Positions 1 through 64,000 of a DNA stretch of 64,000 nucleotides are shown here, piece by piece; position 1 is the first letter of the stretch; every line of letters starts with the position of its first letter. The stretch is from Kineococcus sp. TRM81007 (lineage in GTDB: Bacteria > Actinomycetota > Actinomycetes > Actinomycetales > Kineococcaceae). The notes below the pieces were generated by a model. It saw only the letters and a list, made by a program, of their open reading frames with translations, was not told the DNA's origin and searched no databases. The position numbers and the translations under genes were made by a program. The stretch covers positions 94,627-158,626 of the forward strand of contig NZ_JALBVB010000044.1 in assembly GCF_022669155.1 (NCBI RefSeq), written 5' to 3'.

Positions 1-42
1 GGTGGGTGCGGGGGCGCCGCGGGACGGTGCGCGGGCGGGCCG

Positions 43-1626
43 TCAGTAGGCGCCGCGGCCGCGCAGCACCGCGCCCGCGGTCTTCCACAGGATCATGAAG
101 TCGAACGTGAAGGACCAGTTCTCCACGTAGCGCACGTCCAGGCGCACCGACTCGTCCCAGTCGAGGTCGGAGCGGCCGTTGATCTGCCACAGGCCGGTCA
201 GGCCCGGCTTGACCAGCAGGCGCCGGCGCATGTCGTAGCCGTACTTGTCGACCTCCGCCTGCAGCGGCGGGCGCGGGCCGACGAGGGACATCTCGCCGCG
301 CAGCACGTTGATCAGCTGCGGCAGCTCGTCGACGGAGTAGCGGCGCATGACGCGCCCGACGCGGGTGATGCGGGGGTCGACCTTCATCTTGAACAGGACG
401 CCGTTGCCGTCGGTGTTCTCGCGCAGGTCGATGAGCAGCTTCTCCGCGTCGGTGACCATCGAGCGGAACTTGAACATCGGGAAGAGCTTGCCGTCCTTGC
501 CGACGCGCTGCTGCTTGAAGAAGACCGGGCCCTTGCTGTCGAGCTTGATCAGCAGCGCCACGGCCAGCAGCGCGGGGCTGAGCAGCAGCAGGGCGACCGC
601 GGCCGCCGTGCGGTCCACGGTGGTCTTGGCCAGGCGGCGCACCCCGTCCAGCTCGGGGCGCTCCACGTGCAGCAGCGGCAGCCCGCACACGGGGCGGATC
701 GCCACGCGCGGGCCGATCACCTCGGTCAGCGCCGGGGCGACGACCATGTCGGCGCGGGTGGCCTCCAGCTCCCAGCCGAGGCGGCGCAGGGCCGGGCCGT
801 CCAGCTCGGGGCAGGAGGTGACGGCCACGACGTCGGCGTCGACGCTGGTGACGGCGTGGCGCACCTCCTCCAGGCTGCCGACGACGGGGATGCCCAGTTC
901 GGTCAGCTCGGCGTCCTCCACCGCGCTGCCCTTCCCGCCCGGCACGCAGGCGCCCACGATGCGCATGCCGTGGTACGAGGCGCGGTGCAGCTGGCGGGCC
1001 ATGCCGGCCACGGCGGCCCGGTGGCCCACCGCCACCACGCTCTGCCCCGCCTCGCCCCGGGTGCGGCGCTCGTGCAGGCGACGGCGCACCGCGTAGCGGC
1101 CCACCAGGGTCAGCACGGTGGCCACGGGGAAGGCGACGACGACGTACCCGCGGGCGACGTCGAGGTTGAAGGCCCACGAGGAGGTGCCGACGAGGGCCAC
1201 GACGGCGAGCGCCGCGGACAGCACGCGGTGGAACTCCTCGGAGCCCACGCCGAGGAAGCGCGGTTCGTAGGTCCGGAAGGCGCCCATGGCGACCACCCAG
1301 ATCAGGGGCAGCAGCACGGCGCAGGCGACGACCGCGCGGCCGGCGGTGCTGTCCAGGTCGGCCGGGCGCCCGTTGAAGCGGGCGAAGAAGCCGGTGAAGG
1401 CGGCCAGCGCGGCCACGGTCGCGTCCAGGGCGACGATCTTCTGCACGTAGCTGCGCTGCCAGGCGGGTGTGCGCTCGGGCAGGCCGAGCGTCGTGCGCTG
1501 GCGGGGCAGCAGGAGCCGTTCGCGGCGCGCCGCGTCGGCCTGCTCGTCCGCCGGTGAGGTGCCCAGGAGCTGGTCCTCCAGCTCGCCGGGCTGTGTCCTG
1601 GATCCGGGCGCGTCGCTGATGCTCAA
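43..1626 (-). CDS. Exopolysaccharide polyprenyl glycosylphosphotransferase (WcaJ-like)
   Basis: Membrane enzyme that transfers a sugar-1-phosphate to undecaprenyl phosphate, the first step of an exopolysaccharide or capsule. About four hydrophobic helices lie at residues 60-180, then a Rossmann-like CoA_binding_3 region, then the bacterial sugar transferase domain from about 330 to the end, with [26 protein letters not shown] and KPGLTGLWQ motifs. I chose the TTG at 1626 (527 aa) because GGGGGGA sits just upstream; the frame stays open to 1731 but the extra 35 residues look unnatural. No glycosyltransferase partners are visible at this edge of the window, so the sugar transferred is unknown. 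Confidence 0.9.
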
Positions 1627-1873
1627 AGTCCCCCCTGGACTCGATCGGATCGCCGGTTCGCCGGCTCGGCCACCTGCGTGATCCCACCCCCATGGGACCG
1701 CGCGGCGCCGCACAGCGTAGGGGAACGTCACCTGGACGGCGCAAGCGTTCCGCAGCCCGTCCGGGCGTGTCCGGCCGGTTGCCCCTGGACGGCCTCACCC
1801 GTTCGGCGCAGCGCGACCGCGACGTCGCGCACGGTGACCTCGGGGTCGGCCGCCGACGGGGACCGGGCCGGGA

Positions 1874-3694
<1,821 letters not shown>

Positions 3695-3708
3695 GGTGCT
3701 CCTCCTGC

Positions 3709-3768
3709 GGGTGGGTGCGGTGGTGGGTGCGGTGGTGGGTGCGGTGGTGGGTGCGGTGCTGGGTGCGG
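3709..3768. repeat. Five tandem 12-bp repeats in the ABC-F leader
   Basis: Unit TGGTGGGTGCGG on the plus strand, five copies with few changes and a partial sixth, filling the gap between the ispE stop codon and the ABC-F ribosome binding site. It would be transcribed in the leader of the ABC-F gene. No inverted repeat or leader peptide is obvious in it. Confidence 0.9.
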
Positions 3769-3778
3769 TGGTGGGGGC

Positions 3779-4732
3779 TCAGCGGGCGCGGACGGCCTCG
3801 AGCACCCGGGCGCCGGGCACGGGGCCGGCGGCGGTGCGCACCCGCTCGCCGAAGCGCGGCCGCAGCTGCGCGGCGAGGCGGCGGGCGTCGGGCGCGGAGG
3901 CGGCCAGGAGGGCGACCGTGGGACCGGACCCGGAGACCAGGCCGGCCAGCGCCCCGGCGTCGGCGCCCGCGGCGAGCGTCCCGGTCAGCTCGGGCGCCAG
4001 CGAGCAGGCCGCGTCCTGCAGGTCGTTGGACAGCGCCCGGCCGAGGGCGGAGGGGGCCCCGGAGCGCACCGCGGCCTCCACGGCGCGCAGCCTCTCGCCG
4101 GCGTCGGCCTCGGGCACCGGCCGCCCCGACGCCTCCCGCAGGCGGTCGCACTCGGCGAAGACCTCCGGGGTGCTCAGGCCCCGCCCGGCGAGCACGAGCA
4201 CCCAGTGGAAGGAGGCGGTGGTCAGCACCGGCACGAGCCGGTCGCCGCGGCCGGTGCCCACGGCGGTGCGACCGTGCAGGCAGAAGGGCACGTCGGCCCC
4301 GAGCTCGGCGCCCAGCTCCGTCAGGGCCTCCAGACCCAGGTGCAGGCCCCACAGGGCGTCGCAGGCGACGAGCGCCGCGGCGGCGTCGGCGGACCCGCCC
4401 GCCATGCCCCCGGCGACCGGCACGCCCTTGCGCACGCTCAGGTGGGCGCCGCGGTCCACGCCGGCGCGGGCGGCCAGCAGCAGGGCGGCGCGCAGGGCCA
4501 GGTTGCGCTCGTCCAGCGGCACGCCGTCCACGTCGGCGCCCGCCGTGCCGGTGACCTCCACGGAGAAGGTGTCGGCGTCGGTGGCGGTGACGTCCTCGGC
4601 CAGGTCGAGGGCCTGGAAGACCGTGACGAGGTCGTGGTAACCGTCGTCGCGGCGCGGGCCGACCTCCAGCAGGAGGTTGACCTTGGCCGGGGCGCGGGCG
4701 GTGACGGACTCCCGCGCGGGACTGCTGAGCAC
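3779..4732 (-). CDS. ispE: 4-diphosphocytidyl-2-C-methyl-D-erythritol kinase
   Basis: Cytosolic GHMP kinase of the non-mevalonate (MEP) isoprenoid pathway; phosphorylates CDP-methylerythritol with ATP. The N-terminal APAKVNLLLEVGPRRDDGYH motif and the glycine-rich ATP loop PVAGGMAGGSADAAAAL (about residues 105-120) are typical, and 317 aa is the normal length. The GTG start at 4732 lies 11 bases after the ksgA stop, so the two are probably co-transcribed, an arrangement (rpf-ksgA-ispE) conserved in actinobacteria. Confidence 0.95.
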   Translation of the reverse strand: MLSSPARESVTARAPAKVNLLLEVGPRRDDGYHDLVTVFQALDLAEDVTATDADTFSVEVTGTAGADVDGVPLDERNLALRAALLLAARAGVDRGAHLSVRKGVPVAGGMAGGSADAAAALVACDALWGLHLGLEALTELGAELGADVPFCLHGRTAVGTGRGDRLVPVLTTASFHWVLVLAGRGLSTPEVFAECDRLREASGRPVPEADAGERLRAVEAAVRSGAPSALGRALSNDLQDAACSLAPELTGTLAAGADAGALAGLVSGSGPTVALLAASAPDARRLAAQLRPRFGERVRTAAGPVPGARVLEAVRAR

Positions 4733-4743
4733 GGGGTCAGACC

Positions 4744-5595
4744 CTACGGCGTCCCGGCACCGGGCCGGTGCGCCGCGATCCGGGCGAAGGCGGCCACGTC
4801 CAGCTGCTCGCCGCGCGCGGCGGGGTCGACGCCGGCTGCGCGCAGCGCCTGCTCGGCACCGGCGGCCGACCCGGCCCAGCCGGCCAGGGCGGCGCGCAGG
4901 GTCTTGCGGCGCTGCGCGAAGGCGGCGTCGACCACGGCGAAGACCTCCTCGCGGCTCGCGGTGGTCTCCGGGGCGGGGCGGCGGGTGAAGGCCACCAGCC
5001 CGGAGTCCACCCGCGGCACGGGCCAGAACACCGGCGGCGGCACGGCACCGGCGCGGCGGGCCTCGGCGTACCAGGCGGTCTTGGCGCTGGGGATGCCGTA
5101 GGTGCGGCTGCCCGGCGGTGCCACGAGACGGTCGGCGACCTCGGACTGGACCATGACCAGGCCGTGCCGCAGCGACGGGAAGCGGGCCAGCATCGACAGC
5201 AGCACCGGCACGGCCACGTTGTAGGGCAGGTTCGCCACGAGGGCGGTGGGGGCCGGGCCGGGCAGCTCGGTGACGGCCACCGCGTCGGCCAGCACCACCT
5301 CCAGCTCGGCACCGGGGCGGGTGCGGGCGGCGACGGTCGCGGGCAGCTCGGCGGCCAGCACGGGGTCGATCTCGACGGCCACCACCCGGTCGACGACCTC
5401 GAGCAGGGCCAGGGTGAGCGAGCCCAGGCCGGGACCGACCTCCACGACGACGTCCCCGGGTTCCAGCCCCGCGACGCGCACGATGCGGCGCACGGTGTTG
5501 GCGTCGACGACGAAGTTCTGGCCGAGGGTCTTGGTGGGCCGCACGCCGAGGCGCCCGGCGAGCTCGCGCACGTCCCCGGCGCTCAGCAGGGACAC
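4744..5595 (-). CDS. rsmA: 16S rRNA dimethyladenosine transferase
   Basis: RsmA/KsgA dimethylates the two adjacent adenosines in the 3' terminal helix of 16S rRNA during small-subunit maturation. SAM-binding motif [13 protein letters not shown] and catalytic NLPY motif ([10 protein letters not shown]) are present, and the N-terminal [10 protein letters not shown] is typical. The frame is open to an ATG-like start at 5694 inside rpfB, but I favour the GTG at 5595 (283 aa, [12 protein letters not shown]) because related proteins begin about there and GGGGA lies upstream. Downstream of rpfB, upstream of ispE. Confidence 0.93.
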
Positions 5596-5656
5596 GCCGG
5601 TCCCCGTCGCACGGGTAGGGAGGAGCTCGCCGGGCGCTCGGCCGGGCGGGTCGTGG

Positions 5657-6826
5657 TCAGAGGCGCTTGCCGCACGTGGGCCATTGTCCGGCACCGGAGC
5701 GCTGGTACAGCAGCTTGGCCCGGTAGGTCTGCTCGGCGGCCGACGCCTGGCTGGGCAGGCCGCTGCCGCCGACGGAGCGCCAGGTGGCCACGCTGAACTG
5801 GTAGAGGCCGTGGTACTTGCCGGTGGCGGAGACGATGCTCGGGTTCCCGCCGGACTCGCAGGCGGCCAGGGCCGACCAGTTCAGCGAGTCCACGCCGCCG
5901 CCGACGGAGCCGCCGCCGGAGGACGAGGCGGAGCTGCTCGCCGCGGCGGGTGCCGGGGCGGGCTGCGGCTTCTGCTTCGTGCCGACCTGCACGACCCGCT
6001 CGACGGGCTGGGCGTCGACGGTCTCGCCCACGGCGTCGTGCGCGACGCGCACGCCGTCGCGGAAGACGTCGTCGAAGGTGACGGTCTTGGAGCCGTCCAC
6101 GCCCTCGGTGACGACCTTCCGCTCCCCCTCGTACAGGGCGTCGGTCTCCTCGGTGCGGCTGCCGTGCGGGATCGCGACCTGCTCGGTGCTCTGCGAGCGG
6201 TCCACGCGCACGACCTGCACCCGCATCTCGGGGGTCACGCGCGCGGCGGTGTCCACGGACACCTCGTCGCCCTCGCGGACGGTGACGCCGGTCTCGGCGA
6301 GCAGGGCGGCGACGTCGGCGGCCGTGGTGGTCACGGCCCGCTCCTGGCCGTCGGCGACGACGACGGCGCTCTTGGGGGTCACCACGTCCAGCACCAGGCC
6401 CGAGCGGCCCAGGGGCTGCGAGCGGGAGGCGGACAGCTGGGCGCCGTCGGCGCGCACGCCCAGGTCGGCGAGCGCCTCGTCGACGGTGCGGGCGGTGGTC
6501 CAGCGGACCTGCTGCTCCCCGTCGACCGTGAGGGTCAGCTGCCGGCCGTAGCGCACGACGATGTCGGTGCCGTCGGCGACGGCGGTGTCGACGGCGGGGG
6601 CGACGATGTCGTGGGGGCCGACCTCGACGCCCTCGGACTCGAGGACGTCGGCGACGGTGCCGCCGAAGACGCTCAGCTCGGTGCGCGAGCCGTCGGCGTC
6701 GAGGGTGACGTCCTTGTCGAGGACGGTGAACGCCGCGGTGCCGCCGAGCACGGCCGCGAGGGCGGTGCCCCCTGCGGCGATGCGGACGGTGCGGGACGTG
6801 GCGGGGAGGATGGTGCGCAACTGCAC
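5657..6826 (-). CDS. rpfB: Resuscitation-promoting factor RpfB-type
   Basis: Secreted or membrane-anchored muralytic enzyme (lytic transglycosylase-like) that helps dormant cells regrow. The GTG at 6826 has GAAGGA seven bases upstream, giving 389 aa. A single hydrophobic stretch near residues 12-33 acts as signal or anchor. Then three DUF348 repeats (about 35-195), a G5 domain (about 205-280), an Ala/Pro/Ser/Gly-rich linker, and the C-terminal Rpf lysozyme-like domain (about 312-389) with the catalytic Glu in ACESGG and conserved GLYQF and WPTCG. Full domain set matches RpfB. A candidate promoter lies at 6946-6975. Confidence 0.94.
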
Positions 6827-7135
6827 GAGGAGTCCTTCGACGTGCTTCCCGGGCACGAGCGCGGGCGCGGGCCGGTGTGAGGGGGACCCCCGTCCCCCAC
6901 GTCGGCCGTGGCGCCCGGCCTGCTCGATCCGGCCGACTGCGCGGGACCGTAACCGCGCTGACATCGTTTCGACAAGTTCCCGTGATCCCTGGAGCCCTGT
7001 CGCGAGGAGTGATCACGCTGGAGCGAGCAGTGGACGCAACGTGATCACCGGGCGGAAGGTCTGCGGTGCAGCGCGTCCGGCGGAGGCCCCGCCGGACGGG
7101 CGCGGCACCGCCCGCCACACCGGGGGTGACGCAGC
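6827..7135. other. Intergenic region between tatD and rpfB with repeated palindrome
   Basis: No gene seen. It holds the candidate rpfB promoter and two copies of the 8-bp palindrome GTGATCAC at 7009-7016 and 7041-7048, with a partial third (GTGATCCC) at 6982-6989, all 5' of that promoter. The spacing suggests a regulator site. I looked for a c-di-AMP (ydaO) riboswitch, common before rpf genes, and did not find its conserved blocks. Confidence 0.6.
6946..6975 (-). promoter_or_regulatory. Candidate rpfB promoter
   Basis: On the minus strand TTGTCG (6970-6975), 18-base spacer, TACGGT (6946-6951). This would give a leader of about 115 bases before the rpfB GTG. Prediction from consensus only. 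Confidence 0.4.
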
Positions 7136-7969
7136 TCACCAGGGCCCGTAGACGGCCTCCGTGGTCGCGGCGAGCTGCCCGCACAGCTCCTCCAGGTCCG
7201 CGCCGAGGGTCCGCGCCATCGAGCGCACGGTCAGCGGCACGAGGTAGCCGGCGTTGGGCCGGCCGCGGTGCGGCACCGGGGTCAGGTAGGGCGCGTCGGT
7301 CTCCACCATGACCCGGTCGCGGGGCACCGCGCGCAGGGCCTCGCGCAGCGGCTCGGCGTTCTTGAACGTCACGGTGCCGGCGAAGGACAGGTAGTAGCCG
7401 GCGTCGGCGCAGGCGCGCGCCATCGCCGCGTCACCGGAGAAGCAGTGGAACACCGTGCGCTCCGGCGCCCCCTCCTCGGCCAGCACGCGCAGGACCGCGT
7501 CGTGGGCGTCGCGGTCGTGGATCTGCAGCGCCAGGCCCAGCTCCTTGGCGAGGGCGATGTGCGCACGGAAGGACTCCTCCTGCAGGTGCCACTGCTCCGG
7601 CGGCGTGCGGAAGAAGTCCAGCCCCGTCTCCCCCACCACCCGCACGCGCGGGTGCCGCGCGAGCTCGCGCACCTCGGCCAGCGCCGCGTCCAGCTCACCG
7701 CGCTCGACGAGACCGGGCACCTCGTTCGGGTGGATCGCCACCCCGCCCAGCAGCTGCGGGTGCCGGTCCACCGCCTCGACGGTCCACCGGGCGGCGGGCA
7801 GGTCGCAGCCGATCTGCACCGAGCGCGGCACCCCGGCCGCCGCGGCCGCCGCGAGCAGCGCGGCGACCTCGGCCGGGGAGGACTCCAGGTCCAGGTGGGT
7901 GTGGTTGTCGACCACCGGCACCGGCAGCGGTTCCGGTGCCGGTGGCCGGGAGCCCTCGCGCGGGCTCAC
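7136..7969 (-). CDS. tatD: TatD family metal-dependent hydrolase
   Basis: TIM-barrel metal-dependent DNase (3'-5' exonuclease family, implicated in repair and DNA turnover). Metal ligands visible: HTHLD near residue 23, the GETGLDFF glutamate, H in [14 protein letters not shown], and the final ETDAPYLTP aspartate. 277 aa is normal. Its GTG start overlaps the metG stop (GTGA), so it is translationally coupled to metG, a common pairing. Confidence 0.93.
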
Positions 7970-9789
7970 CCGACGTCGGGGTCCTCGCCCCGCAGCCGGC
8001 GGTGCTCCTCCTCGACCACCGCGTCGACGTCGAGCTTGGTGAAGACCGGCTTCGGCGGCGCCACGGGCGTGCCGGGCACCACGCGCACCGAGCCCCAGCC
8101 CGGCAGGTTCTCACCGCGGCGGTAGTCGCCGGTCAGCACCGGGTACGAGCGCGAGGCGTCGTCGAGGTCGGTGACCTCGCGCAGCTCCGGCATCGGCGAG
8201 ACGGTGCCGGTGCCGCCGAGGGCCTCGTGCACCGCCTGCGCCGAGTGCGGCAGGAACGGCGAGAGCAGCGTGCGGCAGTCCGAGACCGCCTGCGCCGTCA
8301 CGTGCAGCACCGCGCGCATCCGCTCCGGGTCGGAGTTCTTGATCTTCCAGGGCTCCTGCTCGGTGAGGTACTTGTTGACCTCGCCGACCACGCGCATCGC
8401 CTCGCCGAGGGCGGCGCGCTGGCGGTGGGCCTCGATGAGGCCGCCGACCGCGCTGAACGCCCTGCCCGTCGTCTCCAGCACGCGCCGGTCGGCGTCGGTC
8501 CGCTCACCCGCCTCGGGGATCGAGCCGACGTTCTTGGCGATGAGGCTGGCCGTGCGGTTGACGAGGTTGCCCCAGCCGGCGACGAGCTCGGAGTTGGTGC
8601 GGGTGGCGAACTCCCGCCAGGTGAAGTCCGAGTCGTTGTTCTCCGGCCCGGCCGCGGAGATGAAGTAGCGCAACGCGTCCGGCTGGTAGCGGGCCAGGAC
8701 GTCGCGCACGTAGATGACGACGCCGCGGCTGGAGGAGAACTGCTTGCCCTCCATGGTGAGGAACTCGCTGGCCACCACCTCGGTGGGCGGGTTGAGCGAG
8801 CCGAGCGGGCCGGGCTCGCCGCCCTTCGCGCCCTTCCCGTCGTGGGCGAGCAGCTCGGCCGGCCAGATCTGGGAGTGGAAGGTGATGTTGTCCTTGCCCA
8901 TGAAGTAGTACGACTCGGCGGACGGGTCCGTCCACCAGGCGCGCCAGGCGTCGTCGTCGCCGGAGCGGCGCGCCCACTCCACCGACGCCGACAGGTAGCC
9001 GATGACGGCGTCGAACCACACGTACAGCCGCTTGGCGGGGTTGTCCTCCCACCCGGCCAGCGGCACCGGGATGCCCCAGTCGATGTCGCGGGTCATCGCC
9101 CGCGGCTTCATGTCCTTCAGCAGGTTCTGGGAGAACTTCAGCACGTTGGGCCGCCAGCGGCCGGTCTCGCCGCGGGTCTGCAACCAGGACCCGAGCGCGT
9201 CGGCGAGCGCGGGCAGGTCGAGGTAGAAGTGCTCGGTCTCCACGAACACCGGCGTCTCGCCGTTGACGCGGCTGCGCGGGTTCTTCAGCTCGATCGCGTC
9301 GAGCTGGTTGCCGCAGTTGTCGCACTGGTCGCCGCGGGCGCCGTCGAAGCCGCAGATCGGGCAGGTGCCCTCCACGTAGCGGTCCGGCAGGGTGCGCCCC
9401 GTGGACGGGGAGATGGCGCCCATGCCCTTCTTCGCGACCATGTACCCGTTGCGGTGCACGGTGCGGAACATCTCCTGCACCACGGCGTAGTGGTTGCGCG
9501 TGGTGGTGCGGGTGAAGAGGTCGTAGGCCAGGCCCAGGCCGTGCAGGTCCTCGGCGATGACGCGGTTGTAGCGGTCGGCCAGCTCCTGCGGGCTCACGCC
9601 CTCCTGCTCGGCCTGCACGAGGATCGGGGTGCCGTGCTCGTCGGTGCCCGAGACCATGAGGACGTCGTGACCCGCCATCCGCATGTACCGGCTGAACACG
9701 TCGGAGGGGACGCCGAAGCCGGCGACGTGGCCGATGTGGCGGGGGCCGTTGGCGTAGGGCCAGGCCACCGCGGACAGGACGTGGGTCAT
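7966..9789 (-). CDS. metG: Methionyl-tRNA synthetase
   Basis: Class I synthetase that charges tRNA-Met. HIGH-type signature [11 protein letters not shown] at residues 11-21; zinc knuckle CPICG...CDNCG at about 142-158; KMSKS-loop equivalent FSSSRG in the form usual for this MetRS type; anticodon-binding helical domain follows. 607 aa without the C-terminal tRNA-binding extension found in some homologues. ATG start at 9789. First gene of the metG-tatD pair. Confidence 0.96.
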
Positions 9790-9816
9790 GGGGCGATCCT
9801 AGGGCGCCCGGCGGGG

Positions 9817-9852
9817 GCCACCGGGTGGGCCACCGGGTGGGCTACCGGGTGG
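9817..9852. repeat. Three tandem 12-bp palindromic repeats
   Basis: Unit GCCACCGGGTGG, third copy with one change, each containing the palindrome CCACCGGGTGG. The array covers the stop codon of the acyltransferase gene and lies upstream of metG on the same strand. It can fold as serial hairpins and may act as a terminator. Confidence 0.75.
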
Positions 9853-11080
9853 GCCCGCCCTCCGGCGGCCGGACCGCGGCGGGCTCCGCCGCCTGCGGGG
9901 CGGGCCGGGTCCGCTGGTCGGGCCGGGTCTGCTGGGCGGGCTGGGCGGGCACGGGGGCGGGCGGCAGCTGCGCGGGGCGCGGGCCGCCCGGCAGGGCGAA
10001 CAGCCACGCGGCCCCGGCCCGCAGCAGCAGCGCGTGCACGCCCACCGAGGCCAGGACGAGCGCCGCCGAGAGCAGCGGCGGGTAGAGCAGGGCGGCGGCC
10101 TGCGGCAGCGGACCGGGCAGGGCGCTCAGCAGCCGCTCGTCGAGGACGAGCAGCACCGGGTGCAGCACGAACAGCAGGACGGGGTGCAGCACGTACACCG
10201 GCAGGGTCCGGCGGCCCAGGCGCACCCAGGGCGCGGCCAGCCGGGGCAGGGAGGTGGTCAGCTGCACCGCGAGCAGGACACCGGTGGTCACCGCGAGCAG
10301 CCGCAGCGGCAGCTCCGCCACGGCCTGGCCGACGACCCCCGGGTCCAGCCGCCACAGCAGGACGCCTGCGCCGAGCAGCCCGGCGGCGGCGACCGCGGCC
10401 CACAGCGGTCGCGGGCGGGCGGCCAGCTCCCGCAGCCGGCCGGCGCAGGCCGCGCCGAGGAAGTACCACACGCCGTTCTGCAGCACCGACTCCGAGCCCC
10501 AGGGCGCCGGGAGCCAGGTGGCGAAGGAGGCCGTGGCGACCGCGGCCGCCGCCGCGACGACGACGGCCCGGGGCAGGCGGGCGGTGAGCTTGCCGATCGT
10601 GAAGTACAGGGCCAGCGCGTAGAGGAACCAGGGACCCACCCCTCCGGCGAGGCCGGCGGTGAGCCACCCGGCGGGGTCCGCGGGCACGACGAGCCCGAGG
10701 CTGCCGGCCTCGAGCCCACCGCCGGCGACGGCGCCGACGGCCAGCCCGGTGAGGGTCCACAGGAGCAGCCACACCACGTGCAGGTAGGCGTAGGTGCCCA
10801 CGCGGGGCCGCAGCACCGACGACCAGGGCCGCTGCAGGGCGCGCACCGCGAAGTAGCCGGCGACGGCGAAGAACAGCGGCATGCGCAGCGGGCGCAGCAC
10901 CTCGTTGAACATCGACCACAGCCACTGGGCGCCCGAGGCGCCGGGCCAGGCCCGCTCGACGACCGGCAGGTAGTGGAACCACGTGACGTGCCCCAGCACG
11001 ACCAGCGCCACGCTGGCGCCCTTCGCCGCGTCCGCCCACTCCTGGCGGCTGGTGGCGGGCGCGGCTGTTCGAGCGGTCAT
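9842..11080 (-). CDS. Acyltransferase 3 family membrane protein
   Basis: Integral membrane O-acyltransferase family (PF01757), whose members acylate sugars, peptidoglycan or lipids. N-terminal GASVALVVLGHVTWFHYLP carries the family histidine; RMPLFFAVAGYF follows; about ten hydrophobic helices span the rest, and the last 60 residues are Pro/Ala/Gln-rich. I chose ATG 11080 (412 aa) because GGGGGAGA is seven bases upstream; the frame is open to 11122. Substrate unknown. Confidence 0.85.
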   Translation of the reverse strand: MTARTAAPATSRQEWADAAKGASVALVVLGHVTWFHYLPVVERAWPGASGAQWLWSMFNEVLRPLRMPLFFAVAGYFAVRALQRPWSSVLRPRVGTYAYLHVVWLLLWTLTGLAVGAVAGGGLEAGSLGLVVPADPAGWLTAGLAGGVGPWFLYALALYFTIGKLTARLPRAVVVAAAAAVATASFATWLPAPWGSESVLQNGVWYFLGAACAGRLRELAARPRPLWAAVAAAGLLGAGVLLWRLDPGVVGQAVAELPLRLLAVTTGVLLAVQLTTSLPRLAAPWVRLGRRTLPVYVLHPVLLFVLHPVLLVLDERLLSALPGPLPQAAALLYPPLLSAALVLASVGVHALLLRAGAAWLFALPGGPRPAQLPPAPVPAQPAQQTRPDQRTRPAPQAAEPAAVRPPEGGPTR

Positions 11081-11265
11081 GACGGTCTCCCCCGGTGCCT
11101 TCGTCCCCCGACGGCTCGCCACCCGGCGGTGACGGCTCGTCGCCGAGGGGTGAGACTAGTGATTCGGGAGGGGGTCGGGCAGGTGGTTCGCTGATCCGTT
11201 CGGGTGGTCCGCCCCGGTGCGCGGGGACGGTGCCCGACCACCCGGTGCGGGCCCACCCCGTGTGG

Positions 11266-11940
11266 TCACCGCCAGTGCGGGGCCCGCGTGCGGCGGTGCG
11301 GGGCGCCGCCCCACTCCTCCAGGGGCGCCGACCACCACCACCAGTCCGGGTCGTGGCCCAGCCCGTCCAGGTGGCGACGGCCGGTGACGGCCAGCAGGAC
11401 CGTCGCGGGATCGGCCACGTCCAGGGCGTGCGCGGCCCACGGGAAGACGCGCCGCACGGTGCGCTCGCACACCCCGGTGGGCAGCGGCAGCTCCACCTGC
11501 AGCGCGCCGGCCGCGTCGGTGCCGTGCACGAGGACCTCCGTGACGGCCATGCCGCACCAGCCGGCGGCGTCGGCCAGGCCGCTGGGGTGCCAGGCGCGCT
11601 CGCGCCCGAGGCCCCCGAGGACCGCGGCCAGCACCGCGGCCGCGCCGTCGACGTCGGCGAGCTGCTCGGACGGCACGGCCGGGCGCCCCTCGCGCAGCGG
11701 CGGGCGCGGGCCGGTGGCCCGGGTGGCGACCAGCCCCGCGTACAGCAGCAGCGCGTCGGCCACGTGGCTGACGCTGCGGGCCGCGCTCCAGCGGGTCGGC
11801 GCGGCGGGGCGCTCCCACCGCTCGTCGTCGTCGGCGCGCGCCGCCAGCGGGGCGAGGGCGCGCGCGGCGGCGAGGACGTCGCCGGCGCGGGGGTGCTCGG
11901 GGGGCTGCGGACGCTCGGAGGGCTCGGGCTGCTCGGGCAC
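11266..11940 (-). CDS. Maleylpyruvate isomerase N-terminal/DinB-fold protein
   Basis: 224 aa protein of the mycothiol-dependent maleylpyruvate isomerase-like superfamily, a four-helix bundle that often binds metal and uses mycothiol. Support: RWSAARSVSHVADALLLYAG (metal His) near residue 65, and MAVTEVLVHGTDAAGAL near 135, the second metal-ligand motif. GTG at 11940 is preceded by GGGAGA; an upstream ATG at 12000 would add 20 unlikely residues. Exact reaction unknown. It diverges from the DUF3072 gene. Confidence 0.75.
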   Translation of the reverse strand: MPEQPEPSERPQPPEHPRAGDVLAAARALAPLAARADDDERWERPAAPTRWSAARSVSHVADALLLYAGLVATRATGPRPPLREGRPAVPSEQLADVDGAAAVLAAVLGGLGRERAWHPSGLADAAGWCGMAVTEVLVHGTDAAGALQVELPLPTGVCERTVRRVFPWAAHALDVADPATVLLAVTGRRHLDGLGHDPDWWWWSAPLEEWGGAPHRRTRAPHWR

Positions 11941-12056
11941 GGCTCTCCCGGGGGTCGGGTCCGTCGCGGGGTGCGGTGCGAGGCTACCGGTCGTGATCAC
12001 CGGCCGTCACCCCGCTCGCCGGGCGCGTGTCGCACCCGGGTCGTAGCGTCGGGCCC

Positions 12057-12281
12057 GTGAGCGAGAACACCGGCGCAGAGCAGGCCCCCGACCCCGCCCA
12101 GAACGCCGAGAAGGACCCGGAGACCTGGGTCACCGGCGACGAGCCGATGACCGGCCCGCAGCAGAGCTACCTGCAGACCCTCGCCCGCGAGGCCGGCCGG
12201 GACCTGCCCGAGGGCCTGACGAAGGCGCAGGCCTCCGAGATGATCGACGAGCTGCAGCAGCAGACCGGCCGCGGGCAGTAG
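12057..12281 (+). CDS. DUF3072 family protein
   Basis: Small acidic cytosolic protein of 74 aa. The core from TWVTGDEPMTGPQQSYLQTL to ASEMIDELQQQTG is the DUF3072 signature, a SAP-like helical module found across actinobacteria; function unknown. GTG at 12057 has TAGCGT (12044-12049) ending seven bases before it and no purine ribosome-binding site, which suggests a leaderless transcript. Confidence 0.85.
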   Translation: MSENTGAEQAPDPAQNAEKDPETWVTGDEPMTGPQQSYLQTLAREAGRDLPEGLTKAQASEMIDELQQQTGRGQ

Positions 12282-12286
12282 CCGCG

Positions 12287-13051
12287 GTGGCGCCCGGTCC
12301 CGCGGTCGCGCCCGGGGCGGGGGCGCGGCTGGCGTCGGTCACGGTGGACGCGGCCGACCCGCCCGCCCTGGCGCGCTGGTGGGCGCGCGCGCTGGACTGG
12401 CGCCTCGGTCACGCCGACGCCGGCGAGGTGGACGTCGACCCCCCCGAGGGCGAGCCCGGGGTCCCGCTGGTGTTCGTGCCGGTCCGGGACGCCAAGGACG
12501 GGCCGAACCGCGTGCACCTGGACCTGGACACCTCCTCCCCCGCCGAGCAGCGGGAGACGGTGCAGTACCTGCTGGACACCGGCGCCCGGCGCGCTGACGT
12601 CGGCCAGGGCGACGCCCCGTGGGTGGTGCTGGCGGACCCGGAGGGCAACGAGTTCTGCGTGCTGGACCCGCGCCCGCAGTACGAGGGCTGCGGGCGGGTG
12701 GCGGCCGTCGTGGTGCAGGCGCTGCGCCCGCAGGCGCTGGCGGCCTTCTGGGCCCCGCTGACCGGCTGGGACGTCGTGCGCTCGGACCCGGCCGCCTCGG
12801 CGCTGCGCGACGGCCACCGCGGGCCGTACCTGGAGTTCGTGCGCACCGCGACGCCGCACGCGGTGAAGAACCGCTGGCACCTGGACGTGCGGCCCACCTC
12901 CCCGCCACCGGGGCAGGACCGGGTGGTGCGCGCCGCCCGCGAGGCCGGGGCCCGGCCGGTGGACGTCGGCCAGCACCGGCGCGTCAGGTGGGTGGTGCTC
13001 GCCGACCCGGAGGGCAACGAGTTCTGCGTGCTGTCCGGCCGGGCGGGCTGA
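12287..13051 (+). CDS. Two-domain VOC (glyoxalase_6-like) protein
   Basis: 254 aa made of two tandem vicinal-oxygen-chelate domains (about residues 13-128 and 138-252), each ending with WVVLADPEGNEFCVL, so the gene arose by internal duplication. The family covers glyoxalases, dioxygenases and drug-binding resistance proteins; metal ligands here could be H in VHLDLD and HLDVR with E in GNEFCVL. GTG at 12287 begins five bases after the DUF3072 stop, so the two are likely one transcript. Substrate unknown. Confidence 0.85.
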   Translation: MAPGPAVAPGAGARLASVTVDAADPPALARWWARALDWRLGHADAGEVDVDPPEGEPGVPLVFVPVRDAKDGPNRVHLDLDTSSPAEQRETVQYLLDTGARRADVGQGDAPWVVLADPEGNEFCVLDPRPQYEGCGRVAAVVVQALRPQALAAFWAPLTGWDVVRSDPAASALRDGHRGPYLEFVRTATPHAVKNRWHLDVRPTSPPPGQDRVVRAAREAGARPVDVGQHRRVRWVVLADPEGNEFCVLSGRAG

Positions 13052-13056
13052 ACGCC

Positions 13057-13074
13057 CGCCGGGTGCGCCCGGCG
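13057..13074 (+). terminator. Hairpin after the VOC gene
   Basis: Stem of seven base pairs CGCCGGG/CCCGGCG with loop TGCG, six bases after the VOC stop codon. No T-run follows, as is usual in such GC-rich genomes, so its role as terminator is inferred. Confidence 0.35.
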
Positions 13075-13143
13075 CTCCGGGCGGACACCATGGGCGGGAT
13101 CGGTGCCCGCCCGCGGTGCCGGCCGGACGGAGAGGACCTTCCC

Positions 13144-14181
13144 GTGAGCGGTGGACTCGTGGCCCTGCTCGACGACGTGGCGGTGCTGGCGCGCGCCGCC
13201 GCCGCGTCCGTCGACGACATCGGTGCCGCGGCGGCACGAGCCGGCGTGAAGGCCGCCGGTGTCGTCGTCGACGACACCGCCGTCACGCCCCAGTACGTGC
13301 GGGGCCTGGCGGCCGAGCGCGAGCTGCCGATCGTCCGCCGCATCGCGCTGGGCTCGCTGCGCAACAAGCTGCTGCTGATCCTGCCCGCGGTGCTGCTGCT
13401 GAGCCAGTTCCTGCCGTTCCTGCTCACCCCGATCCTGATGCTCGGCGGGGCCTACCTCTGCTACGAGGGCGTGGAGAAGGTGTGGGGCAAGCTCAGCGGC
13501 CACGGGCACGGGCACGGCGAGCAGGAGCAGCTCGCGGACGAGGACACGATCGTCTCCGGGGCGGTGCGCACCGACTTCATCCTGTCGGCCGAGATCATGG
13601 TGATCTCGCTCGACCAGGTGACCGACGAGCCGTTCGTGTCCCGAGCGGTCGTCCTGGCGGTCGTCGCGGTCGCCATCACCGTCCTGGTGTACGGCGTCGT
13701 CGGCCTGATCGTGAAGATGGACGACGTGGGGCTGCGCCTGTCCCGCACGCCCGGCAGCGCCCTGGCCGGTCTGGGGCGCGGGCTGGTGAAGGGGATGCCC
13801 CGGCTGCTGACCGCCCTGACGGTCGTCGGGACCGCCGCGATGCTGTGGGTCGGCGGTCACATCCTGCTGGTGGGCGCCGACGAGCTCGGACTGCACGCCC
13901 CGTACGGGCTCGTGCACCACGCCGAGGAGGCGGTCCACGAGGCCACCGGGGCGCTCGGCGGCGTCCTCGGCTGGACGACCAACACGCTGGGCAGCGCGCT
14001 CGCCGGGCTGGTCGTCGGCGCGCTCGTCGTGCTCGTCGTCACCCTCGTCGCACGCCTGCGCGGGGGCCGCGGCGCGCACGGGGACGGAGCGCACGAGGAC
14101 GGAGCGCACGAGGACGGAGCGCACGAGGACGGCACGCGCGGGAGCACCGCGCACGGCGGCACCGGGCGCGGGGACGCCTGA
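13144..14181 (+). CDS. DUF808 (YedI-like) inner membrane protein
   Basis: 345 aa from GTG 13144 (MSGGLVALLDDVAVLAR), which matches the family start. DUF808 proteins are inner membrane proteins of unknown role. Conserved N-terminal helix with DDIGAAAARAGVKAAGVVVDD, then hydrophobic segments near residues 78-110, 160-185, 215-240 and 275-300. A His/Gly/Glu linker HGHGHGEQEQ sits near residue 120, and the C-terminus is a low-complexity tail with GAHED repeats. An open frame upstream is read-through of the VOC region in another frame, not coding. Confidence 0.85.
   Translation: MSGGLVALLDDVAVLARAAAASVDDIGAAAARAGVKAAGVVVDDTAVTPQYVRGLAAERELPIVRRIALGSLRNKLLLILPAVLLLSQFLPFLLTPILMLGGAYLCYEGVEKVWGKLSGHGHGHGEQEQLADEDTIVSGAVRTDFILSAEIMVISLDQVTDEPFVSRAVVLAVVAVAITVLVYGVVGLIVKMDDVGLRLSRTPGSALAGLGRGLVKGMPRLLTALTVVGTAAMLWVGGHILLVGADELGLHAPYGLVHHAEEAVHEATGALGGVLGWTTNTLGSALAGLVVGALVVLVVTLVARLRGGRGAHGDGAHEDGAHEDGAHEDGTRGSTAHGGTGRGDA
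14086..14130 (+). repeat. Three tandem 15-bp repeats in the DUF808 tail
   Basis: Unit GGAGCGCACGAGGAC, three perfect copies in frame, coding GAHED repeats in the cytosolic-looking tail. A 15-base unit keeps the frame if copy number changes. Confidence 0.9.
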
Positions 14182-14208
14182 CCCCCCGGCAGCGGCGGGA
14201 CGGGGTCA
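14179..14208. terminator. Hairpin between convergent genes
   Basis: TGACCCC (14179-14185) pairs with GGGGTCA (14202-14208) across a 16-base loop. Both arms contain the stop codon of the gene entering from that side, so the structure could end transcription from both directions. Confidence 0.4.
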
Positions 14209-15168
14209 GGGCAGCAGCAGGAGCTTGCCCGTGGTGCGCCGGCCCTCGAGGTCCTCGTGGGCGCGGCGCACGTCGGCCAGCGGGTGCGTCGCCCCGATCC
14301 GCACGTCGAGCCGCCCGTCCGCGACCCAGCCGAACAGCTCACCGGTGCGCCCCAGCAGCTCGGCGCGGTCCCGGGTGTACGACGCCAGGGTGGGCCGGGT
14401 CAGGAACAGCGAGCCGGCGGCGTTGAGGCGCTGCACGTCGAGGGGCGGCACCTGCCCGGACGAGCCGCCGTACAGCGCGAGCAGACCCCGCGGGCGCAGC
14501 GCGGCCAGCGAGTCGTCGAAGGTGGCCGCGCCCACGCCGTCGTAGACGACGTCGACGCCCCGGCCGCCGGTGAGCTCGCGGGCGCGGCGGGCGGCGTCGG
14601 CGTAGCGCACGACCTCCTCGGCGCCGGCGGCGCGCGCCAGGTCGGCCTTCTCCTCGGTGGAGGTCGTCGCGAGCACCCGTCCGCCGCGCAGCCGCACGAC
14701 CTGCGTCAGCAGCAGCCCGACACCGCCGGCGGCGGCGTGCACGAGCGCCCAGGTGCCCTCGGTGACGCGGAACGTGTCGGTGGCGAGGTAGTGCGCGGTC
14801 AGCCCCTGCAGCAGCACGGCCGCCGCGGTGCGCGCGTCCACGCCCTCGGGCACGGGCACCAGCTCCCCGGCGGCGACGAGCACCCGTTCGGCGTAGCTGC
14901 CCGGCCCCTCCTTCCACGCCACGAGGTCCCCCGGGGCGAACCCCTCGACGCCCTCGCCGGCGCGCACGACGCGGCCGGCGCCCTCGCTGCCGAGGACGGC
15001 GGGCAGGTGGAGCGGGTACACCCCGCTGCGGCGGTAGGTGTCGATGAAGTTCACGCCCGCGGCCTCCACGGCCACGAGCACCTGACCTGGGCCCGGCTCC
15101 GGCTCCGGCACCTCGACGAGGGTGAGGACCTCCGGGCCGCCGGTGGCGGTGATCTGCACGGCTCGCAC
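14206..15168 (-). CDS. NADPH:quinone oxidoreductase (zinc-free MDR family)
   Basis: 320 aa medium-chain dehydrogenase/reductase of the QOR type, reducing quinones or enones with NADPH. Features: EAAGVNFIDTYRRSGVYP near residue 35, nucleotide fold HAAAGGVGLLLTQ near 145, VYDGVG near 215; no zinc cysteines. GTG at 15168 has CAGGA upstream. Frame continues upstream to 15543 without a better start. Converges with DUF808. Confidence 0.88.
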   Translation of the reverse strand: MRAVQITATGGPEVLTLVEVPEPEPGPGQVLVAVEAAGVNFIDTYRRSGVYPLHLPAVLGSEGAGRVVRAGEGVEGFAPGDLVAWKEGPGSYAERVLVAAGELVPVPEGVDARTAAAVLLQGLTAHYLATDTFRVTEGTWALVHAAAGGVGLLLTQVVRLRGGRVLATTSTEEKADLARAAGAEEVVRYADAARRARELTGGRGVDVVYDGVGAATFDDSLAALRPRGLLALYGGSSGQVPPLDVQRLNAAGSLFLTRPTLASYTRDRAELLGRTGELFGWVADGRLDVRIGATHPLADVRRAHEDLEGRRTTGKLLLLP

Positions 15169-15200
15169 GCCGCGATCCTGCCCGACGCCCGGGCGGGGCG

Positions 15201-16217
15201 TCAGCCGCCGGTGCTCTCCCGCACCACGAGCCGGTGCTCGGCGACCAGGGTGCGCGGCGGGGCGTCCAGGCCGTCGAGGCGCTCGGCCAGCAGCGCGAGG
15301 GCCTGCTCGGCGATGGAGGTGCGGTCGAGGGTCACGGTGCTGAGGGTGGGGGCGCAGAAGCGTGACTCCTCGACGTCGTCGACCCCGACGACCGCGACGT
15401 CCTCGGGCACGCGCCGCCCCAGCCGGCGCAGGGCGTGCAGGGCACCGAAGGCCAGCAGGTCGTTCGCGGCGAAGATCGCGTCGACGTCGGGGCGAGCGGT
15501 CAGCAGCTCCACCACGGCGTCGTGGCCGTGCCCGCGCTCCCACTCGGGCGTCGGCCGCAGGAGCTGCGGGTCGACCTCGATCCCGGCCCGCTGCAGCGCC
15601 CGGCGGTAGCCGGCGAGGCGCTGGGCGAGCACCGGGGAGCGCTCGGCGTCCTTGTCCCCGAGGAAGGCGATGCGCCGGCGGCCGCGCTCGAGCAGGTGGG
15701 TGGTGGCCACGTCACCGACGGCCACGGAGTCGACGGTGACGCGGTCGGCGTCGGCGCCCTCGCCGTTCTCGCCGATGAGCACCGCGGGCGTCCGGTCGCG
15801 CCGCTCGGCCAGCACGCCGGTGGGGATGTTCAGGGGCACGAAGACCAGCCCGTCGACCATGCGGACCCCGAACCCCTCGGCGGCCTGGCGCTCGCGGTCG
15901 GGGTCGGCGTCGGTCTGCTCGACGAGCAGGGTCAGCCCGCGCTCGCGGGCCGCGTCGACGAGAGCGCTGGTGAGCTCGCCGTAGTAGGGGCTGGTGACGT
16001 GCGGCACGGCCAGCGCGATCAGCCCGCTGCGGCCCTGCCGCAGCTGGCGGCCCATCCCGTTGGGGCGGTAGTCCAGCTGCTCGATGAAGGCGCGCACGCG
16101 CTCGCGCATCTCGGGGCGCACGTGCGGGTGGTCGTTGACCACGTTGGAGACGGTCTTGATGGAGACGCCGGCCGCTGCGGCGACGTCCTTGAGCGTCGTC
16201 GCTCGGGTCGCTGGCAT
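15201..16217 (-). CDS. LacI family repressor of the arabinofuranoside operon
   Basis: 338 aa. N-terminal LacI helix-turn-helix TLKDVAAAAGVSIKTVSNVVN with hinge RPNGMGRQLRQGRSG, then the periplasmic-binding-like effector domain (about 65-338) with the dimer/effector motif AIFAANDLLAFGAL and VAVVGVDDVEES. ATG at 16217. It diverges from the sugar uptake operon and the palindrome at 16303-16318 fits its operator. Effector is inferred to be arabinose or an arabino-oligosaccharide from the GH51 enzyme in the operon. Confidence 0.9.
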   Translation of the reverse strand: MPATRATTLKDVAAAAGVSIKTVSNVVNDHPHVRPEMRERVRAFIEQLDYRPNGMGRQLRQGRSGLIALAVPHVTSPYYGELTSALVDAARERGLTLLVEQTDADPDRERQAAEGFGVRMVDGLVFVPLNIPTGVLAERRDRTPAVLIGENGEGADADRVTVDSVAVGDVATTHLLERGRRRIAFLGDKDAERSPVLAQRLAGYRRALQRAGIEVDPQLLRPTPEWERGHGHDAVVELLTARPDVDAIFAANDLLAFGALHALRRLGRRVPEDVAVVGVDDVEESRFCAPTLSTVTLDRTSIAEQALALLAERLDGLDAPPRTLVAEHRLVVRESTGG

Positions 16218-16271
16218 GGGCGCATCATGGCACCGATCCCTCCGGCCGCGGCACCGCCCCGCCGGACTCGC

Positions 16272-16299
16272 TTGACGCACCGCGGTTCGAGGGTGTTTG
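16272..16299 (+). promoter_or_regulatory. Candidate promoter of the arabinofuranoside operon
   Basis: TTGACG (16272-16277), 16-base spacer, TGTTTG (16294-16299). The -35 is good, the -10 weak. The operator palindrome begins four bases after the -10, so bound repressor would cover the start site. Confidence 0.45.
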
Positions 16300-16302
16300 G
16301 TT

Positions 16303-16318
16303 CTTCCAACGTTGCAAG
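16303..16318. promoter_or_regulatory. LacI-type operator
   Basis: CTTCCAACGTTGCAAG, a 16-bp palindrome with one mismatched pair and the central AACGTT with CG core expected for LacI proteins. It lies between the divergent lacI-type gene and the binding protein gene, just past the candidate -10. Confidence 0.65.
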
Positions 16319-16337
16319 GAAGCATGGGAGGTCGACG

Positions 16338-17654
16338 ATGACCCGCACTACCCCCTCGCGCAGGACAGTCCTGCGCGCAGCGGGTGCGGCCGCAGCAGGG
16401 GTGGGCGCCACGGGGCTCGCCTCGTGCGCCACACCGGTCACGGGCAGCGGCTCGGGCACGCAGCTGGCGTACTGGAACTTCTTCACCGGTGGTGACGGCG
16501 AGCGGATGGTCGAGCTCGTCGACAGCTACCGCGCGGAGGCGCCGTCCGTGGACGTGACGGCCACGACCCTCATGTGGGGTGCGCCGTACTACACGAAGCT
16601 CGCGATGGCCTGCGCCGGCGGCCGCGCACCGGACCTGGCGACGATGCACGTCTCGCGCCTGGGCCCGTTCGCCGCGCACCTGCTCGACCCGTTCGACCTC
16701 GACGAGCTCGCGGCCCGCGGGATCACGCAGGACCAGTTCCCGAGCCGGGTGTGGGAGAACGCACAGGTCGACGGTGAGCTCTACGCCCTGCCCCTGGACA
16801 CGCACCCGATGGTGCTCTACGTGAACACCGACCTGTGCTCGCAGGCCGGCCTGATGGGCGACGACGGCGAGCTGGCCCCCATCACCTCCGTCGAGCAGTT
16901 CTTCGACGCCGGCCGCCGCCTGGCCGAGGTGACCGGCTCGACCGGCATCTCCTGGGCCGCAGCCGACGGCCTCGCCAGCTGGATGATGTTCTGGTCGATC
17001 TTCCGCCAGATGGGCGGGGTGATGGAGCTGCCCGACGGCGGCCCCGCGCAGGTGGACCGCGAGGTGATGACCGCGACGTTCTCCTTCATCCGGGACATGA
17101 CCGACGGCACGATCTGCTCGCAGACGCTGGACGGCCCGGCGGCACCGGCGGTGTTCGCCAGCCAGCAGGCCGGGTTGTTCGTCCTGGGTCCCTGGGAGCT
17201 CATCACCGCCGAGACCGCGGGGATCCCGTTCACGATGGTCCCCTTCCCGGCGCTCTTCGGGGACGCTCCGCTGATCCGCGCGGACAGCCACAGCTTCGTC
17301 CTGCCGCGGCAGCTCTCGGTCGACCCGGAACGCCGCGCGGCCGCCTACGACATGGCCGCCTCAATGCTGCGCAACAGCCTCTCGTGGGCCGGCGGCGGGC
17401 ACATCCCCGCGCTGTCGGCCGTCTCGGAGAGCCCGGAGTTCCTGACCCTGGAGCCGCAGTCGAACTACGCCGAGGCTGCCGAGTTCGTCGAGTACGACCC
17501 GGCCGCGTACTTCTCCGGGTCCGGCTCGCAGCTCATGTCCTACGGCGGGCAGCAGATCCTCGGCGTCTCCACGCGCGCCCAGACGCCCGAGCAGGCCACC
17601 GAGAACCTGGTGACCTGGCTCGACCAGCAGCTCGCCATCCCCAGCCCGGTCTGA
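16338..17654 (+). CDS. Sugar ABC transporter substrate-binding lipoprotein
   Basis: 438 aa extracellular solute-binding protein (family 1) for the adjacent permeases. The N-terminus has a twin-arginine motif (SRRTVLRAAG) followed by a hydrophobic run and the lipobox GLASC, so it is exported folded by Tat and lipid-anchored at Cys 30. The mature part starts LAYWNFFTGGDGERM, typical of oligosaccharide binders. ATG at 16338 with GGGAGG upstream. Likely ligand is an arabinofuranosyl oligosaccharide, by operon context. No ATPase gene is in the operon, so a shared MsiK-like ATPase is probably used. Confidence 0.9.
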   Translation: MTRTTPSRRTVLRAAGAAAAGVGATGLASCATPVTGSGSGTQLAYWNFFTGGDGERMVELVDSYRAEAPSVDVTATTLMWGAPYYTKLAMACAGGRAPDLATMHVSRLGPFAAHLLDPFDLDELAARGITQDQFPSRVWENAQVDGELYALPLDTHPMVLYVNTDLCSQAGLMGDDGELAPITSVEQFFDAGRRLAEVTGSTGISWAAADGLASWMMFWSIFRQMGGVMELPDGGPAQVDREVMTATFSFIRDMTDGTICSQTLDGPAAPAVFASQQAGLFVLGPWELITAETAGIPFTMVPFPALFGDAPLIRADSHSFVLPRQLSVDPERRAAAYDMAASMLRNSLSWAGGGHIPALSAVSESPEFLTLEPQSNYAEAAEFVEYDPAAYFSGSGSQLMSYGGQQILGVSTRAQTPEQATENLVTWLDQQLAIPSPV

Positions 17655-17681
17655 GCCGGCCCTCGACGACAGAGGTACTCC

Positions 17682-18632
17682 ATGGCCACCACCGCGAGCG
17701 GCGCCACCGTCGTGCCGCCGCCCGGGGCGACGCAGCCCCGGCGCAAGACCCCGTCCCTGACGACGAACCCCGGTGGGTTCTGGTTCGTCCTGCCCTTCCT
17801 GGTCGTGTACGCGGCCTTCACGATCTTCCCGGTCCTGTACGGGCTGGGGATGAGCTTCTTCAACGTCAGCCTCGCCGGTGCCCCGACGACGTTCGTGGGC
17901 GTCGACAACTACGCCGAGCTGCTCGGGGACGCCCAGGTGTGGCGGACCCTCGGGCACACCCTGCTGTTCACCGTGCTCTCCACGGTCCCCCTCATCCTGG
18001 TGTCGCTGGCGATGGCGCTGCTGGTGCACACCGGCGTCAAGGGCCAGTGGTTCTGGCGCTTCTCCTTCTTCGCCCCCTACCTGCTGCCCGTGTCCACGGT
18101 CGTCCTGATCTGGAACTGGCTGATGCAGGGCGACTTCGGTTTCATCAACGGGATCCTGGACTTCGTCGGACTGCCCAAGGTCGGCTGGCTCAGCGACGAG
18201 AGCGTCGCCCTGACCTCGGTCGTCCTCATCACCGTGTGGTGGACCGTCGGCTTCAACTTCCTGCTGTACCTGGCGGCCCTGCAGGCCATCCCCGAGTCCG
18301 TGTACGAGGCCGCCGCCCTGGACGGTGCGGGCGGCTGGCGGCGGACGCTGTCCATCACCCTGCCCCTGCTGAGGGGGACGACCGGCCTGGTGATCGTCCT
18401 GCAGATCCTCGCGTCCCTGAAGGTCTTCGACCAGGCGTACATCCTGTTCAACGGCTCCGGCGGACCGGGCGGCGCGGCTGCGCCGATCCTGCAGTACGTG
18501 TACGACACCGGGTTCGTGAACTACCGCCTGGGCTACGCCTCGGCGATCTCCTACGTCTTCTTCGCCCTCATCATCGTCGTCTCGCTCGGGCAGTTCGCCC
18601 TGAGCCGTCGCCGGGGAAGGACCGCAGCATGA
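17682..18632 (+). CDS. Sugar ABC transporter permease (MalF/UgpA type)
   Basis: 316 aa with six predicted membrane helices and a Pro/Thr-rich cytosolic N-terminus. The EAA loop EAAALDGAGGWRRTLSITLP (about 206-225) is where the ATPase docks. ATG at 17682 follows AGAGGTA-type purines and lies 27 bases after the binding protein stop. First of the two permeases. Confidence 0.92.
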   Translation: MATTASGATVVPPPGATQPRRKTPSLTTNPGGFWFVLPFLVVYAAFTIFPVLYGLGMSFFNVSLAGAPTTFVGVDNYAELLGDAQVWRTLGHTLLFTVLSTVPLILVSLAMALLVHTGVKGQWFWRFSFFAPYLLPVSTVVLIWNWLMQGDFGFINGILDFVGLPKVGWLSDESVALTSVVLITVWWTVGFNFLLYLAALQAIPESVYEAAALDGAGGWRRTLSITLPLLRGTTGLVIVLQILASLKVFDQAYILFNGSGGPGGAAAPILQYVYDTGFVNYRLGYASAISYVFFALIIVVSLGQFALSRRRGRTAA

Positions 18633-19525
18633 GCACCCCGACCATCCCCCGGGCCGAAGCGGCGGCGACCACCTCGCGCAGCGGCGCCAAGGTGCGCCAG
18701 TACTCGCCCATGGGCCGCGCCCTCGTCGTCACGGCACTGATCGTCGTGGCAGTGCTGTGGCTGGCGCCGCTGGCGTGGGCGCTCATCACGTCCCTGAAGC
18801 CGGAGGGCGAGACGACGGACGTCCCGCTGCAGCTGGTGCCCGACGCCGGGTACACCGGGACCGCCTACGAGTCCGTGCTGAGCAACGACAACCTCATCCG
18901 GTGGTTCGTGAACTCGACCTTCGTCGCCGTCGTCGTCACGGCGCTGACGCTGGTCGTCTCGGCGCTGGCCGCCTACGGGTTCTCCCGGTGCGACTTCCGC
19001 GGCAAGGGACTGCTGTTCGCCCTGACGATCGCCGGGATCATGATCCCGCCGCAGATCCTCATCGTCCCGCTGTACCGCGAGGTCCTCGCGATGGGCCTGG
19101 CCGACACCTACTGGGGCATCATCCTGCCGCAGCTGGCCGTGCCGACGATGGTCTTCATCCTGAAGAGCTTCTTCGACGGGATCCCCCGGGAACTGGAGGA
19201 GGCCGCCCGGGTCGACGGCGCCGGCTCGTTCCGCATCTTCTGGCAGGTCGTCCTGCCGCTGTCGCGGTCCATCCTCGCCGCGGTGGGCATCTTCATCTTC
19301 ATCAGCGCCTGGAACAACTTCCTGTGGCCGTTCATCATCACGTCGAACCCGGACCTCATGACGCTGCCCGTCGGGCTGGTGCAGGTGCAGTCCAGCTTCG
19401 GTGTCCGCTACGCGCAGGTGATGGCCTCGGCGCTGCTGGCCGGCCTCCCGCTGATCATCGTGTTCATGCTGTTCCAGCGCCAGATCATCCGCGGGGTCGC
19501 CACCACCGGCCTCGGCGGCCGCTGA
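18629..19525 (+). CDS. Sugar ABC transporter permease (MalG/UgpE type)
   Basis: 298 aa, six helices, EAA loop ELEEAARVDGAGSFRIFWQV near 190-210. ATG at 18629 overlaps the previous stop (ATGA), giving coupled synthesis of the two halves of the channel. Completes the importer with the binding protein; the ATPase must come from elsewhere in the genome. Confidence 0.92.
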   Translation: MSTPTIPRAEAAATTSRSGAKVRQYSPMGRALVVTALIVVAVLWLAPLAWALITSLKPEGETTDVPLQLVPDAGYTGTAYESVLSNDNLIRWFVNSTFVAVVVTALTLVVSALAAYGFSRCDFRGKGLLFALTIAGIMIPPQILIVPLYREVLAMGLADTYWGIILPQLAVPTMVFILKSFFDGIPRELEEAARVDGAGSFRIFWQVVLPLSRSILAAVGIFIFISAWNNFLWPFIITSNPDLMTLPVGLVQVQSSFGVRYAQVMASALLAGLPLIIVFMLFQRQIIRGVATTGLGGR

Positions 19526-19560
19526 AGCCCTCCTCGAACCACCACCCTGGAAGGACCCCC

Positions 19561-21078
19561 GTGCGCAACGCCCGCCTCACCCTCGACCCCGCCTTCACCG
19601 TCGGCCCCGTCCCGCACCGACTGTTCGGCTCCTTCGTGGAGCACATGGGTCGCTGCGTGTACACCGGCATCTTCGAGCCGGACCACCCCACCGCCGACGA
19701 GGACGGCCTGCGCGGCGACGTCCTGGAGCTGACGAAGCAGATCGCCCCCACCGTGGTGCGCTACCCCGGCGGCAACTTCGTCTCCGGCTTCGAGTGGGAG
19801 GACTCCGTCGGCCCGCGCGAGGAGCGTCCCCGGCGCATCGACCGCGCCTGGCGCTCGGTGGAGACGAACCAGTTCGGCCTGGCCGAGTTCGACTCCTGGG
19901 CCCGCAAGGTCGGCACCGAGACGATGATGGCCGTCAACCTCGGCACCCGCGGCCTGCAGGACGCCTGCAACCTGCTCGAGTACACGAACCTGAACTCGGG
20001 CACCAAGTACTCCGACCTGCGCGTCGCCCACGGCACCAAGGACCCGCTGGACATCAAGCTGTGGTGCCTGGGCAACGAGCTGGACGGGCCCTGGCAGACC
20101 GGCCACAAGACGGCGCACGAGTACGGCCGCCTGGCCGCCGAGACCGGCATGGCGATGCGCTCCATCGACCCGGACATCGAGCTGGTGGCCGTGGGCTCCT
20201 CCAGCCGCTCGATGCCGACGTTCGGCGAGTGGGAGTCCACCGTCCTGGACCTCTCGTACCACGCGGTCGACTACATCTCCTGCCACGCCTACTACGAGGA
20301 GTCCGACGGCGACGCCGCCAGCTTCCTCGCCTCGGCCGTCGACATGGACCTGTTCATCGACCAGGTCGTCGCCACCGCCGACGCGGTGCGCGCGAAGGGC
20401 AAGCACAACAAGCGCATCAACATCTCGTTCGACGAGTGGAACGTCTGGTACCAGTCGCGCCCCCACCACGCCCCCGGCGTGCAGCCGTGGGACGTCGCCC
20501 CGCGCGTCATCGAGGACGAGTACTCCATCACCGACGCCGTCGTCGTCGGCACCCTGCTGAACTCGCTGCTGCGCCACGCCGACCGCGTCACCATCGGCGC
20601 GCAGGCCCAGCTGGTCAACGTCATCGGCCTGCTGCGCAGCGAGGCGGGCGGGGAGGCGTGGAAGCAGACCATCGCCCACCCCTTCGAGCAGATGCGCCAC
20701 CTCGCCACCGGCGACGTGCTGCGGGTCGCGACGACGTCCGACAAGTACGAGACCGACAAGTTCGGCGACGTCGACGTCGTGGACGCCAGCGCCACCTGGA
20801 ACGACGACACCTCCACGGTCTCGCTGTTCCTCGCCAACCGCGACCAGTCCGAGAGCGCCTCCGTCGAGGTGTCCCTGCGCGGCTTCGACGTCTCGAAGGT
20901 CGTCAACGCGAAGGTGCTGGCCGCCACCGAGGGCCAGGACCGCAACACCACCAACGCGACCGGCTCGCACGACCAGGTGGGCCTGCGCCCGCTTCAGGAC
21001 GTCTCGATCGTCGACGGCGTGGCCACCGTCGTGCTGCCGCCGCTGTCGTGGGCGGTCGTGCAGGTCGCCAAGGCCTGA
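19561..21078 (+). CDS. abfA: Alpha-L-arabinofuranosidase, GH51
   Basis: 505 aa intracellular GH51 enzyme (no signal peptide) releasing L-arabinose from imported arabino-oligosaccharides. Acid/base Glu in LGNELDGPW (near 178) and nucleophile Glu in ISFDEWNVWY (near 298) are intact, and the start RLFGSFVEHMGRCVYTGIFEP is typical. GTG at 19561 with GAAGGA upstream, 35 bases after the permease. Last gene of the lacI-controlled operon; shows that the transporter serves arabinofuranosides. Confidence 0.93.
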   Translation: MRNARLTLDPAFTVGPVPHRLFGSFVEHMGRCVYTGIFEPDHPTADEDGLRGDVLELTKQIAPTVVRYPGGNFVSGFEWEDSVGPREERPRRIDRAWRSVETNQFGLAEFDSWARKVGTETMMAVNLGTRGLQDACNLLEYTNLNSGTKYSDLRVAHGTKDPLDIKLWCLGNELDGPWQTGHKTAHEYGRLAAETGMAMRSIDPDIELVAVGSSSRSMPTFGEWESTVLDLSYHAVDYISCHAYYEESDGDAASFLASAVDMDLFIDQVVATADAVRAKGKHNKRINISFDEWNVWYQSRPHHAPGVQPWDVAPRVIEDEYSITDAVVVGTLLNSLLRHADRVTIGAQAQLVNVIGLLRSEAGGEAWKQTIAHPFEQMRHLATGDVLRVATTSDKYETDKFGDVDVVDASATWNDDTSTVSLFLANRDQSESASVEVSLRGFDVSKVVNAKVLAATEGQDRNTTNATGSHDQVGLRPLQDVSIVDGVATVVLPPLSWAVVQVAKA

Positions 21079-21101
21079 CGGTCACCGTGGGCTGACGGGG
21101 A

Positions 21102-21728
21102 CTAGATCCAGCCGGCGCGGCGTGCCGCGACGACGGCCTCGTGCCGGTTGGACACCCCCAGCTTGCCGACGCAGCTGGACAGGTGGTTGCGGACGGTGCC
21201 CGGCGAGAGGGAGACGCGCACGGCGATCTCCTCGATGCCGGCACCGTCCGCCGCCAGTTCCAGGACGTCGGCCTCCCGCGGCGTCAGGGGGCTCTCCCCC
21301 GCCGCGATGGCGTCGGCCGCCAGTTCCGGGTCGACGTAGCGCCCGCCGGCGGCGACGGTGCGGATGGCCTCCGCCAGCACCGAGCCGGAGGCGGTCTTCG
21401 GCAGGAAGCCCCGCACCCCCAGCTCCAGCGCCCGCTTGAGGTAGCCGGGCCGGCCGTGGCTGGTGAGGATCAGCGTGGTGCAGCCGGGCACCTCCGCGTG
21501 CACGGCCTCGGCGACCGCGAGCCCGTCCGCCCCGGGCATCTGCAGGTCCAGCACCGCCACCCGGGGCAGCTCCTTGCGGGCCATCGCGATCGCCTCCGGC
21601 CCGGAGGCGGCCTGCGCGACGACGTCGATGTCGTCCTGCAGCTGCAGCAGCCCCGCCACCGCCGAGCGCACGAGGTTCTCGTCGTCGGCCAGCAGCACCC
21701 GGATCGGTTCGCCCGCCGCGGCGCTCAC
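21102..21728 (-). CDS. NarL/DesR family response regulator
   Basis: 208 aa. Receiver domain with acidic pocket DDE near 15, phospho-acceptor D in VLDLQMPG and Lys in LPKTAS; LuxR-type helix-turn-helix at the C-terminus (LTPREADVLELAADG... TVRNHLSSCVGKLG). GTG at 21728 overlaps the kinase stop (GTGA). Likely controls the ABC-2 exporter genes upstream in the same run. Confidence 0.92.
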   Translation of the reverse strand: MSAAAGEPIRVLLADDENLVRSAVAGLLQLQDDIDVVAQAASGPEAIAMARKELPRVAVLDLQMPGADGLAVAEAVHAEVPGCTTLILTSHGRPGYLKRALELGVRGFLPKTASGSVLAEAIRTVAAGGRYVDPELAADAIAAGESPLTPREADVLELAADGAGIEEIAVRVSLSPGTVRNHLSSCVGKLGVSNRHEAVVAARRAGWI

Positions 21729-22945
21729 GCGCTCACCACCGGCAGCTCCGCGCGCAGCGCGAAGGTGCCCTCGTGGCGCTCGGTGCTCAGCTCCCCGCCC
21801 AGCGGCCGCAGCCGCTCGGCCAGCCCCACCAGGCCCGAACCGCGCCCCGGCGCCGCACCGGGCGCCCCGTCGTTCTCGATCAGCACCCGCACCGGTCCCT
21901 CCCCGCCACCGCGCACCTCGATGCGGCACCGCGTCGCCGCCGCGTGCCGCACCACGTTGGTCACACCCTCCCGCACGACCCAGGCGGCGGCGGTGCGGGC
22001 CGCCTCGGACGCACCGGCGGCCTCGGCGGTGACCGTGCACTCCACGCCCGCCGAGCGCAGCAGGGCCGCCGCACCCTCCAGCTCCGCGTCCAGGTCCACC
22101 CCGCGGTAGCCGCGCACCACCTCACGCACCTCGCGCAGCGACTCCTGCGCGATGCGGCGCACCTCCTCGGCGCGCTCGACGGCCTCCGGGCGCCCGCGGC
22201 GGGCCAGCTCGGCGACGAGGTCGCTGGTGACGGCGATGGCGGACAGGTCCCGGCCGACGACGTCGTGCAGGTCGCGGGCGAACCGCAGCCGCTCCTCCGC
22301 CACCGCCAGGCGCGCGCGGTCGCGCTGGGCACCGGCCAGCCGGCGCACCACGTCGACGATCCACATCGACAGCTGCACGGTGACGGCCAGGAACGCGAAC
22401 GCGCCCACCAGGAGCACACCCGCCAGCAGGCCCTGCTGCGGCCACGCGAAGCCGTCGCGGTGCAGGACCAGCAGCCCCGCCCCCGCGAGCACCGCCAGCA
22501 GGACGCTGCGCCGGGTGCCGAGGAAGGCCGCCGGGCCGAACAGCGCCCCGACCACGACGACGCGGGCGATCGCACCGCCCCGCTCCGGCGGCAGCAGGGC
22601 GGTGGCGGCGAAGGCCGCCGCGGTGACCGCGGCCAGCGCGAGCCACCACGGGCCCGGCACCGGCCGGCCGGCGATCTGCCGGTCCAGGACGAGACCGACG
22701 GCCACCGCGTGGACCACCACCGCCGCCAGGACGGCGAGGGCGGCGGCCGCCTCCTGCGCCAGCGCCCCGCTGCGCCCCACCTGCCCGAACGTCAGGGACG
22801 GGCCGATGGTCAGCAGCAGGGCGAAGGACTGGCGGGTGTAGAGGGTGATGCGCTCGACGTCGTCCTTGCCGCCCCACCAGCGGCGCCACCGGCCGCCCGC
22901 CCCCCGAGGGTCCACGCGCTCCACGCGCCCCACCCTGCCAGGCAC
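21725..22945 (-). CDS. DesK-like sensor histidine kinase
   Basis: About 406 aa. Five to six hydrophobic helices (about 35-185), then HisKA_3 dimerisation with phospho-His in ARDLHDVVGRDLSAIAV and a C-terminal HATPase with GSGLVGLAERLRPLGG. The start is uncertain: GTG 22945, 22924 and 22915 are all in frame; the last two follow CAGGGTGGGG. Four-gene run ATPase, permease, kinase, regulator on the minus strand resembles membrane-stress or drug-responsive exporter systems. Confidence 0.88.
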   Translation of the reverse strand: MPGRVGRVERVDPRGAGGRWRRWWGGKDDVERITLYTRQSFALLLTIGPSLTFGQVGRSGALAQEAAAALAVLAAVVVHAVAVGLVLDRQIAGRPVPGPWWLALAAVTAAAFAATALLPPERGGAIARVVVVGALFGPAAFLGTRRSVLLAVLAGAGLLVLHRDGFAWPQQGLLAGVLLVGAFAFLAVTVQLSMWIVDVVRRLAGAQRDRARLAVAEERLRFARDLHDVVGRDLSAIAVTSDLVAELARRGRPEAVERAEEVRRIAQESLREVREVVRGYRGVDLDAELEGAAALLRSAGVECTVTAEAAGASEAARTAAAWVVREGVTNVVRHAAATRCRIEVRGGGEGPVRVLIENDGAPGAAPGRGSGLVGLAERLRPLGGELSTERHEGTFALRAELPVVSA

Positions 22946-22955
22946 CGGGCGGCGT

Positions 22956-23780
22956 TCAGGAGCGCGGGGACCAGCGGAACCGCGCGCGCACCACGAGCGA
23001 GCCCAGCAGCACCCAGGCCAGCAGCGTCGCCGTCCACACCGCGACGTCGGCGGCCGACGGGTCGCCGATCCAGCCGGCGCGCACCAGCTCCACCACCGGC
23101 GCCAGCGGCGTGAACCCCGCCACCCGGGCCAGCGCGCCCGGCAGGGCGTCGGCGGGGACGAACAGCCCGGCGCCCAGGCCGCACACGGCGATCACCGGCA
23201 GGCTGGTGATCTGCGCGGACTCCAGGGTGCGGGTGAACGCGGCGGTCACCAGGGCGAGCAGGGCCATCACCGCGCACCCCAGGACGACGGCGAGCGCGAG
23301 CAGCAGCGGGCGCCCCGGCAGCGGCATGTCGAGCGCGACCGCGCCCGCGACGCCGAAGACGGCGGCGATGGCCACGGTCAGGGCCGCCGACGGCACCGCC
23401 ATCGCGGTCAGGACCTCCTCGTCGGCGGCCTCACCGGTGCGCAGCCGCTGCAGCACGCCCTCCTCGCGGCGGGCCACGGCGGCGGACAGGACGTTGTAGA
23501 AGACGACCATCAGCAGCAGCACCCCCAGGAGCAGGTTCACCGCGCCCGCGGCGCCGGTGGGGGTGGCCAGCCGGGCGCCCGCGACGGAGGCCACCAGGGC
23601 GACGAAGCCGACCGGCAGGGCGAGGGCGGTGAACAGCGCGGTGCGGTTGCGCCGCAGCATCCGACCCTCCGCGCCCGCCAGGGCCGCGGTGCGGCGCAGC
23701 GACCCGGGCAGCGGGCCGCGCGCGGGCGCGGCGGCGGGCAGTGCCGCGACGCGGGGCGGGGCGTCGGTCGTGGTGCTCAT
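22956..23780 (-). CDS. ABC-2 type transporter permease
   Basis: 274 aa with six hydrophobic helices and the ABC-2 arrangement; conserved ALPVIAVCGLGAGLFVPADALP region near helix 5. ATG at 23780 with GGAGGAG upstream. Pairs with the ATPase 28 bases upstream. Exported substrate unknown; daunorubicin-type drug or lipid exporters are the usual relatives. Confidence 0.88.
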   Translation of the reverse strand: MSTTTDAPPRVAALPAAAPARGPLPGSLRRTAALAGAEGRMLRRNRTALFTALALPVGFVALVASVAGARLATPTGAAGAVNLLLGVLLLMVVFYNVLSAAVARREEGVLQRLRTGEAADEEVLTAMAVPSAALTVAIAAVFGVAGAVALDMPLPGRPLLLALAVVLGCAVMALLALVTAAFTRTLESAQITSLPVIAVCGLGAGLFVPADALPGALARVAGFTPLAPVVELVRAGWIGDPSAADVAVWTATLLAWVLLGSLVVRARFRWSPRS

Positions 23781-23807
23781 CGGGTCTCCTCCGGGAGGTG
23801 GGGGTGG

Positions 23808-24779
23808 TCAGCGGGTCTCGTCAGCGCTGCGCGCCAGGGCGAGGAAGGCGGTCTCCAGGGACGCGGGCGTGGCCCGCAGCTCCGGCAGCTCCAGGCGCTG
23901 CGCGTCCGCCCACGCCAGGACGCGGGCGAGGGTGCGCTGCAGCGAGGCGGTGCGCACCACCACGTGCCGGCCGTCGAAGGACACCGCGTCGCCGGGGGCC
24001 AGGGCGGTGTCGTCGGGGCGGCCGGCGTCGCGGTGCCAGCGCACCTCGGCGCGGTGGGTGGCGACGACGTCGGCGACGGTGCCCTCGGCGACGACGAGGC
24101 CGCGGTGCATCACGGCCAGCCGGTCGGCCAGGTGCTCGGCCTCCTCCAGGTGGTGCGTGGTCAGCAGCACCGCGGTGCCGGCGGCGGACAGGTCGCGCAC
24201 CAGGTCCCACACGGCGCGGCGGCTCTCGGCGTCCAGGCCGGTGGTCGGCTCGTCGAGCAGCAGCAGGTCGGGGTCGCCCAGCAGCGCCACGGCCAGGTCC
24301 AGGCGGCGGCGCTCCCCGCCCGAGAGGCTCTTGACGGTCGTGCTCGCCCTGCGGGTCAGGTCCAGGACGTCGAGGACGTCGCCGACGGGGCGGGCCGCGG
24401 TCAGGGTCGCCGCCCAGGTGGTGGCGGCCTCGGTGACGGTGAGGTCGCCGGGCAGCCCGCCGGACTGCAGCACCACGCCGGTGCGCGGGCGCACCCGGCG
24501 GCGCTCGCGGACGGGGTCGTGGCCGAGGACGCGCACGGTGCCGGAGGTGGCGGCCGCCAGGCCCGCGACGACCTCGGTGGTGGAGGTCTTGCCCGCGCCG
24601 TTGGTGCCGAGCAGGCCGAAGACCTCCCCGGGCTGGACGGTGAAGCTGATGCCGCGCACGGCCTCGGCCCCGGAGGCGTGGGTGCGCCGCAGGTCGCGCA
24701 CCTCGACGGCGGCGGGAGCGGGTCCACCGGCACCGCGACCGGTGCGCTGCAGCGGTTCCGCGGGGGTCTGCGTCGTCAT
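23808..24779 (-). CDS. ABC-2 type transporter ATPase (DrrA-like)
   Basis: 323 aa. Walker A GTNGAGKTS, Q-loop region VVLQSGG, signature SLSGGERRR, Walker B LLLLDEPTTGLD, H-loop TTHHLEEAE. The C-terminal 90 residues form the DrrA-type extension. ATG at 24779. First gene of the exporter-two-component run. Confidence 0.92.
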   Translation of the reverse strand: MTTQTPAEPLQRTGRGAGGPAPAAVEVRDLRRTHASGAEAVRGISFTVQPGEVFGLLGTNGAGKTSTTEVVAGLAAATSGTVRVLGHDPVRERRRVRPRTGVVLQSGGLPGDLTVTEAATTWAATLTAARPVGDVLDVLDLTRRASTTVKSLSGGERRRLDLAVALLGDPDLLLLDEPTTGLDAESRRAVWDLVRDLSAAGTAVLLTTHHLEEAEHLADRLAVMHRGLVVAEGTVADVVATHRAEVRWHRDAGRPDDTALAPGDAVSFDGRHVVVRTASLQRTLARVLAWADAQRLELPELRATPASLETAFLALARSADETR

Positions 24780-24901
24780 GCCCCCATCGTTCCCCCGGGT
24801 GCGGGCCCGGCCCCGTGCCCGCCGTCACGACTCCGGCGGTGCCGTGCACGGCCCGGGCATGACGAACGTCACGGGTGCGCCGGCGGCCGGCGGTGGCGAG
24901 C

Positions 24902-25705
24902 ATGGTGCCCGTGGTCACCTACCGGTACGTCGCCCTCGGGGACTCCTTCACCGAGGGCATGGTCGACGGCCGCCCGGGCGGCGGGTACCGCGGCTGGGCC
25001 GACCGCCTGGCCGAGCACCTGGCCGCGGCCGGCGAGGGCGACGGGACGGTCGTGGAGTACGCCAACCTGGCGGTGCGCGGGCGGCTGCTGCCGCGCATCG
25101 TCGACGAGCAGGTGCCGCGCGCGCTGGAGCTGGACCCGGACCTGGTGAGCCTGGTCGGCGGCGGCAACGACCTGCTGCGCCCCGGCACGGACCCCGACGA
25201 GCTGGCGGGGCTGCTGGAGGGGGCGGTGGTGCGGCTGCGCGCCACCGGGGCCCGCGTGCTGCTGGCCACGGGCGCGGACCCGGCGGCCGCGCCGCTGCTG
25301 CGGCGCACCCGGGGCGCCGTCGCCACGTGGAACTGCCACGTGTGGAGCCTCGCGCACCGCCACGGGTGCGACGTGGTGGACCTGTGGGGGCTGCGGGCGC
25401 TGGCGGACCGCCGCTGCTGGGGCGAGGACCGCATCCACCTGACGCCCGAGGGGCACCGGCGCGTGGCGCTGGCGGCCCTGGACGCCCTGGGGCGGCCCGC
25501 CCCGGTGCACCTGAGCGAGACCGAGCGCGACTACCGCAGCCCCCTGCCGGCCGCGGAGCCGGTGCCGTGGCGCGAGACGCTGGCCGCGGACCTGCGCTGG
25601 GGCCGGGTGCACCTGCTGCCGTGGGTGCGACGCCGGTTGCGGCGCACCACCTCCGGGGCCCACCGCACGGGCAAGCGCCCCGAGCCGGCCCCCGTGGGGC
25701 GCTGA
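24902..25705 (+). CDS. SGNH/GDSL hydrolase
   Basis: 267 aa esterase/lipase-fold protein. Block I GDSFTEGM (nucleophile Ser), block III GGGNDLLRPG, block V DRIHLTPEGH (catalytic Asp-His). No signal peptide, so it is probably cytosolic. ATG at 24902 fits best; the frame extends to 24875. The last 60 residues are basic. Natural substrate unknown. Confidence 0.9.
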   Translation: MVPVVTYRYVALGDSFTEGMVDGRPGGGYRGWADRLAEHLAAAGEGDGTVVEYANLAVRGRLLPRIVDEQVPRALELDPDLVSLVGGGNDLLRPGTDPDELAGLLEGAVVRLRATGARVLLATGADPAAAPLLRRTRGAVATWNCHVWSLAHRHGCDVVDLWGLRALADRRCWGEDRIHLTPEGHRRVALAALDALGRPAPVHLSETERDYRSPLPAAEPVPWRETLAADLRWGRVHLLPWVRRRLRRTTSGAHRTGKRPEPAPVGR

Positions 25706-25733
25706 GCCCCGCCCACCCCGGGGCCCGTCAGCG
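25700..25733. terminator. Bidirectional terminator-like hairpin
   Basis: CGCTGA-GCCCCG pairs with CGGGGC-N3-TCAGCG around a short loop, starting in the SGNH stop codon and lying before the nuclease stop. Good stem for ending both convergent genes. Confidence 0.5.
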
Positions 25734-25744
25734 CGAGCGGGTGC

Positions 25745-26686
25745 TCACAGCAGCAGCTCCCCCGGTGCGGTCAGGGGGCGCCACATCGGCACGCCGTCGC
25801 CCTCGGCCGAGGCGGCGGGCACGAGGGCGGGCATCCGGTCGGCGGCCACGAGCGGGCCGAGGTCCAGCGCGGTCAGCTCCGCGACGTCGGCCACGGGCAC
25901 CTGGAAGGTGCGGAAGGCGCCCAGCTCGGGGGCGTGCTGCGCGGCGGCCTCCGAGCGCAGGACCTCCTCCACCAGCGGCGTCTGGTCCAGCACGAAACCG
26001 GCGGACGCCAGGACGGGGCCGCCCGCGCCGGTGGCGCCGCCGGTCGCACCCCCGCCGAGCAGGTACCCGGCGACCTTGAAGAACCTGCGCGGGACCCGCA
26101 CCCCCCGGTACTCGGGGTCGTCGTCGGCGAACACGGGGCCGGTGAGCACGACGAGGCGGGCGTCGTGCCCGCGGGCGTGCGCGAGGACGTGGTCCTCCAG
26201 CCCCAGCCACAGCTCCAGGGACTGGTTGAAGCCCGACGCCTGCGGGGCGGCGTTGGTGTAGCTGAAGGTGTCGGCGTTCGCCCGGCGGGCCTCGGCCGGC
26301 CCTCCCCACACCGGGTCGCGCCGGCGCACGAGGTGACCGCGGTCGAAGTCGTTGCGCGCGTACAGGTCCGCACCGGCCTGGGCGTCCGGGCCGACGCGCG
26401 GGTCGAGGAACCAGCCGTCCCCGCCGCGCTCCACGTCGCGCAGCGCCGCCCCGTCGACGGTGACGGCGGTGGCCGCGGCCAGGCGCCGGTCGGGGCGCAG
26501 CACCACCGAGAAGTGCGTGTAGGGCAGCACCACGACCGCGGTGCCGTCGGTGGGCACCGGCAGCGGCACCACCGGCCCGGGCGCGAGGAAACCCGGGTCG
26601 TAGCCGGCGCGGTCGGACAGGTCGGCCGCGGCGGCCACGGCGGTGACGGTGCCCGCGGCGACCTCGGCGGTGGGCGTCTCGCTCAT
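25745..26686 (-). CDS. DNA/RNA non-specific endonuclease (NUC1 family)
   Basis: 313 aa. The family active site is visible: catalytic His in FDRGHLVRR (near 126) and metal-binding Asn in YTNAAPQASGFNQ (near 160). GTG/ATG choice: ATG 26686 (MSETPTAEVA) preferred over 26701. No signal peptide is obvious, unusual for NUC1 nucleases, many of which are secreted; a toxin or intracellular role is possible but unproven. A Gly/Ala-rich insert lies near 200. Confidence 0.88.
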   Translation of the reverse strand: MSETPTAEVAAGTVTAVAAAADLSDRAGYDPGFLAPGPVVPLPVPTDGTAVVVLPYTHFSVVLRPDRRLAAATAVTVDGAALRDVERGGDGWFLDPRVGPDAQAGADLYARNDFDRGHLVRRRDPVWGGPAEARRANADTFSYTNAAPQASGFNQSLELWLGLEDHVLAHARGHDARLVVLTGPVFADDDPEYRGVRVPRRFFKVAGYLLGGGATGGATGAGGPVLASAGFVLDQTPLVEEVLRSEAAAQHAPELGAFRTFQVPVADVAELTALDLGPLVAADRMPALVPAASAEGDGVPMWRPLTAPGELLL

Positions 26687-26795
26687 GCACCCACCCTGCA
26701 CCCGCCCTGCGACACGGCGACGACGCCCGGGACGACGCGCGGGGACGGGAGCGTGACGGGCGGGTGCCGGGCGGGTGACCGCCCGGCTGCCCGCG

Positions 26796-27539
26796 TCAGG
26801 CCAGCTCGCGCTGCGCGAGCACCTCCGCCGCGTCCCGCAGCAGCACCGCCGTGCCGGGTCCGTACGCCTCGTACGTGGTGCGGAACCGCTCGTCGTCGAC
26901 GTACATCGCCGTCAGCCCCCGGTACGCGTCGGCACCGGGCACCCAGAACCGCGACACCCACGCGTGGTGGCGGCGCACCAGGTCCTGCACCGCCCCCTCG
27001 TCGGGCGCGGCGCCGCGGGCGGCCGCCGCGGCGAGGCCGCGCCCGATCGCGTCGGCTTCGGCCCCGTGCGCGGCCCGACCCTCCTCGCCCATCCCCCGCC
27101 AGGCCCGCTGCGCGTCCTCGTGCGCGTCGCGGCCCCAGCGCTGCACCACCTCGTCCTCGTAGCGGCTCGCGTCGAAGCCGTCGAAGCTCGTCGTCACGTC
27201 CAGCTCCTCTCCCTCCTCGGTCCTGCGGAGGGTCTCCCGCACCGCCCCGGCCAGCCGGGTCAGGCGGGCGGCCTCCGCCTCCAGGAGCCCGGCGTGCGCG
27301 CGCAGGGCGCTCACCTCGTCGGTGCGCTCGTCGAGCACCTCGGCGATGGCGGCCAGCCCCAGCCCCAGCTCCCGCAGCAGCAGGATGCGCTGGTAGCGGC
27401 GCAGGGCCGCGTCGTCGTAGTAGCGGTACCCGTTGGCCCCGACGCGGCTGGGCGCCAGCAGGCCGATGTCGGCGTAGTGCCGCAGCGTCCTGCTGGTCGT
27501 GCCGGTCGCCTTCGCGACCTGGTGGATCGTCCACTCCAC
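26796..27539 (-). CDS. MerR family regulator with TipAS antibiotic-recognition domain
   Basis: 247 aa. N-terminal MerR winged helix (WTIHQVAKATGTTSRTLRHY, ... GYRYYDD), coiled-coil dimer helix about 75-110, and a TipAS domain (about 125-245) with the typical GMGEEGRAAHG and HHAWVSRFW... AYRGLTAMYVDD motifs. TipA-type proteins bind thiopeptide-like or other multidrug ligands and activate their own promoter. GTG at 27539 has GGGAGG upstream, and a 19-bp-spacer promoter at 27565-27595 fits autoregulation. Confidence 0.9.
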   Translation of the reverse strand: MEWTIHQVAKATGTTSRTLRHYADIGLLAPSRVGANGYRYYDDAALRRYQRILLLRELGLGLAAIAEVLDERTDEVSALRAHAGLLEAEAARLTRLAGAVRETLRRTEEGEELDVTTSFDGFDASRYEDEVVQRWGRDAHEDAQRAWRGMGEEGRAAHGAEADAIGRGLAAAAARGAAPDEGAVQDLVRRHHAWVSRFWVPGADAYRGLTAMYVDDERFRTTYEAYGPGTAVLLRDAAEVLAQRELA

Positions 27540-27564
27540 GGCGCCCTCCCGAACTCCACCGACG

Positions 27565-27595
27565 ACGCTAGGAGTTGACGCAGCGGCAGGGTCAA
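27565..27595 (-). promoter_or_regulatory. MerR-type promoter (19-bp spacer) with dyad
   Basis: Minus strand TTGACC (27590-27595), exactly 19 bases, TAGCGT (27565-27570). The over-long spacer is the hallmark of promoters that MerR proteins untwist. An inverted repeat TTGAC-N11-GTCAA overlaps the -35 and spacer. Leader to the GTG is about 20 bases. Confidence 0.7.
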
Positions 27596-27703
27596 GGGAC
27601 ACGGGGTGACGCGCCTCCGCTTGACCGGCCGGGCGGCCCCACGTAGACACGCCGGGGAGGCGAGGGGCGCGGACCGGGTCCCTCCGCGGTGGACGGGAGG
27701 CGC

Positions 27704-28300
27704 GTGCGCATCGAACGCGCGGTAGTGGTGCTGCCGGTGCTGCCCGCCGACCTGCCCCTGCTCGACGCCTGCCTGGAGCGGCTGGTGGCCTGCGCCGACG
27801 AGGCCGCCGCCGCCGGCGTGCCGACGACCCTGGTGCCCGCGGTGCCGCCCGGCCCGGCGGCCGCCCAGGTGCTGGCGTCGTGGCGGCCGCTGGTGGCGCT
27901 GGTCGACGGGGTGGCCCTGGAGCCGGTGGAGCCGGGCCCGGTGCTGGCGGCGTCCGGGGACGCGGAGCGGGTGCTGGCCGCGGCGGCCGGCGCGGTGGCG
28001 GCCGGGCTGCCCCGCCCCGGTGCGGTCGTGCTGCTGACGACGGCGCCGCGGGTCGCGGTGAGCAGCCGGTGGATCACCGAGCACGTGCACCACCACGCCA
28101 CCGGTGCGGAGGCGAGCACGGGCCCGGTGCGCGGCTCGCACGGCCCGCACCCGGTGCGGCTGAACCTCGCGGTGCGCGCGGACCTGCTGCGCCGCTGCGG
28201 CGCGGCCGCCCTGGACGGTGGCGGGGACCGCACGCTGGTGCACGCGATGACGCCGGTGGTGGGCTTCCTGACGGCGGTGTCTCAGCCGGCGTCGTCCTGA
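27704..28300 (+). CDS. Hypothetical protein, possibly glycosyltransferase-like
   Basis: 198 aa, Ala/Val-rich, soluble. GTG at 27704 is preceded by GGGAGG. The start VVVLPVLPADLPLLDACLERLVACADEAAAAG resembles the first strand-helix of GT-A glycosyltransferases, but no DxD motif is clear and the protein is short, so this is a weak guess. Its 3' end overlaps the PadR gene by 19 bases, tail to tail. Confidence 0.6.
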   Translation: MRIERAVVVLPVLPADLPLLDACLERLVACADEAAAAGVPTTLVPAVPPGPAAAQVLASWRPLVALVDGVALEPVEPGPVLAASGDAERVLAAAAGAVAAGLPRPGAVVLLTTAPRVAVSSRWITEHVHHHATGAEASTGPVRGSHGPHPVRLNLAVRADLLRRCGAAALDGGGDRTLVHAMTPVVGFLTAVSQPASS

Positions 28301-29049
28301 TCCCCGCGGCTCTCCTCGCGGGGGTCCTCGGCGAGCAGGCGCAGCAGGTCCTGGCGGCAGCGCTCGAGCACGTCACCGGCGCGCTTCGCGTCGCCGGGGC
28401 GGCCGCTGAGCGCCACCTGGTGCAGCAGCCCGGCGATCTGCTGGACCTGCCGGCCGAGGTCGCGGAACTCCCCGCGCGAGGGCCGGCCGCCGACGCTCTC
28501 CCAGGGCGCGGGTGCCCCGGCGAGCTCCCGCTCGACGACGTCGCGGCCGGCGTCGGTGAGGGTGAACCGCTTGGGGTCGGCGGGGTCGGCGGTCACCAGG
28601 CCCTCGTCCTGCAGCTGCTGCAGCGTCGGGTAGACGGAGCCCGGGCTGGGCTTCCAGGCGCCGTCGCTGCGGCGCTCGACCTCGCCGATGATGCGGTAGC
28701 CGTTGCTGGGCCCCTCGGCCAGCAGCACGAGGACGGCCGCGCGCACGTCGCCCTTGGGACGGCGCGGGCCGCCGCGGCCGCGGGAGCCGGGGCCGAAGGG
28801 GAAGGGCCAGTCGGCCTCCTCGGGGCCCCGGGGACCGAAACCGCCGCGCCCCGGACCGCCGGGGCCGAAACCGGCGGGGCCGAAACCGGCGGGGCCGAAA
28901 CCGCCGCGGCCGCCGAACGCGCCACGGGCCCCGGGACCGCCGGGGCCCTCGAAGGGCGGGCGCCCGCACTCGCCGCGGTGGTGCCGGTGCCCGCCGCCGC
29001 GCGGGCCGGGACCCTCGGGGCCGGGGAAGGAGGAGAAGGGGTTGCGCAC
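28282..29049 (-). CDS. PadR family regulator with Gly/Pro-rich N-terminal arm
   Basis: 255 aa. The winged helix is at about 98-175 (KGDVRAAVLVLLAEGPSNGYRIIGEVERRS... PSPGSVYPTLQQLQDEGLV), followed by a dimerising C-terminal helix. The first 95 residues are low-complexity Gly/Pro/His/Phe with FGPAG repeats, an extension seen in some actinobacterial PadR proteins. GTG at 29049 with GGAGGTG upstream. An inverted repeat at 29100-29120 is the likely self-operator. Confidence 0.88.
   Translation of the reverse strand: MRNPFSSFPGPEGPGPRGGGHRHHRGECGRPPFEGPGGPGARGAFGGRGGFGPAGFGPAGFGPGGPGRGGFGPRGPEEADWPFPFGPGSRGRGGPRRPKGDVRAAVLVLLAEGPSNGYRIIGEVERRSDGAWKPSPGSVYPTLQQLQDEGLVTADPADPKRFTLTDAGRDVVERELAGAPAPWESVGGRPSRGEFRDLGRQVQQIAGLLHQVALSGRPGDAKRAGDVLERCRQDLLRLLAEDPREESRGDQDDAG
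28861..28905 (-). repeat. Three tandem 15-bp repeats in the PadR N-terminal arm
   Basis: Unit GGGGCCGAAACCGGC (plus strand), third copy with one change, in frame, coding the FGPAG repeats. Confidence 0.85.
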
Positions 29050-29095
29050 GGTGCACCTCCGGGGTGGAGCGCAGCACGGTGCCGCGCTCGATGCG

Positions 29096-30385
29096 TCAAC
29101 GATACATCGCTGAGGTATCGGGTGCTACCCGCTCCGGTGGTGCGTGCTCCGGCAGCACCCCCAGGCCGATCGCCGCCGCCGGCAGCACCCGCAGCACCGG
29201 CACCCGCGCCAGCAGCCGCAGCGCCCGCGGCGCGCGCACCGGCCCCGCAGCGGCCAGCGCCGCCCCCAGCACCCGGCGGTGCGCCACGCGCTGCGCCGCC
29301 TGCGTCAGCGCCACCGGCAGCCACCGCCGCCGCTGCACCCGCGCCAGGTCGCGGCGCGAGACCGCCCCGCGGCGCAACGGCCCCGCCAGGATCCGGGCCG
29401 CGGCCACCGCATCCTGCACCGCCAGGTTCACCCCCACCCCGCCCACCGGGGACATGGCGTGCGCGGCGTCGCCGATCACCAGCAGCCCGTCGCGGTACCA
29501 GCGCCGCAACCGGTCGATGCGCACCCGCAGCACGTGCACCTCGTCGAGGTCCGCGAGCGCCCCCACCACCGGAGCCAGCGCCGGCAGCAGCCGGGCCAGG
29601 TCCGCGCGGAACGCCGCGGCACCCCCCGCTCGCACCGCCTCCAGCCCGCCGGAGGGCACCACGAACGCGCACTGGAGGTAGTCCCCGCGGTCCAGCACCA
29701 CGACGAACCGGCCGCTGGAGGCGCGCACGCCCGTGACCGCTCCCGGCGGCCGCGGCAGGCGGAACCACAGCACGTCCACCCCGGCGCCGAACTCCCGCAG
29801 CCGCAGGCCGGCGTCCTCGCGCAGCACCGAACCGCGCCCGTCGGCCGCCACCGTCAGCACCGCCCGCACGGAGCGCTCGGCCCCGCCGCCGGCCGGACCT
29901 CCCCCCGGGCCTCCCCCGTGCGCCGCCTGCCGGTACCGCACGCCCACCACCCGGCCGCCCTCGCGCAGCAGCCCGGTGACCTCGGCCCCGGTGCGCAGCT
30001 CGAACCCCGGGTAGCGCCGCGCCCGCGCGGCCAGCAGGTCCAGGAAGTCCCACTGCGGCACCAGCGCCAGGAACGGGAACCGGCCCCGCAACCGGGAGAA
30101 GTCCGCCACCTCGAACGTGCCGTCGTCGGTGGTGACGGCCGCCCGCCGCACCCGCGAGTGCGGCAGGCGCAGGAACTCGTCGGCCAGCCCGACCTCGTCC
30201 AGCAACCGCAGCGTCGAGGGGTGCACGGTGTCGCCGCGGAAGTCGCGCAGGAAGTCGTCGTGCTTCTCCAGCACCAGCACCGGCACGCCCGCGCGCGCCA
30301 GCAGCAGCCCCAGCACCACCCCGGCGGGGCCACCCCCGGCCACGACGCACCGGGTCCGCTCGGCCTGCTCCGCCCCGCCGCCCAC
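29096..30385 (-). CDS. FAD-dependent monooxygenase (PHBH family)
   Basis: 429 aa flavoprotein hydroxylase-like. FAD motifs: GGGPAGVVLGLLLARAG at the N-terminus, DG motif AADGRGS near 185, GD motif GDAAHAMSPVGGVGVN near 285. GTG 30385 is preceded by GGAGGGGG; the frame runs to 30466 but without a better signal. Close relatives act on aromatic or polyketide substrates; the substrate is unknown. Upstream of the PadR gene on the same strand, possibly read through into it. Confidence 0.88.
   Translation of the reverse strand: MGGGAEQAERTRCVVAGGGPAGVVLGLLLARAGVPVLVLEKHDDFLRDFRGDTVHPSTLRLLDEVGLADEFLRLPHSRVRRAAVTTDDGTFEVADFSRLRGRFPFLALVPQWDFLDLLAARARRYPGFELRTGAEVTGLLREGGRVVGVRYRQAAHGGGPGGGPAGGGAERSVRAVLTVAADGRGSVLREDAGLRLREFGAGVDVLWFRLPRPPGAVTGVRASSGRFVVVLDRGDYLQCAFVVPSGGLEAVRAGGAAAFRADLARLLPALAPVVGALADLDEVHVLRVRIDRLRRWYRDGLLVIGDAAHAMSPVGGVGVNLAVQDAVAAARILAGPLRRGAVSRRDLARVQRRRWLPVALTQAAQRVAHRRVLGAALAAAGPVRAPRALRLLARVPVLRVLPAAAIGLGVLPEHAPPERVAPDTSAMYR
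29100..29120. promoter_or_regulatory. Candidate PadR operator
   Basis: Inverted repeat CGATAC-N9-GTATCG, about 50 bases before the PadR start. It is followed on the minus strand by TTGACG, a possible -35. The site lies inside the last codons of the upstream monooxygenase gene, so that coding end and the operator share bases. Confidence 0.55.
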
Positions 30386-30478
30386 CCCGGTCCCCCTCCC
30401 GGGCGGCGCGGCGCCGCCCCCGCGCTGCCATCGTGGCGCCCGCGGCCCGCGCGCGGAACCCCGCACCGCCCGGCGCGG

Positions 30479-31486
30479 TCAGGCGCGGCGCTCGGCGTCG
30501 TTCTCGGCGTCCTGCTCCACGTCCTGCTCCGCGTGGTGCTCGGCGTGCCACTCGGCGTTGAACACCCCGCCGAGCAGGACGACGACAGCGGCCAGCCAGC
30601 CCAGCAGCGCGGCCGCCAGGGCCGTGCCCAGGAACTGACCGACGGCCCGCACGGCCGCGTCCCCGCCCTCGACGTCGGGCGTGCTCGGCCCGGCGACGTC
30701 GACGTACAGCCGGAACCCCAGGGCGAGCACCACCAGGCCGAGCGTGGCCAGGGCCGCGCCCGGCAGCGCGTCGCGCCAGCGGGTGTCCGCGTTCTGCCCC
30801 ACCTGGTAGAGCCAGGCCAGGAACGCGGTGACGGCGACGGCCAGGACCGGCCAGCGCACCAGCGCCCAGGCGCTGCGGAACGCGCTCCCCGCACCGAGCG
30901 CGTCGGCGATCTCCTGGCCGCCGCCCAGCAGCGGGCCGACGACGGCGAGCGCGAGGAACGCGGTGGTGACGACCACCGCCACGAGCGTGAAGACCAGGGA
31001 CAGGGCCCACAACCGCAGGAAGCCGCGGCGCTCCTGCACCCGGTAGGCGTCGCCGAGGGTGCGCACCGCCGCGCGGAACACCCTGCTGCCCAGCCACAGC
31101 GCGACCGCGACGCTGGTCAGCGCGACACCCACCTGCTCCTCGCGCAGCAGCTGCTCCACGAACGGCACCGCGACGTCACCGGCGAGCTGCGGGCTGAGCG
31201 CCGCCTCGACCGCACCGGTGATGCGCTCCTCCATGCGGTCCACCGCCTGCTGCCCGAGGAACCCGCGCAGCAGCCCCAGGCTCGCCCCGAGCATCGTCAC
31301 CAGCGGCAGCAGGGAGACCAGCAGGTAGTAGGCGATCTCGGCCGCCAGGCCGGGCACGCGCACCTCCACGGCGCGGTGGGCGGCGCGCACGGCGACGAGG
31401 GCCGGGTTGCGGCCGCGCACGCGGGTCCTGCGCACCTCGGCCCGCCCCTCCACGCGACGCCAGACCTCGTCACCGTCGATCAGCAC
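30479..31486 (-). CDS. YihY/BrkB family membrane protein
   Basis: 335 aa integral membrane protein (formerly annotated as ribonuclease BN). Family motif GLAAEIAYYLLVSLLPLVTML near residue 50 and about six helices. GTG 31486 is chosen since GGGAGGGG lies about six bases upstream. The C-terminal tail is a His/Glu/Asp repeat (AEHHAEQDVEQDAEND) that may bind metal. Role unknown. Confidence 0.85.
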   Translation of the reverse strand: MLIDGDEVWRRVEGRAEVRRTRVRGRNPALVAVRAAHRAVEVRVPGLAAEIAYYLLVSLLPLVTMLGASLGLLRGFLGQQAVDRMEERITGAVEAALSPQLAGDVAVPFVEQLLREEQVGVALTSVAVALWLGSRVFRAAVRTLGDAYRVQERRGFLRLWALSLVFTLVAVVVTTAFLALAVVGPLLGGGQEIADALGAGSAFRSAWALVRWPVLAVAVTAFLAWLYQVGQNADTRWRDALPGAALATLGLVVLALGFRLYVDVAGPSTPDVEGGDAAVRAVGQFLGTALAAALLGWLAAVVVLLGGVFNAEWHAEHHAEQDVEQDAENDAERRA

Positions 31487-31560
31487 ACCCACCCCTCCCG
31501 CACGACGTCCACCGCCCAGGATGGCCGCTCGCCCGGGGAGGGGCCCGGCGGGGGCGGGGG

Positions 31561-33009
31561 TCAGGCGGGGTCGGCCGCCGGATCGCCCGCCGGATCGCCC
31601 ACCGGCCCGGCCACCGGCCCGCCCGAGCGGCGGTCCAGCTCGCCGAGGGCCCAGCCCAGCGCCTCCGCCGCCGGCAGCGGCCGCGCGAACAGGTACCCCT
31701 GCAGCTCGTCGCAACCCATGGCGCGCAGGCGCTCGGCGGTGCCGGGGTCCTCCACGCCCTCGGCGACGACGACCAGCCCGAGCCGGTGCGCGAGCGCGAT
31801 GACGGAGGAGACGATGACCTCGTCCTCCGGGTGCGCCATCAGCTCGGTGACGAACTGCCGGTCCACCTTCAGCTCGTGCACGGCCAGGCCGCGCAGGTGC
31901 ACCAGGCTCGTGGCGCCGGCCCCGAAGTCGTCGACGGAGACCCGCACACCGCGCTCGCGCAGCCGCTGCACGGTGCGGCGCGCACCCTCGGGGTCGACGA
32001 CGATGGCGGTCTCGGTGATCTCCAGGACGAGCTGCTGCGCGGGCCAGCGCGTCAGCGCCAGGGCCTCCTCCACCACGCCCAGCAGCCCCTCGTCCAGGCA
32101 GGCCGCGCTGATGTTCACGGCGATGGTGGTCTCCAGCCCCCGCGCGCGCCACGTCGCCGCCTGCCGCGCCGCGGTCAGCAGCACCCAGCGCGTCAGCGGG
32201 TGGATGAGGCGGGTGCGCTCCACGAACGGCAGGAACGCCGCCGGGGGCAGCAGCCCGCGGGTGGGGTGCTGCCAGCGCACCAGCGCCTCGAACCCCAGGA
32301 GCCGGCCGTCACCGCCACCGGCCACCTTCGGCTGGTAGTGGAGGACGAGCTGGTCCTCCTCCATGGCCTGCCGCAGCTGGCCGAGGACCTCCAGCGCACC
32401 GGTGGAGTGCGGGTCGTGCGCCGGGTCGTAGCGCAGCACCCCGACGCGAGCGCGCTTGGCGGCGTACATCGCCACGTCCGCGTGCTGCAGCAGCTCCTCG
32501 GCGGTCGCGCCGTCCGGGCCGGAGAGCGCGAAACCGATGCTGCCCTGGACGTCCAGGGGGACCCCGCCGGAGGTGAAGCCGCCCATCGCCAGGCCCGCCA
32601 GCAGCCGCCGGGCCAGCACGTCCGCCTGACCGGCGTCCACGGGGCCGGGCACGAGGACGGCGAACTCGTCGCCGCCGAGGCGGGTGACCTCCGCCTGGTC
32701 GCCGGCGGTGCGGTGCAGCACGTCCGCGACCTGGCGCAGCAGCGCGTCGCCGGCGGTGTGCCCGAGGGTGTCGTTGACGTCGCGGAAGCCGTCGAGGTCC
32801 AGCAGCAGCAGCGCCGGTGCGGGGCCCCGGGCGAGCAGCGCCGCGACGTGCTCGGCCAGCGCGGCCCGGTTGCCCAGGCCGGTGAGGGCGTCGGTGCGGG
32901 CCACCCGGGCGTTGCACCGGTCGCGCCGGTGGGCCACGACGGCGAGGGCGATCGCGGCCGCCGCGGTCACGAGGACGACGGTCGTCCAGGCGATCCAGGC
33001 TGTGTCCAC
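31561..33009 (-). CDS. Membrane-anchored GGDEF-EAL cyclic-di-GMP protein
   Basis: 482 aa. One N-terminal helix ([21 protein letters not shown]), GGDEF domain (about 40-200) with intact RLGGDEFAV, then EAL domain (about 215-465) with [28 protein letters not shown] and AEGVED. Both sites look active, so it could make or break c-di-GMP; in many such proteins only one activity dominates. No sensor domain beyond the helix. GTG 33009 is weakly supported. A Gly/Pro/Asp-rich repeat ends the protein. Confidence 0.9.
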
Positions 33010-33098
33010 GAAGGCCCATCGGCGCGGCGGCGCGAGCCCTGAACGGTCCGGTCGGGTGAGTCCGGCCGGCGGGCGGTGCGGGCGACCCGCCCCCCCGG

Positions 33099-33713
33099 TC
33101 AGCCGCCGGCGGGCACGTTCCAGCGGGTCAGCACGGGGCGGCCGTGCTCGTGGCCGAGCTCGCCCCAGGTGCCCGCGTCGAGGGCGAACAGCGCCCCCGC
33201 GGTGGGTGACAGGCCCAGCCAGCAGGCCGCCAGCACCCGCAGCAGGTGGCCGTGGGCGACGAGCACGACGTCGGCCCCCCCGTCGCCGCCCGCCTCGCGC
33301 ACGGCGGTGGCGGCGCGGCCGAGGACGGCGCGGGCCCGGGTGGCGACCTGGTGGACGGTCTCGCCCGGGGTGCCGCCGGGCACGACGCCGTCGTGCCACA
33401 CCGACCACGGCCGGCCCAGCTGCTCGGAGATCTCCGCGGTGGTGCGGCCCTCGTAGCCGCCGTAGTCCCACTCGACGAGGTCGTCGTCCAGGCGCACCGG
33501 GGCGTCGGCGGCCAGGCCCGCGAGCTCGGCGGTGCGGCGGGCGCGCACGCGCGGGCTGCTCAGGACGAGGCAGGCGCGGCGGGCGGCGAGGACCGGGGCC
33601 AGGGCCCGGGCCTGGGCCTCGCCCTCGGCGGTCAGGGGCACGTCGGTGGTGCCGGTGTGCTGGCCCGACAGGCTCCAGGCGGTCTGCCCGTGACGGACGA
33701 CGAGGATGGACAC
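33099..33713 (-). CDS. Histidine phosphatase family protein
   Basis: 204 aa, phosphoglycerate-mutase-like fold. Catalytic [11 protein letters not shown] at the start, second Arg in [12 protein letters not shown], Glu in [11 protein letters not shown], second His in [16 protein letters not shown] at 33713. Diverges from the carbonic anhydrase gene. Likely a broad acid phosphatase rather than a glycolytic mutase. Confidence 0.9.
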
Positions 33714-33769
33714 GGACGGGACGGTACGCCCCGTGCCGGTGGACTGCGCCCCGTGGTGAGAATGTCGCC

Positions 33770-34336
33770 GTGACCGAGACCACTGACCCCCACCCCGGCG
33801 ACCCGTTCGGCGACGTCCTGAGCGCCAACGCCGCGTACGCCGACTCCTTCGTCGACAGCGGCCGCCCCGGCGTGGCCGGCTCCGGCCTGGCCGTGCTGAC
33901 GTGCATGGACTCGCGCATCTCCCCGCTGGAGGTGCTCGGCCTGGTCCCGGGGGACGCGAAGATCCTGCGCAACGCCGGCGCGCGCGTGACCGACGACGTG
34001 CTGCGCACCCTGGTGCTGGCCACCTACCTGCTGGGCGTGCAGCGGGTGCTCGTGCTGGCGCACACCGACTGCGGCATGACGAAGAACACCGACGCCGACG
34101 TGCACGCGAAGGTCCTGGCGCAGGGCGTCGACACGCGCAGCATCGACTTCCGCACGATCAGCGACCAGGAGGCCACGCTCGTGCACGACGTGCAGCGCAT
34201 CCGCTCCTGGCCGTTCCTGCCGCCGCGGATGCCGGTGGCCGGCGGCGTCTACGACGTGCGCACGGGGCGCATCCGGATCGTCGTGGACGCCGACACCCCC
34301 GCCGAGGAGACCCCGGCGACCGCCCCGGCGCGCTGA
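33770..34336 (+). CDS. Beta-class carbonic anhydrase
   Basis: 188 aa, cytosolic, interconverts CO2 and bicarbonate. Zinc ligands Cys in LTCMDSRI, His and Cys in LAHTDCGM, with the Asp-Arg dyad in the first motif. The short form without a C-terminal extension resembles the mycobacterial Rv1284 type. GTG at 33770 follows GAGAATGTCGCC, which fits either a -10 with a leaderless start or a weak ribosome site. Confidence 0.9.
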
Positions 34337-34367
34337 GGGCGGGCCGGCGCGGGGGCGGGGGCGGGAG

Positions 34368-35120
34368 GTGCCGGGGCCCATCCAGTCCGTCGAGCGGGCC
34401 GCGGCGGTGCTGCGGCTGCTGTCCGGCGCCGGCCGCGGCCTGGGCGTGGTGGAGGTCGGCAACGCGCTGGGGCTGGCGAAGACCACCGCGCACGGCCTGC
34501 TGCGCACCCTCGTGGACGTGGGCTTCGTCGTGCAGGACGACGACGGCGACTACCGCGCCTCCCCCGCGCTGGCCGACCTGGGCCGGCCCCGCACCGGCGC
34601 CGACGACCTGCGCGCGCACGCGGTGAACTGGGCGGACTCGCTGGCCGCCCGCACGGGCGAGTCGGTGCGGCTGGCGGTGCTGCACGAGGGCCGGGCGCTG
34701 GTGGTGCACCACGTCTTCCGGCCCGACGACAGCGCCCAGGAGCTGACCACCGGGACCAGCCTGCCGGCGCACGCGTGCGCCCTGGGCAAGGTGCTGCTGG
34801 CGTCGGCGCCGGTGCGCCTGCGCGGGTCCCTGCCGGCGATGACGGCCCGCACCGTCACGGACGCGGCGGCGCTGCGGCGCGCGCTGGTGGCGGTGCGCGA
34901 GCAGGGCTGGGCCCTGGAGGTGGAGGAGCTGACCGCGTCGGTCGCGGGCGTCGCGGCGCCGGTGCGCGACCGCGGTGGGCTGGTGGCGGGGGCGATCGGG
35001 GTGGACGGGGACGCGGACCGCCTCGTGGACACCCGCGGCCGCCCCCGGGCGGGCCTGGTGCCGGCGGTGCGGCACGCCGCCCGCGCCATCTCCCGCGAGC
35101 TGGGTGCCCGCCCCTCCTGA
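34368..35120 (+). CDS. IclR family regulator (GylR-like)
   Basis: 250 aa. N-terminal winged helix ([44 protein letters not shown]) and IclR effector domain (about 80-245). It lies 73 bases upstream of glpK on the same strand, the gylR arrangement of actinobacterial glycerol operons, so it likely senses glycerol or glycerol-3-phosphate. Confidence 0.9.
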
Positions 35121-35193
35121 CCTCCCACCCCCGACCCCGCCCCCTTCCCGCGGTGCGGGGACGGGGACGGGGACGTCGGGCAGGATGGCGCGC

Positions 35194-36753
35194 GTGACGA
35201 CGCGGGCGGCGACGACGCTGGACGGTGCGGGCCAGCGACCCGAGCACCGCGGGTACGTCGTGGCCGTCGACCAGGGCACCACGTCCACGCGCTGCATCCT
35301 GTTCGACCATGCCGGTCGCCTCGTGGCCGTCGCCCAGCGCGAGCACCGCCCGCACTACCCGCGCCCGGGGTGGGTCGAGCACGACGCCGCCCAGATCTGG
35401 CGGGACGTGGCCCGGCTGGTGCCGCGGGCGATGGCGCAGGTGGACGCCTCCCCGGCCGACGTCGTGGCCGTCGGCATCGCCAACCAGCGCGAGACGGTCG
35501 TGGTGTGGGACCGGCGCACCGGTGAGCCCGTCGGCCCGGCCGTGGTGTGGCAGGACACCCGCACCGCCGCGATCGTGGAGGAGATGGCCGCCGACGGCGG
35601 CGCGGACCGGTTCGCGCCGGTGTGCGGGCTGCCGCTGGCCACCTACTTCGCCGGGCCGCGCATGACGTGGCTGCTGCGCCACGACGAGTCGCTGCGGCGC
35701 CGCGCCGAGCGCGGCGACGTGCTGTTCGGCACGGTCGAGTCGTGGCTGGTGTGGAAGCTCACCGGCGGCCCCGACGGCGGCGAGCACGTCACCGACGTCA
35801 CCAACGCCAGCCGCACGATGCTCATGGACCTGCGCACGCTGGACTGGTCGCCGGAGCTGCTGGAGGCGTTCGGGGTGCCGCGCGCGGCGCTGCCGCGGAT
35901 CGTGCCCAGCTCCCAGGTGTACGGCACGGCGCGCGCGGTCGTGCCGGGCGCGCGGATCGCCGCGGCCCTGGGCGACCAGCAGGCGGCGCTGTTCGGGCAG
36001 ACGTGCTTCTCCCCCGGCGAGGCGAAGTGCACGTACGGCACCGGCGGCTTCCTGCTGATGAACACCGGCACCGAGGTGCCGCGCTCCTCGCACGGGCTGC
36101 TGACGACGGTGGCGCACCGCATCGGCGACGAGCCGCCCGCGTACGCGCTGGAGGGGTCCATCGCGGTCACCGGGGCGCTGGTGCAGTGGCTGCGCGACAA
36201 CCTGGGGCTGATCTCCACCGCCCCGGAGGTGGAGTCGCTGGCGCGCACGGTGCCCGACAACGGCGGCTGCTACTTCGTGCCCGCCTTCTCCGGGCTGTTC
36301 GCCCCGCACTGGCGGGCGGAGGCGCGAGGGCTGCTCATCGGCCTGACCTCGTTCGTCACCAAGGGGCACGTGGCGCGCGCGGTGCTGGAGGCCAGCGCCT
36401 GGCAGACGCGCGAGGTGGTGGAGGCCGTGGAGGCCGACTCCGGCCTGCGGTTGTCCTCGCTGCGGGTGGACGGCGGCATGACGTCGAACAACCTGCTCAT
36501 GCAGACGGTCGCGGACGTGCTGGACGTGCCCGTGGTGCGGCCGATGGTCTCCGAGACGGTGTCGCTGGGCGCGGCGTACGCGGCGGGCCTGGCGGTGGGC
36601 TTCTGGCCGGACACGACCGCGCTGCGCCGCCGCTGGCACCGCGCCGCGCAGTGGTCGCCGGCGATGGCCGGGGACGTGCGCGAGCGCGGGTGGCAGGACT
36701 GGCAGGAGGCGGTGCGGCGCACGTTCGGGTGGGTGCGCCACGAGGTGCCGTGA
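35194..36753 (+). CDS. glpK: Glycerol kinase
   Basis: 519 aa FGGY-family kinase making sn-glycerol-3-phosphate. [16 protein letters not shown] phosphate loop, substrate residues in GIANQRET and [11 protein letters not shown] site [16 protein letters not shown] at 35194 fits AGGA spacing better than the ATG at 35185. No aquaporin glpF or glpD is adjacent, so the operon may be just regulator and kinase. Confidence 0.95.
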
Positions 36754-36757
36754 CGCG

Positions 36758-37717
36758 TCAGCGCACGGGGTCCGCCGGCGCTGACGCGCCGCGGCGCTGG
36801 ATGCGGTCCTCGACGAGGAGCAGCACCACGACCAGGGCGGCACCGGCCAGCGCGAGCAGCACCACGGTCAGCACGTCGCCGGACGGCGTGGCCAGCTCGC
36901 GGTCCTCGCCCTGCCAGGGCCACAGGGCCCGCAGCGAACCGGCCATGAGCCCGGTCATCACCGCCAGGGTCACGGCGCGGTGGTGGTCCAGCAGGTGCTG
37001 CAGCACGCGCACGAACGAGCCCAGGCCGACCACCGCCCCCAGGGCGAAGGCGCCGACGTAGGCGAGGTCGCGGTCGGCGACGGCGCGCAGCGTCGGCTCG
37101 TACAGGCCCACCGTCAGCAGCAGGAACGACCCGGAGACGCCCGGCAGCACCAGCGCGCAGATCGCGACGGCCGCCGCGACGGCGACGACCAGCAGGGAGG
37201 GCTGCTGCTCCGACGCCGCCGGGAGCCCGGTGAGCAGGAAGGCGGCGACGGCCGCGACCGCCGCCACGAGCGCCAGGGGCGCCGTCCAGCGCCCCACCAT
37301 CCGGGCGGGCACGACGAGCGAGGCCAGCACCAGGCCGAAGAACACCGCCCGCGAACCGACCGGGTGCTCGGTGACCACGGGCTCGAGCACCGCGGAGCCG
37401 ACGACGACCGCGGCGGCCATGCCCACCAGGACGGGCACCACCACGGACCAGCGCACCCGGGCCAGCTCGGCGCGCACCTGCGAGCGGGGGCCGGTCACGG
37501 CGTACCGGGCGGCGGTGACGACGTGCCCGGCGCCGCCGATGAGCGTCTCGTACACGCCGGTGACCAGGGCCAGCGTCCCCCCGCTGACGCCGGGGACGAC
37601 CTCGGCGCTGCCGATGAGGGCACCGCGCACGACGTCGGCGGGCAGCCGGCGCCCGCCGGACGACGACGGGGAGGACGGGGACGACGGCGGGGACGGGGGC
37701 CGGGAGGTGGCGGTCAC
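36758..37717 (-). CDS. DUF368 membrane protein, PopT-like undecaprenyl-phosphate translocase
   Basis: 319 aa with about nine helices. The duplicated family motif is present twice: EVVPGVSGGT near 40 and LVLPGVSGSF near 165. Recent work assigns DUF368 proteins (PopT) to recycling of the carrier lipid undecaprenyl phosphate across the membrane for wall synthesis. GTG start at 37717; Pro/Ser-rich N-terminus. Converges with glpK four bases apart. Confidence 0.88.
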   Translation of the reverse strand: MTATSRPPSPPSSPSSPSSSGGRRLPADVVRGALIGSAEVVPGVSGGTLALVTGVYETLIGGAGHVVTAARYAVTGPRSQVRAELARVRWSVVVPVLVGMAAAVVVGSAVLEPVVTEHPVGSRAVFFGLVLASLVVPARMVGRWTAPLALVAAVAAVAAFLLTGLPAASEQQPSLLVVAVAAAVAICALVLPGVSGSFLLLTVGLYEPTLRAVADRDLAYVGAFALGAVVGLGSFVRVLQHLLDHHRAVTLAVMTGLMAGSLRALWPWQGEDRELATPSGDVLTVVLLALAGAALVVVLLLVEDRIQRRGASAPADPVR

Positions 37718-37787
37718 CCGGACACGGTAGGCGAAGCCGGGCCGGGTCCCGGGCGGTCTCGGCGGCGGGTGTGCCAGTGTTCACCGG

Positions 37788-38555
37788 GTGAGCACACTGT
37801 TCGACGTCACCGGCCGGCTGGTGCTGGTCACCGGGTCCTCGCGCGGGCTGGGCCGCGCCATGGCGGCGGGGCTGGCGGAGGCCGGCGCGCGCGTGGTGCT
37901 GCACGGGCGCGACGGCGCGCAGCTGGAGCGGGCACGGGCGGAGATCGCCGGGCGCACCGGCTCGGAGCCGGCGGTGGTGAGCTTCGACGTCACCGACGCG
38001 CGGGCCGTCGCCGAGGCGGTCGAGGCGCTGGTCGCCGAGCACGGCGTGCCGGACGTGCTGGTGAACAACGCGGGCATCCAGCGGCGCGCGCCCTTCCAGG
38101 AGTTCGCGACCGCCGACTGGGACGACCTGGTGGCCGCGAACCTGTCCAGCGTGTTCCACGTCTCGCGCGCGGTGGTGCCGCACATGGTGGCGCGCGGTTC
38201 CGGGAAGGTGGTCAACGTCGCCTCGGTGCAGTCGGTGCTGGCGCGCCGGACCATCGCCCCGTACACCGCCACCAAGGGCGCGGTCGCCTCGCTCACCAAG
38301 GGCATGGCGGCGGACCTGACGGGGCACGGGATCCAGGTGAACGCGATCTCCCCGGGCTACTTCGCCACGGAGATGAACGCCGCGCTCGTCGCGGACGAGC
38401 AGTTCAACGCCTGGGTGGAGCAGCGCACCCCCGCGGGCCGCTGGGGCCGGGTGGAGGAGCTGCTGGGCACGCTGATCTACCTGGCCTCGGACGCGTCCAG
38501 CTACGTGTCGGGGCAGAACGTCGTCGTCGACGGCGGCATGACGTCGGTGCTCTGA
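37788..38555 (+). CDS. SDR oxidoreductase, gluconate 5-dehydrogenase-like
   Basis: 255 aa Rossmann-fold enzyme: TGSSRGLGRAMA cofactor motif, NNAGIQ, catalytic Tyr-Lys in YTATKGAVASL, and VNAISPGYFATEMN. GTG start at 37788. Close match in style to IdnO, which interconverts 5-ketogluconate and D-gluconate; the next gene looks like idonate dehydrogenase, supporting an idonate-to-gluconate path. Confidence 0.87.
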   Translation: MSTLFDVTGRLVLVTGSSRGLGRAMAAGLAEAGARVVLHGRDGAQLERARAEIAGRTGSEPAVVSFDVTDARAVAEAVEALVAEHGVPDVLVNNAGIQRRAPFQEFATADWDDLVAANLSSVFHVSRAVVPHMVARGSGKVVNVASVQSVLARRTIAPYTATKGAVASLTKGMAADLTGHGIQVNAISPGYFATEMNAALVADEQFNAWVEQRTPAGRWGRVEELLGTLIYLASDASSYVSGQNVVVDGGMTSVL

Positions 38556-38575
38556 GACCTCCGGGAGGCGTTGCG

Positions 38576-39586
38576 GTGCGAGCTGTTCGGATCCACGGGG
38601 AGAGGGACCTGCGCGAGGAGGAGCTCGCGCTGCCGGACCCCGGCCCGGGGCGGGTGCGGCTGCGGATGGCGTACGCGGGGATCTGCGGCTCGGACCTGCA
38701 CTACTTCGCGCACGGCGCGAACGGCGAGTACGTGGTGCGCGAGCCCCTGGTGCCCGGGCACGAGGTGTCCGGCACCGTGGACGCGGACCCCTCCGGTGAG
38801 CTGGCGCCGGGCACGCCGGTGACGGTGCACCCGGCGACGTTCGGGCCGTCCGCGGACGGTCTCGAGGACCTGCCGCACCTGCGCCCCGGCGGGTCCTACC
38901 TGGGCAGCGCCTCGACGTGGCCGCACACCCAGGGCGGGATGAGCGAGTTCCTGGTGGTGGACCGCTCGATGGTGCGGGTGCTGCCGGACGGGCTGCCGCT
39001 GCGCACCGCGGCGCTGGCCGAGCCGCTGGCGGTGGCCCTGCACGCCGTGACGGTCGCCGGGGACGTCGCCGGCCGCCGCGTGCTGGTGTCCGGGTCCGGG
39101 CCGATCGGGCTGCTGGTGGCGGCGGCGGCGCTGGAGCGCGGCGCGGGCGAGGTCGTCGCCACCGACGTGCTGCCCGGCCCGCTGGAGCGCGCCCGCGCCC
39201 TCGGCGTGCACGGCACCGTGCGCATCGGGGAGCAGGAGGTGCAGCGCGAGGGTTTCGACGTGGTGCTGGAGTGCTCCGGCGTGCCCGTGGCGGTGAGCGC
39301 GGCGCTGGCGGCGGCGCGCCGGGCGGCCGTCGTCGTGCAGGTCGGCATGGTGCCGGACGAGCCCCGCCCGGTGAACCTGGCGCCGCTGGTGTCCAAGGAG
39401 CTGCAGCTGCGCGGCACGTTCCGCTTCGCCGGGGAGATCGACGAGGCGGTCCGGGTGCTGGCGGCGAACCCGGCGCTGGAGCGGGTCGTCACCCACGAGT
39501 TCCCCCTGGCGCGCGCCGCGGAGGCGTTCGCGGTGGCGGCGGACTCGGAGGTGTCCGGGAAGGTCCTGGTGTCGCTGGGGAGCTGA
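38576..39586 (+). CDS. L-idonate 5-dehydrogenase-like MDR enzyme
   Basis: 336 aa zinc alcohol dehydrogenase family. Catalytic zinc Cys in GICGSDLHYF and GHE motif near 60; NAD fold VSGSGPIGLL near 175. The four cysteines of the structural zinc lobe are absent; the region (VHPATFGPSADGLEDLPHL) has none. GTG at 38576 with GGGAGG upstream, 20 bases after the SDR gene. Likely step: idonate to 5-ketogluconate. No idonate permease or gluconokinase is adjacent. Confidence 0.82.
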   Translation: MRAVRIHGERDLREEELALPDPGPGRVRLRMAYAGICGSDLHYFAHGANGEYVVREPLVPGHEVSGTVDADPSGELAPGTPVTVHPATFGPSADGLEDLPHLRPGGSYLGSASTWPHTQGGMSEFLVVDRSMVRVLPDGLPLRTAALAEPLAVALHAVTVAGDVAGRRVLVSGSGPIGLLVAAAALERGAGEVVATDVLPGPLERARALGVHGTVRIGEQEVQREGFDVVLECSGVPVAVSAALAAARRAAVVVQVGMVPDEPRPVNLAPLVSKELQLRGTFRFAGEIDEAVRVLAANPALERVVTHEFPLARAAEAFAVAADSEVSGKVLVSLGS

Positions 39587-39592
39587 AGACCC

Positions 39593-39644
39593 TTGCGGCG
39601 CGAGAACCCCGAGCCTAACCTCCTTTCATAAGCTGAAACTTATG
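39593..39644 (+). promoter_or_regulatory. Promoter and ArsR-type operator
   Basis: TTGCGG (39593-39598), 17 bases, TAACCT (39616-39621), then the inverted repeat CATAAG-CTGAAA-CTTATG at 39627-39644 right at the predicted start site. A repressor there would block initiation; the ArsR protein encoded two genes on is the obvious candidate. Confidence 0.65.
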
Positions 39645-39656
39645 GAGGGAGTGGCC

Positions 39657-40319
39657 GTGATCCCCGATCCCCTGGCCGCGGCGGGCCTGGTGACCCGCGC
39701 GGTGCGCAGCTCCACCCGGGACGGCGCACCGACGAAGGTCGCCGTCGCCCACCGCACCTACCCCACCGGCGCCGAGGACCTGTGGAGCGCCCTGACCGAC
39801 GCCGAGCGCATCCCCCGCTGGTTCCTGCCGGTCAGCGGCGACCTGCACGTGGGCGGCCGCTACCAGCTGGAGGGCAACGCCGGGGGCCTCGTCGAACGCT
39901 GCGAGCGGCCGCGGTCCTTCGCCCTGACCTGGGAGATGGGCCCGGCGGTGTCCTGGCTGCAGGTGCGGCTCGTCCCCGACGGCGCCGGCACCCGCCTGGA
40001 GCTGACGCACGAAGCTCCCGTGGACCCCGGGTTCTGGGAGGAGTTCGGCCCCGGCGCCGTGGGCGTCGGCTGGGACCTCGCCCTGGTGGGGCTGGGGCTG
40101 CACCTGGCGAGCGGAACGGCGGTGGACCCGGCCGCCGCCGCGGCCTTCAGCACCTCCCCCGAGGGCGTCGCGTTCGTCGAGCGGGCCGCCGCGGGGTGGG
40201 CCGAGGCCGCCGTGACCGACGGCGACGAGCCCAGCGGGGCGCGCGCGGCCGCCGAACGCACGACGGCCTTCTACACGACCGTCCCCGACGGCGCCGGCGA
40301 GGAGGACACCGGCGCGTGA
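39657..40319 (+). CDS. SRPBCC (AHSA1-like) family protein
   Basis: 220 aa START-like ligand-binding fold: YPTGAEDLWSALTDAERIPRWFLPVSGDLHVGGRYQLEGNAGG near residue 38 is the AHSA1/CalC signature. GTG at 39657 with GGAGGGAG upstream; the ATG at 39642 lies inside the operator. Its stop overlaps the ArsR start, a frequent pairing in actinobacteria. Ligand unknown. Confidence 0.87.
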   Translation: MIPDPLAAAGLVTRAVRSSTRDGAPTKVAVAHRTYPTGAEDLWSALTDAERIPRWFLPVSGDLHVGGRYQLEGNAGGLVERCERPRSFALTWEMGPAVSWLQVRLVPDGAGTRLELTHEAPVDPGFWEEFGPGAVGVGWDLALVGLGLHLASGTAVDPAAAAAFSTSPEGVAFVERAAAGWAEAAVTDGDEPSGARAAAERTTAFYTTVPDGAGEEDTGA

Positions 40320-40705
40320 GCGGGGACGTCTTCACCGCGCTCGGCGACCCCACCCGCCGACGGGTCCTGGAACTGCTCACCGCAGGTGAGCGCAGCGTCG
40401 GCGAGGTCGTCGCGGCGCTGCGGGAGCACGGGGCGATCTCCCAGCCGGCGGTGTCCCAGCACCTGGGGGTGCTGCGCACCGCCGGTCTGGTCGCCGTGCG
40501 CTCCGAGGGCACCCGACACCTGTACGGCCTCGACGCGTCCGGCGTCGGCGCGGCCCGGGAGTGGCTGGACCGGCTCGCGCGGGCCGCCGACCCCCTGGCA
40601 CCGTTCGCGCAACCGCTGGACGCGCTGGCGACCGAGGTGGCGCGGGGCCGCCGCGCACGCCGGTCCACCGTCGCGGGCGACGAGCCGGACGAGCGCTCGG
40701 CCTGA
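40316..40705 (+). CDS. ArsR family transcriptional regulator
   Basis: 129 aa winged helix: DVFTALGDPTRRRVLELLTAGERSVGEVV and recognition helix ISQPAVSQHLGVLRTAGLV. No metal-binding Cys motif, so not a metal sensor; of the type paired with SRPBCC proteins. GTG at 40316 overlaps the upstream stop (GTGA). Likely represses its own operon at 39627-39644. Confidence 0.9.
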   Translation: MSGDVFTALGDPTRRRVLELLTAGERSVGEVVAALREHGAISQPAVSQHLGVLRTAGLVAVRSEGTRHLYGLDASGVGAAREWLDRLARAADPLAPFAQPLDALATEVARGRRARRSTVAGDEPDERSA

Positions 40706-40728
40706 CCGGGGCCGGCGCTCGGCGACGG

Positions 40729-41769
40729 CTACGACCCGGCGGCCGGAGCGCTCGCGCGAGAACCCCGCCAGGCACCCACCAGGAGGGAGGCGGTCAGCGC
40801 GACGGCGGCCGCCCGCCACAGCAGCTCCCCGCCGAACCCCTCGCCGAGGGCGGTGTCGACGACCGTGGTGCCCCAGTAGAGGGTCAGCGCGCCGTAGAAC
40901 CACGCCTTCATGCGCGAGCGGCGCCGCCGGGGCTCGTCGGAGCCCTCCACGAGCCGCAGGGCGTGCACCTCGGGCGCGCCGAACTCGTCCCGGGGGTGGG
41001 CGCTGCCGCTGTCGCGCCAGTAGCCGCGGGCCTCCTCCACGCGGTCGCGCACGTCGCCGCGGGTCAGGTGGAAGCGCCCGCGCAGGACGCCGGCCAGGCG
41101 CTCGAACCACTCCCCCGGGTCGCCGGTGGCAGCGCGCGCGTCCAGGGCTGCGGGGCGCTGCGGGAGCTTCAGCCCGGCCACGACCAGCGCGGCGGAGGCG
41201 AGCAGCACCAGCGGCACCGGCAGCTCCCCCAGCGCCGGGCGGTCCCGCAGCGCGTCGGCCGCGGCGGCTCCGGCGACCACGCCGGCGGCACCCGCTGCGG
41301 CCCACGCCCACCCTCGCTCCAGCCGGCCGTCGCGGCGCTCGAGCACGCCCCACGCGGCGCCGGTCCACCCGGCGGCGGTCGCGGCCAGCACGGCCAGTGC
41401 GGCGGGGGTGACGGGGGTCGTCCACCCCTGCGTCACGAGCAGCAGGACGCCGCCCAGGGAACCGCCCCAGCCCGCTCCCAGCAGGCACAGGGTCCAGCGG
41501 TCGCGCGGGGAGCCGCCGTCCAGGTCGACGGCGGCACGCCGCTCCACGGGCACGCGCTCGCGGGCGACCTCGGCGGCGTGCTCGTCGGCGGGGCCGAACA
41601 GCTCCTCGGCGGGCCGACCGGACTCCCGGCAGGCCAGCCGGGCCTCCTCGGCGGCCTCCTCGGCGACGGGAGCGGGCACGCCGTGCTCCACGGCGAGCCG
41701 CACCCGCAGGCGATCGCCCCACCGCTCGTCCTCGGGGCTCGGCCAGCGCTGCTGCACCGGTGCGCTCAC
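40729..41769 (-). CDS. Membrane protein of a PadR-linked pair
   Basis: 346 aa. A cytosolic helical N-terminus (about 1-85) rich in Glu/Ala/Arg, then four hydrophobic helices (about 90-185), a soluble stretch with GDVRDRVEEARGYWRDSG, and two more helices at the end. No named domain recognised. GTG at 41769 overlaps the PadR stop (GTGA) and has GGGAG upstream. Small membrane proteins coupled to PadR genes are common, with unknown role. Confidence 0.75.
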   Translation of the reverse strand: MSAPVQQRWPSPEDERWGDRLRVRLAVEHGVPAPVAEEAAEEARLACRESGRPAEELFGPADEHAAEVARERVPVERRAAVDLDGGSPRDRWTLCLLGAGWGGSLGGVLLLVTQGWTTPVTPAALAVLAATAAGWTGAAWGVLERRDGRLERGWAWAAAGAAGVVAGAAAADALRDRPALGELPVPLVLLASAALVVAGLKLPQRPAALDARAATGDPGEWFERLAGVLRGRFHLTRGDVRDRVEEARGYWRDSGSAHPRDEFGAPEVHALRLVEGSDEPRRRRSRMKAWFYGALTLYWGTTVVDTALGEGFGGELLWRAAAVALTASLLVGAWRGSRASAPAAGS

Positions 41770-42152
41770 GGGGTGCTCCCGTCCGCTCGTCGTCCCCCGG
41801 CGGCTGCGGCCGCCGGGGAGGTGTCGGGGGCCAGCAGGTCCGCCACGGCCGCGGCGAAGGGCTGCCAGCCGCGGCGCAGCGCCTCCAGGCGTGCGTGGCC
41901 GGCACCGGTCAGGGTGAAGACCTTGCGGCCGGGCCCACCGGCGCCCTCCTGCCACGCGGAGGTCAGGACCCCGTCCTGCTCCAGGCGGTTCAGCACCGGG
42001 TACAGCGCCCCGCCCTTGACGGGGCCGATGCCGGCGGACTGGAGCTGCTGGGCCACGGCGTACCCGTGGGCGCTGCCGCGCGCCAGGACCGCCAGCGCGC
42101 ACGTGGTGAGCACGCCGCGCTGCCAGTCGGGGTTCCCGCCGTCCGCGTCCAC
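41766..42152 (-). CDS. PadR family transcriptional regulator
   Basis: 128 aa short PadR: DWQRGVLTTCALAVLARGSAHGYAVAQQLQSAG and GPVKGGALYPVLNRLEQDGVLTSAW. GTG start at 42152. A perfect 8-4-8 inverted repeat lies 20 bases upstream, the likely autoregulatory site; the co-transcribed membrane protein is probably its target. Confidence 0.9.
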   Translation of the reverse strand: MDADGGNPDWQRGVLTTCALAVLARGSAHGYAVAQQLQSAGIGPVKGGALYPVLNRLEQDGVLTSAWQEGAGGPGRKVFTLTGAGHARLEALRRGWQPFAAAVADLLAPDTSPAAAAAGGRRADGSTP

Positions 42153-42171
42153 CCGCTCATCGTGGCACCGG

Positions 42172-42191
42172 CTAGTCGAGATGTCGACTAG
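42172..42191. promoter_or_regulatory. PadR operator
   Basis: CTAGTCGAGATGTCGACTAG, perfect 8-bp arms around GATG, with outer CCG/CGG also paired one base farther out. Located between kdpE stop side and the PadR start. Confidence 0.7.
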
Positions 42192-42227
42192 TCGGTGCCC
42201 GGAACACCGCCCGGCCCCGGGAGGCGG

Positions 42228-42908
42228 TCACAGCTCGAAGCGGTAGCCCATCCCCGGCTCGGTGATCAGGTGGCGCGGCTGCGCCGGCGCCTCCTCCAGC
42301 TTGCGGCGCAGCTGCGCGACGTAGACGCGCAGGTAGTTCGTCTCCCGCCCGTACGCCGGGCCCCACACCTCCTTCAGCAGCTCGGTCTGCGTGACGAGCC
42401 GGCCGGCGCGGGTGACGAGGACCTGCAGCAGGTGCCACTCGGTGGGGGTCAGCTTCACCGGCTCGCCGTGCCGGGTGACGGTGCGCCGCGCCAGGTCCAC
42501 GCGCAGGGCGCCGGCCTCCACGACCTCCGGGGCACCGCCCTCCCCCGCGGCGCCGCGGCGCACGGCGGCGCGCAGCCGCGCCAGCAGCACGTCCATCGCG
42601 AACGGCTTGGTGACGTAGTCGTCCGCGCCGGCGTCGAGGGCGTCGACGGTGTCCGCGGAGGAGGTGCGGGCGGTGAGCACGATGATCGGCACGTCGGTCC
42701 AGCCGCGCAGCCCGGCGATGACGTCCAGGCCGTCCAGGTCGGGCAGCCCGAGGTCCAGCAGCACCACGTCCGGGTGCGTGCTCGCGGCGGCCTCCAGCGC
42801 GGTGGCGCCGTCGGGGGCGGCGGTGACGTCCCAGCCGCGGGCGGACAGGTTGATGGCCAGGGCCCGGCGCAACCCGGCCTCGTCGTCGACGACCAGGACG
42901 CGGCTCAC
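42228..42908 (-). CDS. kdpE: Response regulator KdpE
   Basis: 226 aa OmpR family. Receiver with VVDDEAGLRR, phospho-Asp in LLDLGLPDLDG, Lys in VTKPFAMD; C-terminal winged helix ending LITEPGMGYRFEL, the KdpE form. GTG at 42908 overlaps the kdpD stop (GTGA). Would activate kdpFABC, which is not in this window. Confidence 0.93.
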   Translation of the reverse strand: MSRVLVVDDEAGLRRALAINLSARGWDVTAAPDGATALEAAASTHPDVVLLDLGLPDLDGLDVIAGLRGWTDVPIIVLTARTSSADTVDALDAGADDYVTKPFAMDVLLARLRAAVRRGAAGEGGAPEVVEAGALRVDLARRTVTRHGEPVKLTPTEWHLLQVLVTRAGRLVTQTELLKEVWGPAYGRETNYLRVYVAQLRRKLEEAPAQPRHLITEPGMGYRFEL

Positions 42909-45496
42909 CCGCCCACCTCCGCGGGGCGCCCGGGCCGGGGCGCCGGACCCGCGGGCGCGGCACCCGCCAGCGGCAGCGCGAGCACCATCGTCAGGCCGCC
43001 GCCGGGGGTGTCCTCGGCGTCCAGCCGCCCGCCGACGGCCTCGGTCAGCCCCCGCGCCACCGCCAGGCCCAGGCCCAGGCCCAGACCGGCGCCGGAGCGG
43101 TCCCCCAGGCGCTGGAAGGGGGTGAACGCCCGCTCCTTCGCCGCCCCGGGCAGGCCGGGCCCGTGGTCGACGACGAGGAGCTGGGCGCTGCGCCGCCCCT
43201 CCTCGACGGCCACGGCCCCCACGACCTCCACCGGTGCCCCGGCGCCGTGGCGCACGGCGTTCTGCACGAGGTTCGCCACGACGCGCCGCAGCAGGCCGGG
43301 ATCGGTGGACACCGCCGGCAGGTCCTCGGGGAGCTCCAGCCGGACGCGACCGGGCGGGGCCTCGGCGACGACCGCGGGCACCACCTCGTCGAGGCCGGTC
43401 GCGACGAGGTGCGGCCGCACGACGCCGCTGCGCACGCGGGTCAGGTCCAGCAGGTCGTCGATGAGCTGCTGCAGGCGGTCGGCGGACTCGGCCACCGAGG
43501 CCAGCAGCTCCGCCTCGTCCTCCGGCCGCAGGGTCAGCTCCTCGTCGCGCAGCCCGTCCACGGACGCCTTCAGCGTCGCCAGCGGGGTGCGCAGGTCGTG
43601 CGAGACGGCCGTCAGCAGCGCCCCGCGCACCGCGTCGCCCTCCTCCAGGCGGCGCACCTGCGCGGCCTCGGCGCGCAGCCGCTGCCGCTGGCGCAGCGCG
43701 GCGATCTGCGCGGCGAACGCCTCCAGCACGCGCCGGTCGCCGGCGGCCAGCAGCCGCCCGCGCAGCGCGAGGGACGCGGTGGCGTCGACGACGACCTCCG
43801 CGTCCCCCTCGGCCGGCGAGGCGCACGGCGGGTCCCCGGACGAGGCGACGCACGTCCACGGCGCGGACGGGCCGGTGCGCTCCAGCCAGGACGCCGAGGT
43901 GACGGCGAAGGTGGTGCGGGTGTGCTCCAGGGCCTCGGCGAGCGGGTCCTCGGCGGCCATGACGGTGCGGGTCAGCACGGACAGCGCCTCCGTCTCGGCG
44001 CGGCTGCGGGCGGCCTGCTCGGTGCGGCGCGCGGCGCGGTCGACCGTGCTGGAGACCGCGAGCGCCACGAGGACGAACACGCCGAGGGCGACGGCGTTGG
44101 CGGGCTGGGCGATGGTCAGCCGCCCCGTCGGCTGGGTGAAGAACCAGTTCACCGCCAGGCTCGCCACGAGCGCGGCGGCCACGGCGGGGAGCAGCCCGCC
44201 GACGAGCGCGGCGGCGACGACCACGACGAGGAACGCCATGAGGTCGGTCGAGAGGTCCTGGCGCGGGAACGTGCCCAGCAGGGCCGTCAGCACCGCCGGG
44301 CCGCCCAGCGCGAGGACCCACCCGAGCAGCCGGCGCCCGCCCGACAGCGCCGCGCGCGCCCGCGGCGGCAGCCGCAGCCCGGCGGGCTGCTCCTCGTGGG
44401 TGACGACGAGCACGTCGACCGCCCCGGCCCCGCGCACGACGGCGTCGCCCACACCGGCGCGGAACAGCGCGGCCAGCCGCCCGTGCCGGCTGGCGCCGAC
44501 GACGAGCCTGCTGGCGTTGACGCCGCGGGCGAACTCCAGCAGGGCGCCGGCCACGTCGTCGCCGACGACGCGGTGGTAGCTGCCGCCGAGGGACTCCACG
44601 AGGGTGCGCTGCTCGGCCAGCCGCGCCGGGGAGGTGCGCACCAGGCCGTCGCCGCTGGCGACGTGCACGGCGTGCAGCTCACCCCCGGCGCCGCGGCCGG
44701 CGAGGCGCGCGGCCCGGCGCACCAGGGTGGAGCCCTCGGGGCCGCCGGTGAGGGCGACGACGACGCGCTCGCGCGCCGGCCAGGTCTGCTCGATGCCCTG
44801 CTGGGCGCGGTAGCGCTCCAGGCCCTCGTCGACGCGGTCGGCCAGCCACAGCAGCGCCAGCTCGCGCAGGGCGGTGAGGTTGCCGGTGCGGAAGTAGTTC
44901 GAGCGGGCCGCGTCCACCCGCCCGGCCGGGTAGACGTTGCCGTGGGAGAGCCTGCGCTGCAGCGCCTCCGGCGTCATGTCGACGAGCTGGACCTGCTCGG
45001 CGCCGCGCAGCACCGCGTCGGGCAGGGTCTCGCGCTGCTCGACGCCGGTGATGTGGGCGACGACGTCGTTGAGGGACTCCAAGTGCTGGATGTTCACCGT
45101 GGAGACCACGTCGATCCCGGCCTCCAGCAGTTCCTGCACGTCCTGCCAGCGCTTGGCGTGGCGCGAACCGGGCGCGTTGGTGTGGGCGAGCTCGTCGACG
45201 ACGGCGACCTCGGGGTGGCGGCGCAGCACCGCGTCGAGGTCCATCTCGGACAGCTCGTGGCCGCGGTGGTCGACGACGCGGCGCGGCAGCACCTGAAGGC
45301 CCTCCAGCCGCTCCGCGGTGCACCGGCGCCCGTGGGTCTCGACGACGGCCACGACGACGTCGGTGCCGCGCTCGGCGCGACGCTGCGCCTCGTCGAGCGC
45401 GGCGTAGGTCTTGCCGACGCCGGGGGCGGCTCCGAGGTAGACCCGCAGCCGGCCCCGGCGGTGCTCGTCGGGGTGCTCCCCGGGCCGTTGCTCCAC
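42905..45496 (-). CDS. kdpD: Sensor histidine kinase KdpD
   Basis: 863 aa full-length KdpD. N-terminal KdpD domain (about 14-220) with Walker A GAAPGVGKT and DELAHTNAPGSRHAKRWQDV; UspA-like domain (about 245-365), the c-di-AMP/cytosolic sensing part; DUF4118 four-helix membrane unit (about 395-495); GAF-like region; HisKA with phospho-His AVSHDLRTPLATL (near 630) and HATPase with GLGLGLGLAVARGL. Senses low potassium or osmotic stress. GTG at 45496 lacks a clear ribosome site. Confidence 0.93.
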   Translation of the reverse strand: MEQRPGEHPDEHRRGRLRVYLGAAPGVGKTYAALDEAQRRAERGTDVVVAVVETHGRRCTAERLEGLQVLPRRVVDHRGHELSEMDLDAVLRRHPEVAVVDELAHTNAPGSRHAKRWQDVQELLEAGIDVVSTVNIQHLESLNDVVAHITGVEQRETLPDAVLRGAEQVQLVDMTPEALQRRLSHGNVYPAGRVDAARSNYFRTGNLTALRELALLWLADRVDEGLERYRAQQGIEQTWPARERVVVALTGGPEGSTLVRRAARLAGRGAGGELHAVHVASGDGLVRTSPARLAEQRTLVESLGGSYHRVVGDDVAGALLEFARGVNASRLVVGASRHGRLAALFRAGVGDAVVRGAGAVDVLVVTHEEQPAGLRLPPRARAALSGGRRLLGWVLALGGPAVLTALLGTFPRQDLSTDLMAFLVVVVAAALVGGLLPAVAAALVASLAVNWFFTQPTGRLTIAQPANAVALGVFVLVALAVSSTVDRAARRTEQAARSRAETEALSVLTRTVMAAEDPLAEALEHTRTTFAVTSASWLERTGPSAPWTCVASSGDPPCASPAEGDAEVVVDATASLALRGRLLAAGDRRVLEAFAAQIAALRQRQRLRAEAAQVRRLEEGDAVRGALLTAVSHDLRTPLATLKASVDGLRDEELTLRPEDEAELLASVAESADRLQQLIDDLLDLTRVRSGVVRPHLVATGLDEVVPAVVAEAPPGRVRLELPEDLPAVSTDPGLLRRVVANLVQNAVRHGAGAPVEVVGAVAVEEGRRSAQLLVVDHGPGLPGAAKERAFTPFQRLGDRSGAGLGLGLGLAVARGLTEAVGGRLDAEDTPGGGLTMVLALPLAGAAPAGPAPRPGRPAEVGG

Positions 45497-45593
45497 CCGA
45501 TGATGATGGCTCAGACAGCCCGGTGACCCGCGCCCGCCGGGGGCGGGAGCGACGACGCGGGAGCCGCGCCCTCGACGTGCGGGCCGGTTCGCG

Positions 45594-45622
45594 TTGACAA
45601 CGCGGCCACTGCGAGGTGACTC
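45594..45622 (+). promoter_or_regulatory. Candidate promoter of the GH9 gene
   Basis: Good -35 TTGACA at 45594-45599; a -10 near 45616-45622 (TGACTC region) is poor. The operator follows 14 bases later. Confidence 0.4.
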
Positions 45623-45635
45623 TGTCCGCGCGCTG

Positions 45636-45649
45636 TGAGAGCGCTCTCA
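45636..45649. promoter_or_regulatory. CebR/CelR-like operator
   Basis: TGAGAGCGCTCTCA, a perfect 14-bp palindrome, two bases different from the TGGGAGCGCTCCCA box used by CebR/CelR cellobiose-responsive LacI repressors in other actinobacteria. It sits between promoter and ribosome binding site of the cellulase gene. Confidence 0.75.
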
Positions 45650-45664
45650 ACGAGGAGGGACCAC

Positions 45665-48058
45665 GTGCCGATGCACCCCGCGCGCAAGCGACGCGCCCGC
45701 GCACTGACCGCGGCCACCGCGCTGCTCGCCCCGGTGAGCCTGCTGCTCACCCCGACCGCGGCCCACGCCGCCGACCAGATCGTCAACGGCGCCTTCGACC
45801 AGGGCACCACGGGCTGGACGATCTACCCGAACCCTTCCGTCCAGGACGGCGCCGGCTGCGCCACCGTGCCCGCCTCCACCGCCGCCTACGGCGCGGCGAT
45901 CCAGCAGGAGATCCCGCTCGTGGCCGGGGAGAGCTACAAGCTCACCTTCCGCGCCCGCACCACCCCCGCCACCGAGGGGCCGGTGCGCGTCGTCGTGCAG
46001 GGCGGCGCCGACGTGAACCACCAGCAGTTCTTGCCGGCCGACAAGCCCGCCTTCGCCTCGGCGTTCGGCACCCACGAGTACTACTTCACGGCCGAGCGCG
46101 ACTACCCGAACGCCCAGCTGGCCTTCCAGCAGGACGTCGTCAACCCCGTCGGGTACACGCTGTGCGTGGACGACGTGGTGCTGGAGGGCGGAGCCGAGCG
46201 GCCGCCGTACGTGCCCGAGACCGGCCCGCGCGTGCGCGTGAACCAGGAGACGTACCTGCCGGACGGCCCCAAGGGCGCCACGCTGGTCACCGACGCCACC
46301 ACGTCCCTGCCGTGGGAGCTGAAGGACGCGGCGGGCACCACCGTCGCGAAGGGGACGACGACCCCGCGCGGCGTCGACCCCACTGCGGGCCTGAACGTCC
46401 ACACGATCGACTTCAGCCGCTACGCGGAGGGCGGCACGGGGTACGCGCTCGTGGCCGACGGCGAGACGAGCCACCCGTTCGACATCGGCGAGGCCGCCTG
46501 GGAGCGCCTGCGCGACGACGCGATGACGTTCTTCTACACCAACCGCAGCGGCACCCCGATCTCCGACGAGCTCACCCCCGGCTACGGCCGGGAGGCCGGC
46601 CACGTCGGCGTGGCGCCGAACCAGGGCGACACCGCGGTGCCGTGCCAGAGCCTGGACGACGACTCGCAGGAGATCCTCGTGGCCCAGGGTGACGAGCCCT
46701 GGACGTGCGACTACACCACCGACGTCACCGGCGGCTGGTACGACGCGGGCGACCACGGCAAGTACGTCGTCAACGGCGGCATCGCGGTCGCGCAGCTGCT
46801 GCAGCAGTACGAGCGCAGCCTGCACGCCCCCACCGCGGACCGGGGTGCGCTCGCCGACGGCACCCTGCGCATCCCCGAGGCCGGCAACGGCGTCCCGGAC
46901 GTCCTCGACGAGGCGCGCTGGGAGCTGGAGTGGTTCCTGAAGATGCAGGTGCAGCCGGGCCGCCCCCTGGAGGGGATGGTGTTCCACAAGGTCGCCGACG
47001 TCGACTGGACCGGCCTGCCGCTGGACCCGGCCGCCGACCCGCAGCCGCGCGTGCTGTACCGGCCCTCCACCGCTGCGACGCTGAACGTCGCGGCGACCGC
47101 CGCGCAGGGCGCGCGCCTCTTCGCGGAGTTCGACCCGGCGTTCTCCGAGCGCCTGCTCGCCGCGGCCCGCACCGCCTACGCGGCAGCGCGGGCGAACCCG
47201 GAGCTGTACGCCCCGGCGCCCGACGCGACGCTCGACCCGAACCCGGGCAGCGGCCCGTACGACGACGACGACGTGTCCGACGAGTTCTACTGGGCGGCCG
47301 CAGAGCTGTACCTGACCACGGGTGAGCCGCAGTTCCGCAAGGACGTGCTGCGCTCCCCCGTGCACACCGCCGACGTCTTCCCGGCCGGCGGCTTCGACTG
47401 GGGCCACGTGGGGGCCCTGGGCCGCCTGGACCTGGCCACCGTGCCCAGCCGGCTGGGCAAGCACGAGCTGCGGCAGGTGCGGCGCTCGGTGACCGAGGCG
47501 GCCGACCGCCTCCTGGCCGCCCAGGCGACCCAGCCGTTCGGGCAGGCCTACGCCCCCGAGGACGGCCAGTACGCCTGGGGGTCGAACGCGCAGATCCTGT
47601 CGAACCTGCAGGTCCTGGGCACCGCGTTCGACCTGACGGGGAAGGACGCCTACCGCGACGGCGTGGTCCGCAGCACGGACTACCTGCTCGGGCGCAACGC
47701 GCTGAACAACTCCTACATCACCGGCTACGGGGACGTGTTCTCGCGGAACCAGCACTCGCGGATGTACGCGAACCAGCTGGACCCGGCGTCGCCGAACCCG
47801 CCGGCGGGCACGGTGGCCGGCGGGCCGTACTCGCCCACCGCCACCAGCGGTGACCCGATCACCGCGGCGCTGTTCCCCGACGGCTGCGTGGCGCAGTTCT
47901 GCTACGTCGACGACATCGGCTCGTGGTCGACCAACGAGATCACGATCAACTGGAACGCGCCGATGGCGTGGGTGGCGTCCTTCGTGGCCGACCAGGACTC
48001 CGGGTGCGACGCCGGGCGCGGTCACGGGCGCGGGCACGGCGGCGGCCACCGCGGCTGA
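45665..48058 (+). CDS. Secreted cellulase, GH9 with N-terminal CBM and Ig-like domain
   Basis: 797 aa. Basic N-terminus with hydrophobic run ending AHAADQ, a Sec signal peptide. Then a CBM4/9-like beta-sandwich (about 35-175; VNGAFDQGTTGWTIY), a CelD_N Ig-like domain (about 185-280), and the GH9 catalytic domain with base/nucleophile Asp motif GGWYDAGDHGKYV, active His in NQHSRMYAN, and C-terminal Glu in WSTNEITINWNAP. Inverting endo- or exo-glucanase. GTG 45665 (GGAGGGA upstream) or ATG 45671. Ends in a Gly/His-rich tail. Single-gene unit followed by a strong hairpin. Confidence 0.92.
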   Translation: MPMHPARKRRARALTAATALLAPVSLLLTPTAAHAADQIVNGAFDQGTTGWTIYPNPSVQDGAGCATVPASTAAYGAAIQQEIPLVAGESYKLTFRARTTPATEGPVRVVVQGGADVNHQQFLPADKPAFASAFGTHEYYFTAERDYPNAQLAFQQDVVNPVGYTLCVDDVVLEGGAERPPYVPETGPRVRVNQETYLPDGPKGATLVTDATTSLPWELKDAAGTTVAKGTTTPRGVDPTAGLNVHTIDFSRYAEGGTGYALVADGETSHPFDIGEAAWERLRDDAMTFFYTNRSGTPISDELTPGYGREAGHVGVAPNQGDTAVPCQSLDDDSQEILVAQGDEPWTCDYTTDVTGGWYDAGDHGKYVVNGGIAVAQLLQQYERSLHAPTADRGALADGTLRIPEAGNGVPDVLDEARWELEWFLKMQVQPGRPLEGMVFHKVADVDWTGLPLDPAADPQPRVLYRPSTAATLNVAATAAQGARLFAEFDPAFSERLLAAARTAYAAARANPELYAPAPDATLDPNPGSGPYDDDDVSDEFYWAAAELYLTTGEPQFRKDVLRSPVHTADVFPAGGFDWGHVGALGRLDLATVPSRLGKHELRQVRRSVTEAADRLLAAQATQPFGQAYAPEDGQYAWGSNAQILSNLQVLGTAFDLTGKDAYRDGVVRSTDYLLGRNALNNSYITGYGDVFSRNQHSRMYANQLDPASPNPPAGTVAGGPYSPTATSGDPITAALFPDGCVAQFCYVDDIGSWSTNEITINWNAPMAWVASFVADQDSGCDAGRGHGRGHGGGHRG

Positions 48059-48078
48059 ACCCGGCCCCACCCCGCGAC

Positions 48079-48117
48079 GCGCCCCGTCGCCCGGCACCGT
48101 GCCGGGCGGCGGGGCGC
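48079..48117 (+). terminator. Strong terminator hairpin after GH9
   Basis: 19-base arms GCGCCCCGTCGCCCGGCAC and its complement with a single mismatch and a one-base centre, 21 bases after the cellulase stop. Very stable; no T-tract follows. Confidence 0.7.
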
Positions 48118-48123
48118 CGCGCG

Positions 48124-48429
48124 TCAGGGACCCTCGGGGCGCCGCTCGCCGAGAGCGGCGGTGCAGGCGGCGAGGTCCTGGCGCAGCCGGTGCTGCCCGG
48201 TGCTCCCGAGGGGTTCCAGCATCCGCCGTTCCACCGCGCGCACGGCGGCGCTCGCCGAGCGCAGCAGTTCGCGCCCGTCCGCGGTCAGCTCGGCGGGCAG
48301 CGCCCGGCCGTGCGGGGCGGTGCCGGGGCGGGTGACCAGCCCTCGCTCCTCCAGGCCGCGCAGCACACCGTTCGTGGCCTGGCGGGTGACGAACGCCCCG
48401 CGCGCCAGCTCGGCGTTGGACAGCCCCGG
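48124..48429 (-). pseudogene. MarR family regulator, 5'-truncated remnant
   Basis: The last ~100 codons of a MarR gene: GLSNAELARGAFVTRQATNGVLRGLEERGLV is the second half of the winged helix, followed by the C-terminal dimer helices up to the stop. The first third (dimer helix and first part of the winged domain) is missing: upstream codons are unrelated sequence that is antisense to the facing VOC remnant. The frame stays open to 48549 but has no sensible start. Unlikely to bind DNA. Confidence 0.75.
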
Positions 48430-48598
48430 CCTCGGCGTCGCGCTGTGGCTGCGCGCCGACGACGCGCAAGAGCTGCACGACGACCTGGCCGCCGCCGGCA
48501 CACCGATCCTCAGCACCCCGGTCGACGGACCGTTCGGGCGCACCTTCACCTTCGCCGACCCCGACGGCTACGCCGTCACGGTCCACGACGGCGCCTGA
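48419..48598 (+). pseudogene. VOC family (bleomycin-resistance-like) protein, 5'-truncated remnant
   Basis: The last ~58 codons of a glyoxalase/VOC gene: VALWLRADDAQELHDDLAAAG then PVDGPFGRTFTFADPDGYAVTVHDGA and stop. The N-terminal half of the domain is absent; upstream codons are antisense to the MarR remnant. The two remnants share the bases around 48419-48429. With their promoters gone neither should be expressed. Confidence 0.75.
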
Positions 48599-48680
48599 GC
48601 GCGGCGGGGCCCGACGATGAGTTCTCGCACCCGCGCCGGTCCCAGGGGCACGTGGTGGCGCAGGAGACGGAGGAGCAGCG

Positions 48681-49313
48681 ATGAGGATCGTCGTCAGCGA
48701 GTTCAGCAGCCTGGACGGCGTCGTGCAGGCCCCGGGCGGGGCGGAGGAGGACACCGAGGGCGGTTTCACCCACGGCGGCTGGTCGATGCCGTACTTCGAC
48801 CCCGAGGTGCTGGGCGGGGCGATCGACGCCCTCATGGGCGAGACGGAGGCGCTGCTGTTCGGCGCCCGCACCTGGCGGGCCATGGCCGCCGCCTGGCCCG
48901 AGCGCGGCGGGGACGGTGACGGGTTCACCGACCGCATGAACTCGATCCCCAAGCACGTCGCCTCGCGCACCCTCACCGCCGCGGACCTGACGTGGCGGGG
49001 CTCCGCCCTGCTGCCGGCCGACGACGCGATCGGCGCGGTGCGCCGGTTGCGCGAGGACAGCGGCGCCGGTGCCGGTGGCGTCCTGCAGGTGATGGGCAGC
49101 GCCTCGCTGGCCACCCAGCTGGCCGAGCACGACCTCGTCGACGAGTACCAGCTCGCGCTGGAGCCGGTCCTGCTGGGCGGCGGCAAGGGGGTCTTCCCCG
49201 CCGACGGGCGCGCGCGGCCGCTGGAGCTGGTGTCCGCGACGACGAGCCCCACCGGCGTGCTGGTGTGCCGCTACCGGGTGGTGCGCGACGGGGCCGCGCC
49301 CGGCGGAGCGTGA
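48681..49313 (+). CDS. Dihydrofolate reductase family (RibD C-terminal-like) protein
   Basis: 210 aa NADPH-dependent reductase fold: MRIVVSEFSSLDGVVQAP, LLFGARTWRAMAAAWP, and VDEYQLALEPVLLGGGKGVF are the YyaP/YwjB-type motifs. ATG at 48681 with GGAGGAGC upstream. True substrate unknown; not the essential DHFR. Confidence 0.88.
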   Translation: MRIVVSEFSSLDGVVQAPGGAEEDTEGGFTHGGWSMPYFDPEVLGGAIDALMGETEALLFGARTWRAMAAAWPERGGDGDGFTDRMNSIPKHVASRTLTAADLTWRGSALLPADDAIGAVRRLREDSGAGAGGVLQVMGSASLATQLAEHDLVDEYQLALEPVLLGGGKGVFPADGRARPLELVSATTSPTGVLVCRYRVVRDGAAPGGA

Positions 49314-49474
49314 CGACGTCTCCGTCACCCGCGCGCCCGGAGGTCCACCGGACGGTCGACCCCCGGTTCACCCCCGTCGGCCGGCGCCCCCGCCCGTCGA
49401 GCGATCCGCGGCGCGCCGCCGATCGCCAGCCTGGACGCGTCAGCGGGTTCGCGACGACGACGGGGGTGGGAACG

Positions 49475-50878
49475 GTGCCGGTGGTCCAGGTGCGGGGGCT
49501 GCACGAGGAGTACGGCTCGAGGGTGGCGGTGGACGACGTCGACCTGTCCGTGGAGGAGGGGGAGGTGTTCGGGGTCCTGGGCCCCAACGGGGCGGGCAAG
49601 ACCACGACGGTGGAGTGCCTGCTGGGGCTGCGCAGTCCCGACCGCGGCAGCGTGCGCGTCCTCGGCCTGGACCCGGTGCGCGAGCGCGCCGAGGTGGTCC
49701 AGCGGGTCGGGGCCCAGCTGCAGGCCAGCCGGGTGCAGCCGCGGCTGCGGGTGGCGGAGGTGCTCGCGCTGTACGCGTCCTTCTACGCGCACCCGGCCGA
49801 CTGGCGGGAGGTGCTGGAGCGGGTGGGTCTGGCGGGTGCGGAGCGCACCGCGTTCGGCGAGCTGTCCGGCGGTCAGCAGCAGCGCGTCCCCGTCGCGCTC
49901 GCCCTGCTGGGCCGGTCCGAGGTGGTCGTCCTCGACGAGCTGACCACCGGGCTGGACCCCGCGGCCAGGCGCGGGGTGTGGCAGCTGGTGCGGGAGGTCA
50001 ACCGCGGCGGGACCACCGTGGTGCTGGTCAGCCACCAGATGGACGAGGTGGCGCACCTGTGCGACCGCGTCGCCGTCCTCGCCCGGGGGCGTGTGCGCGC
50101 CACGGGCACCCCGGACGAGCTCACCGCCGCCGGCGCTGACGACGGCGCCGGGCACAGCCTCGCCTTCCGCCCCCTGCCACCGGTGGACCACGGTGTCCTG
50201 GAGGCCCTGCCCGCCGTCCGGTCGGTGCGCCGCGACGGTGACCGGTGGACCGTGCCCGGCACGGCACGGCACGGCACGGCACGGCACGGCACGGCACGGC
50301 ACGGCACGGCAACCGTGGCGCAGGCGGTGCTGGCCGACCCCGGCCCCCCGGACGTCGTCCTGCTCCAGGTGCTCCGGCTGGTCGCCCGGGGGACCGGCAA
50401 CCGGGGGTGCGGGGCCCTTGACGCCGGGCACCGCCCGGGGTTCTCCTCGCAGCAGGGAGGGGTCGTGGACGACGGGTGCGGCGGTGCGCGGCGCGGCCCG
50501 AGCCTGCTGCCCACCACCTGGGGGGCGGCCTACGCGGCCACGGCACTCGCCGGTGCCGTGCGCGCGCCCGGCACGCTCCTCGCCGCCGCGGCCGTGCTGG
50601 GTGCCCTGCTGCTGGCGCTGCCGGCGCTGGCCCCGCCGGCGCTCACCGCGCACCCCCGTTCGCGTCGCGTCCTGCTGGCCGCCGCCGCCGCCGCGGCGGC
50701 CGTGGTGCCGTTCGTGGGCGGCGTCGAGGCGCTGGGGGCCGCCGGGCAGGTGGCCGCCGCGGTGCTCACCGCCGCGGGCGGCGCGCTGGCGCTGCGCGCG
50801 GCCGAGGGGGTGCAGCAGGCCCTCGACGAGACCGCACCGCACCTCCCCCGCCCCGGGTCCCCGCGCCAGGAGGCGTGA
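49475..50878 (+). CDS. ABC transporter ATPase, frame with CGGCA repeats running into a membrane segment
   Basis: 467 aa frame. Residues 1-215 form a normal ABC-2-type ATPase: Walker A GPNGAGKTT, signature LSGGQQQR, Walker B VVVLDELTTGLD (Leu where Pro is usual), H-loop SHQMDE. After about residue 260 lies GTARH repeats coded by 11 CGGCA units, then a C-terminal end whose LRLVARGTGN looks like a shortened EDAFVALTG motif. There is no stop codon before the hydrophobic stretch from 50465, so the frame continues through three to four helices. Either a fusion, or a decayed ATPase whose stop was lost. GTG 49475 or 49466. No separate ABC-2 permease gene follows. Confidence 0.75.
   Translation: MPVVQVRGLHEEYGSRVAVDDVDLSVEEGEVFGVLGPNGAGKTTTVECLLGLRSPDRGSVRVLGLDPVRERAEVVQRVGAQLQASRVQPRLRVAEVLALYASFYAHPADWREVLERVGLAGAERTAFGELSGGQQQRVPVALALLGRSEVVVLDELTTGLDPAARRGVWQLVREVNRGGTTVVLVSHQMDEVAHLCDRVAVLARGRVRATGTPDELTAAGADDGAGHSLAFRPLPPVDHGVLEALPAVRSVRRDGDRWTVPGTARHGTARHGTARHGTATVAQAVLADPGPPDVVLLQVLRLVARGTGNRGCGALDAGHRPGFSSQQGGVVDDGCGGARRGPSLLPTTWGAAYAATALAGAVRAPGTLLAAAAVLGALLLALPALAPPALTAHPRSRRVLLAAAAAAAAVVPFVGGVEALGAAGQVAAAVLTAAGGALALRAAEGVQQALDETAPHLPRPGSPRQEA
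50257..50311 (+). repeat. Pentanucleotide repeat (CGGCA)11
   Basis: Eleven perfect tandem copies of CGGCA, 55 bases, inside the ABC ATPase reading frame, coding GTARH three times over. Five is not a multiple of three, so gain or loss of one unit shifts the frame. Confidence 0.97.
50465..50878 (+). CDS. Possible separate small membrane protein
   Basis: 137 aa if started at GTG 50465, which has a strong GGGAGGGG ribosome site seven bases upstream. Three to four hydrophobic helices (AYAATALAGAVRAPGTLLA..., [37 protein letters not shown]). It is in the same frame as the ATPase with no stop between. The strong ribosome site argues for an independent gene. No known family recognised. Confidence 0.5.
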   Translation: MDDGCGGARRGPSLLPTTWGAAYAATALAGAVRAPGTLLAAAAVLGALLLALPALAPPALTAHPRSRRVLLAAAAAAAAVVPFVGGVEALGAAGQVAAAVLTAAGGALALRAAEGVQQALDETAPHLPRPGSPRQEA

Positions 50879-50884
50879 GGCGCC

Positions 50885-53755
50885 TCAGGCACCTGCAGCG
50901 GCGCGGCCGAACGCGCTGGTCCCGCTGCCCACGAGGTAGGTCACGCGGCCGGCGCCCTCCTCGAGCAGGCGCGGTCGGCCCTCGCCGCGCGCACCGCGCG
51001 AGTCGGCCGGGACGCTGACGCGGGCCCGCACCCCCACCGGGACCCGCACCTCCAGCTCGGTGCCGGTGCCCTCCTCGCGCGACCAGCGCACCTCGACCGG
51101 CCCGCGCTGCGTCCAGCGGGTGCCGGCCGCGCGCCGCAGCGCGCACACCGGGGGCCGCACCTCCACGAGGGCCGCGCCGGGGGCGGCGATCCGCACGCCC
51201 AGCAGCACCTCCTGGACGTCCACGACCGCCTGCGCGCCCCAGCCGTGCGAGTAGCTCTGGTCGTCCACGGGGTTCCACTGCTCCCAGCAGCAGGTGCCGC
51301 CGCGGGCCAGGACGTTCGCCCAGCCGTCGGCGTCCGGGTCGGTGAGCAGGTGCAGCACGGCGTCGGTGCGCCCCGCGGCGGCGAGGCCCTGCAGCAGCCG
51401 GTGCGCCGTCATCGGTCCCTGGTTCATCCCCAGGGACTGCACGTGGTCGGCGACGGCGGCGACGTCCGCCTCCGGCACGAACCCGAACGCCAGCGGCAGG
51501 GAGCTGGAGATCTGCGCAGCCCTCGCGGAGGGGGTGCCGTCGGGGGCCAGGCCGTCGACGTAGACGCCGTCCGGGCGGCGCAGCCGGGCGTTGACCGCGC
51601 GCACCAGCGCCGCGGCGCGCTCCTCGTGCCGCGCCACCTCGTCGGCCGGCCGGCCCAGCGCCCGCGCCAGCCGCGCCAGCGACGCGTGCGCGTCGACCGC
51701 CCAGGCGTTCACGGGCGTGCGCACCCCGTCGAGCGTGCCGTCCCAGTCGTAGCCGTACCGCACGGCGGCGGGCCAGTCCACGATGCCCTGCCGGTACACG
51801 GCGTTCTCCCGGCCGCGCGAACCGCCCCCGGGCAGCGCCGTGACTAGCCCGGTGGCCGGGTCGGTGGCGCGCTGCACGTACTCGCCGATCTCCACCAGCG
51901 CCGGGTGCACCTGCTCGGGCAGCTCGAGGTCCCCGGTCTCGACGTGGTGCTGCCACACCCACCCGGGGACCATCTCGGTGAAGTCGGGGATGTCGCGCGG
52001 GCCGTCGCCGTTGGGGTAGACGGCGTTCACGCGCCCGCGGAACTCCCCCTCGTACCAGTGCCGCGCCTGGGAGGCGACGATCTCGCGGATCGCCTGCCGG
52101 GTCAGCGCGCGTTCCCCGCACGCGGCCGTGGTGGCGGCCGAGATGTTGATCGCGTCGGCGGTGAACTGGCCCTTCTCGCGCGTGGGGGTGTCCAGGAACT
52201 GCTCCTGGGCGCACACCAGCGCGGAGTGCCGCATCAGCTCGAACACCTCGTCCAGCACCGGTTCGGAGCTGGAGAACCCCGCCGGGTGCGGGGCCTCGGT
52301 GTGCTGCACCACCGCGCGCACGTCGGCGGAGGTCGGCTCCTCCCCCGCGACCGCCTCGGCGGGCAGCTGCACGTAGCGGAAGCCCCAGTACGTGAAGGGC
52401 CGCAGCTCCTGCTCACCGTCGCGCTGCACGAGGTCGAACCACGTGCGGCTGCCCTGCGTGGAGGTGCGGTCGGTGGCCACCCGCCCGTCGGGGTCGAGGG
52501 TGTAGCCGGTCAGCACCCGCACCCGCCGGCCGGCGACGCCGCGGCGGAACCGCAGCACGGGCACGGCCGAGACGACCTGCCCGAGGTCCGCGACGAGCGT
52601 GCCGTCCGGCAGGCGGGTCAGCGACACCGGCTCGCGCTCGGTGCGCTCCAGCCGGGTCTCCTGGGCGTGCAGCCGGGTGAACTCCGGCGCCCCGTCGGCG
52701 CGCGGCGGCAGCGGGTGCTCGCCCACGACGACGGGTTCCTCCCAGTTCGCGCCCCGGCCGTCGTAACGGGGCCGGTCCCACCCGTCCGGTTCGGCGCGGG
52801 CGTCGTACTCCTCCCAGTAGTCGCCGGCGTCGTCGTTGCGGTAGCGCTCGGTGTAGCGGCGCGGGCTGCCGGGGACGTCGTCGACCTCGGGGGCGCACCA
52901 CTGCGGGGCGCGCGCCACGCGCCAGGTCCCGTCGCTGACGACGGTGGTGCGGCTGCCGTCGGCGTGGTCGGCGACGAGCTTCAGCAGGAACCCCGACGGG
53001 TGCCCGTCCGGGCCCGGGGGGTTCCCCTGGCAGGTGCCCACCCAGTAGTGGTAGACCACCCCGATCGCCAGGCGGGTGCCGGCGCGCACGTGCGCGGTGA
53101 CGTCGGTGGTCTGGGAGTACCCCTCCGAGGGGTAGCCGAACGCGTGGCCGCGGGCGACGACGGCGCCGTCCAGGTGCAGCTCGTACTGCTTGCTCGCCGC
53201 GACGTGCACCCGCGCCCGCACCACGGGCGAAGCCGGGACGTCCACCTCGAGCCGGGCCAGGGTGTAGTCGTCGTACGCGTCCAGGGACGTGGTGCCCGAC
53301 CCCGTCGCCGGCGGCGCGGGCACCCGCCGGACCCACTGCGCCCCGGACCAGTCGCGGTCGGTCAGGGCGGTGTCGAAACCCTCCTCGGGCGCGTACGGGG
53401 AGACGGCGCCGTCGCGGTCCCAGGTGCGCACCGTCCAGGTGAACGCCTCCCCCGGCGGCAGGTCCGGGACGGGGCAGCGCACCTGCTGGAACTCCGGCGA
53501 GTCGACCCGGCCGGTGTCGGCCACCAGCCGCCCGGACACCGCGTCCAGCAGGCGCACCTGGTACGCGGTCTGCACCTGGTCGCCGCCGGGGTGCTGCGGC
53601 AACCAGCCGAACCGGGGCGAGGGCCCCGCGCTCAGCGGGCGGACCAGGTCGTCCACCGTGAGGTGGGCGGGGACCCGGGGGTCGGTGTCCTGCACGGGGT
53701 CCTCCACGGGTTCGTCCTCCAGGGGGCCGGTCGGTGGTTCGGTCGGTCCGGTCAC
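50885..53755 (-). CDS. Alpha-L-rhamnosidase, GH78
   Basis: 956 aa without signal peptide, hence cytosolic. Order: N-terminal Fn3-like domain (about 25-130), Bac_rhamnosid_N and CBM67-like sandwich (about 150-490), (alpha/alpha)6 catalytic barrel (about 500-850) with general acid Glu in DTPTREKGQFTADA and general base Glu in CCWEQWNP, C-terminal sandwich. Removes terminal L-rhamnose from glycosides or flavonoids. GTG at 53755 overlaps the exporter stop (GTGA). Confidence 0.92.
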   Translation of the reverse strand: MTGPTEPPTGPLEDEPVEDPVQDTDPRVPAHLTVDDLVRPLSAGPSPRFGWLPQHPGGDQVQTAYQVRLLDAVSGRLVADTGRVDSPEFQQVRCPVPDLPPGEAFTWTVRTWDRDGAVSPYAPEEGFDTALTDRDWSGAQWVRRVPAPPATGSGTTSLDAYDDYTLARLEVDVPASPVVRARVHVAASKQYELHLDGAVVARGHAFGYPSEGYSQTTDVTAHVRAGTRLAIGVVYHYWVGTCQGNPPGPDGHPSGFLLKLVADHADGSRTTVVSDGTWRVARAPQWCAPEVDDVPGSPRRYTERYRNDDAGDYWEEYDARAEPDGWDRPRYDGRGANWEEPVVVGEHPLPPRADGAPEFTRLHAQETRLERTEREPVSLTRLPDGTLVADLGQVVSAVPVLRFRRGVAGRRVRVLTGYTLDPDGRVATDRTSTQGSRTWFDLVQRDGEQELRPFTYWGFRYVQLPAEAVAGEEPTSADVRAVVQHTEAPHPAGFSSSEPVLDEVFELMRHSALVCAQEQFLDTPTREKGQFTADAINISAATTAACGERALTRQAIREIVASQARHWYEGEFRGRVNAVYPNGDGPRDIPDFTEMVPGWVWQHHVETGDLELPEQVHPALVEIGEYVQRATDPATGLVTALPGGGSRGRENAVYRQGIVDWPAAVRYGYDWDGTLDGVRTPVNAWAVDAHASLARLARALGRPADEVARHEERAAALVRAVNARLRRPDGVYVDGLAPDGTPSARAAQISSSLPLAFGFVPEADVAAVADHVQSLGMNQGPMTAHRLLQGLAAAGRTDAVLHLLTDPDADGWANVLARGGTCCWEQWNPVDDQSYSHGWGAQAVVDVQEVLLGVRIAAPGAALVEVRPPVCALRRAAGTRWTQRGPVEVRWSREEGTGTELEVRVPVGVRARVSVPADSRGARGEGRPRLLEEGAGRVTYLVGSGTSAFGRAAAGA

Positions 53756-55512
53756 GACCGCTGCGCCTGCTGCAGCTCGGCGTAGCGGCCGCTGGTGGCG
53801 AGCAGCTCCTCGTGGGTGCCGGCCTCGACGACGCGGCCCCGGTCCAGGACGACGATGCGGTCGGCGGCGCGCACGGTGGAGAGCCGGTGCGCGACGACGA
53901 GCGTGGTCCGCCCGCGCATCAGGCGCGCCAGGGCCTGCTGCACCGCCACCTCCGACTCCGCGTCCAGCGCCGAGGTGGCCTCGTCCAGCAGCAGGACCTG
54001 CGGGTCGCGCACGAGGGCGCGGGCGATGGCGAGCCGCTGACGCTGCCCGCCGGACAGCCGGGCACCGCGCTCCCCGACGACGGTGTCCCACCCCCGGGGC
54101 AGCGCGTCCACGAAACCCGCGGCGTTGGCGTCGGCGAGGGCGCGGCGGACCCGTTCGTCGCCGACGTCCCGCAGGCCGTACGTGACGTTGTCGCGGACGG
54201 AACCCTCGAACAGCACCGACTCCTGCGGCACCACCGACACGTGCCGGCGCACGCTGCGCAGGTCCAGGGTGGCCGCGTCGACGCCGTCGACGAGGAACCG
54301 CCCGCCCGTGGGCCGCACGAAGCCCAGCACCAGGTTCAGCAGCGTGGACTTGCCGGAACCGGAGGAACCCACGAACGCCACCGTCTCCCCCGGCCGCACG
54401 TCGAGGGTGACGCCGTCCAGGGCGTCCTCGGCGGCGTCCGGGTAGCGGTAGCGCACGTCCCGCAGCGCCAGCTCGCCGCGCACGGCCGGCACGGTGCGCT
54501 TGCCCTCGTTCTCCTCCAGGTCCGGTTCGGCCAGGACCTCCGCGATCGAGCGGATCGACTCCAGGCCGCGCGCACCGGCCGGCAGCAGCATCAGCAGGTT
54601 CGTCACCGCACCGGTCAGCAGGGTGAAGTACGACGACAGCTGCACCACCTGGCCGGGGGTGATCTCCAGCGCGCCGGAGAGGGAGGCGAACGCGGCGAGC
54701 ACCAGGCACAGCACCCCCAGCAGCTGCAGGCTCACCCACGACAGCGCGCTGAAGCGCCCGTTGAGCACGTCCAGCCGCAGCCCCGCCTCCTGCACCTCGC
54801 GGGCCCCGGCGGCGACCCGCTCGGCGGCGGTGCGCTCCAGGGCGTGCGCACGGGTGATCGGCATGAGCGTGGCCATCTCGCCCACCCGGGCGGAGAACCG
54901 CTCGACCTCGCGGCGCAGCTCCTCGTTGCGCTGGCGGGAGCGGCGGCCCAGGGCGTACCGCAGCAGGGCCGCCAGGGGGATCGTCAGGGCGTAGAACGGC
55001 AGGAACTGCGGGACCGTCACCGCGGTCATCGCCACGGCGCCGAGCACCACCATCGTCGCCGACAGCAGCGGGTGGGCGATCTGCTGGAACATCAGCTCGA
55101 CGTTCTCCACGTCGCGCACGACCTTCGTCTGCACGATCGAGGAGCTCACGCGGGTGTGGAAACCGATGGACAGGTTCTGCAGCCGGTCCGCCAGGGCGTT
55201 GCGCAGGTCCGCGCCGATGGTGCGCACCGCCCCCATGTACCGCTTGGTGTACTGCACCATGCAGGGGTAGTTCTGGACCAGGGCCACCACGGCCACGGTC
55301 GTCCACAGCCACAGCCGGCTCACCGGGCCGCCGGCCACGAGGACGTCGATCACCCGGCCGGTGATGACGGGCATCAGCCACAGCGGCGTCTCCTTCACGA
55401 CCATGAAGGCGACGGCACCGGCCACCCGGCGGCGGTGGGTGCCCAGCAGTCGCAGGGCCGAGCGCAGCGGGCGGTCCCCGTCGAGGGCCCGGTCCGGCGG
55501 TGGAGCGGTCAC
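53752..55512 (-). CDS. ABC exporter, fused membrane and ATPase domains
   Basis: 586 aa half-transporter, works as a dimer. Six helices (about 30-310), then ATPase with Walker A GSSGSGKST, signature RLSGGQRQR, Walker B VLLLDEATSALD, H-loop VVAHRLST. GTG at 55512; upstream the frame is open for long but is antisense to SNF2 and not coding. Coupled to the GH78 rhamnosidase, an unusual partner because exporters do not bring in rhamnosides; it might import in practice, or expel a freed aglycone. Substrate unknown. Confidence 0.9.
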   Translation of the reverse strand: MTAPPPDRALDGDRPLRSALRLLGTHRRRVAGAVAFMVVKETPLWLMPVITGRVIDVLVAGGPVSRLWLWTTVAVVALVQNYPCMVQYTKRYMGAVRTIGADLRNALADRLQNLSIGFHTRVSSSIVQTKVVRDVENVELMFQQIAHPLLSATMVVLGAVAMTAVTVPQFLPFYALTIPLAALLRYALGRRSRQRNEELRREVERFSARVGEMATLMPITRAHALERTAAERVAAGAREVQEAGLRLDVLNGRFSALSWVSLQLLGVLCLVLAAFASLSGALEITPGQVVQLSSYFTLLTGAVTNLLMLLPAGARGLESIRSIAEVLAEPDLEENEGKRTVPAVRGELALRDVRYRYPDAAEDALDGVTLDVRPGETVAFVGSSGSGKSTLLNLVLGFVRPTGGRFLVDGVDAATLDLRSVRRHVSVVPQESVLFEGSVRDNVTYGLRDVGDERVRRALADANAAGFVDALPRGWDTVVGERGARLSGGQRQRLAIARALVRDPQVLLLDEATSALDAESEVAVQQALARLMRGRTTLVVAHRLSTVRAADRIVVLDRGRVVEAGTHEELLATSGRYAELQQAQRS

Positions 55513-55543
55513 CGAAGCATCCAAGCACCGGACCCCCGGATCG

Positions 55544-55555
55544 GAAAGCGCTTGC
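55544..55555. promoter_or_regulatory. LacI-type operator-like site before the exporter-rhamnosidase operon
   Basis: Core palindrome AAGCGCTT (55546-55553), one outer pair matching on each side, CG centre as in LacI/GalR operators, 32 bases before the exporter start and in the 114-base divergent gap with SNF2. Confidence 0.45.
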
Positions 55556-55626
55556 TGCTGCCGGGTCGCACGCAGCCGGACCGCGGTGGCGACGTCGTGT
55601 CGCCGGCGCCCCCTAGCCTCCTCGCC

Positions 55627-58650
<3,024 letters not shown>

Positions 58651-58653
58651 GCC

Positions 58654-59508
58654 GTGGCCCGCTACCGACGCACCGCACCCGGCGACGCCCGGCCCGGCGC
58701 GGGACGCCCCGGCCCCGGCAGGTCGCGCCCCGCCGCGGCCCGCTGGTCGCACCGCCTGCTCACCGCCCTGCCCCGCGCCCTGGAGCGCGGCCACGACCCC
58801 GCGGCCTGGCGCCGCGGCGCCGAGCTCGCCGGCACGGGGGCGGTCGGCGAGCTGCGCGTGCGCGCCGGGGCGGTCGGCGCCCGCGTGCAGGGCGAGCGCC
58901 CGAGGCCGTGGCTGGTGGAGGTGGGCGTGCGCCGCTGGGGCCCGGCCGAGGTGGACGCGCTCGTCGCCGTCGTGGTGGAGCACCCGCTGCTCATCGCGCC
59001 GCTGGCCGCCGGCGACGTGCCGCCGGCGCTCACCGACCTCCTCGGCGAGGTCGGCCTGGACCTGCTGCCCTCCTGCGGCGACCTCACCCACGACTGCAGC
59101 TGCCCGCACGACGGCGAGGGGGCGTGCGAGCACGTCGCGGCCCTGCTGCACGCCCTCGCCGAGCACGCCGACGCCGAACCCGCCGCGGTCCTGGTGCTGC
59201 GCGGGGCCGCGCCGGCGGCGCTGCTGCGCCGGGTGGAGAGCGCCGCCTCCGGCCCCTCCCCCGCCGCGGAGGCGCTGCCGTCGGACCCCGTCGCGTTCCA
59301 CCGGATGGCCGCGGAGCCGCCGGAGCTGAGCGTGGTGCGGCGCGCGCCGGGACGCACCGCCGCGGACGACCTGGACGCGGTGGCCCTGGGCCCCGGCGCT
59401 GGCGGGGTCGCCGACGCGCTGCGCCCGTTCTACGCGGCCCTGCACGAGCACGCGGCCGCGAGCACGACCACGGGCCCGCCGGGTCCACGAGCGGGCATGC
59501 GCACTTGA
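58654..59508 (+). CDS. SWIM zinc finger protein paired with SNF2
   Basis: 284 aa. SWIM motif CxCx(n)CxH: HDCSCPHDGEGACEHVAALLHAL near residue 145. GTG start three bases after the SNF2 stop, the standard SNF2-SWIM operon of actinobacteria; the finger is thought to give DNA or protein binding to the SNF2 motor. The C-terminal 15 residues (STTTGPPGPRAGMRT) may be altered by the junction with the DUF218 remnant. Confidence 0.9.
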   Translation: MARYRRTAPGDARPGAGRPGPGRSRPAAARWSHRLLTALPRALERGHDPAAWRRGAELAGTGAVGELRVRAGAVGARVQGERPRPWLVEVGVRRWGPAEVDALVAVVVEHPLLIAPLAAGDVPPALTDLLGEVGLDLLPSCGDLTHDCSCPHDGEGACEHVAALLHALAEHADAEPAAVLVLRGAAPAALLRRVESAASGPSPAAEALPSDPVAFHRMAAEPPELSVVRRAPGRTAADDLDAVALGPGAGGVADALRPFYAALHEHAAASTTTGPPGPRAGMRT

Positions 59509-59509
59509 C

Positions 59510-59886
59510 GACCGGTCGTCCAGGCAGTGCTCCACGTGCTGCTCCACGTTCTGCCACGTGCTGCGCGCCGCCTCCTCCAGCGCGATCCGCTCACCGGGCA
59601 CGCCGACGACGTCGCGAGCGCAGGAGGCCACCACGCGCGCTCCGCCAGGCTCACCGGGAACACCGGTGCACCCGCCGGTGAAGCGCAGCCGACCGTGCAC
59701 CGGGTGCATCGAGCGCACCGCGATGTCGGTGCGCCAGCGCTGCACCGGGTGCAGCCGGCCGCCCGGGCGCGAGGGGCAGCCCAGCACCAGGACCACCTGC
59801 GGGCCGGGCAGTGGCCTGGCCTCGTCGCTCCACCCCCGGCGCGAGGCGCGCCACTGCACCAGCTCGGCGACCAGGGCGGCCCCCAC
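59510..59886 (-). pseudogene. DUF218/YdcF-SanA family protein, truncated
   Basis: Clear DUF218 core: VVLVLGCPSRPGG, HPVQRWRTDIAV, RLRFTGGCTG, GVPGERIALEEAARSTWQNV. After TWQNVEQHVEHCLDD the sequence stops matching and runs antisense into the SWIM gene with no stop, so the last third (normally with the HxxR region) is lost. The GTG at 59886 is a possible start; upstream codons to a TGA at about 60009 have no ATG. Family members act in envelope functions. Confidence 0.65.
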
Positions 59887-60361
59887 GGGCGACGAGGCGG
59901 CTCCTGCCAGGGCAGCCGACGGTGACAGGTGGAACGCGCCAGGCCCCCGGTGATCGTCGGCCAGGGACCGAGTGCGGAGGGGACGACACGCACGGACGTG
60001 AGGCGCTCACGGTGACGCGGCTCGACGCGAGTCCCGCAGCAGCCGACCGGGCCGTGGCCGCCCGAGCAGGTGCGCGGCGGGGTTGAACGTCGCCGGCCTC
60101 GCGCAGGCGGTGCTCGCCGCCCGGCGTACGACGGGTCCGCCCGCGTCGGCCCCTGCTCGCCGCCGCGGCGCTGCGGGAAGGTGTGGCCGGTGCCCGTGGG
60201 CCGCCAGGAGCAGGCGCGGTGGACCGGATGCTCGACCTCGAAGCCGGCGTCCCGGGGGGCCACGCCCTCGCTGCGCACCATTTCACCGTGGCAGCACGAT
60301 CACCGGGTCGAAGGCGCGCTCATGCCGAAGACCACGCACTCGATGAGCACCAGCACCCTCA
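59887..60361. other. Non-coding or degraded stretch
   Basis: No reading frame here has a credible start, ribosome site and family match on either strand. Possibly remains of the 5' end of the DUF218 gene and other lost genes. Confidence 0.5.
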
Positions 60362-60383
60362 GTGCTCAGCCGCAGCTGAGCAC
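60362..60383 (+). promoter_or_regulatory. Perfect hairpin upstream of a hypothetical gene
   Basis: GTGCTCAGC-CGCA-GCTGAGCAC: 9-bp perfect arms and four-base loop, ending 20 bases before the GTG at 60404. Could be an operator or a terminator of upstream transcription. Confidence 0.5.
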
Positions 60384-60403
60384 CGCAGTGCCAGGCTGGA
60401 GAG

Positions 60404-60781
60404 GTGAGCAACACCCCACCCCCAACACCTGCCCAGCCCCGTCAGGGCACCCCGGCAGCGCGCCTACGCATCCAGGCCCGGGCCCACTGGGTGAACGCGA
60501 TCGTCCTGCTCCCCTGCACCCGCCCCTTCCTGCGCCTGGACGGGCAGGAGCACCCCCTCACCTGGGGACAGACCTCGTCCTTCCCCCTGACGGTCGGACC
60601 CCACCTGGTCGAGACCTTCATCCGCTACCGCGGTACCCCCTGGCCCGCTGGTACCGGTCGCCTGCACGTCGAGGTCGGCGAAGGTGAGGACATCGACGTC
60701 CTCGCCCGCAACGGGCCGCTGAACCATCAACCCCTGCAACCACGCTTGCTTCCGCGCCGACCACCGGTTCCCAGCACCTGA
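60404..60781 (+). CDS. Hypothetical protein
   Basis: 125 aa. Pro-rich first 20 residues, then a compact beta-rich segment (about 22-108; WVNAIVLLPCTRPFLRLDG, FPLTVGPHLVETFIRY, RLHVEVGEGEDIDVLARNG) ending NHQPLQPRLLPR. Codon usage is like its neighbours and the pattern of alternating hydrophobic residues looks genuine. GTG at 60404, purine-rich GGAGAG just before it. No family recognised and no membrane segment. Confidence 0.55.
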   Translation: MSNTPPPTPAQPRQGTPAARLRIQARAHWVNAIVLLPCTRPFLRLDGQEHPLTWGQTSSFPLTVGPHLVETFIRYRGTPWPAGTGRLHVEVGEGEDIDVLARNGPLNHQPLQPRLLPRRPPVPST

Positions 60782-60820
60782 CCCACCAGACCTGCCCCGT
60801 CACCGGCCTCAGCCAGCAGC

Positions 60821-61021
60821 TCAGCCGAAGAGGTCGAAGGCACGGATGAGGATGTTGGCGCCCAAGCCCACACCGAGGGCCAACGCCAAACGGCGCCACC
60901 ATGCTCGACTGCCCACCGGGCGGAGCCCAGGCTCTTCGACGAGCCGTAGACGCTCAGCCACCCGCCACGCACGAGATCGCTGTCGCTCCACGCCACCACG
61001 GTAGGGGCGAGCTTGCGACAC
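60821..61021 (-). CDS. Small hypothetical protein with C-terminal membrane helix
   Basis: 66 aa from GTG 61021, or 56 aa from GTG 60991 after GGTGGC. Arg-rich soluble half followed by LALALGVGLGANILIRAFDLFG, a single membrane helix near the end. No family recognised. Supported only by its composition and placement. Confidence 0.4.
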   Translation of the reverse strand: MSQARPYRGGVERQRSRAWRVAERLRLVEEPGLRPVGSRAWWRRLALALGVGLGANILIRAFDLFG

Positions 61022-61108
61022 GTCCGCTCATGCCGCCCTCCGGTGCGCCATCGTGTCGAGTCGCGGATGGTCTTCACGCCCTCGTCCAGAGCTGAATAAC
61101 CTCGACAG

Positions 61109-61288
61109 GTGTTCGGCACCACGGGTCGCGTCATCTTCCTCGTCGCTTCGATCGCGCTCATCGGCGCTGTCCTGATCGGCGCTCACCGTCGACGACGTCG
61201 TCATGAGAAGACCTGGAGGGTCAGCGACACGATCGTCGTGGCGGCCATGTCTCTGATGGCTGCGCTGCACATCTCCTACCTGATCTGA
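61109..61288 (+). CDS. 59-aa two-helix membrane protein
   Basis: GTG at 61109 to TGA at 61286-61288. Two hydrophobic helices, VIFLVASIALIGAVLIG (8-24) and TIVVAAMSLMAALHISYLI (41-59), separated by a strongly basic loop AHRRRRRHEKTW. Ribosome site weak (GACAG). Positive loop between helices implies both ends outside. No homologue recalled. Confidence 0.55.
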   Translation: MFGTTGRVIFLVASIALIGAVLIGAHRRRRRHEKTWRVSDTIVVAAMSLMAALHISYLI

Positions 61289-61360
61289 TCGCTCGCCCAG
61301 GCTGAGTCGTAGGGGCGCTCATGTCGCCACCTGCCCGGTCATGGCTGCGGGCTCAGGCGG

Positions 61361-61569
61361 TCAGTGCAACACCTCGGCCAGACCGGAGCCTGCGACGAGC
61401 CCCCACGCCACCCAGGCGCCGACCCCTGATCCGAAGGCAGCTATCAGCAGCAGGTGGAGCCAGCCGGAGCTGATGGCGCAAGCGTCGCTACGCCGAGTCC
61501 CAGAACCCCTCCGAGACCGGCAGCGACTGCGCCGACCACAGCTGGCAGCCAGGCTCGGGCCTCGTTCAC
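61361..61569 (-). pseudogene. Possibly frameshifted small membrane protein
   Basis: From GTG 61569 the frame reads NEARAWLPAVVGAVAAGLGG then a Val/Leu/Gly helix and stops at 61444. Directly beyond, another frame reads LLLIAAFGSGVGAWVAWGLV...EVLH and ends at 61361. Together these resemble one two-helix protein split by a frameshift near 61450-61490. Either half could also be chance. Confidence 0.35.
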
Positions 61570-61586
61570 GAGCTCACTGTCTCGGC

Positions 61587-61697
61587 AGACGCGCGATCAT
61601 CAGCACGGCCCGTCAGGCGTTGTGCACCGCCGATGCGCTGGCCCTGCTGCGCGCCACCGCCTACACCCGGGACCGCACCCTCGAGGAGCTCGCCGGC
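61587..61697 (+). pseudogene. ANTAR-domain-like remnant
   Basis: One frame reads RRAIISTARQAL, then CTADALALLRATAYTRDRTLEELAGD, similar to the three-helix ANTAR RNA-binding domain (R-I-TAKG... ADEAF.LLR...NR.L..VA) but shortened in the first helix. No upstream GAF or start codon fits. It abuts the Atu4866 remnant tail to tail. Confidence 0.35.
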
Positions 61698-61934
61698 GAC
61701 GAACGTGCCATCGGCCGTGAAACCCGAGTCGTCCCAGTACTCGATGCGGTCGCCGGTGATCCGGTAGCGGCCCGTGTAGGCGGCCTCGTGCGTGCCGCGC
61801 GCCTCCACGTAGCGACCGTCGGGGCGCAGTTCCTGGCGCACGTGCCCGCCCCCGGTGCACCACAGCCCCAGGTGCGCGCTCAGCGCCGCGTCGCCGGGTG
61901 CGGGCACGGTTTCCTGTCCGGTTCCTCTGTTCAC
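61686..61934 (-). pseudogene. Atu4866-domain protein, 3'-truncated
   Basis: Starts at GTG 61934 with GGAAGG upstream. HLGLWCTGGGHVRQELRPDG, EARGTHEAAYTGRYRITG and IEYWDDSGFTADGTF match the Atu4866 family closely. The expected last strand (hydrophobic end after DGTFVAGEL) is missing and the frame reads into the ANTAR-like remnant on the opposite strand up to 61566. Family function unknown. Confidence 0.6.
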
Positions 61935-62182
61935 GCCTTCCAGACTCGTCGCTCGCGCCGCGGGCCGGGAGACCGTGTCCCACCGGGGTGCGGTGCGCCC
62001 ACCCGCGTCCGGTGCACCCGTCGCCACCGCTGACGACGGGACGTGCTGCGCGAGGAGACGACAACTCACGCAGTCCGAGGAGTCCTGGGTGGTGTGTGCC
62101 GGGGCGGTGCTCGTCGGGGTGGGCAGCGGCCTGGAACCGCCCGTGCCGTTTGCCCGTGGTGGGGCGCGGGTAGGGCCCGGCC

Positions 62183-62950
62183 ATGACGAACCCACGCCGC
62201 GACGGGCTGACGTCGGTCGCGGACCAGTCCGAGGACCAGCGCGGGGGTCCGGGCAGCATCCTCAGCCGGCAGAGCGCCGACCACCGCGACCTCGACGAGC
62301 TGATGCACGCCTACGAGCGCGAGCCCGACGCCGGCGCGCGCGGTCGCATCGTCGCCGAGTTGAGCGAGCGGGCCCTGCGTCACGCCTTCGCCGAGGAGAC
62401 CGTGCTCTTCCCGGCGTACCGGCGGTTCCTGCCCGCTGCCGGCCAGGACGACGAGCTGACCCGGCACATCGAGGGTGACCACCAGCAGGTCAACGAGATG
62501 CTGAAGGACCTCCAGCGCGCCGACCCGGGCTCGGCGGACTACGACGCCGAGGTCCGCCGCGCCTTCGCGGTGATCCGCCACGACGCCCACGACGAGGAGG
62601 ACGACCTGCTGCCCCGGCTGCAGCAGGTCGCCAGCGCCCGGCAGTTGCGGGCCATCGGCGCCGCCTGGGAAGCCGCTCGGCTGGGCTCGCCGACCCGGCC
62701 GCACCCGAAGGTCTCCCGCCGTCCCCCGGGCAACGTCGTCGCCGGAGCCGGCCTGGCCCTGTCCGACCGGGTCAAGGACGTCGTCGACTCCCTCGCCCCG
62801 GTGGGCAGCACCCGCAGGGCGGTGTGCGGCGGTGCGCTCGCCGGGCTGGTCGGTGCCGCGGCCCTGACCGTCGCGGTGAGGGCCGTCGCGGGCCGCGGGC
62901 TGCCGGCGCGCGCGGGTCTGGGTGGAGCGCGGGGGCCGGCGCGCCGCTGA
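62183..62950 (+). CDS. Hemerythrin HHE domain protein
   Basis: 255 aa. Two-iron-type helical bundle (about 28-155) with ligands in SADHRDLDELMH, ALRHAFAEETVLFPAYR, RHIEGDHQQVNEML and IRHDAHDEEDDLLP. The C-terminus has a hydrophobic helix (AVCGGALAGLVGAAALTVAVRAV) that would anchor it. Likely senses or binds O2, NO or handles iron. ATG at 62183, weak ribosome site. Confidence 0.88.
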   Translation: MTNPRRDGLTSVADQSEDQRGGPGSILSRQSADHRDLDELMHAYEREPDAGARGRIVAELSERALRHAFAEETVLFPAYRRFLPAAGQDDELTRHIEGDHQQVNEMLKDLQRADPGSADYDAEVRRAFAVIRHDAHDEEDDLLPRLQQVASARQLRAIGAAWEAARLGSPTRPHPKVSRRPPGNVVAGAGLALSDRVKDVVDSLAPVGSTRRAVCGGALAGLVGAAALTVAVRAVAGRGLPARAGLGGARGPARR

Positions 62951-62961
62951 CCAGCTCGGGA

Positions 62962-63432
62962 CGCTCCCGCCCGGGACGGCCTGCAGCGCACGTCGCGCAG
63001 CTGCTCGCAGGTGCTCTCAGCCCGCCCGGTGGAGTGCGTCTCGATGAGCAGGTCGGCGGGGGCGTTCACGCGCACGGACGTGCGCACCCGGGTGGTGCGC
63101 AGGTCCGCCACGATGCTCACCGGACCTGCCGCGCCGGGCACGCGCAGCGTCGCCTCCAGCTGCCCGCCCTCCGCCAGTTGCGCGGTGGTGGCCTTCAGGC
63201 GCGCGGCCGGGTCGGTGGCGACCTCGCGGGGCAGCACGTGCACCACCGACACGCCCAGTTCCGCGGTCAGACGCAGGCGCAGCTGGCGCACCAGGCGGAT
63301 CCACGACTCGGCCACCGCCGGTGCCTCGCGGTCGCTCGCGCGCACCGTGCCGACGGCGACCGCCTCACGCGCACCCACCCACGCCCGTCCCGTGTCCTCG
63401 AAACCCGCGGCTCCCGAGCGGGTCTGCCGCAT
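62962..63432 (-). pseudogene. Unknown protein, apparently 3'-truncated
   Basis: From ATG 63432 the frame gives a credible soluble protein (ESWIRLVRQLRLRLTAELG, VSIVADLRTTRVRTSVRVNAP, ESTCEQLRDV) for about 155 codons, then no stop: it continues antisense through the hemerythrin gene to 62539. The true end was probably deleted. Family not recognised. Boundary at 62962 is approximate. Confidence 0.45.
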
Positions 63433-63492
63433 GATCAGGTTGTCACCGATCAGTGCAGCAGACCCCGTGTCGAAGTGCGCGAAGTGCCGACG

Positions 63493-63903
63493 TCACCCGC
63501 GGCGCACTGCTTCGCCGACTCTGAGGGGCCGGATCCGCAGGGCGGAGCGGGTGGTGTCGAAGGCCACCTGGGACACCGCCCGCCACTGGTGAGCGGCCAG
63601 TTCCACCCACAGCGAGTCGCGGTTGACGTCGATCCGGTTGCCCTTGGCGTAGACGAGCCACACCACCTCGATGCCCGCGAGGGCTTGCAGGTGCTCCTCC
63701 AGCGCCTCGCGCAGGCCGGCGCGGTCGGCGACGACGACGAGTGCGGCGTCAGCCTGCGACGGGTCGTCGCAGTACCCGCCGCCGGGGTCCCCCAGCACGT
63801 CGCGCAGGTCTTCCGCGTCCGGCCAGACCCACACCCGGGCGCCGGGGCCGATGCGCAGCTTGCGGTGCAGCGCAGCGGTCGGCGCGGGCGCGACGCCGGT
63901 CAC
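63493..63903 (-). CDS. DUF3052 family protein
   Basis: 136 aa. KLRIGPGARVWVWPD near residue 15, ADAALVVVADRAGLREALEEHL and WLVYAKGNRIDVNRDSLW match the DUF3052 pattern (GNRTDINRDTLW). Function unknown. GTG at 63903 overlaps the stop of the gene upstream (GTGA). Confidence 0.75.
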   Translation of the reverse strand: MTGVAPAPTAALHRKLRIGPGARVWVWPDAEDLRDVLGDPGGGYCDDPSQADAALVVVADRAGLREALEEHLQALAGIEVVWLVYAKGNRIDVNRDSLWVELAAHQWRAVSQVAFDTTRSALRIRPLRVGEAVRRG

Positions 63904-64000
63904 CGCGCGACCGAGGTCGCTTCGAGGGTGCGCACCACCGTGCGCAGCAGCACCCGCCCGGTCTTGCGCCAGCCCAGGTCGAGGAAGAACCGCGCGAACT
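63900..64000 (-). CDS. Partial CDS at the window edge
   Basis: Last 32 codons of a minus-strand gene (ARFFLDLGWRKTGRVLLR... EATSVAR) ending in TGA that overlaps the DUF3052 start. Product cannot be told. Confidence 0.6.
   Translation of the reverse strand, partial: FARFFLDLGWRKTGRVLLRTVVRTLEATSVAR

Follow-up and report, generated by a model that had tools for sequence, protein, structure and literature searches.

The window, a stretch of 64,000 nucleotides from the genome of Kineococcus sp. TRM81007, contains a forward-strand reading frame that opens with a GTG at 49475 and closes with a TGA at 50876-50878, comprising (i) an ABC-type ATPase of the DrrA kind, (ii) a perfect array of CGGCA pentanucleotides, (iii) a tail of coding-like sequence, and (iv) a membrane segment that may also be read from a GTG of its own (Table 1). 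The ATPase domain is recognized by Pfam (ABC_tran PF00005, E 8.4e-27, amino acids 20-157), and the top NCBIfam match of the protein is drrA (TIGR01188), with 205.6 bits against a curated cut-off of 312.45, the best stretch of this match ending at profile position 213 of 302. Compared with the DrrA/DrrB-type ABC-2 exporters (TIGR01188; ABC2_membrane PF01061), the encoded protein is alike in the ATPase domain and in about two-thirds of the drrA profile, but differs by a repeat insertion of 15 residues and by the absence of both the LEDVF-type motif and the permease. Neither sigma-70 promoters nor terminators were predicted over 49300-51000, where shuffled sequences also predict about none.

Table 1. 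Features of the array locus (positions in the window).
Feature	Position	Strand	Basis or remark
ABC-type ATPase, DrrA-like	49475..50345	+	homologous to the G004 ortholog to ~50345; ATPase domain upstream of the array
(CGGCA)x11 perfect pentanucleotide array	50257..50311	+	sequence scan; length gain from protein alignment with the G004 ortholog
Tail in the ATPase frame	50346..50464	+	coding-like codons; no detectable homology to the ortholog C-terminus or permease
TGA closing the ATPase frame at 10 units	50419..50421	+	frame arithmetic
Gene for a small membrane protein of 137 aa with hydrophobic stretches	50465..50878	+	possible GTG start, GGGAGGGG upstream
Alpha-L-rhamnosidase gene	50888-53665	-	Pfam
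TAG closing the frame at 12 units	50937..50939	+	frame arithmetic

The array comprises 11 units in 55 bases with 100% matches, as the sequence-only reading had reported. No other perfect tandem array (unit 1-9) of the window is as long, the runner-up measuring 22 bases. Its length is far beyond chance, since the longest perfect period-5 stretch measures 13-18 bases in 20 simulations of the window under a first-order Markov model. Across the genome (4,219,544 bases, 60 contigs), four or more consecutive CGGCA units occur at this single site, seen as 8 overlapping matches.

Codon-position GC supports one forward-strand frame on both sides of the array: in the ATPase frame, GC3-GC2 amounts to 0.38 over 50180-50256 (reached by 3 of 5000 permutations), to 0.41 over 50312-50464 and to 0.28 over 50465-50878 (0 of 5000 permutations in both cases). 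Upstream homology and codon structure together place a frame-shifting short tandem repeat within a coding region, confirming the earlier claim of a pentanucleotide run in the coding-like frame of an ABC ATPase; the further claim that the present copy number leads in frame into the membrane segment is upheld by the single open frame. The openness of that frame, on which the sequence-only reading had also relied, is real but carries less weight: translations show all three frames to be open across the array, so that openness through the repeat is not specific, and the 51 codons from the array to the membrane segment would stay free of stops with a chance of ~0.53, given the 76% GC of the window, which makes the open stretch as far as 50465 weak evidence alone. 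An assembly artefact, either a wrong unit number or a false join just past the array, is highly improbable. The genome is a draft, and the homology to the ortholog described below stops ~34 bases past the array, as a false join might produce; on the other side, the codon structure holds one frame across the array, and ordinary short reads exceed a tract of 55 bases.

Homologues were sought in 59 genomes, namely the window's own and 58 others, and among the matches listed in the latter there is one clear ortholog, G004:C399, which shares 81% identity with the window protein over amino acids 2-282 (E 1.5e-137) and 84-85% over amino acids 2-260, the runner-up match in another genome reaching E 1.6e-80. 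The neighbouring GH9 gene and a nearby ABC exporter, the latter carrying Pfam ABC_tran and ABC_membrane, display 85% and 84% DNA identity between the window and G004; the divergence of the ATPase is therefore ordinary. The ortholog contains no CGGCA unit at the array site, where its GT-A-TV stretch is contiguous, and protein alignment assigns to the window protein 15 extra residues at this point, equivalent to 45 bases or nine units, a gain that therefore keeps the reading frame; the two remaining unit-equivalents are presumably ancestral. Arrays of six or more CGGCA units are absent from the 10 congeners examined. The ortholog fits nearly the full drrA profile (positions 1-301 of 302), although its 210.3 bits also fall under the cut-off, and the adjoining ABC-2 permease of 245 amino acids probably starts at a GTG that overlaps the ATPase stop. 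The two loci are homologous over ~1 kb only (49331-50345), with different upstream neighbours, a RibD_C-domain protein in the window and a short-chain dehydrogenase in G004.

Downstream of the array, collinear homology extends for ~34 bases (50312-50345; a weak BLAST row) and is then undetectable. Hidden remains of the ortholog's C-terminus or permease were considered and rejected, given that DNA and protein scores do not rise above those of shuffles: (i) against the ortholog C-terminus, 197 of 200 codon-shuffled versions of the 119 bases at 50346-50464 score as high as the real sequence; (ii) against the C-terminus plus permease, 20 of 200 do so; (iii) the protein tail scores no higher than shuffled tails (mean 19.7 versus 20.9); and (iv) for the membrane segment, compared with the DNA of the ortholog C-terminus plus permease, 21 of 200 shuffles reach the score. 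The pattern [LIVMF][EDNS][DE][VAIL][FY], which 27 of 30 homologues carry close to their C-terminus and which includes motifs of the LEDVF kind, is absent from all three frames of 50312-50880, leaving the window gene devoid of the LDEVFL-type motif that in DrrA is tied to function, according to PMC3533511, which cites Zhang, Pradhan and Kaur 2010. No ABC-2 permease adjoins the gene, the segment at 50465-50875 (137 aa) having no Pfam match, and the ortholog's permease finds three matches in the window's genome, the best with 29% identity (E 5e-6). Because homology is lost after the array and the genome holds no close permease, no frame restores the normal protein. Judged by comparison with the ortholog, the window gene lacks the normal last ~35 codons together with the permease; this absence probably reflects a loss in the window's lineage, although comparison with one ortholog does not fully establish which of the two lineages changed.

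The core of the ATPase shows no clear excess of decay. Between the window and G004, the ATPase has a dN/dS of 0.35, similar to the 0.34 of the GH9 gene and the 0.33 of the nearby ABC exporter; against five other relatives, the GH9 gene gives values from 0.26 to 0.39. Among the 68 alignment columns at least 80% conserved in 29 homologues, the window protein and the ortholog each break 5, three being common to both and two private to each; those private to the window lie at amino acids 11 (E, where 27 of 29 homologues carry K) and 148 (S, where all 29 carry P). At the 45 positions where window and ortholog differ, the residue commoner in the 29 homologues is that of the ortholog in 21 cases and that of the window in 15, with 9 ties. 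The proposal that relaxed selection reveals a pseudogene was accordingly not supported, dN/dS resembling that of two neighbours and the breaks in conserved columns being equal in number. The 3′ end may thus have been lost only recently, or else the ATPase keeps some role; the result counts against a simple pseudogene.

The membrane segment has a different ancestry from the missing permease, as far as its relatives indicate. Upstream of the GTG at 50465, GGGAGGGG resembles a Shine-Dalgarno sequence, judged by eye. Matches at E 0.01 or better occur in three of the 58 other genomes (G002, E 7e-14; G007, E 8e-7; and G028, E 0.006, doubtful), and those of G002 and G007 sit in stand-alone genes of 238 and 246 amino acids, respectively. 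The window copy corresponds to the N-terminal half of these homologues and ends ~100 residues early, with the C-terminal part absent. Since the relatives stand alone and are longer, a second, truncated gene is the most fitting interpretation of the membrane part. The idea of a permease remnant was discarded in view of the missing Pfam match, of a DNA similarity no greater than that of shuffles and of the two good relatives in stand-alone genes. The earlier suggestion that copy number may decide whether the ATPase and the membrane part are one protein or two is not supported by these stand-alone matches, which do not point to half of a split protein.

A functional in-frame fusion, in which the GTARH repeat would form a flexible linker between the ATPase and the membrane part, is to be weighed against this reading and seems unlikely. 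A single frame, open and coding-like in its codons from end to end, agrees with such a fusion, as does an ATPase core constrained like its neighbours, but among the matches listed in the 58 other genomes none passes amino acid 330 of the query, and the membrane part is only slightly more than half as long as its homologues and matches no ABC-2 permease.

Unit number would decide the end of the protein. By frame arithmetic, 10 units close the frame at the TGA of Table 1 after 313 amino acids, the present 11 units yield 467 amino acids, and 12 units extend the frame to the TAG, giving 489 amino acids; each unit gained or lost indeed shifts the frame, as had been proposed, and produces a different tail. 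These three ends, and a long perfect array of a frame-shifting unit in coding-like sequence with the same codon frame on both sides, are features expected of a phase-variable contingency locus, where slippage would toggle between the ATPase-membrane fusion (a count of 2 modulo 3) and another tail. According to PMC12699852, the density of short tandem repeats correlates with small indels in Pseudomonadota, most strongly for pentanucleotides, which also speaks for a locus of this type. The likeness extends to simple sequence repeat (SSR) contingency loci such as mod of Haemophilus influenzae, presented as a tetranucleotide-repeat contingency gene in PMC3711429; these likewise show, within an open frame, a perfect short array whose unit length is not divisible by three.

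The array of the window differs from such loci, however, in that it follows the catalytic domain and no phase completes the protein. The ATPase domain would be made in all phases, and the family C-terminus and its motif in none, with no adjoining permease at any count, so that no phase gives a complete protein that the other phases would abolish; ATPase on/off switching was rejected because the domain lies before the array. Moreover, the sole clear ortholog is arrayless, leaving no array kept or variable among orthologs, the 10 congeners lack arrays of six or more units, and the membrane gene stands alone in two relatives. A contingency locus is on these grounds decidedly unlikely, and the phase-variation switch advanced by the sequence-only reading is not supported: the anatomy of the locus leaves phase variation little to switch.

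A change in unit number could in principle affect either the tail or the way in which the membrane gene is coupled to the ATPase. A translational-coupling rheostat, in which the count modulo 3 would set where ribosomes leave the ATPase frame and so tune the membrane protein, draws on the position of the 10-unit stop, 43 bases before the GTG at 50465, on the lack of any stop before that GTG at 11 units and on an out-of-frame overlap at 12. Pairs of the drrAB type are translationally coupled, according to PMC3711429, and the stop of the ortholog overlaps its likely permease start; yet the membrane gene is not the ortholog's partner and is shorter than its own homologues, and the rheostat is very unlikely. 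In another formulation of this geometry, the unit count modulo 3 would select among three states, namely fusion, upstream stop and overlap, so that the array would switch the tail or the coupling and not turn a protein on or off; only a slim chance is given to this reading.

Long CGGCA arrays recur well beyond this locus. The scan of GTDB genomes for eight or more units retrieved at least 120 stretches (L044-L163) with 125 arrays, and among the 80 stretches listed many are records of Streptomyces, Amycolatopsis, Burkholderia or Paraburkholderia. The unit counts of the 125 arrays fall into the modulo 3 classes 0, 1 and 2 in 40, 38 and 47 cases, respectively. The codon structure through the array was then scored on either strand for the 86 arrays with at least 400 bases on each side and distinct left flanks, 39 arrays near a stretch end having been dropped. 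In this test, a composition proxy that does not amount to an annotation and is weak in low-GC genomes, none of the 86 arrays is coding-like at a threshold of 0.25, whereas 171 of the 430 control positions taken from these loci are; for the threshold of 0.20 the figures are 0 of 86 versus 217 of 430, and at 0.15, 1 of 86 (L122) versus 250 of 430. Restricting the comparison to loci of at least 62% GC gives, at 0.25, 0 of 59 arrays versus 124 of 295 controls. The window array scores 0.31 and passes these thresholds; it thus resembles the GTDB arrays in unit, approximate length and high-GC host, actinobacteria included, and differs from those tested, none of which is coding-like at 0.20 or 0.25.

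Within the order, six or more CGGCA units occur in 12 of 396 genomes, the window's own among them, and none of the 11 other arrays tested is coding-like, the best scoring 0.19 (one G340 array was left out). As to the earlier remark that the logic of contingency loci is rarely reported in high-GC actinobacteria, long CGGCA arrays recur there, though few genomes of the order carry them; it is the coding-like location of the array that is the unusual feature. Trinucleotide repeats are the most prevalent class in prokaryotic coding regions according to PMC12699852, and pentanucleotide repeats are generally not suppressed according to PMC4060949. Among the matches listed in the part of the literature covered, nothing concerns bacterial CGGCA arrays or an actinobacterial ABC gene whose phase variation is driven by repeats. 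As a further observation, (CGGCA)n arrays of up to 104 units are spread over many unrelated genomes, where they keep clear of coding-like sequence; some records carry two arrays near each other, and 38 of the 125 arrays lie 300 bases or less from a stretch end.

The explanation that we favour, and hold to be moderately probable, takes the array for a passenger: an insertion that arose by slippage and preserved the frame, in an ATPase gene whose 3′ end and permease have been lost. A short seed would have grown into a microsatellite by slipped-strand mispairing, presumably in the lineage of the window, at the Gly-Thr-Ala stretch that the DrrA-like ATPase gene encodes in its C-terminal region. 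The addition of nine unit-equivalents, or 45 bases, would have kept the frame and supplied 15 residues of GTARH repeats. The normal 3′ end and the permease would have been lost, the frame now entering an unrelated, truncated membrane-protein gene, and the array would be tolerated in a tail no longer serving permease assembly. Its length may vary in culture, which would merely swap tails on an ATPase without an adjoining partner.

Three observations pull against this passenger reading: the ATPase core is free of clear decay, the tail at 50346-50464 is strongly coding-like in the ATPase frame, which fits a translated, selected fusion, and the perfection of the array is what recent or ongoing slippage would leave. 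On the passenger reading, the locus would be a clean small case in which selection on the frame may filter microsatellites within genes, and it cautions that a coding repeat need not mean a phase-variation switch. Should the count prove to vary, microsatellite switching could be tested simply at this array, in a group on which the literature covered holds little.

The surroundings show a discontinuity as well. None of the DNA matches listed for the 11 other family genomes falls within 50266-53713; both the alpha-L-rhamnosidase gene and the membrane gene lie inside this interval, which may represent an inserted or strain-specific island. On its left side, the GH9 gene has DNA matches of 82-87% in six of the other 11 family genomes, and on its right side the ABC exporter gene has one of 84% in G004, again among the matches listed.
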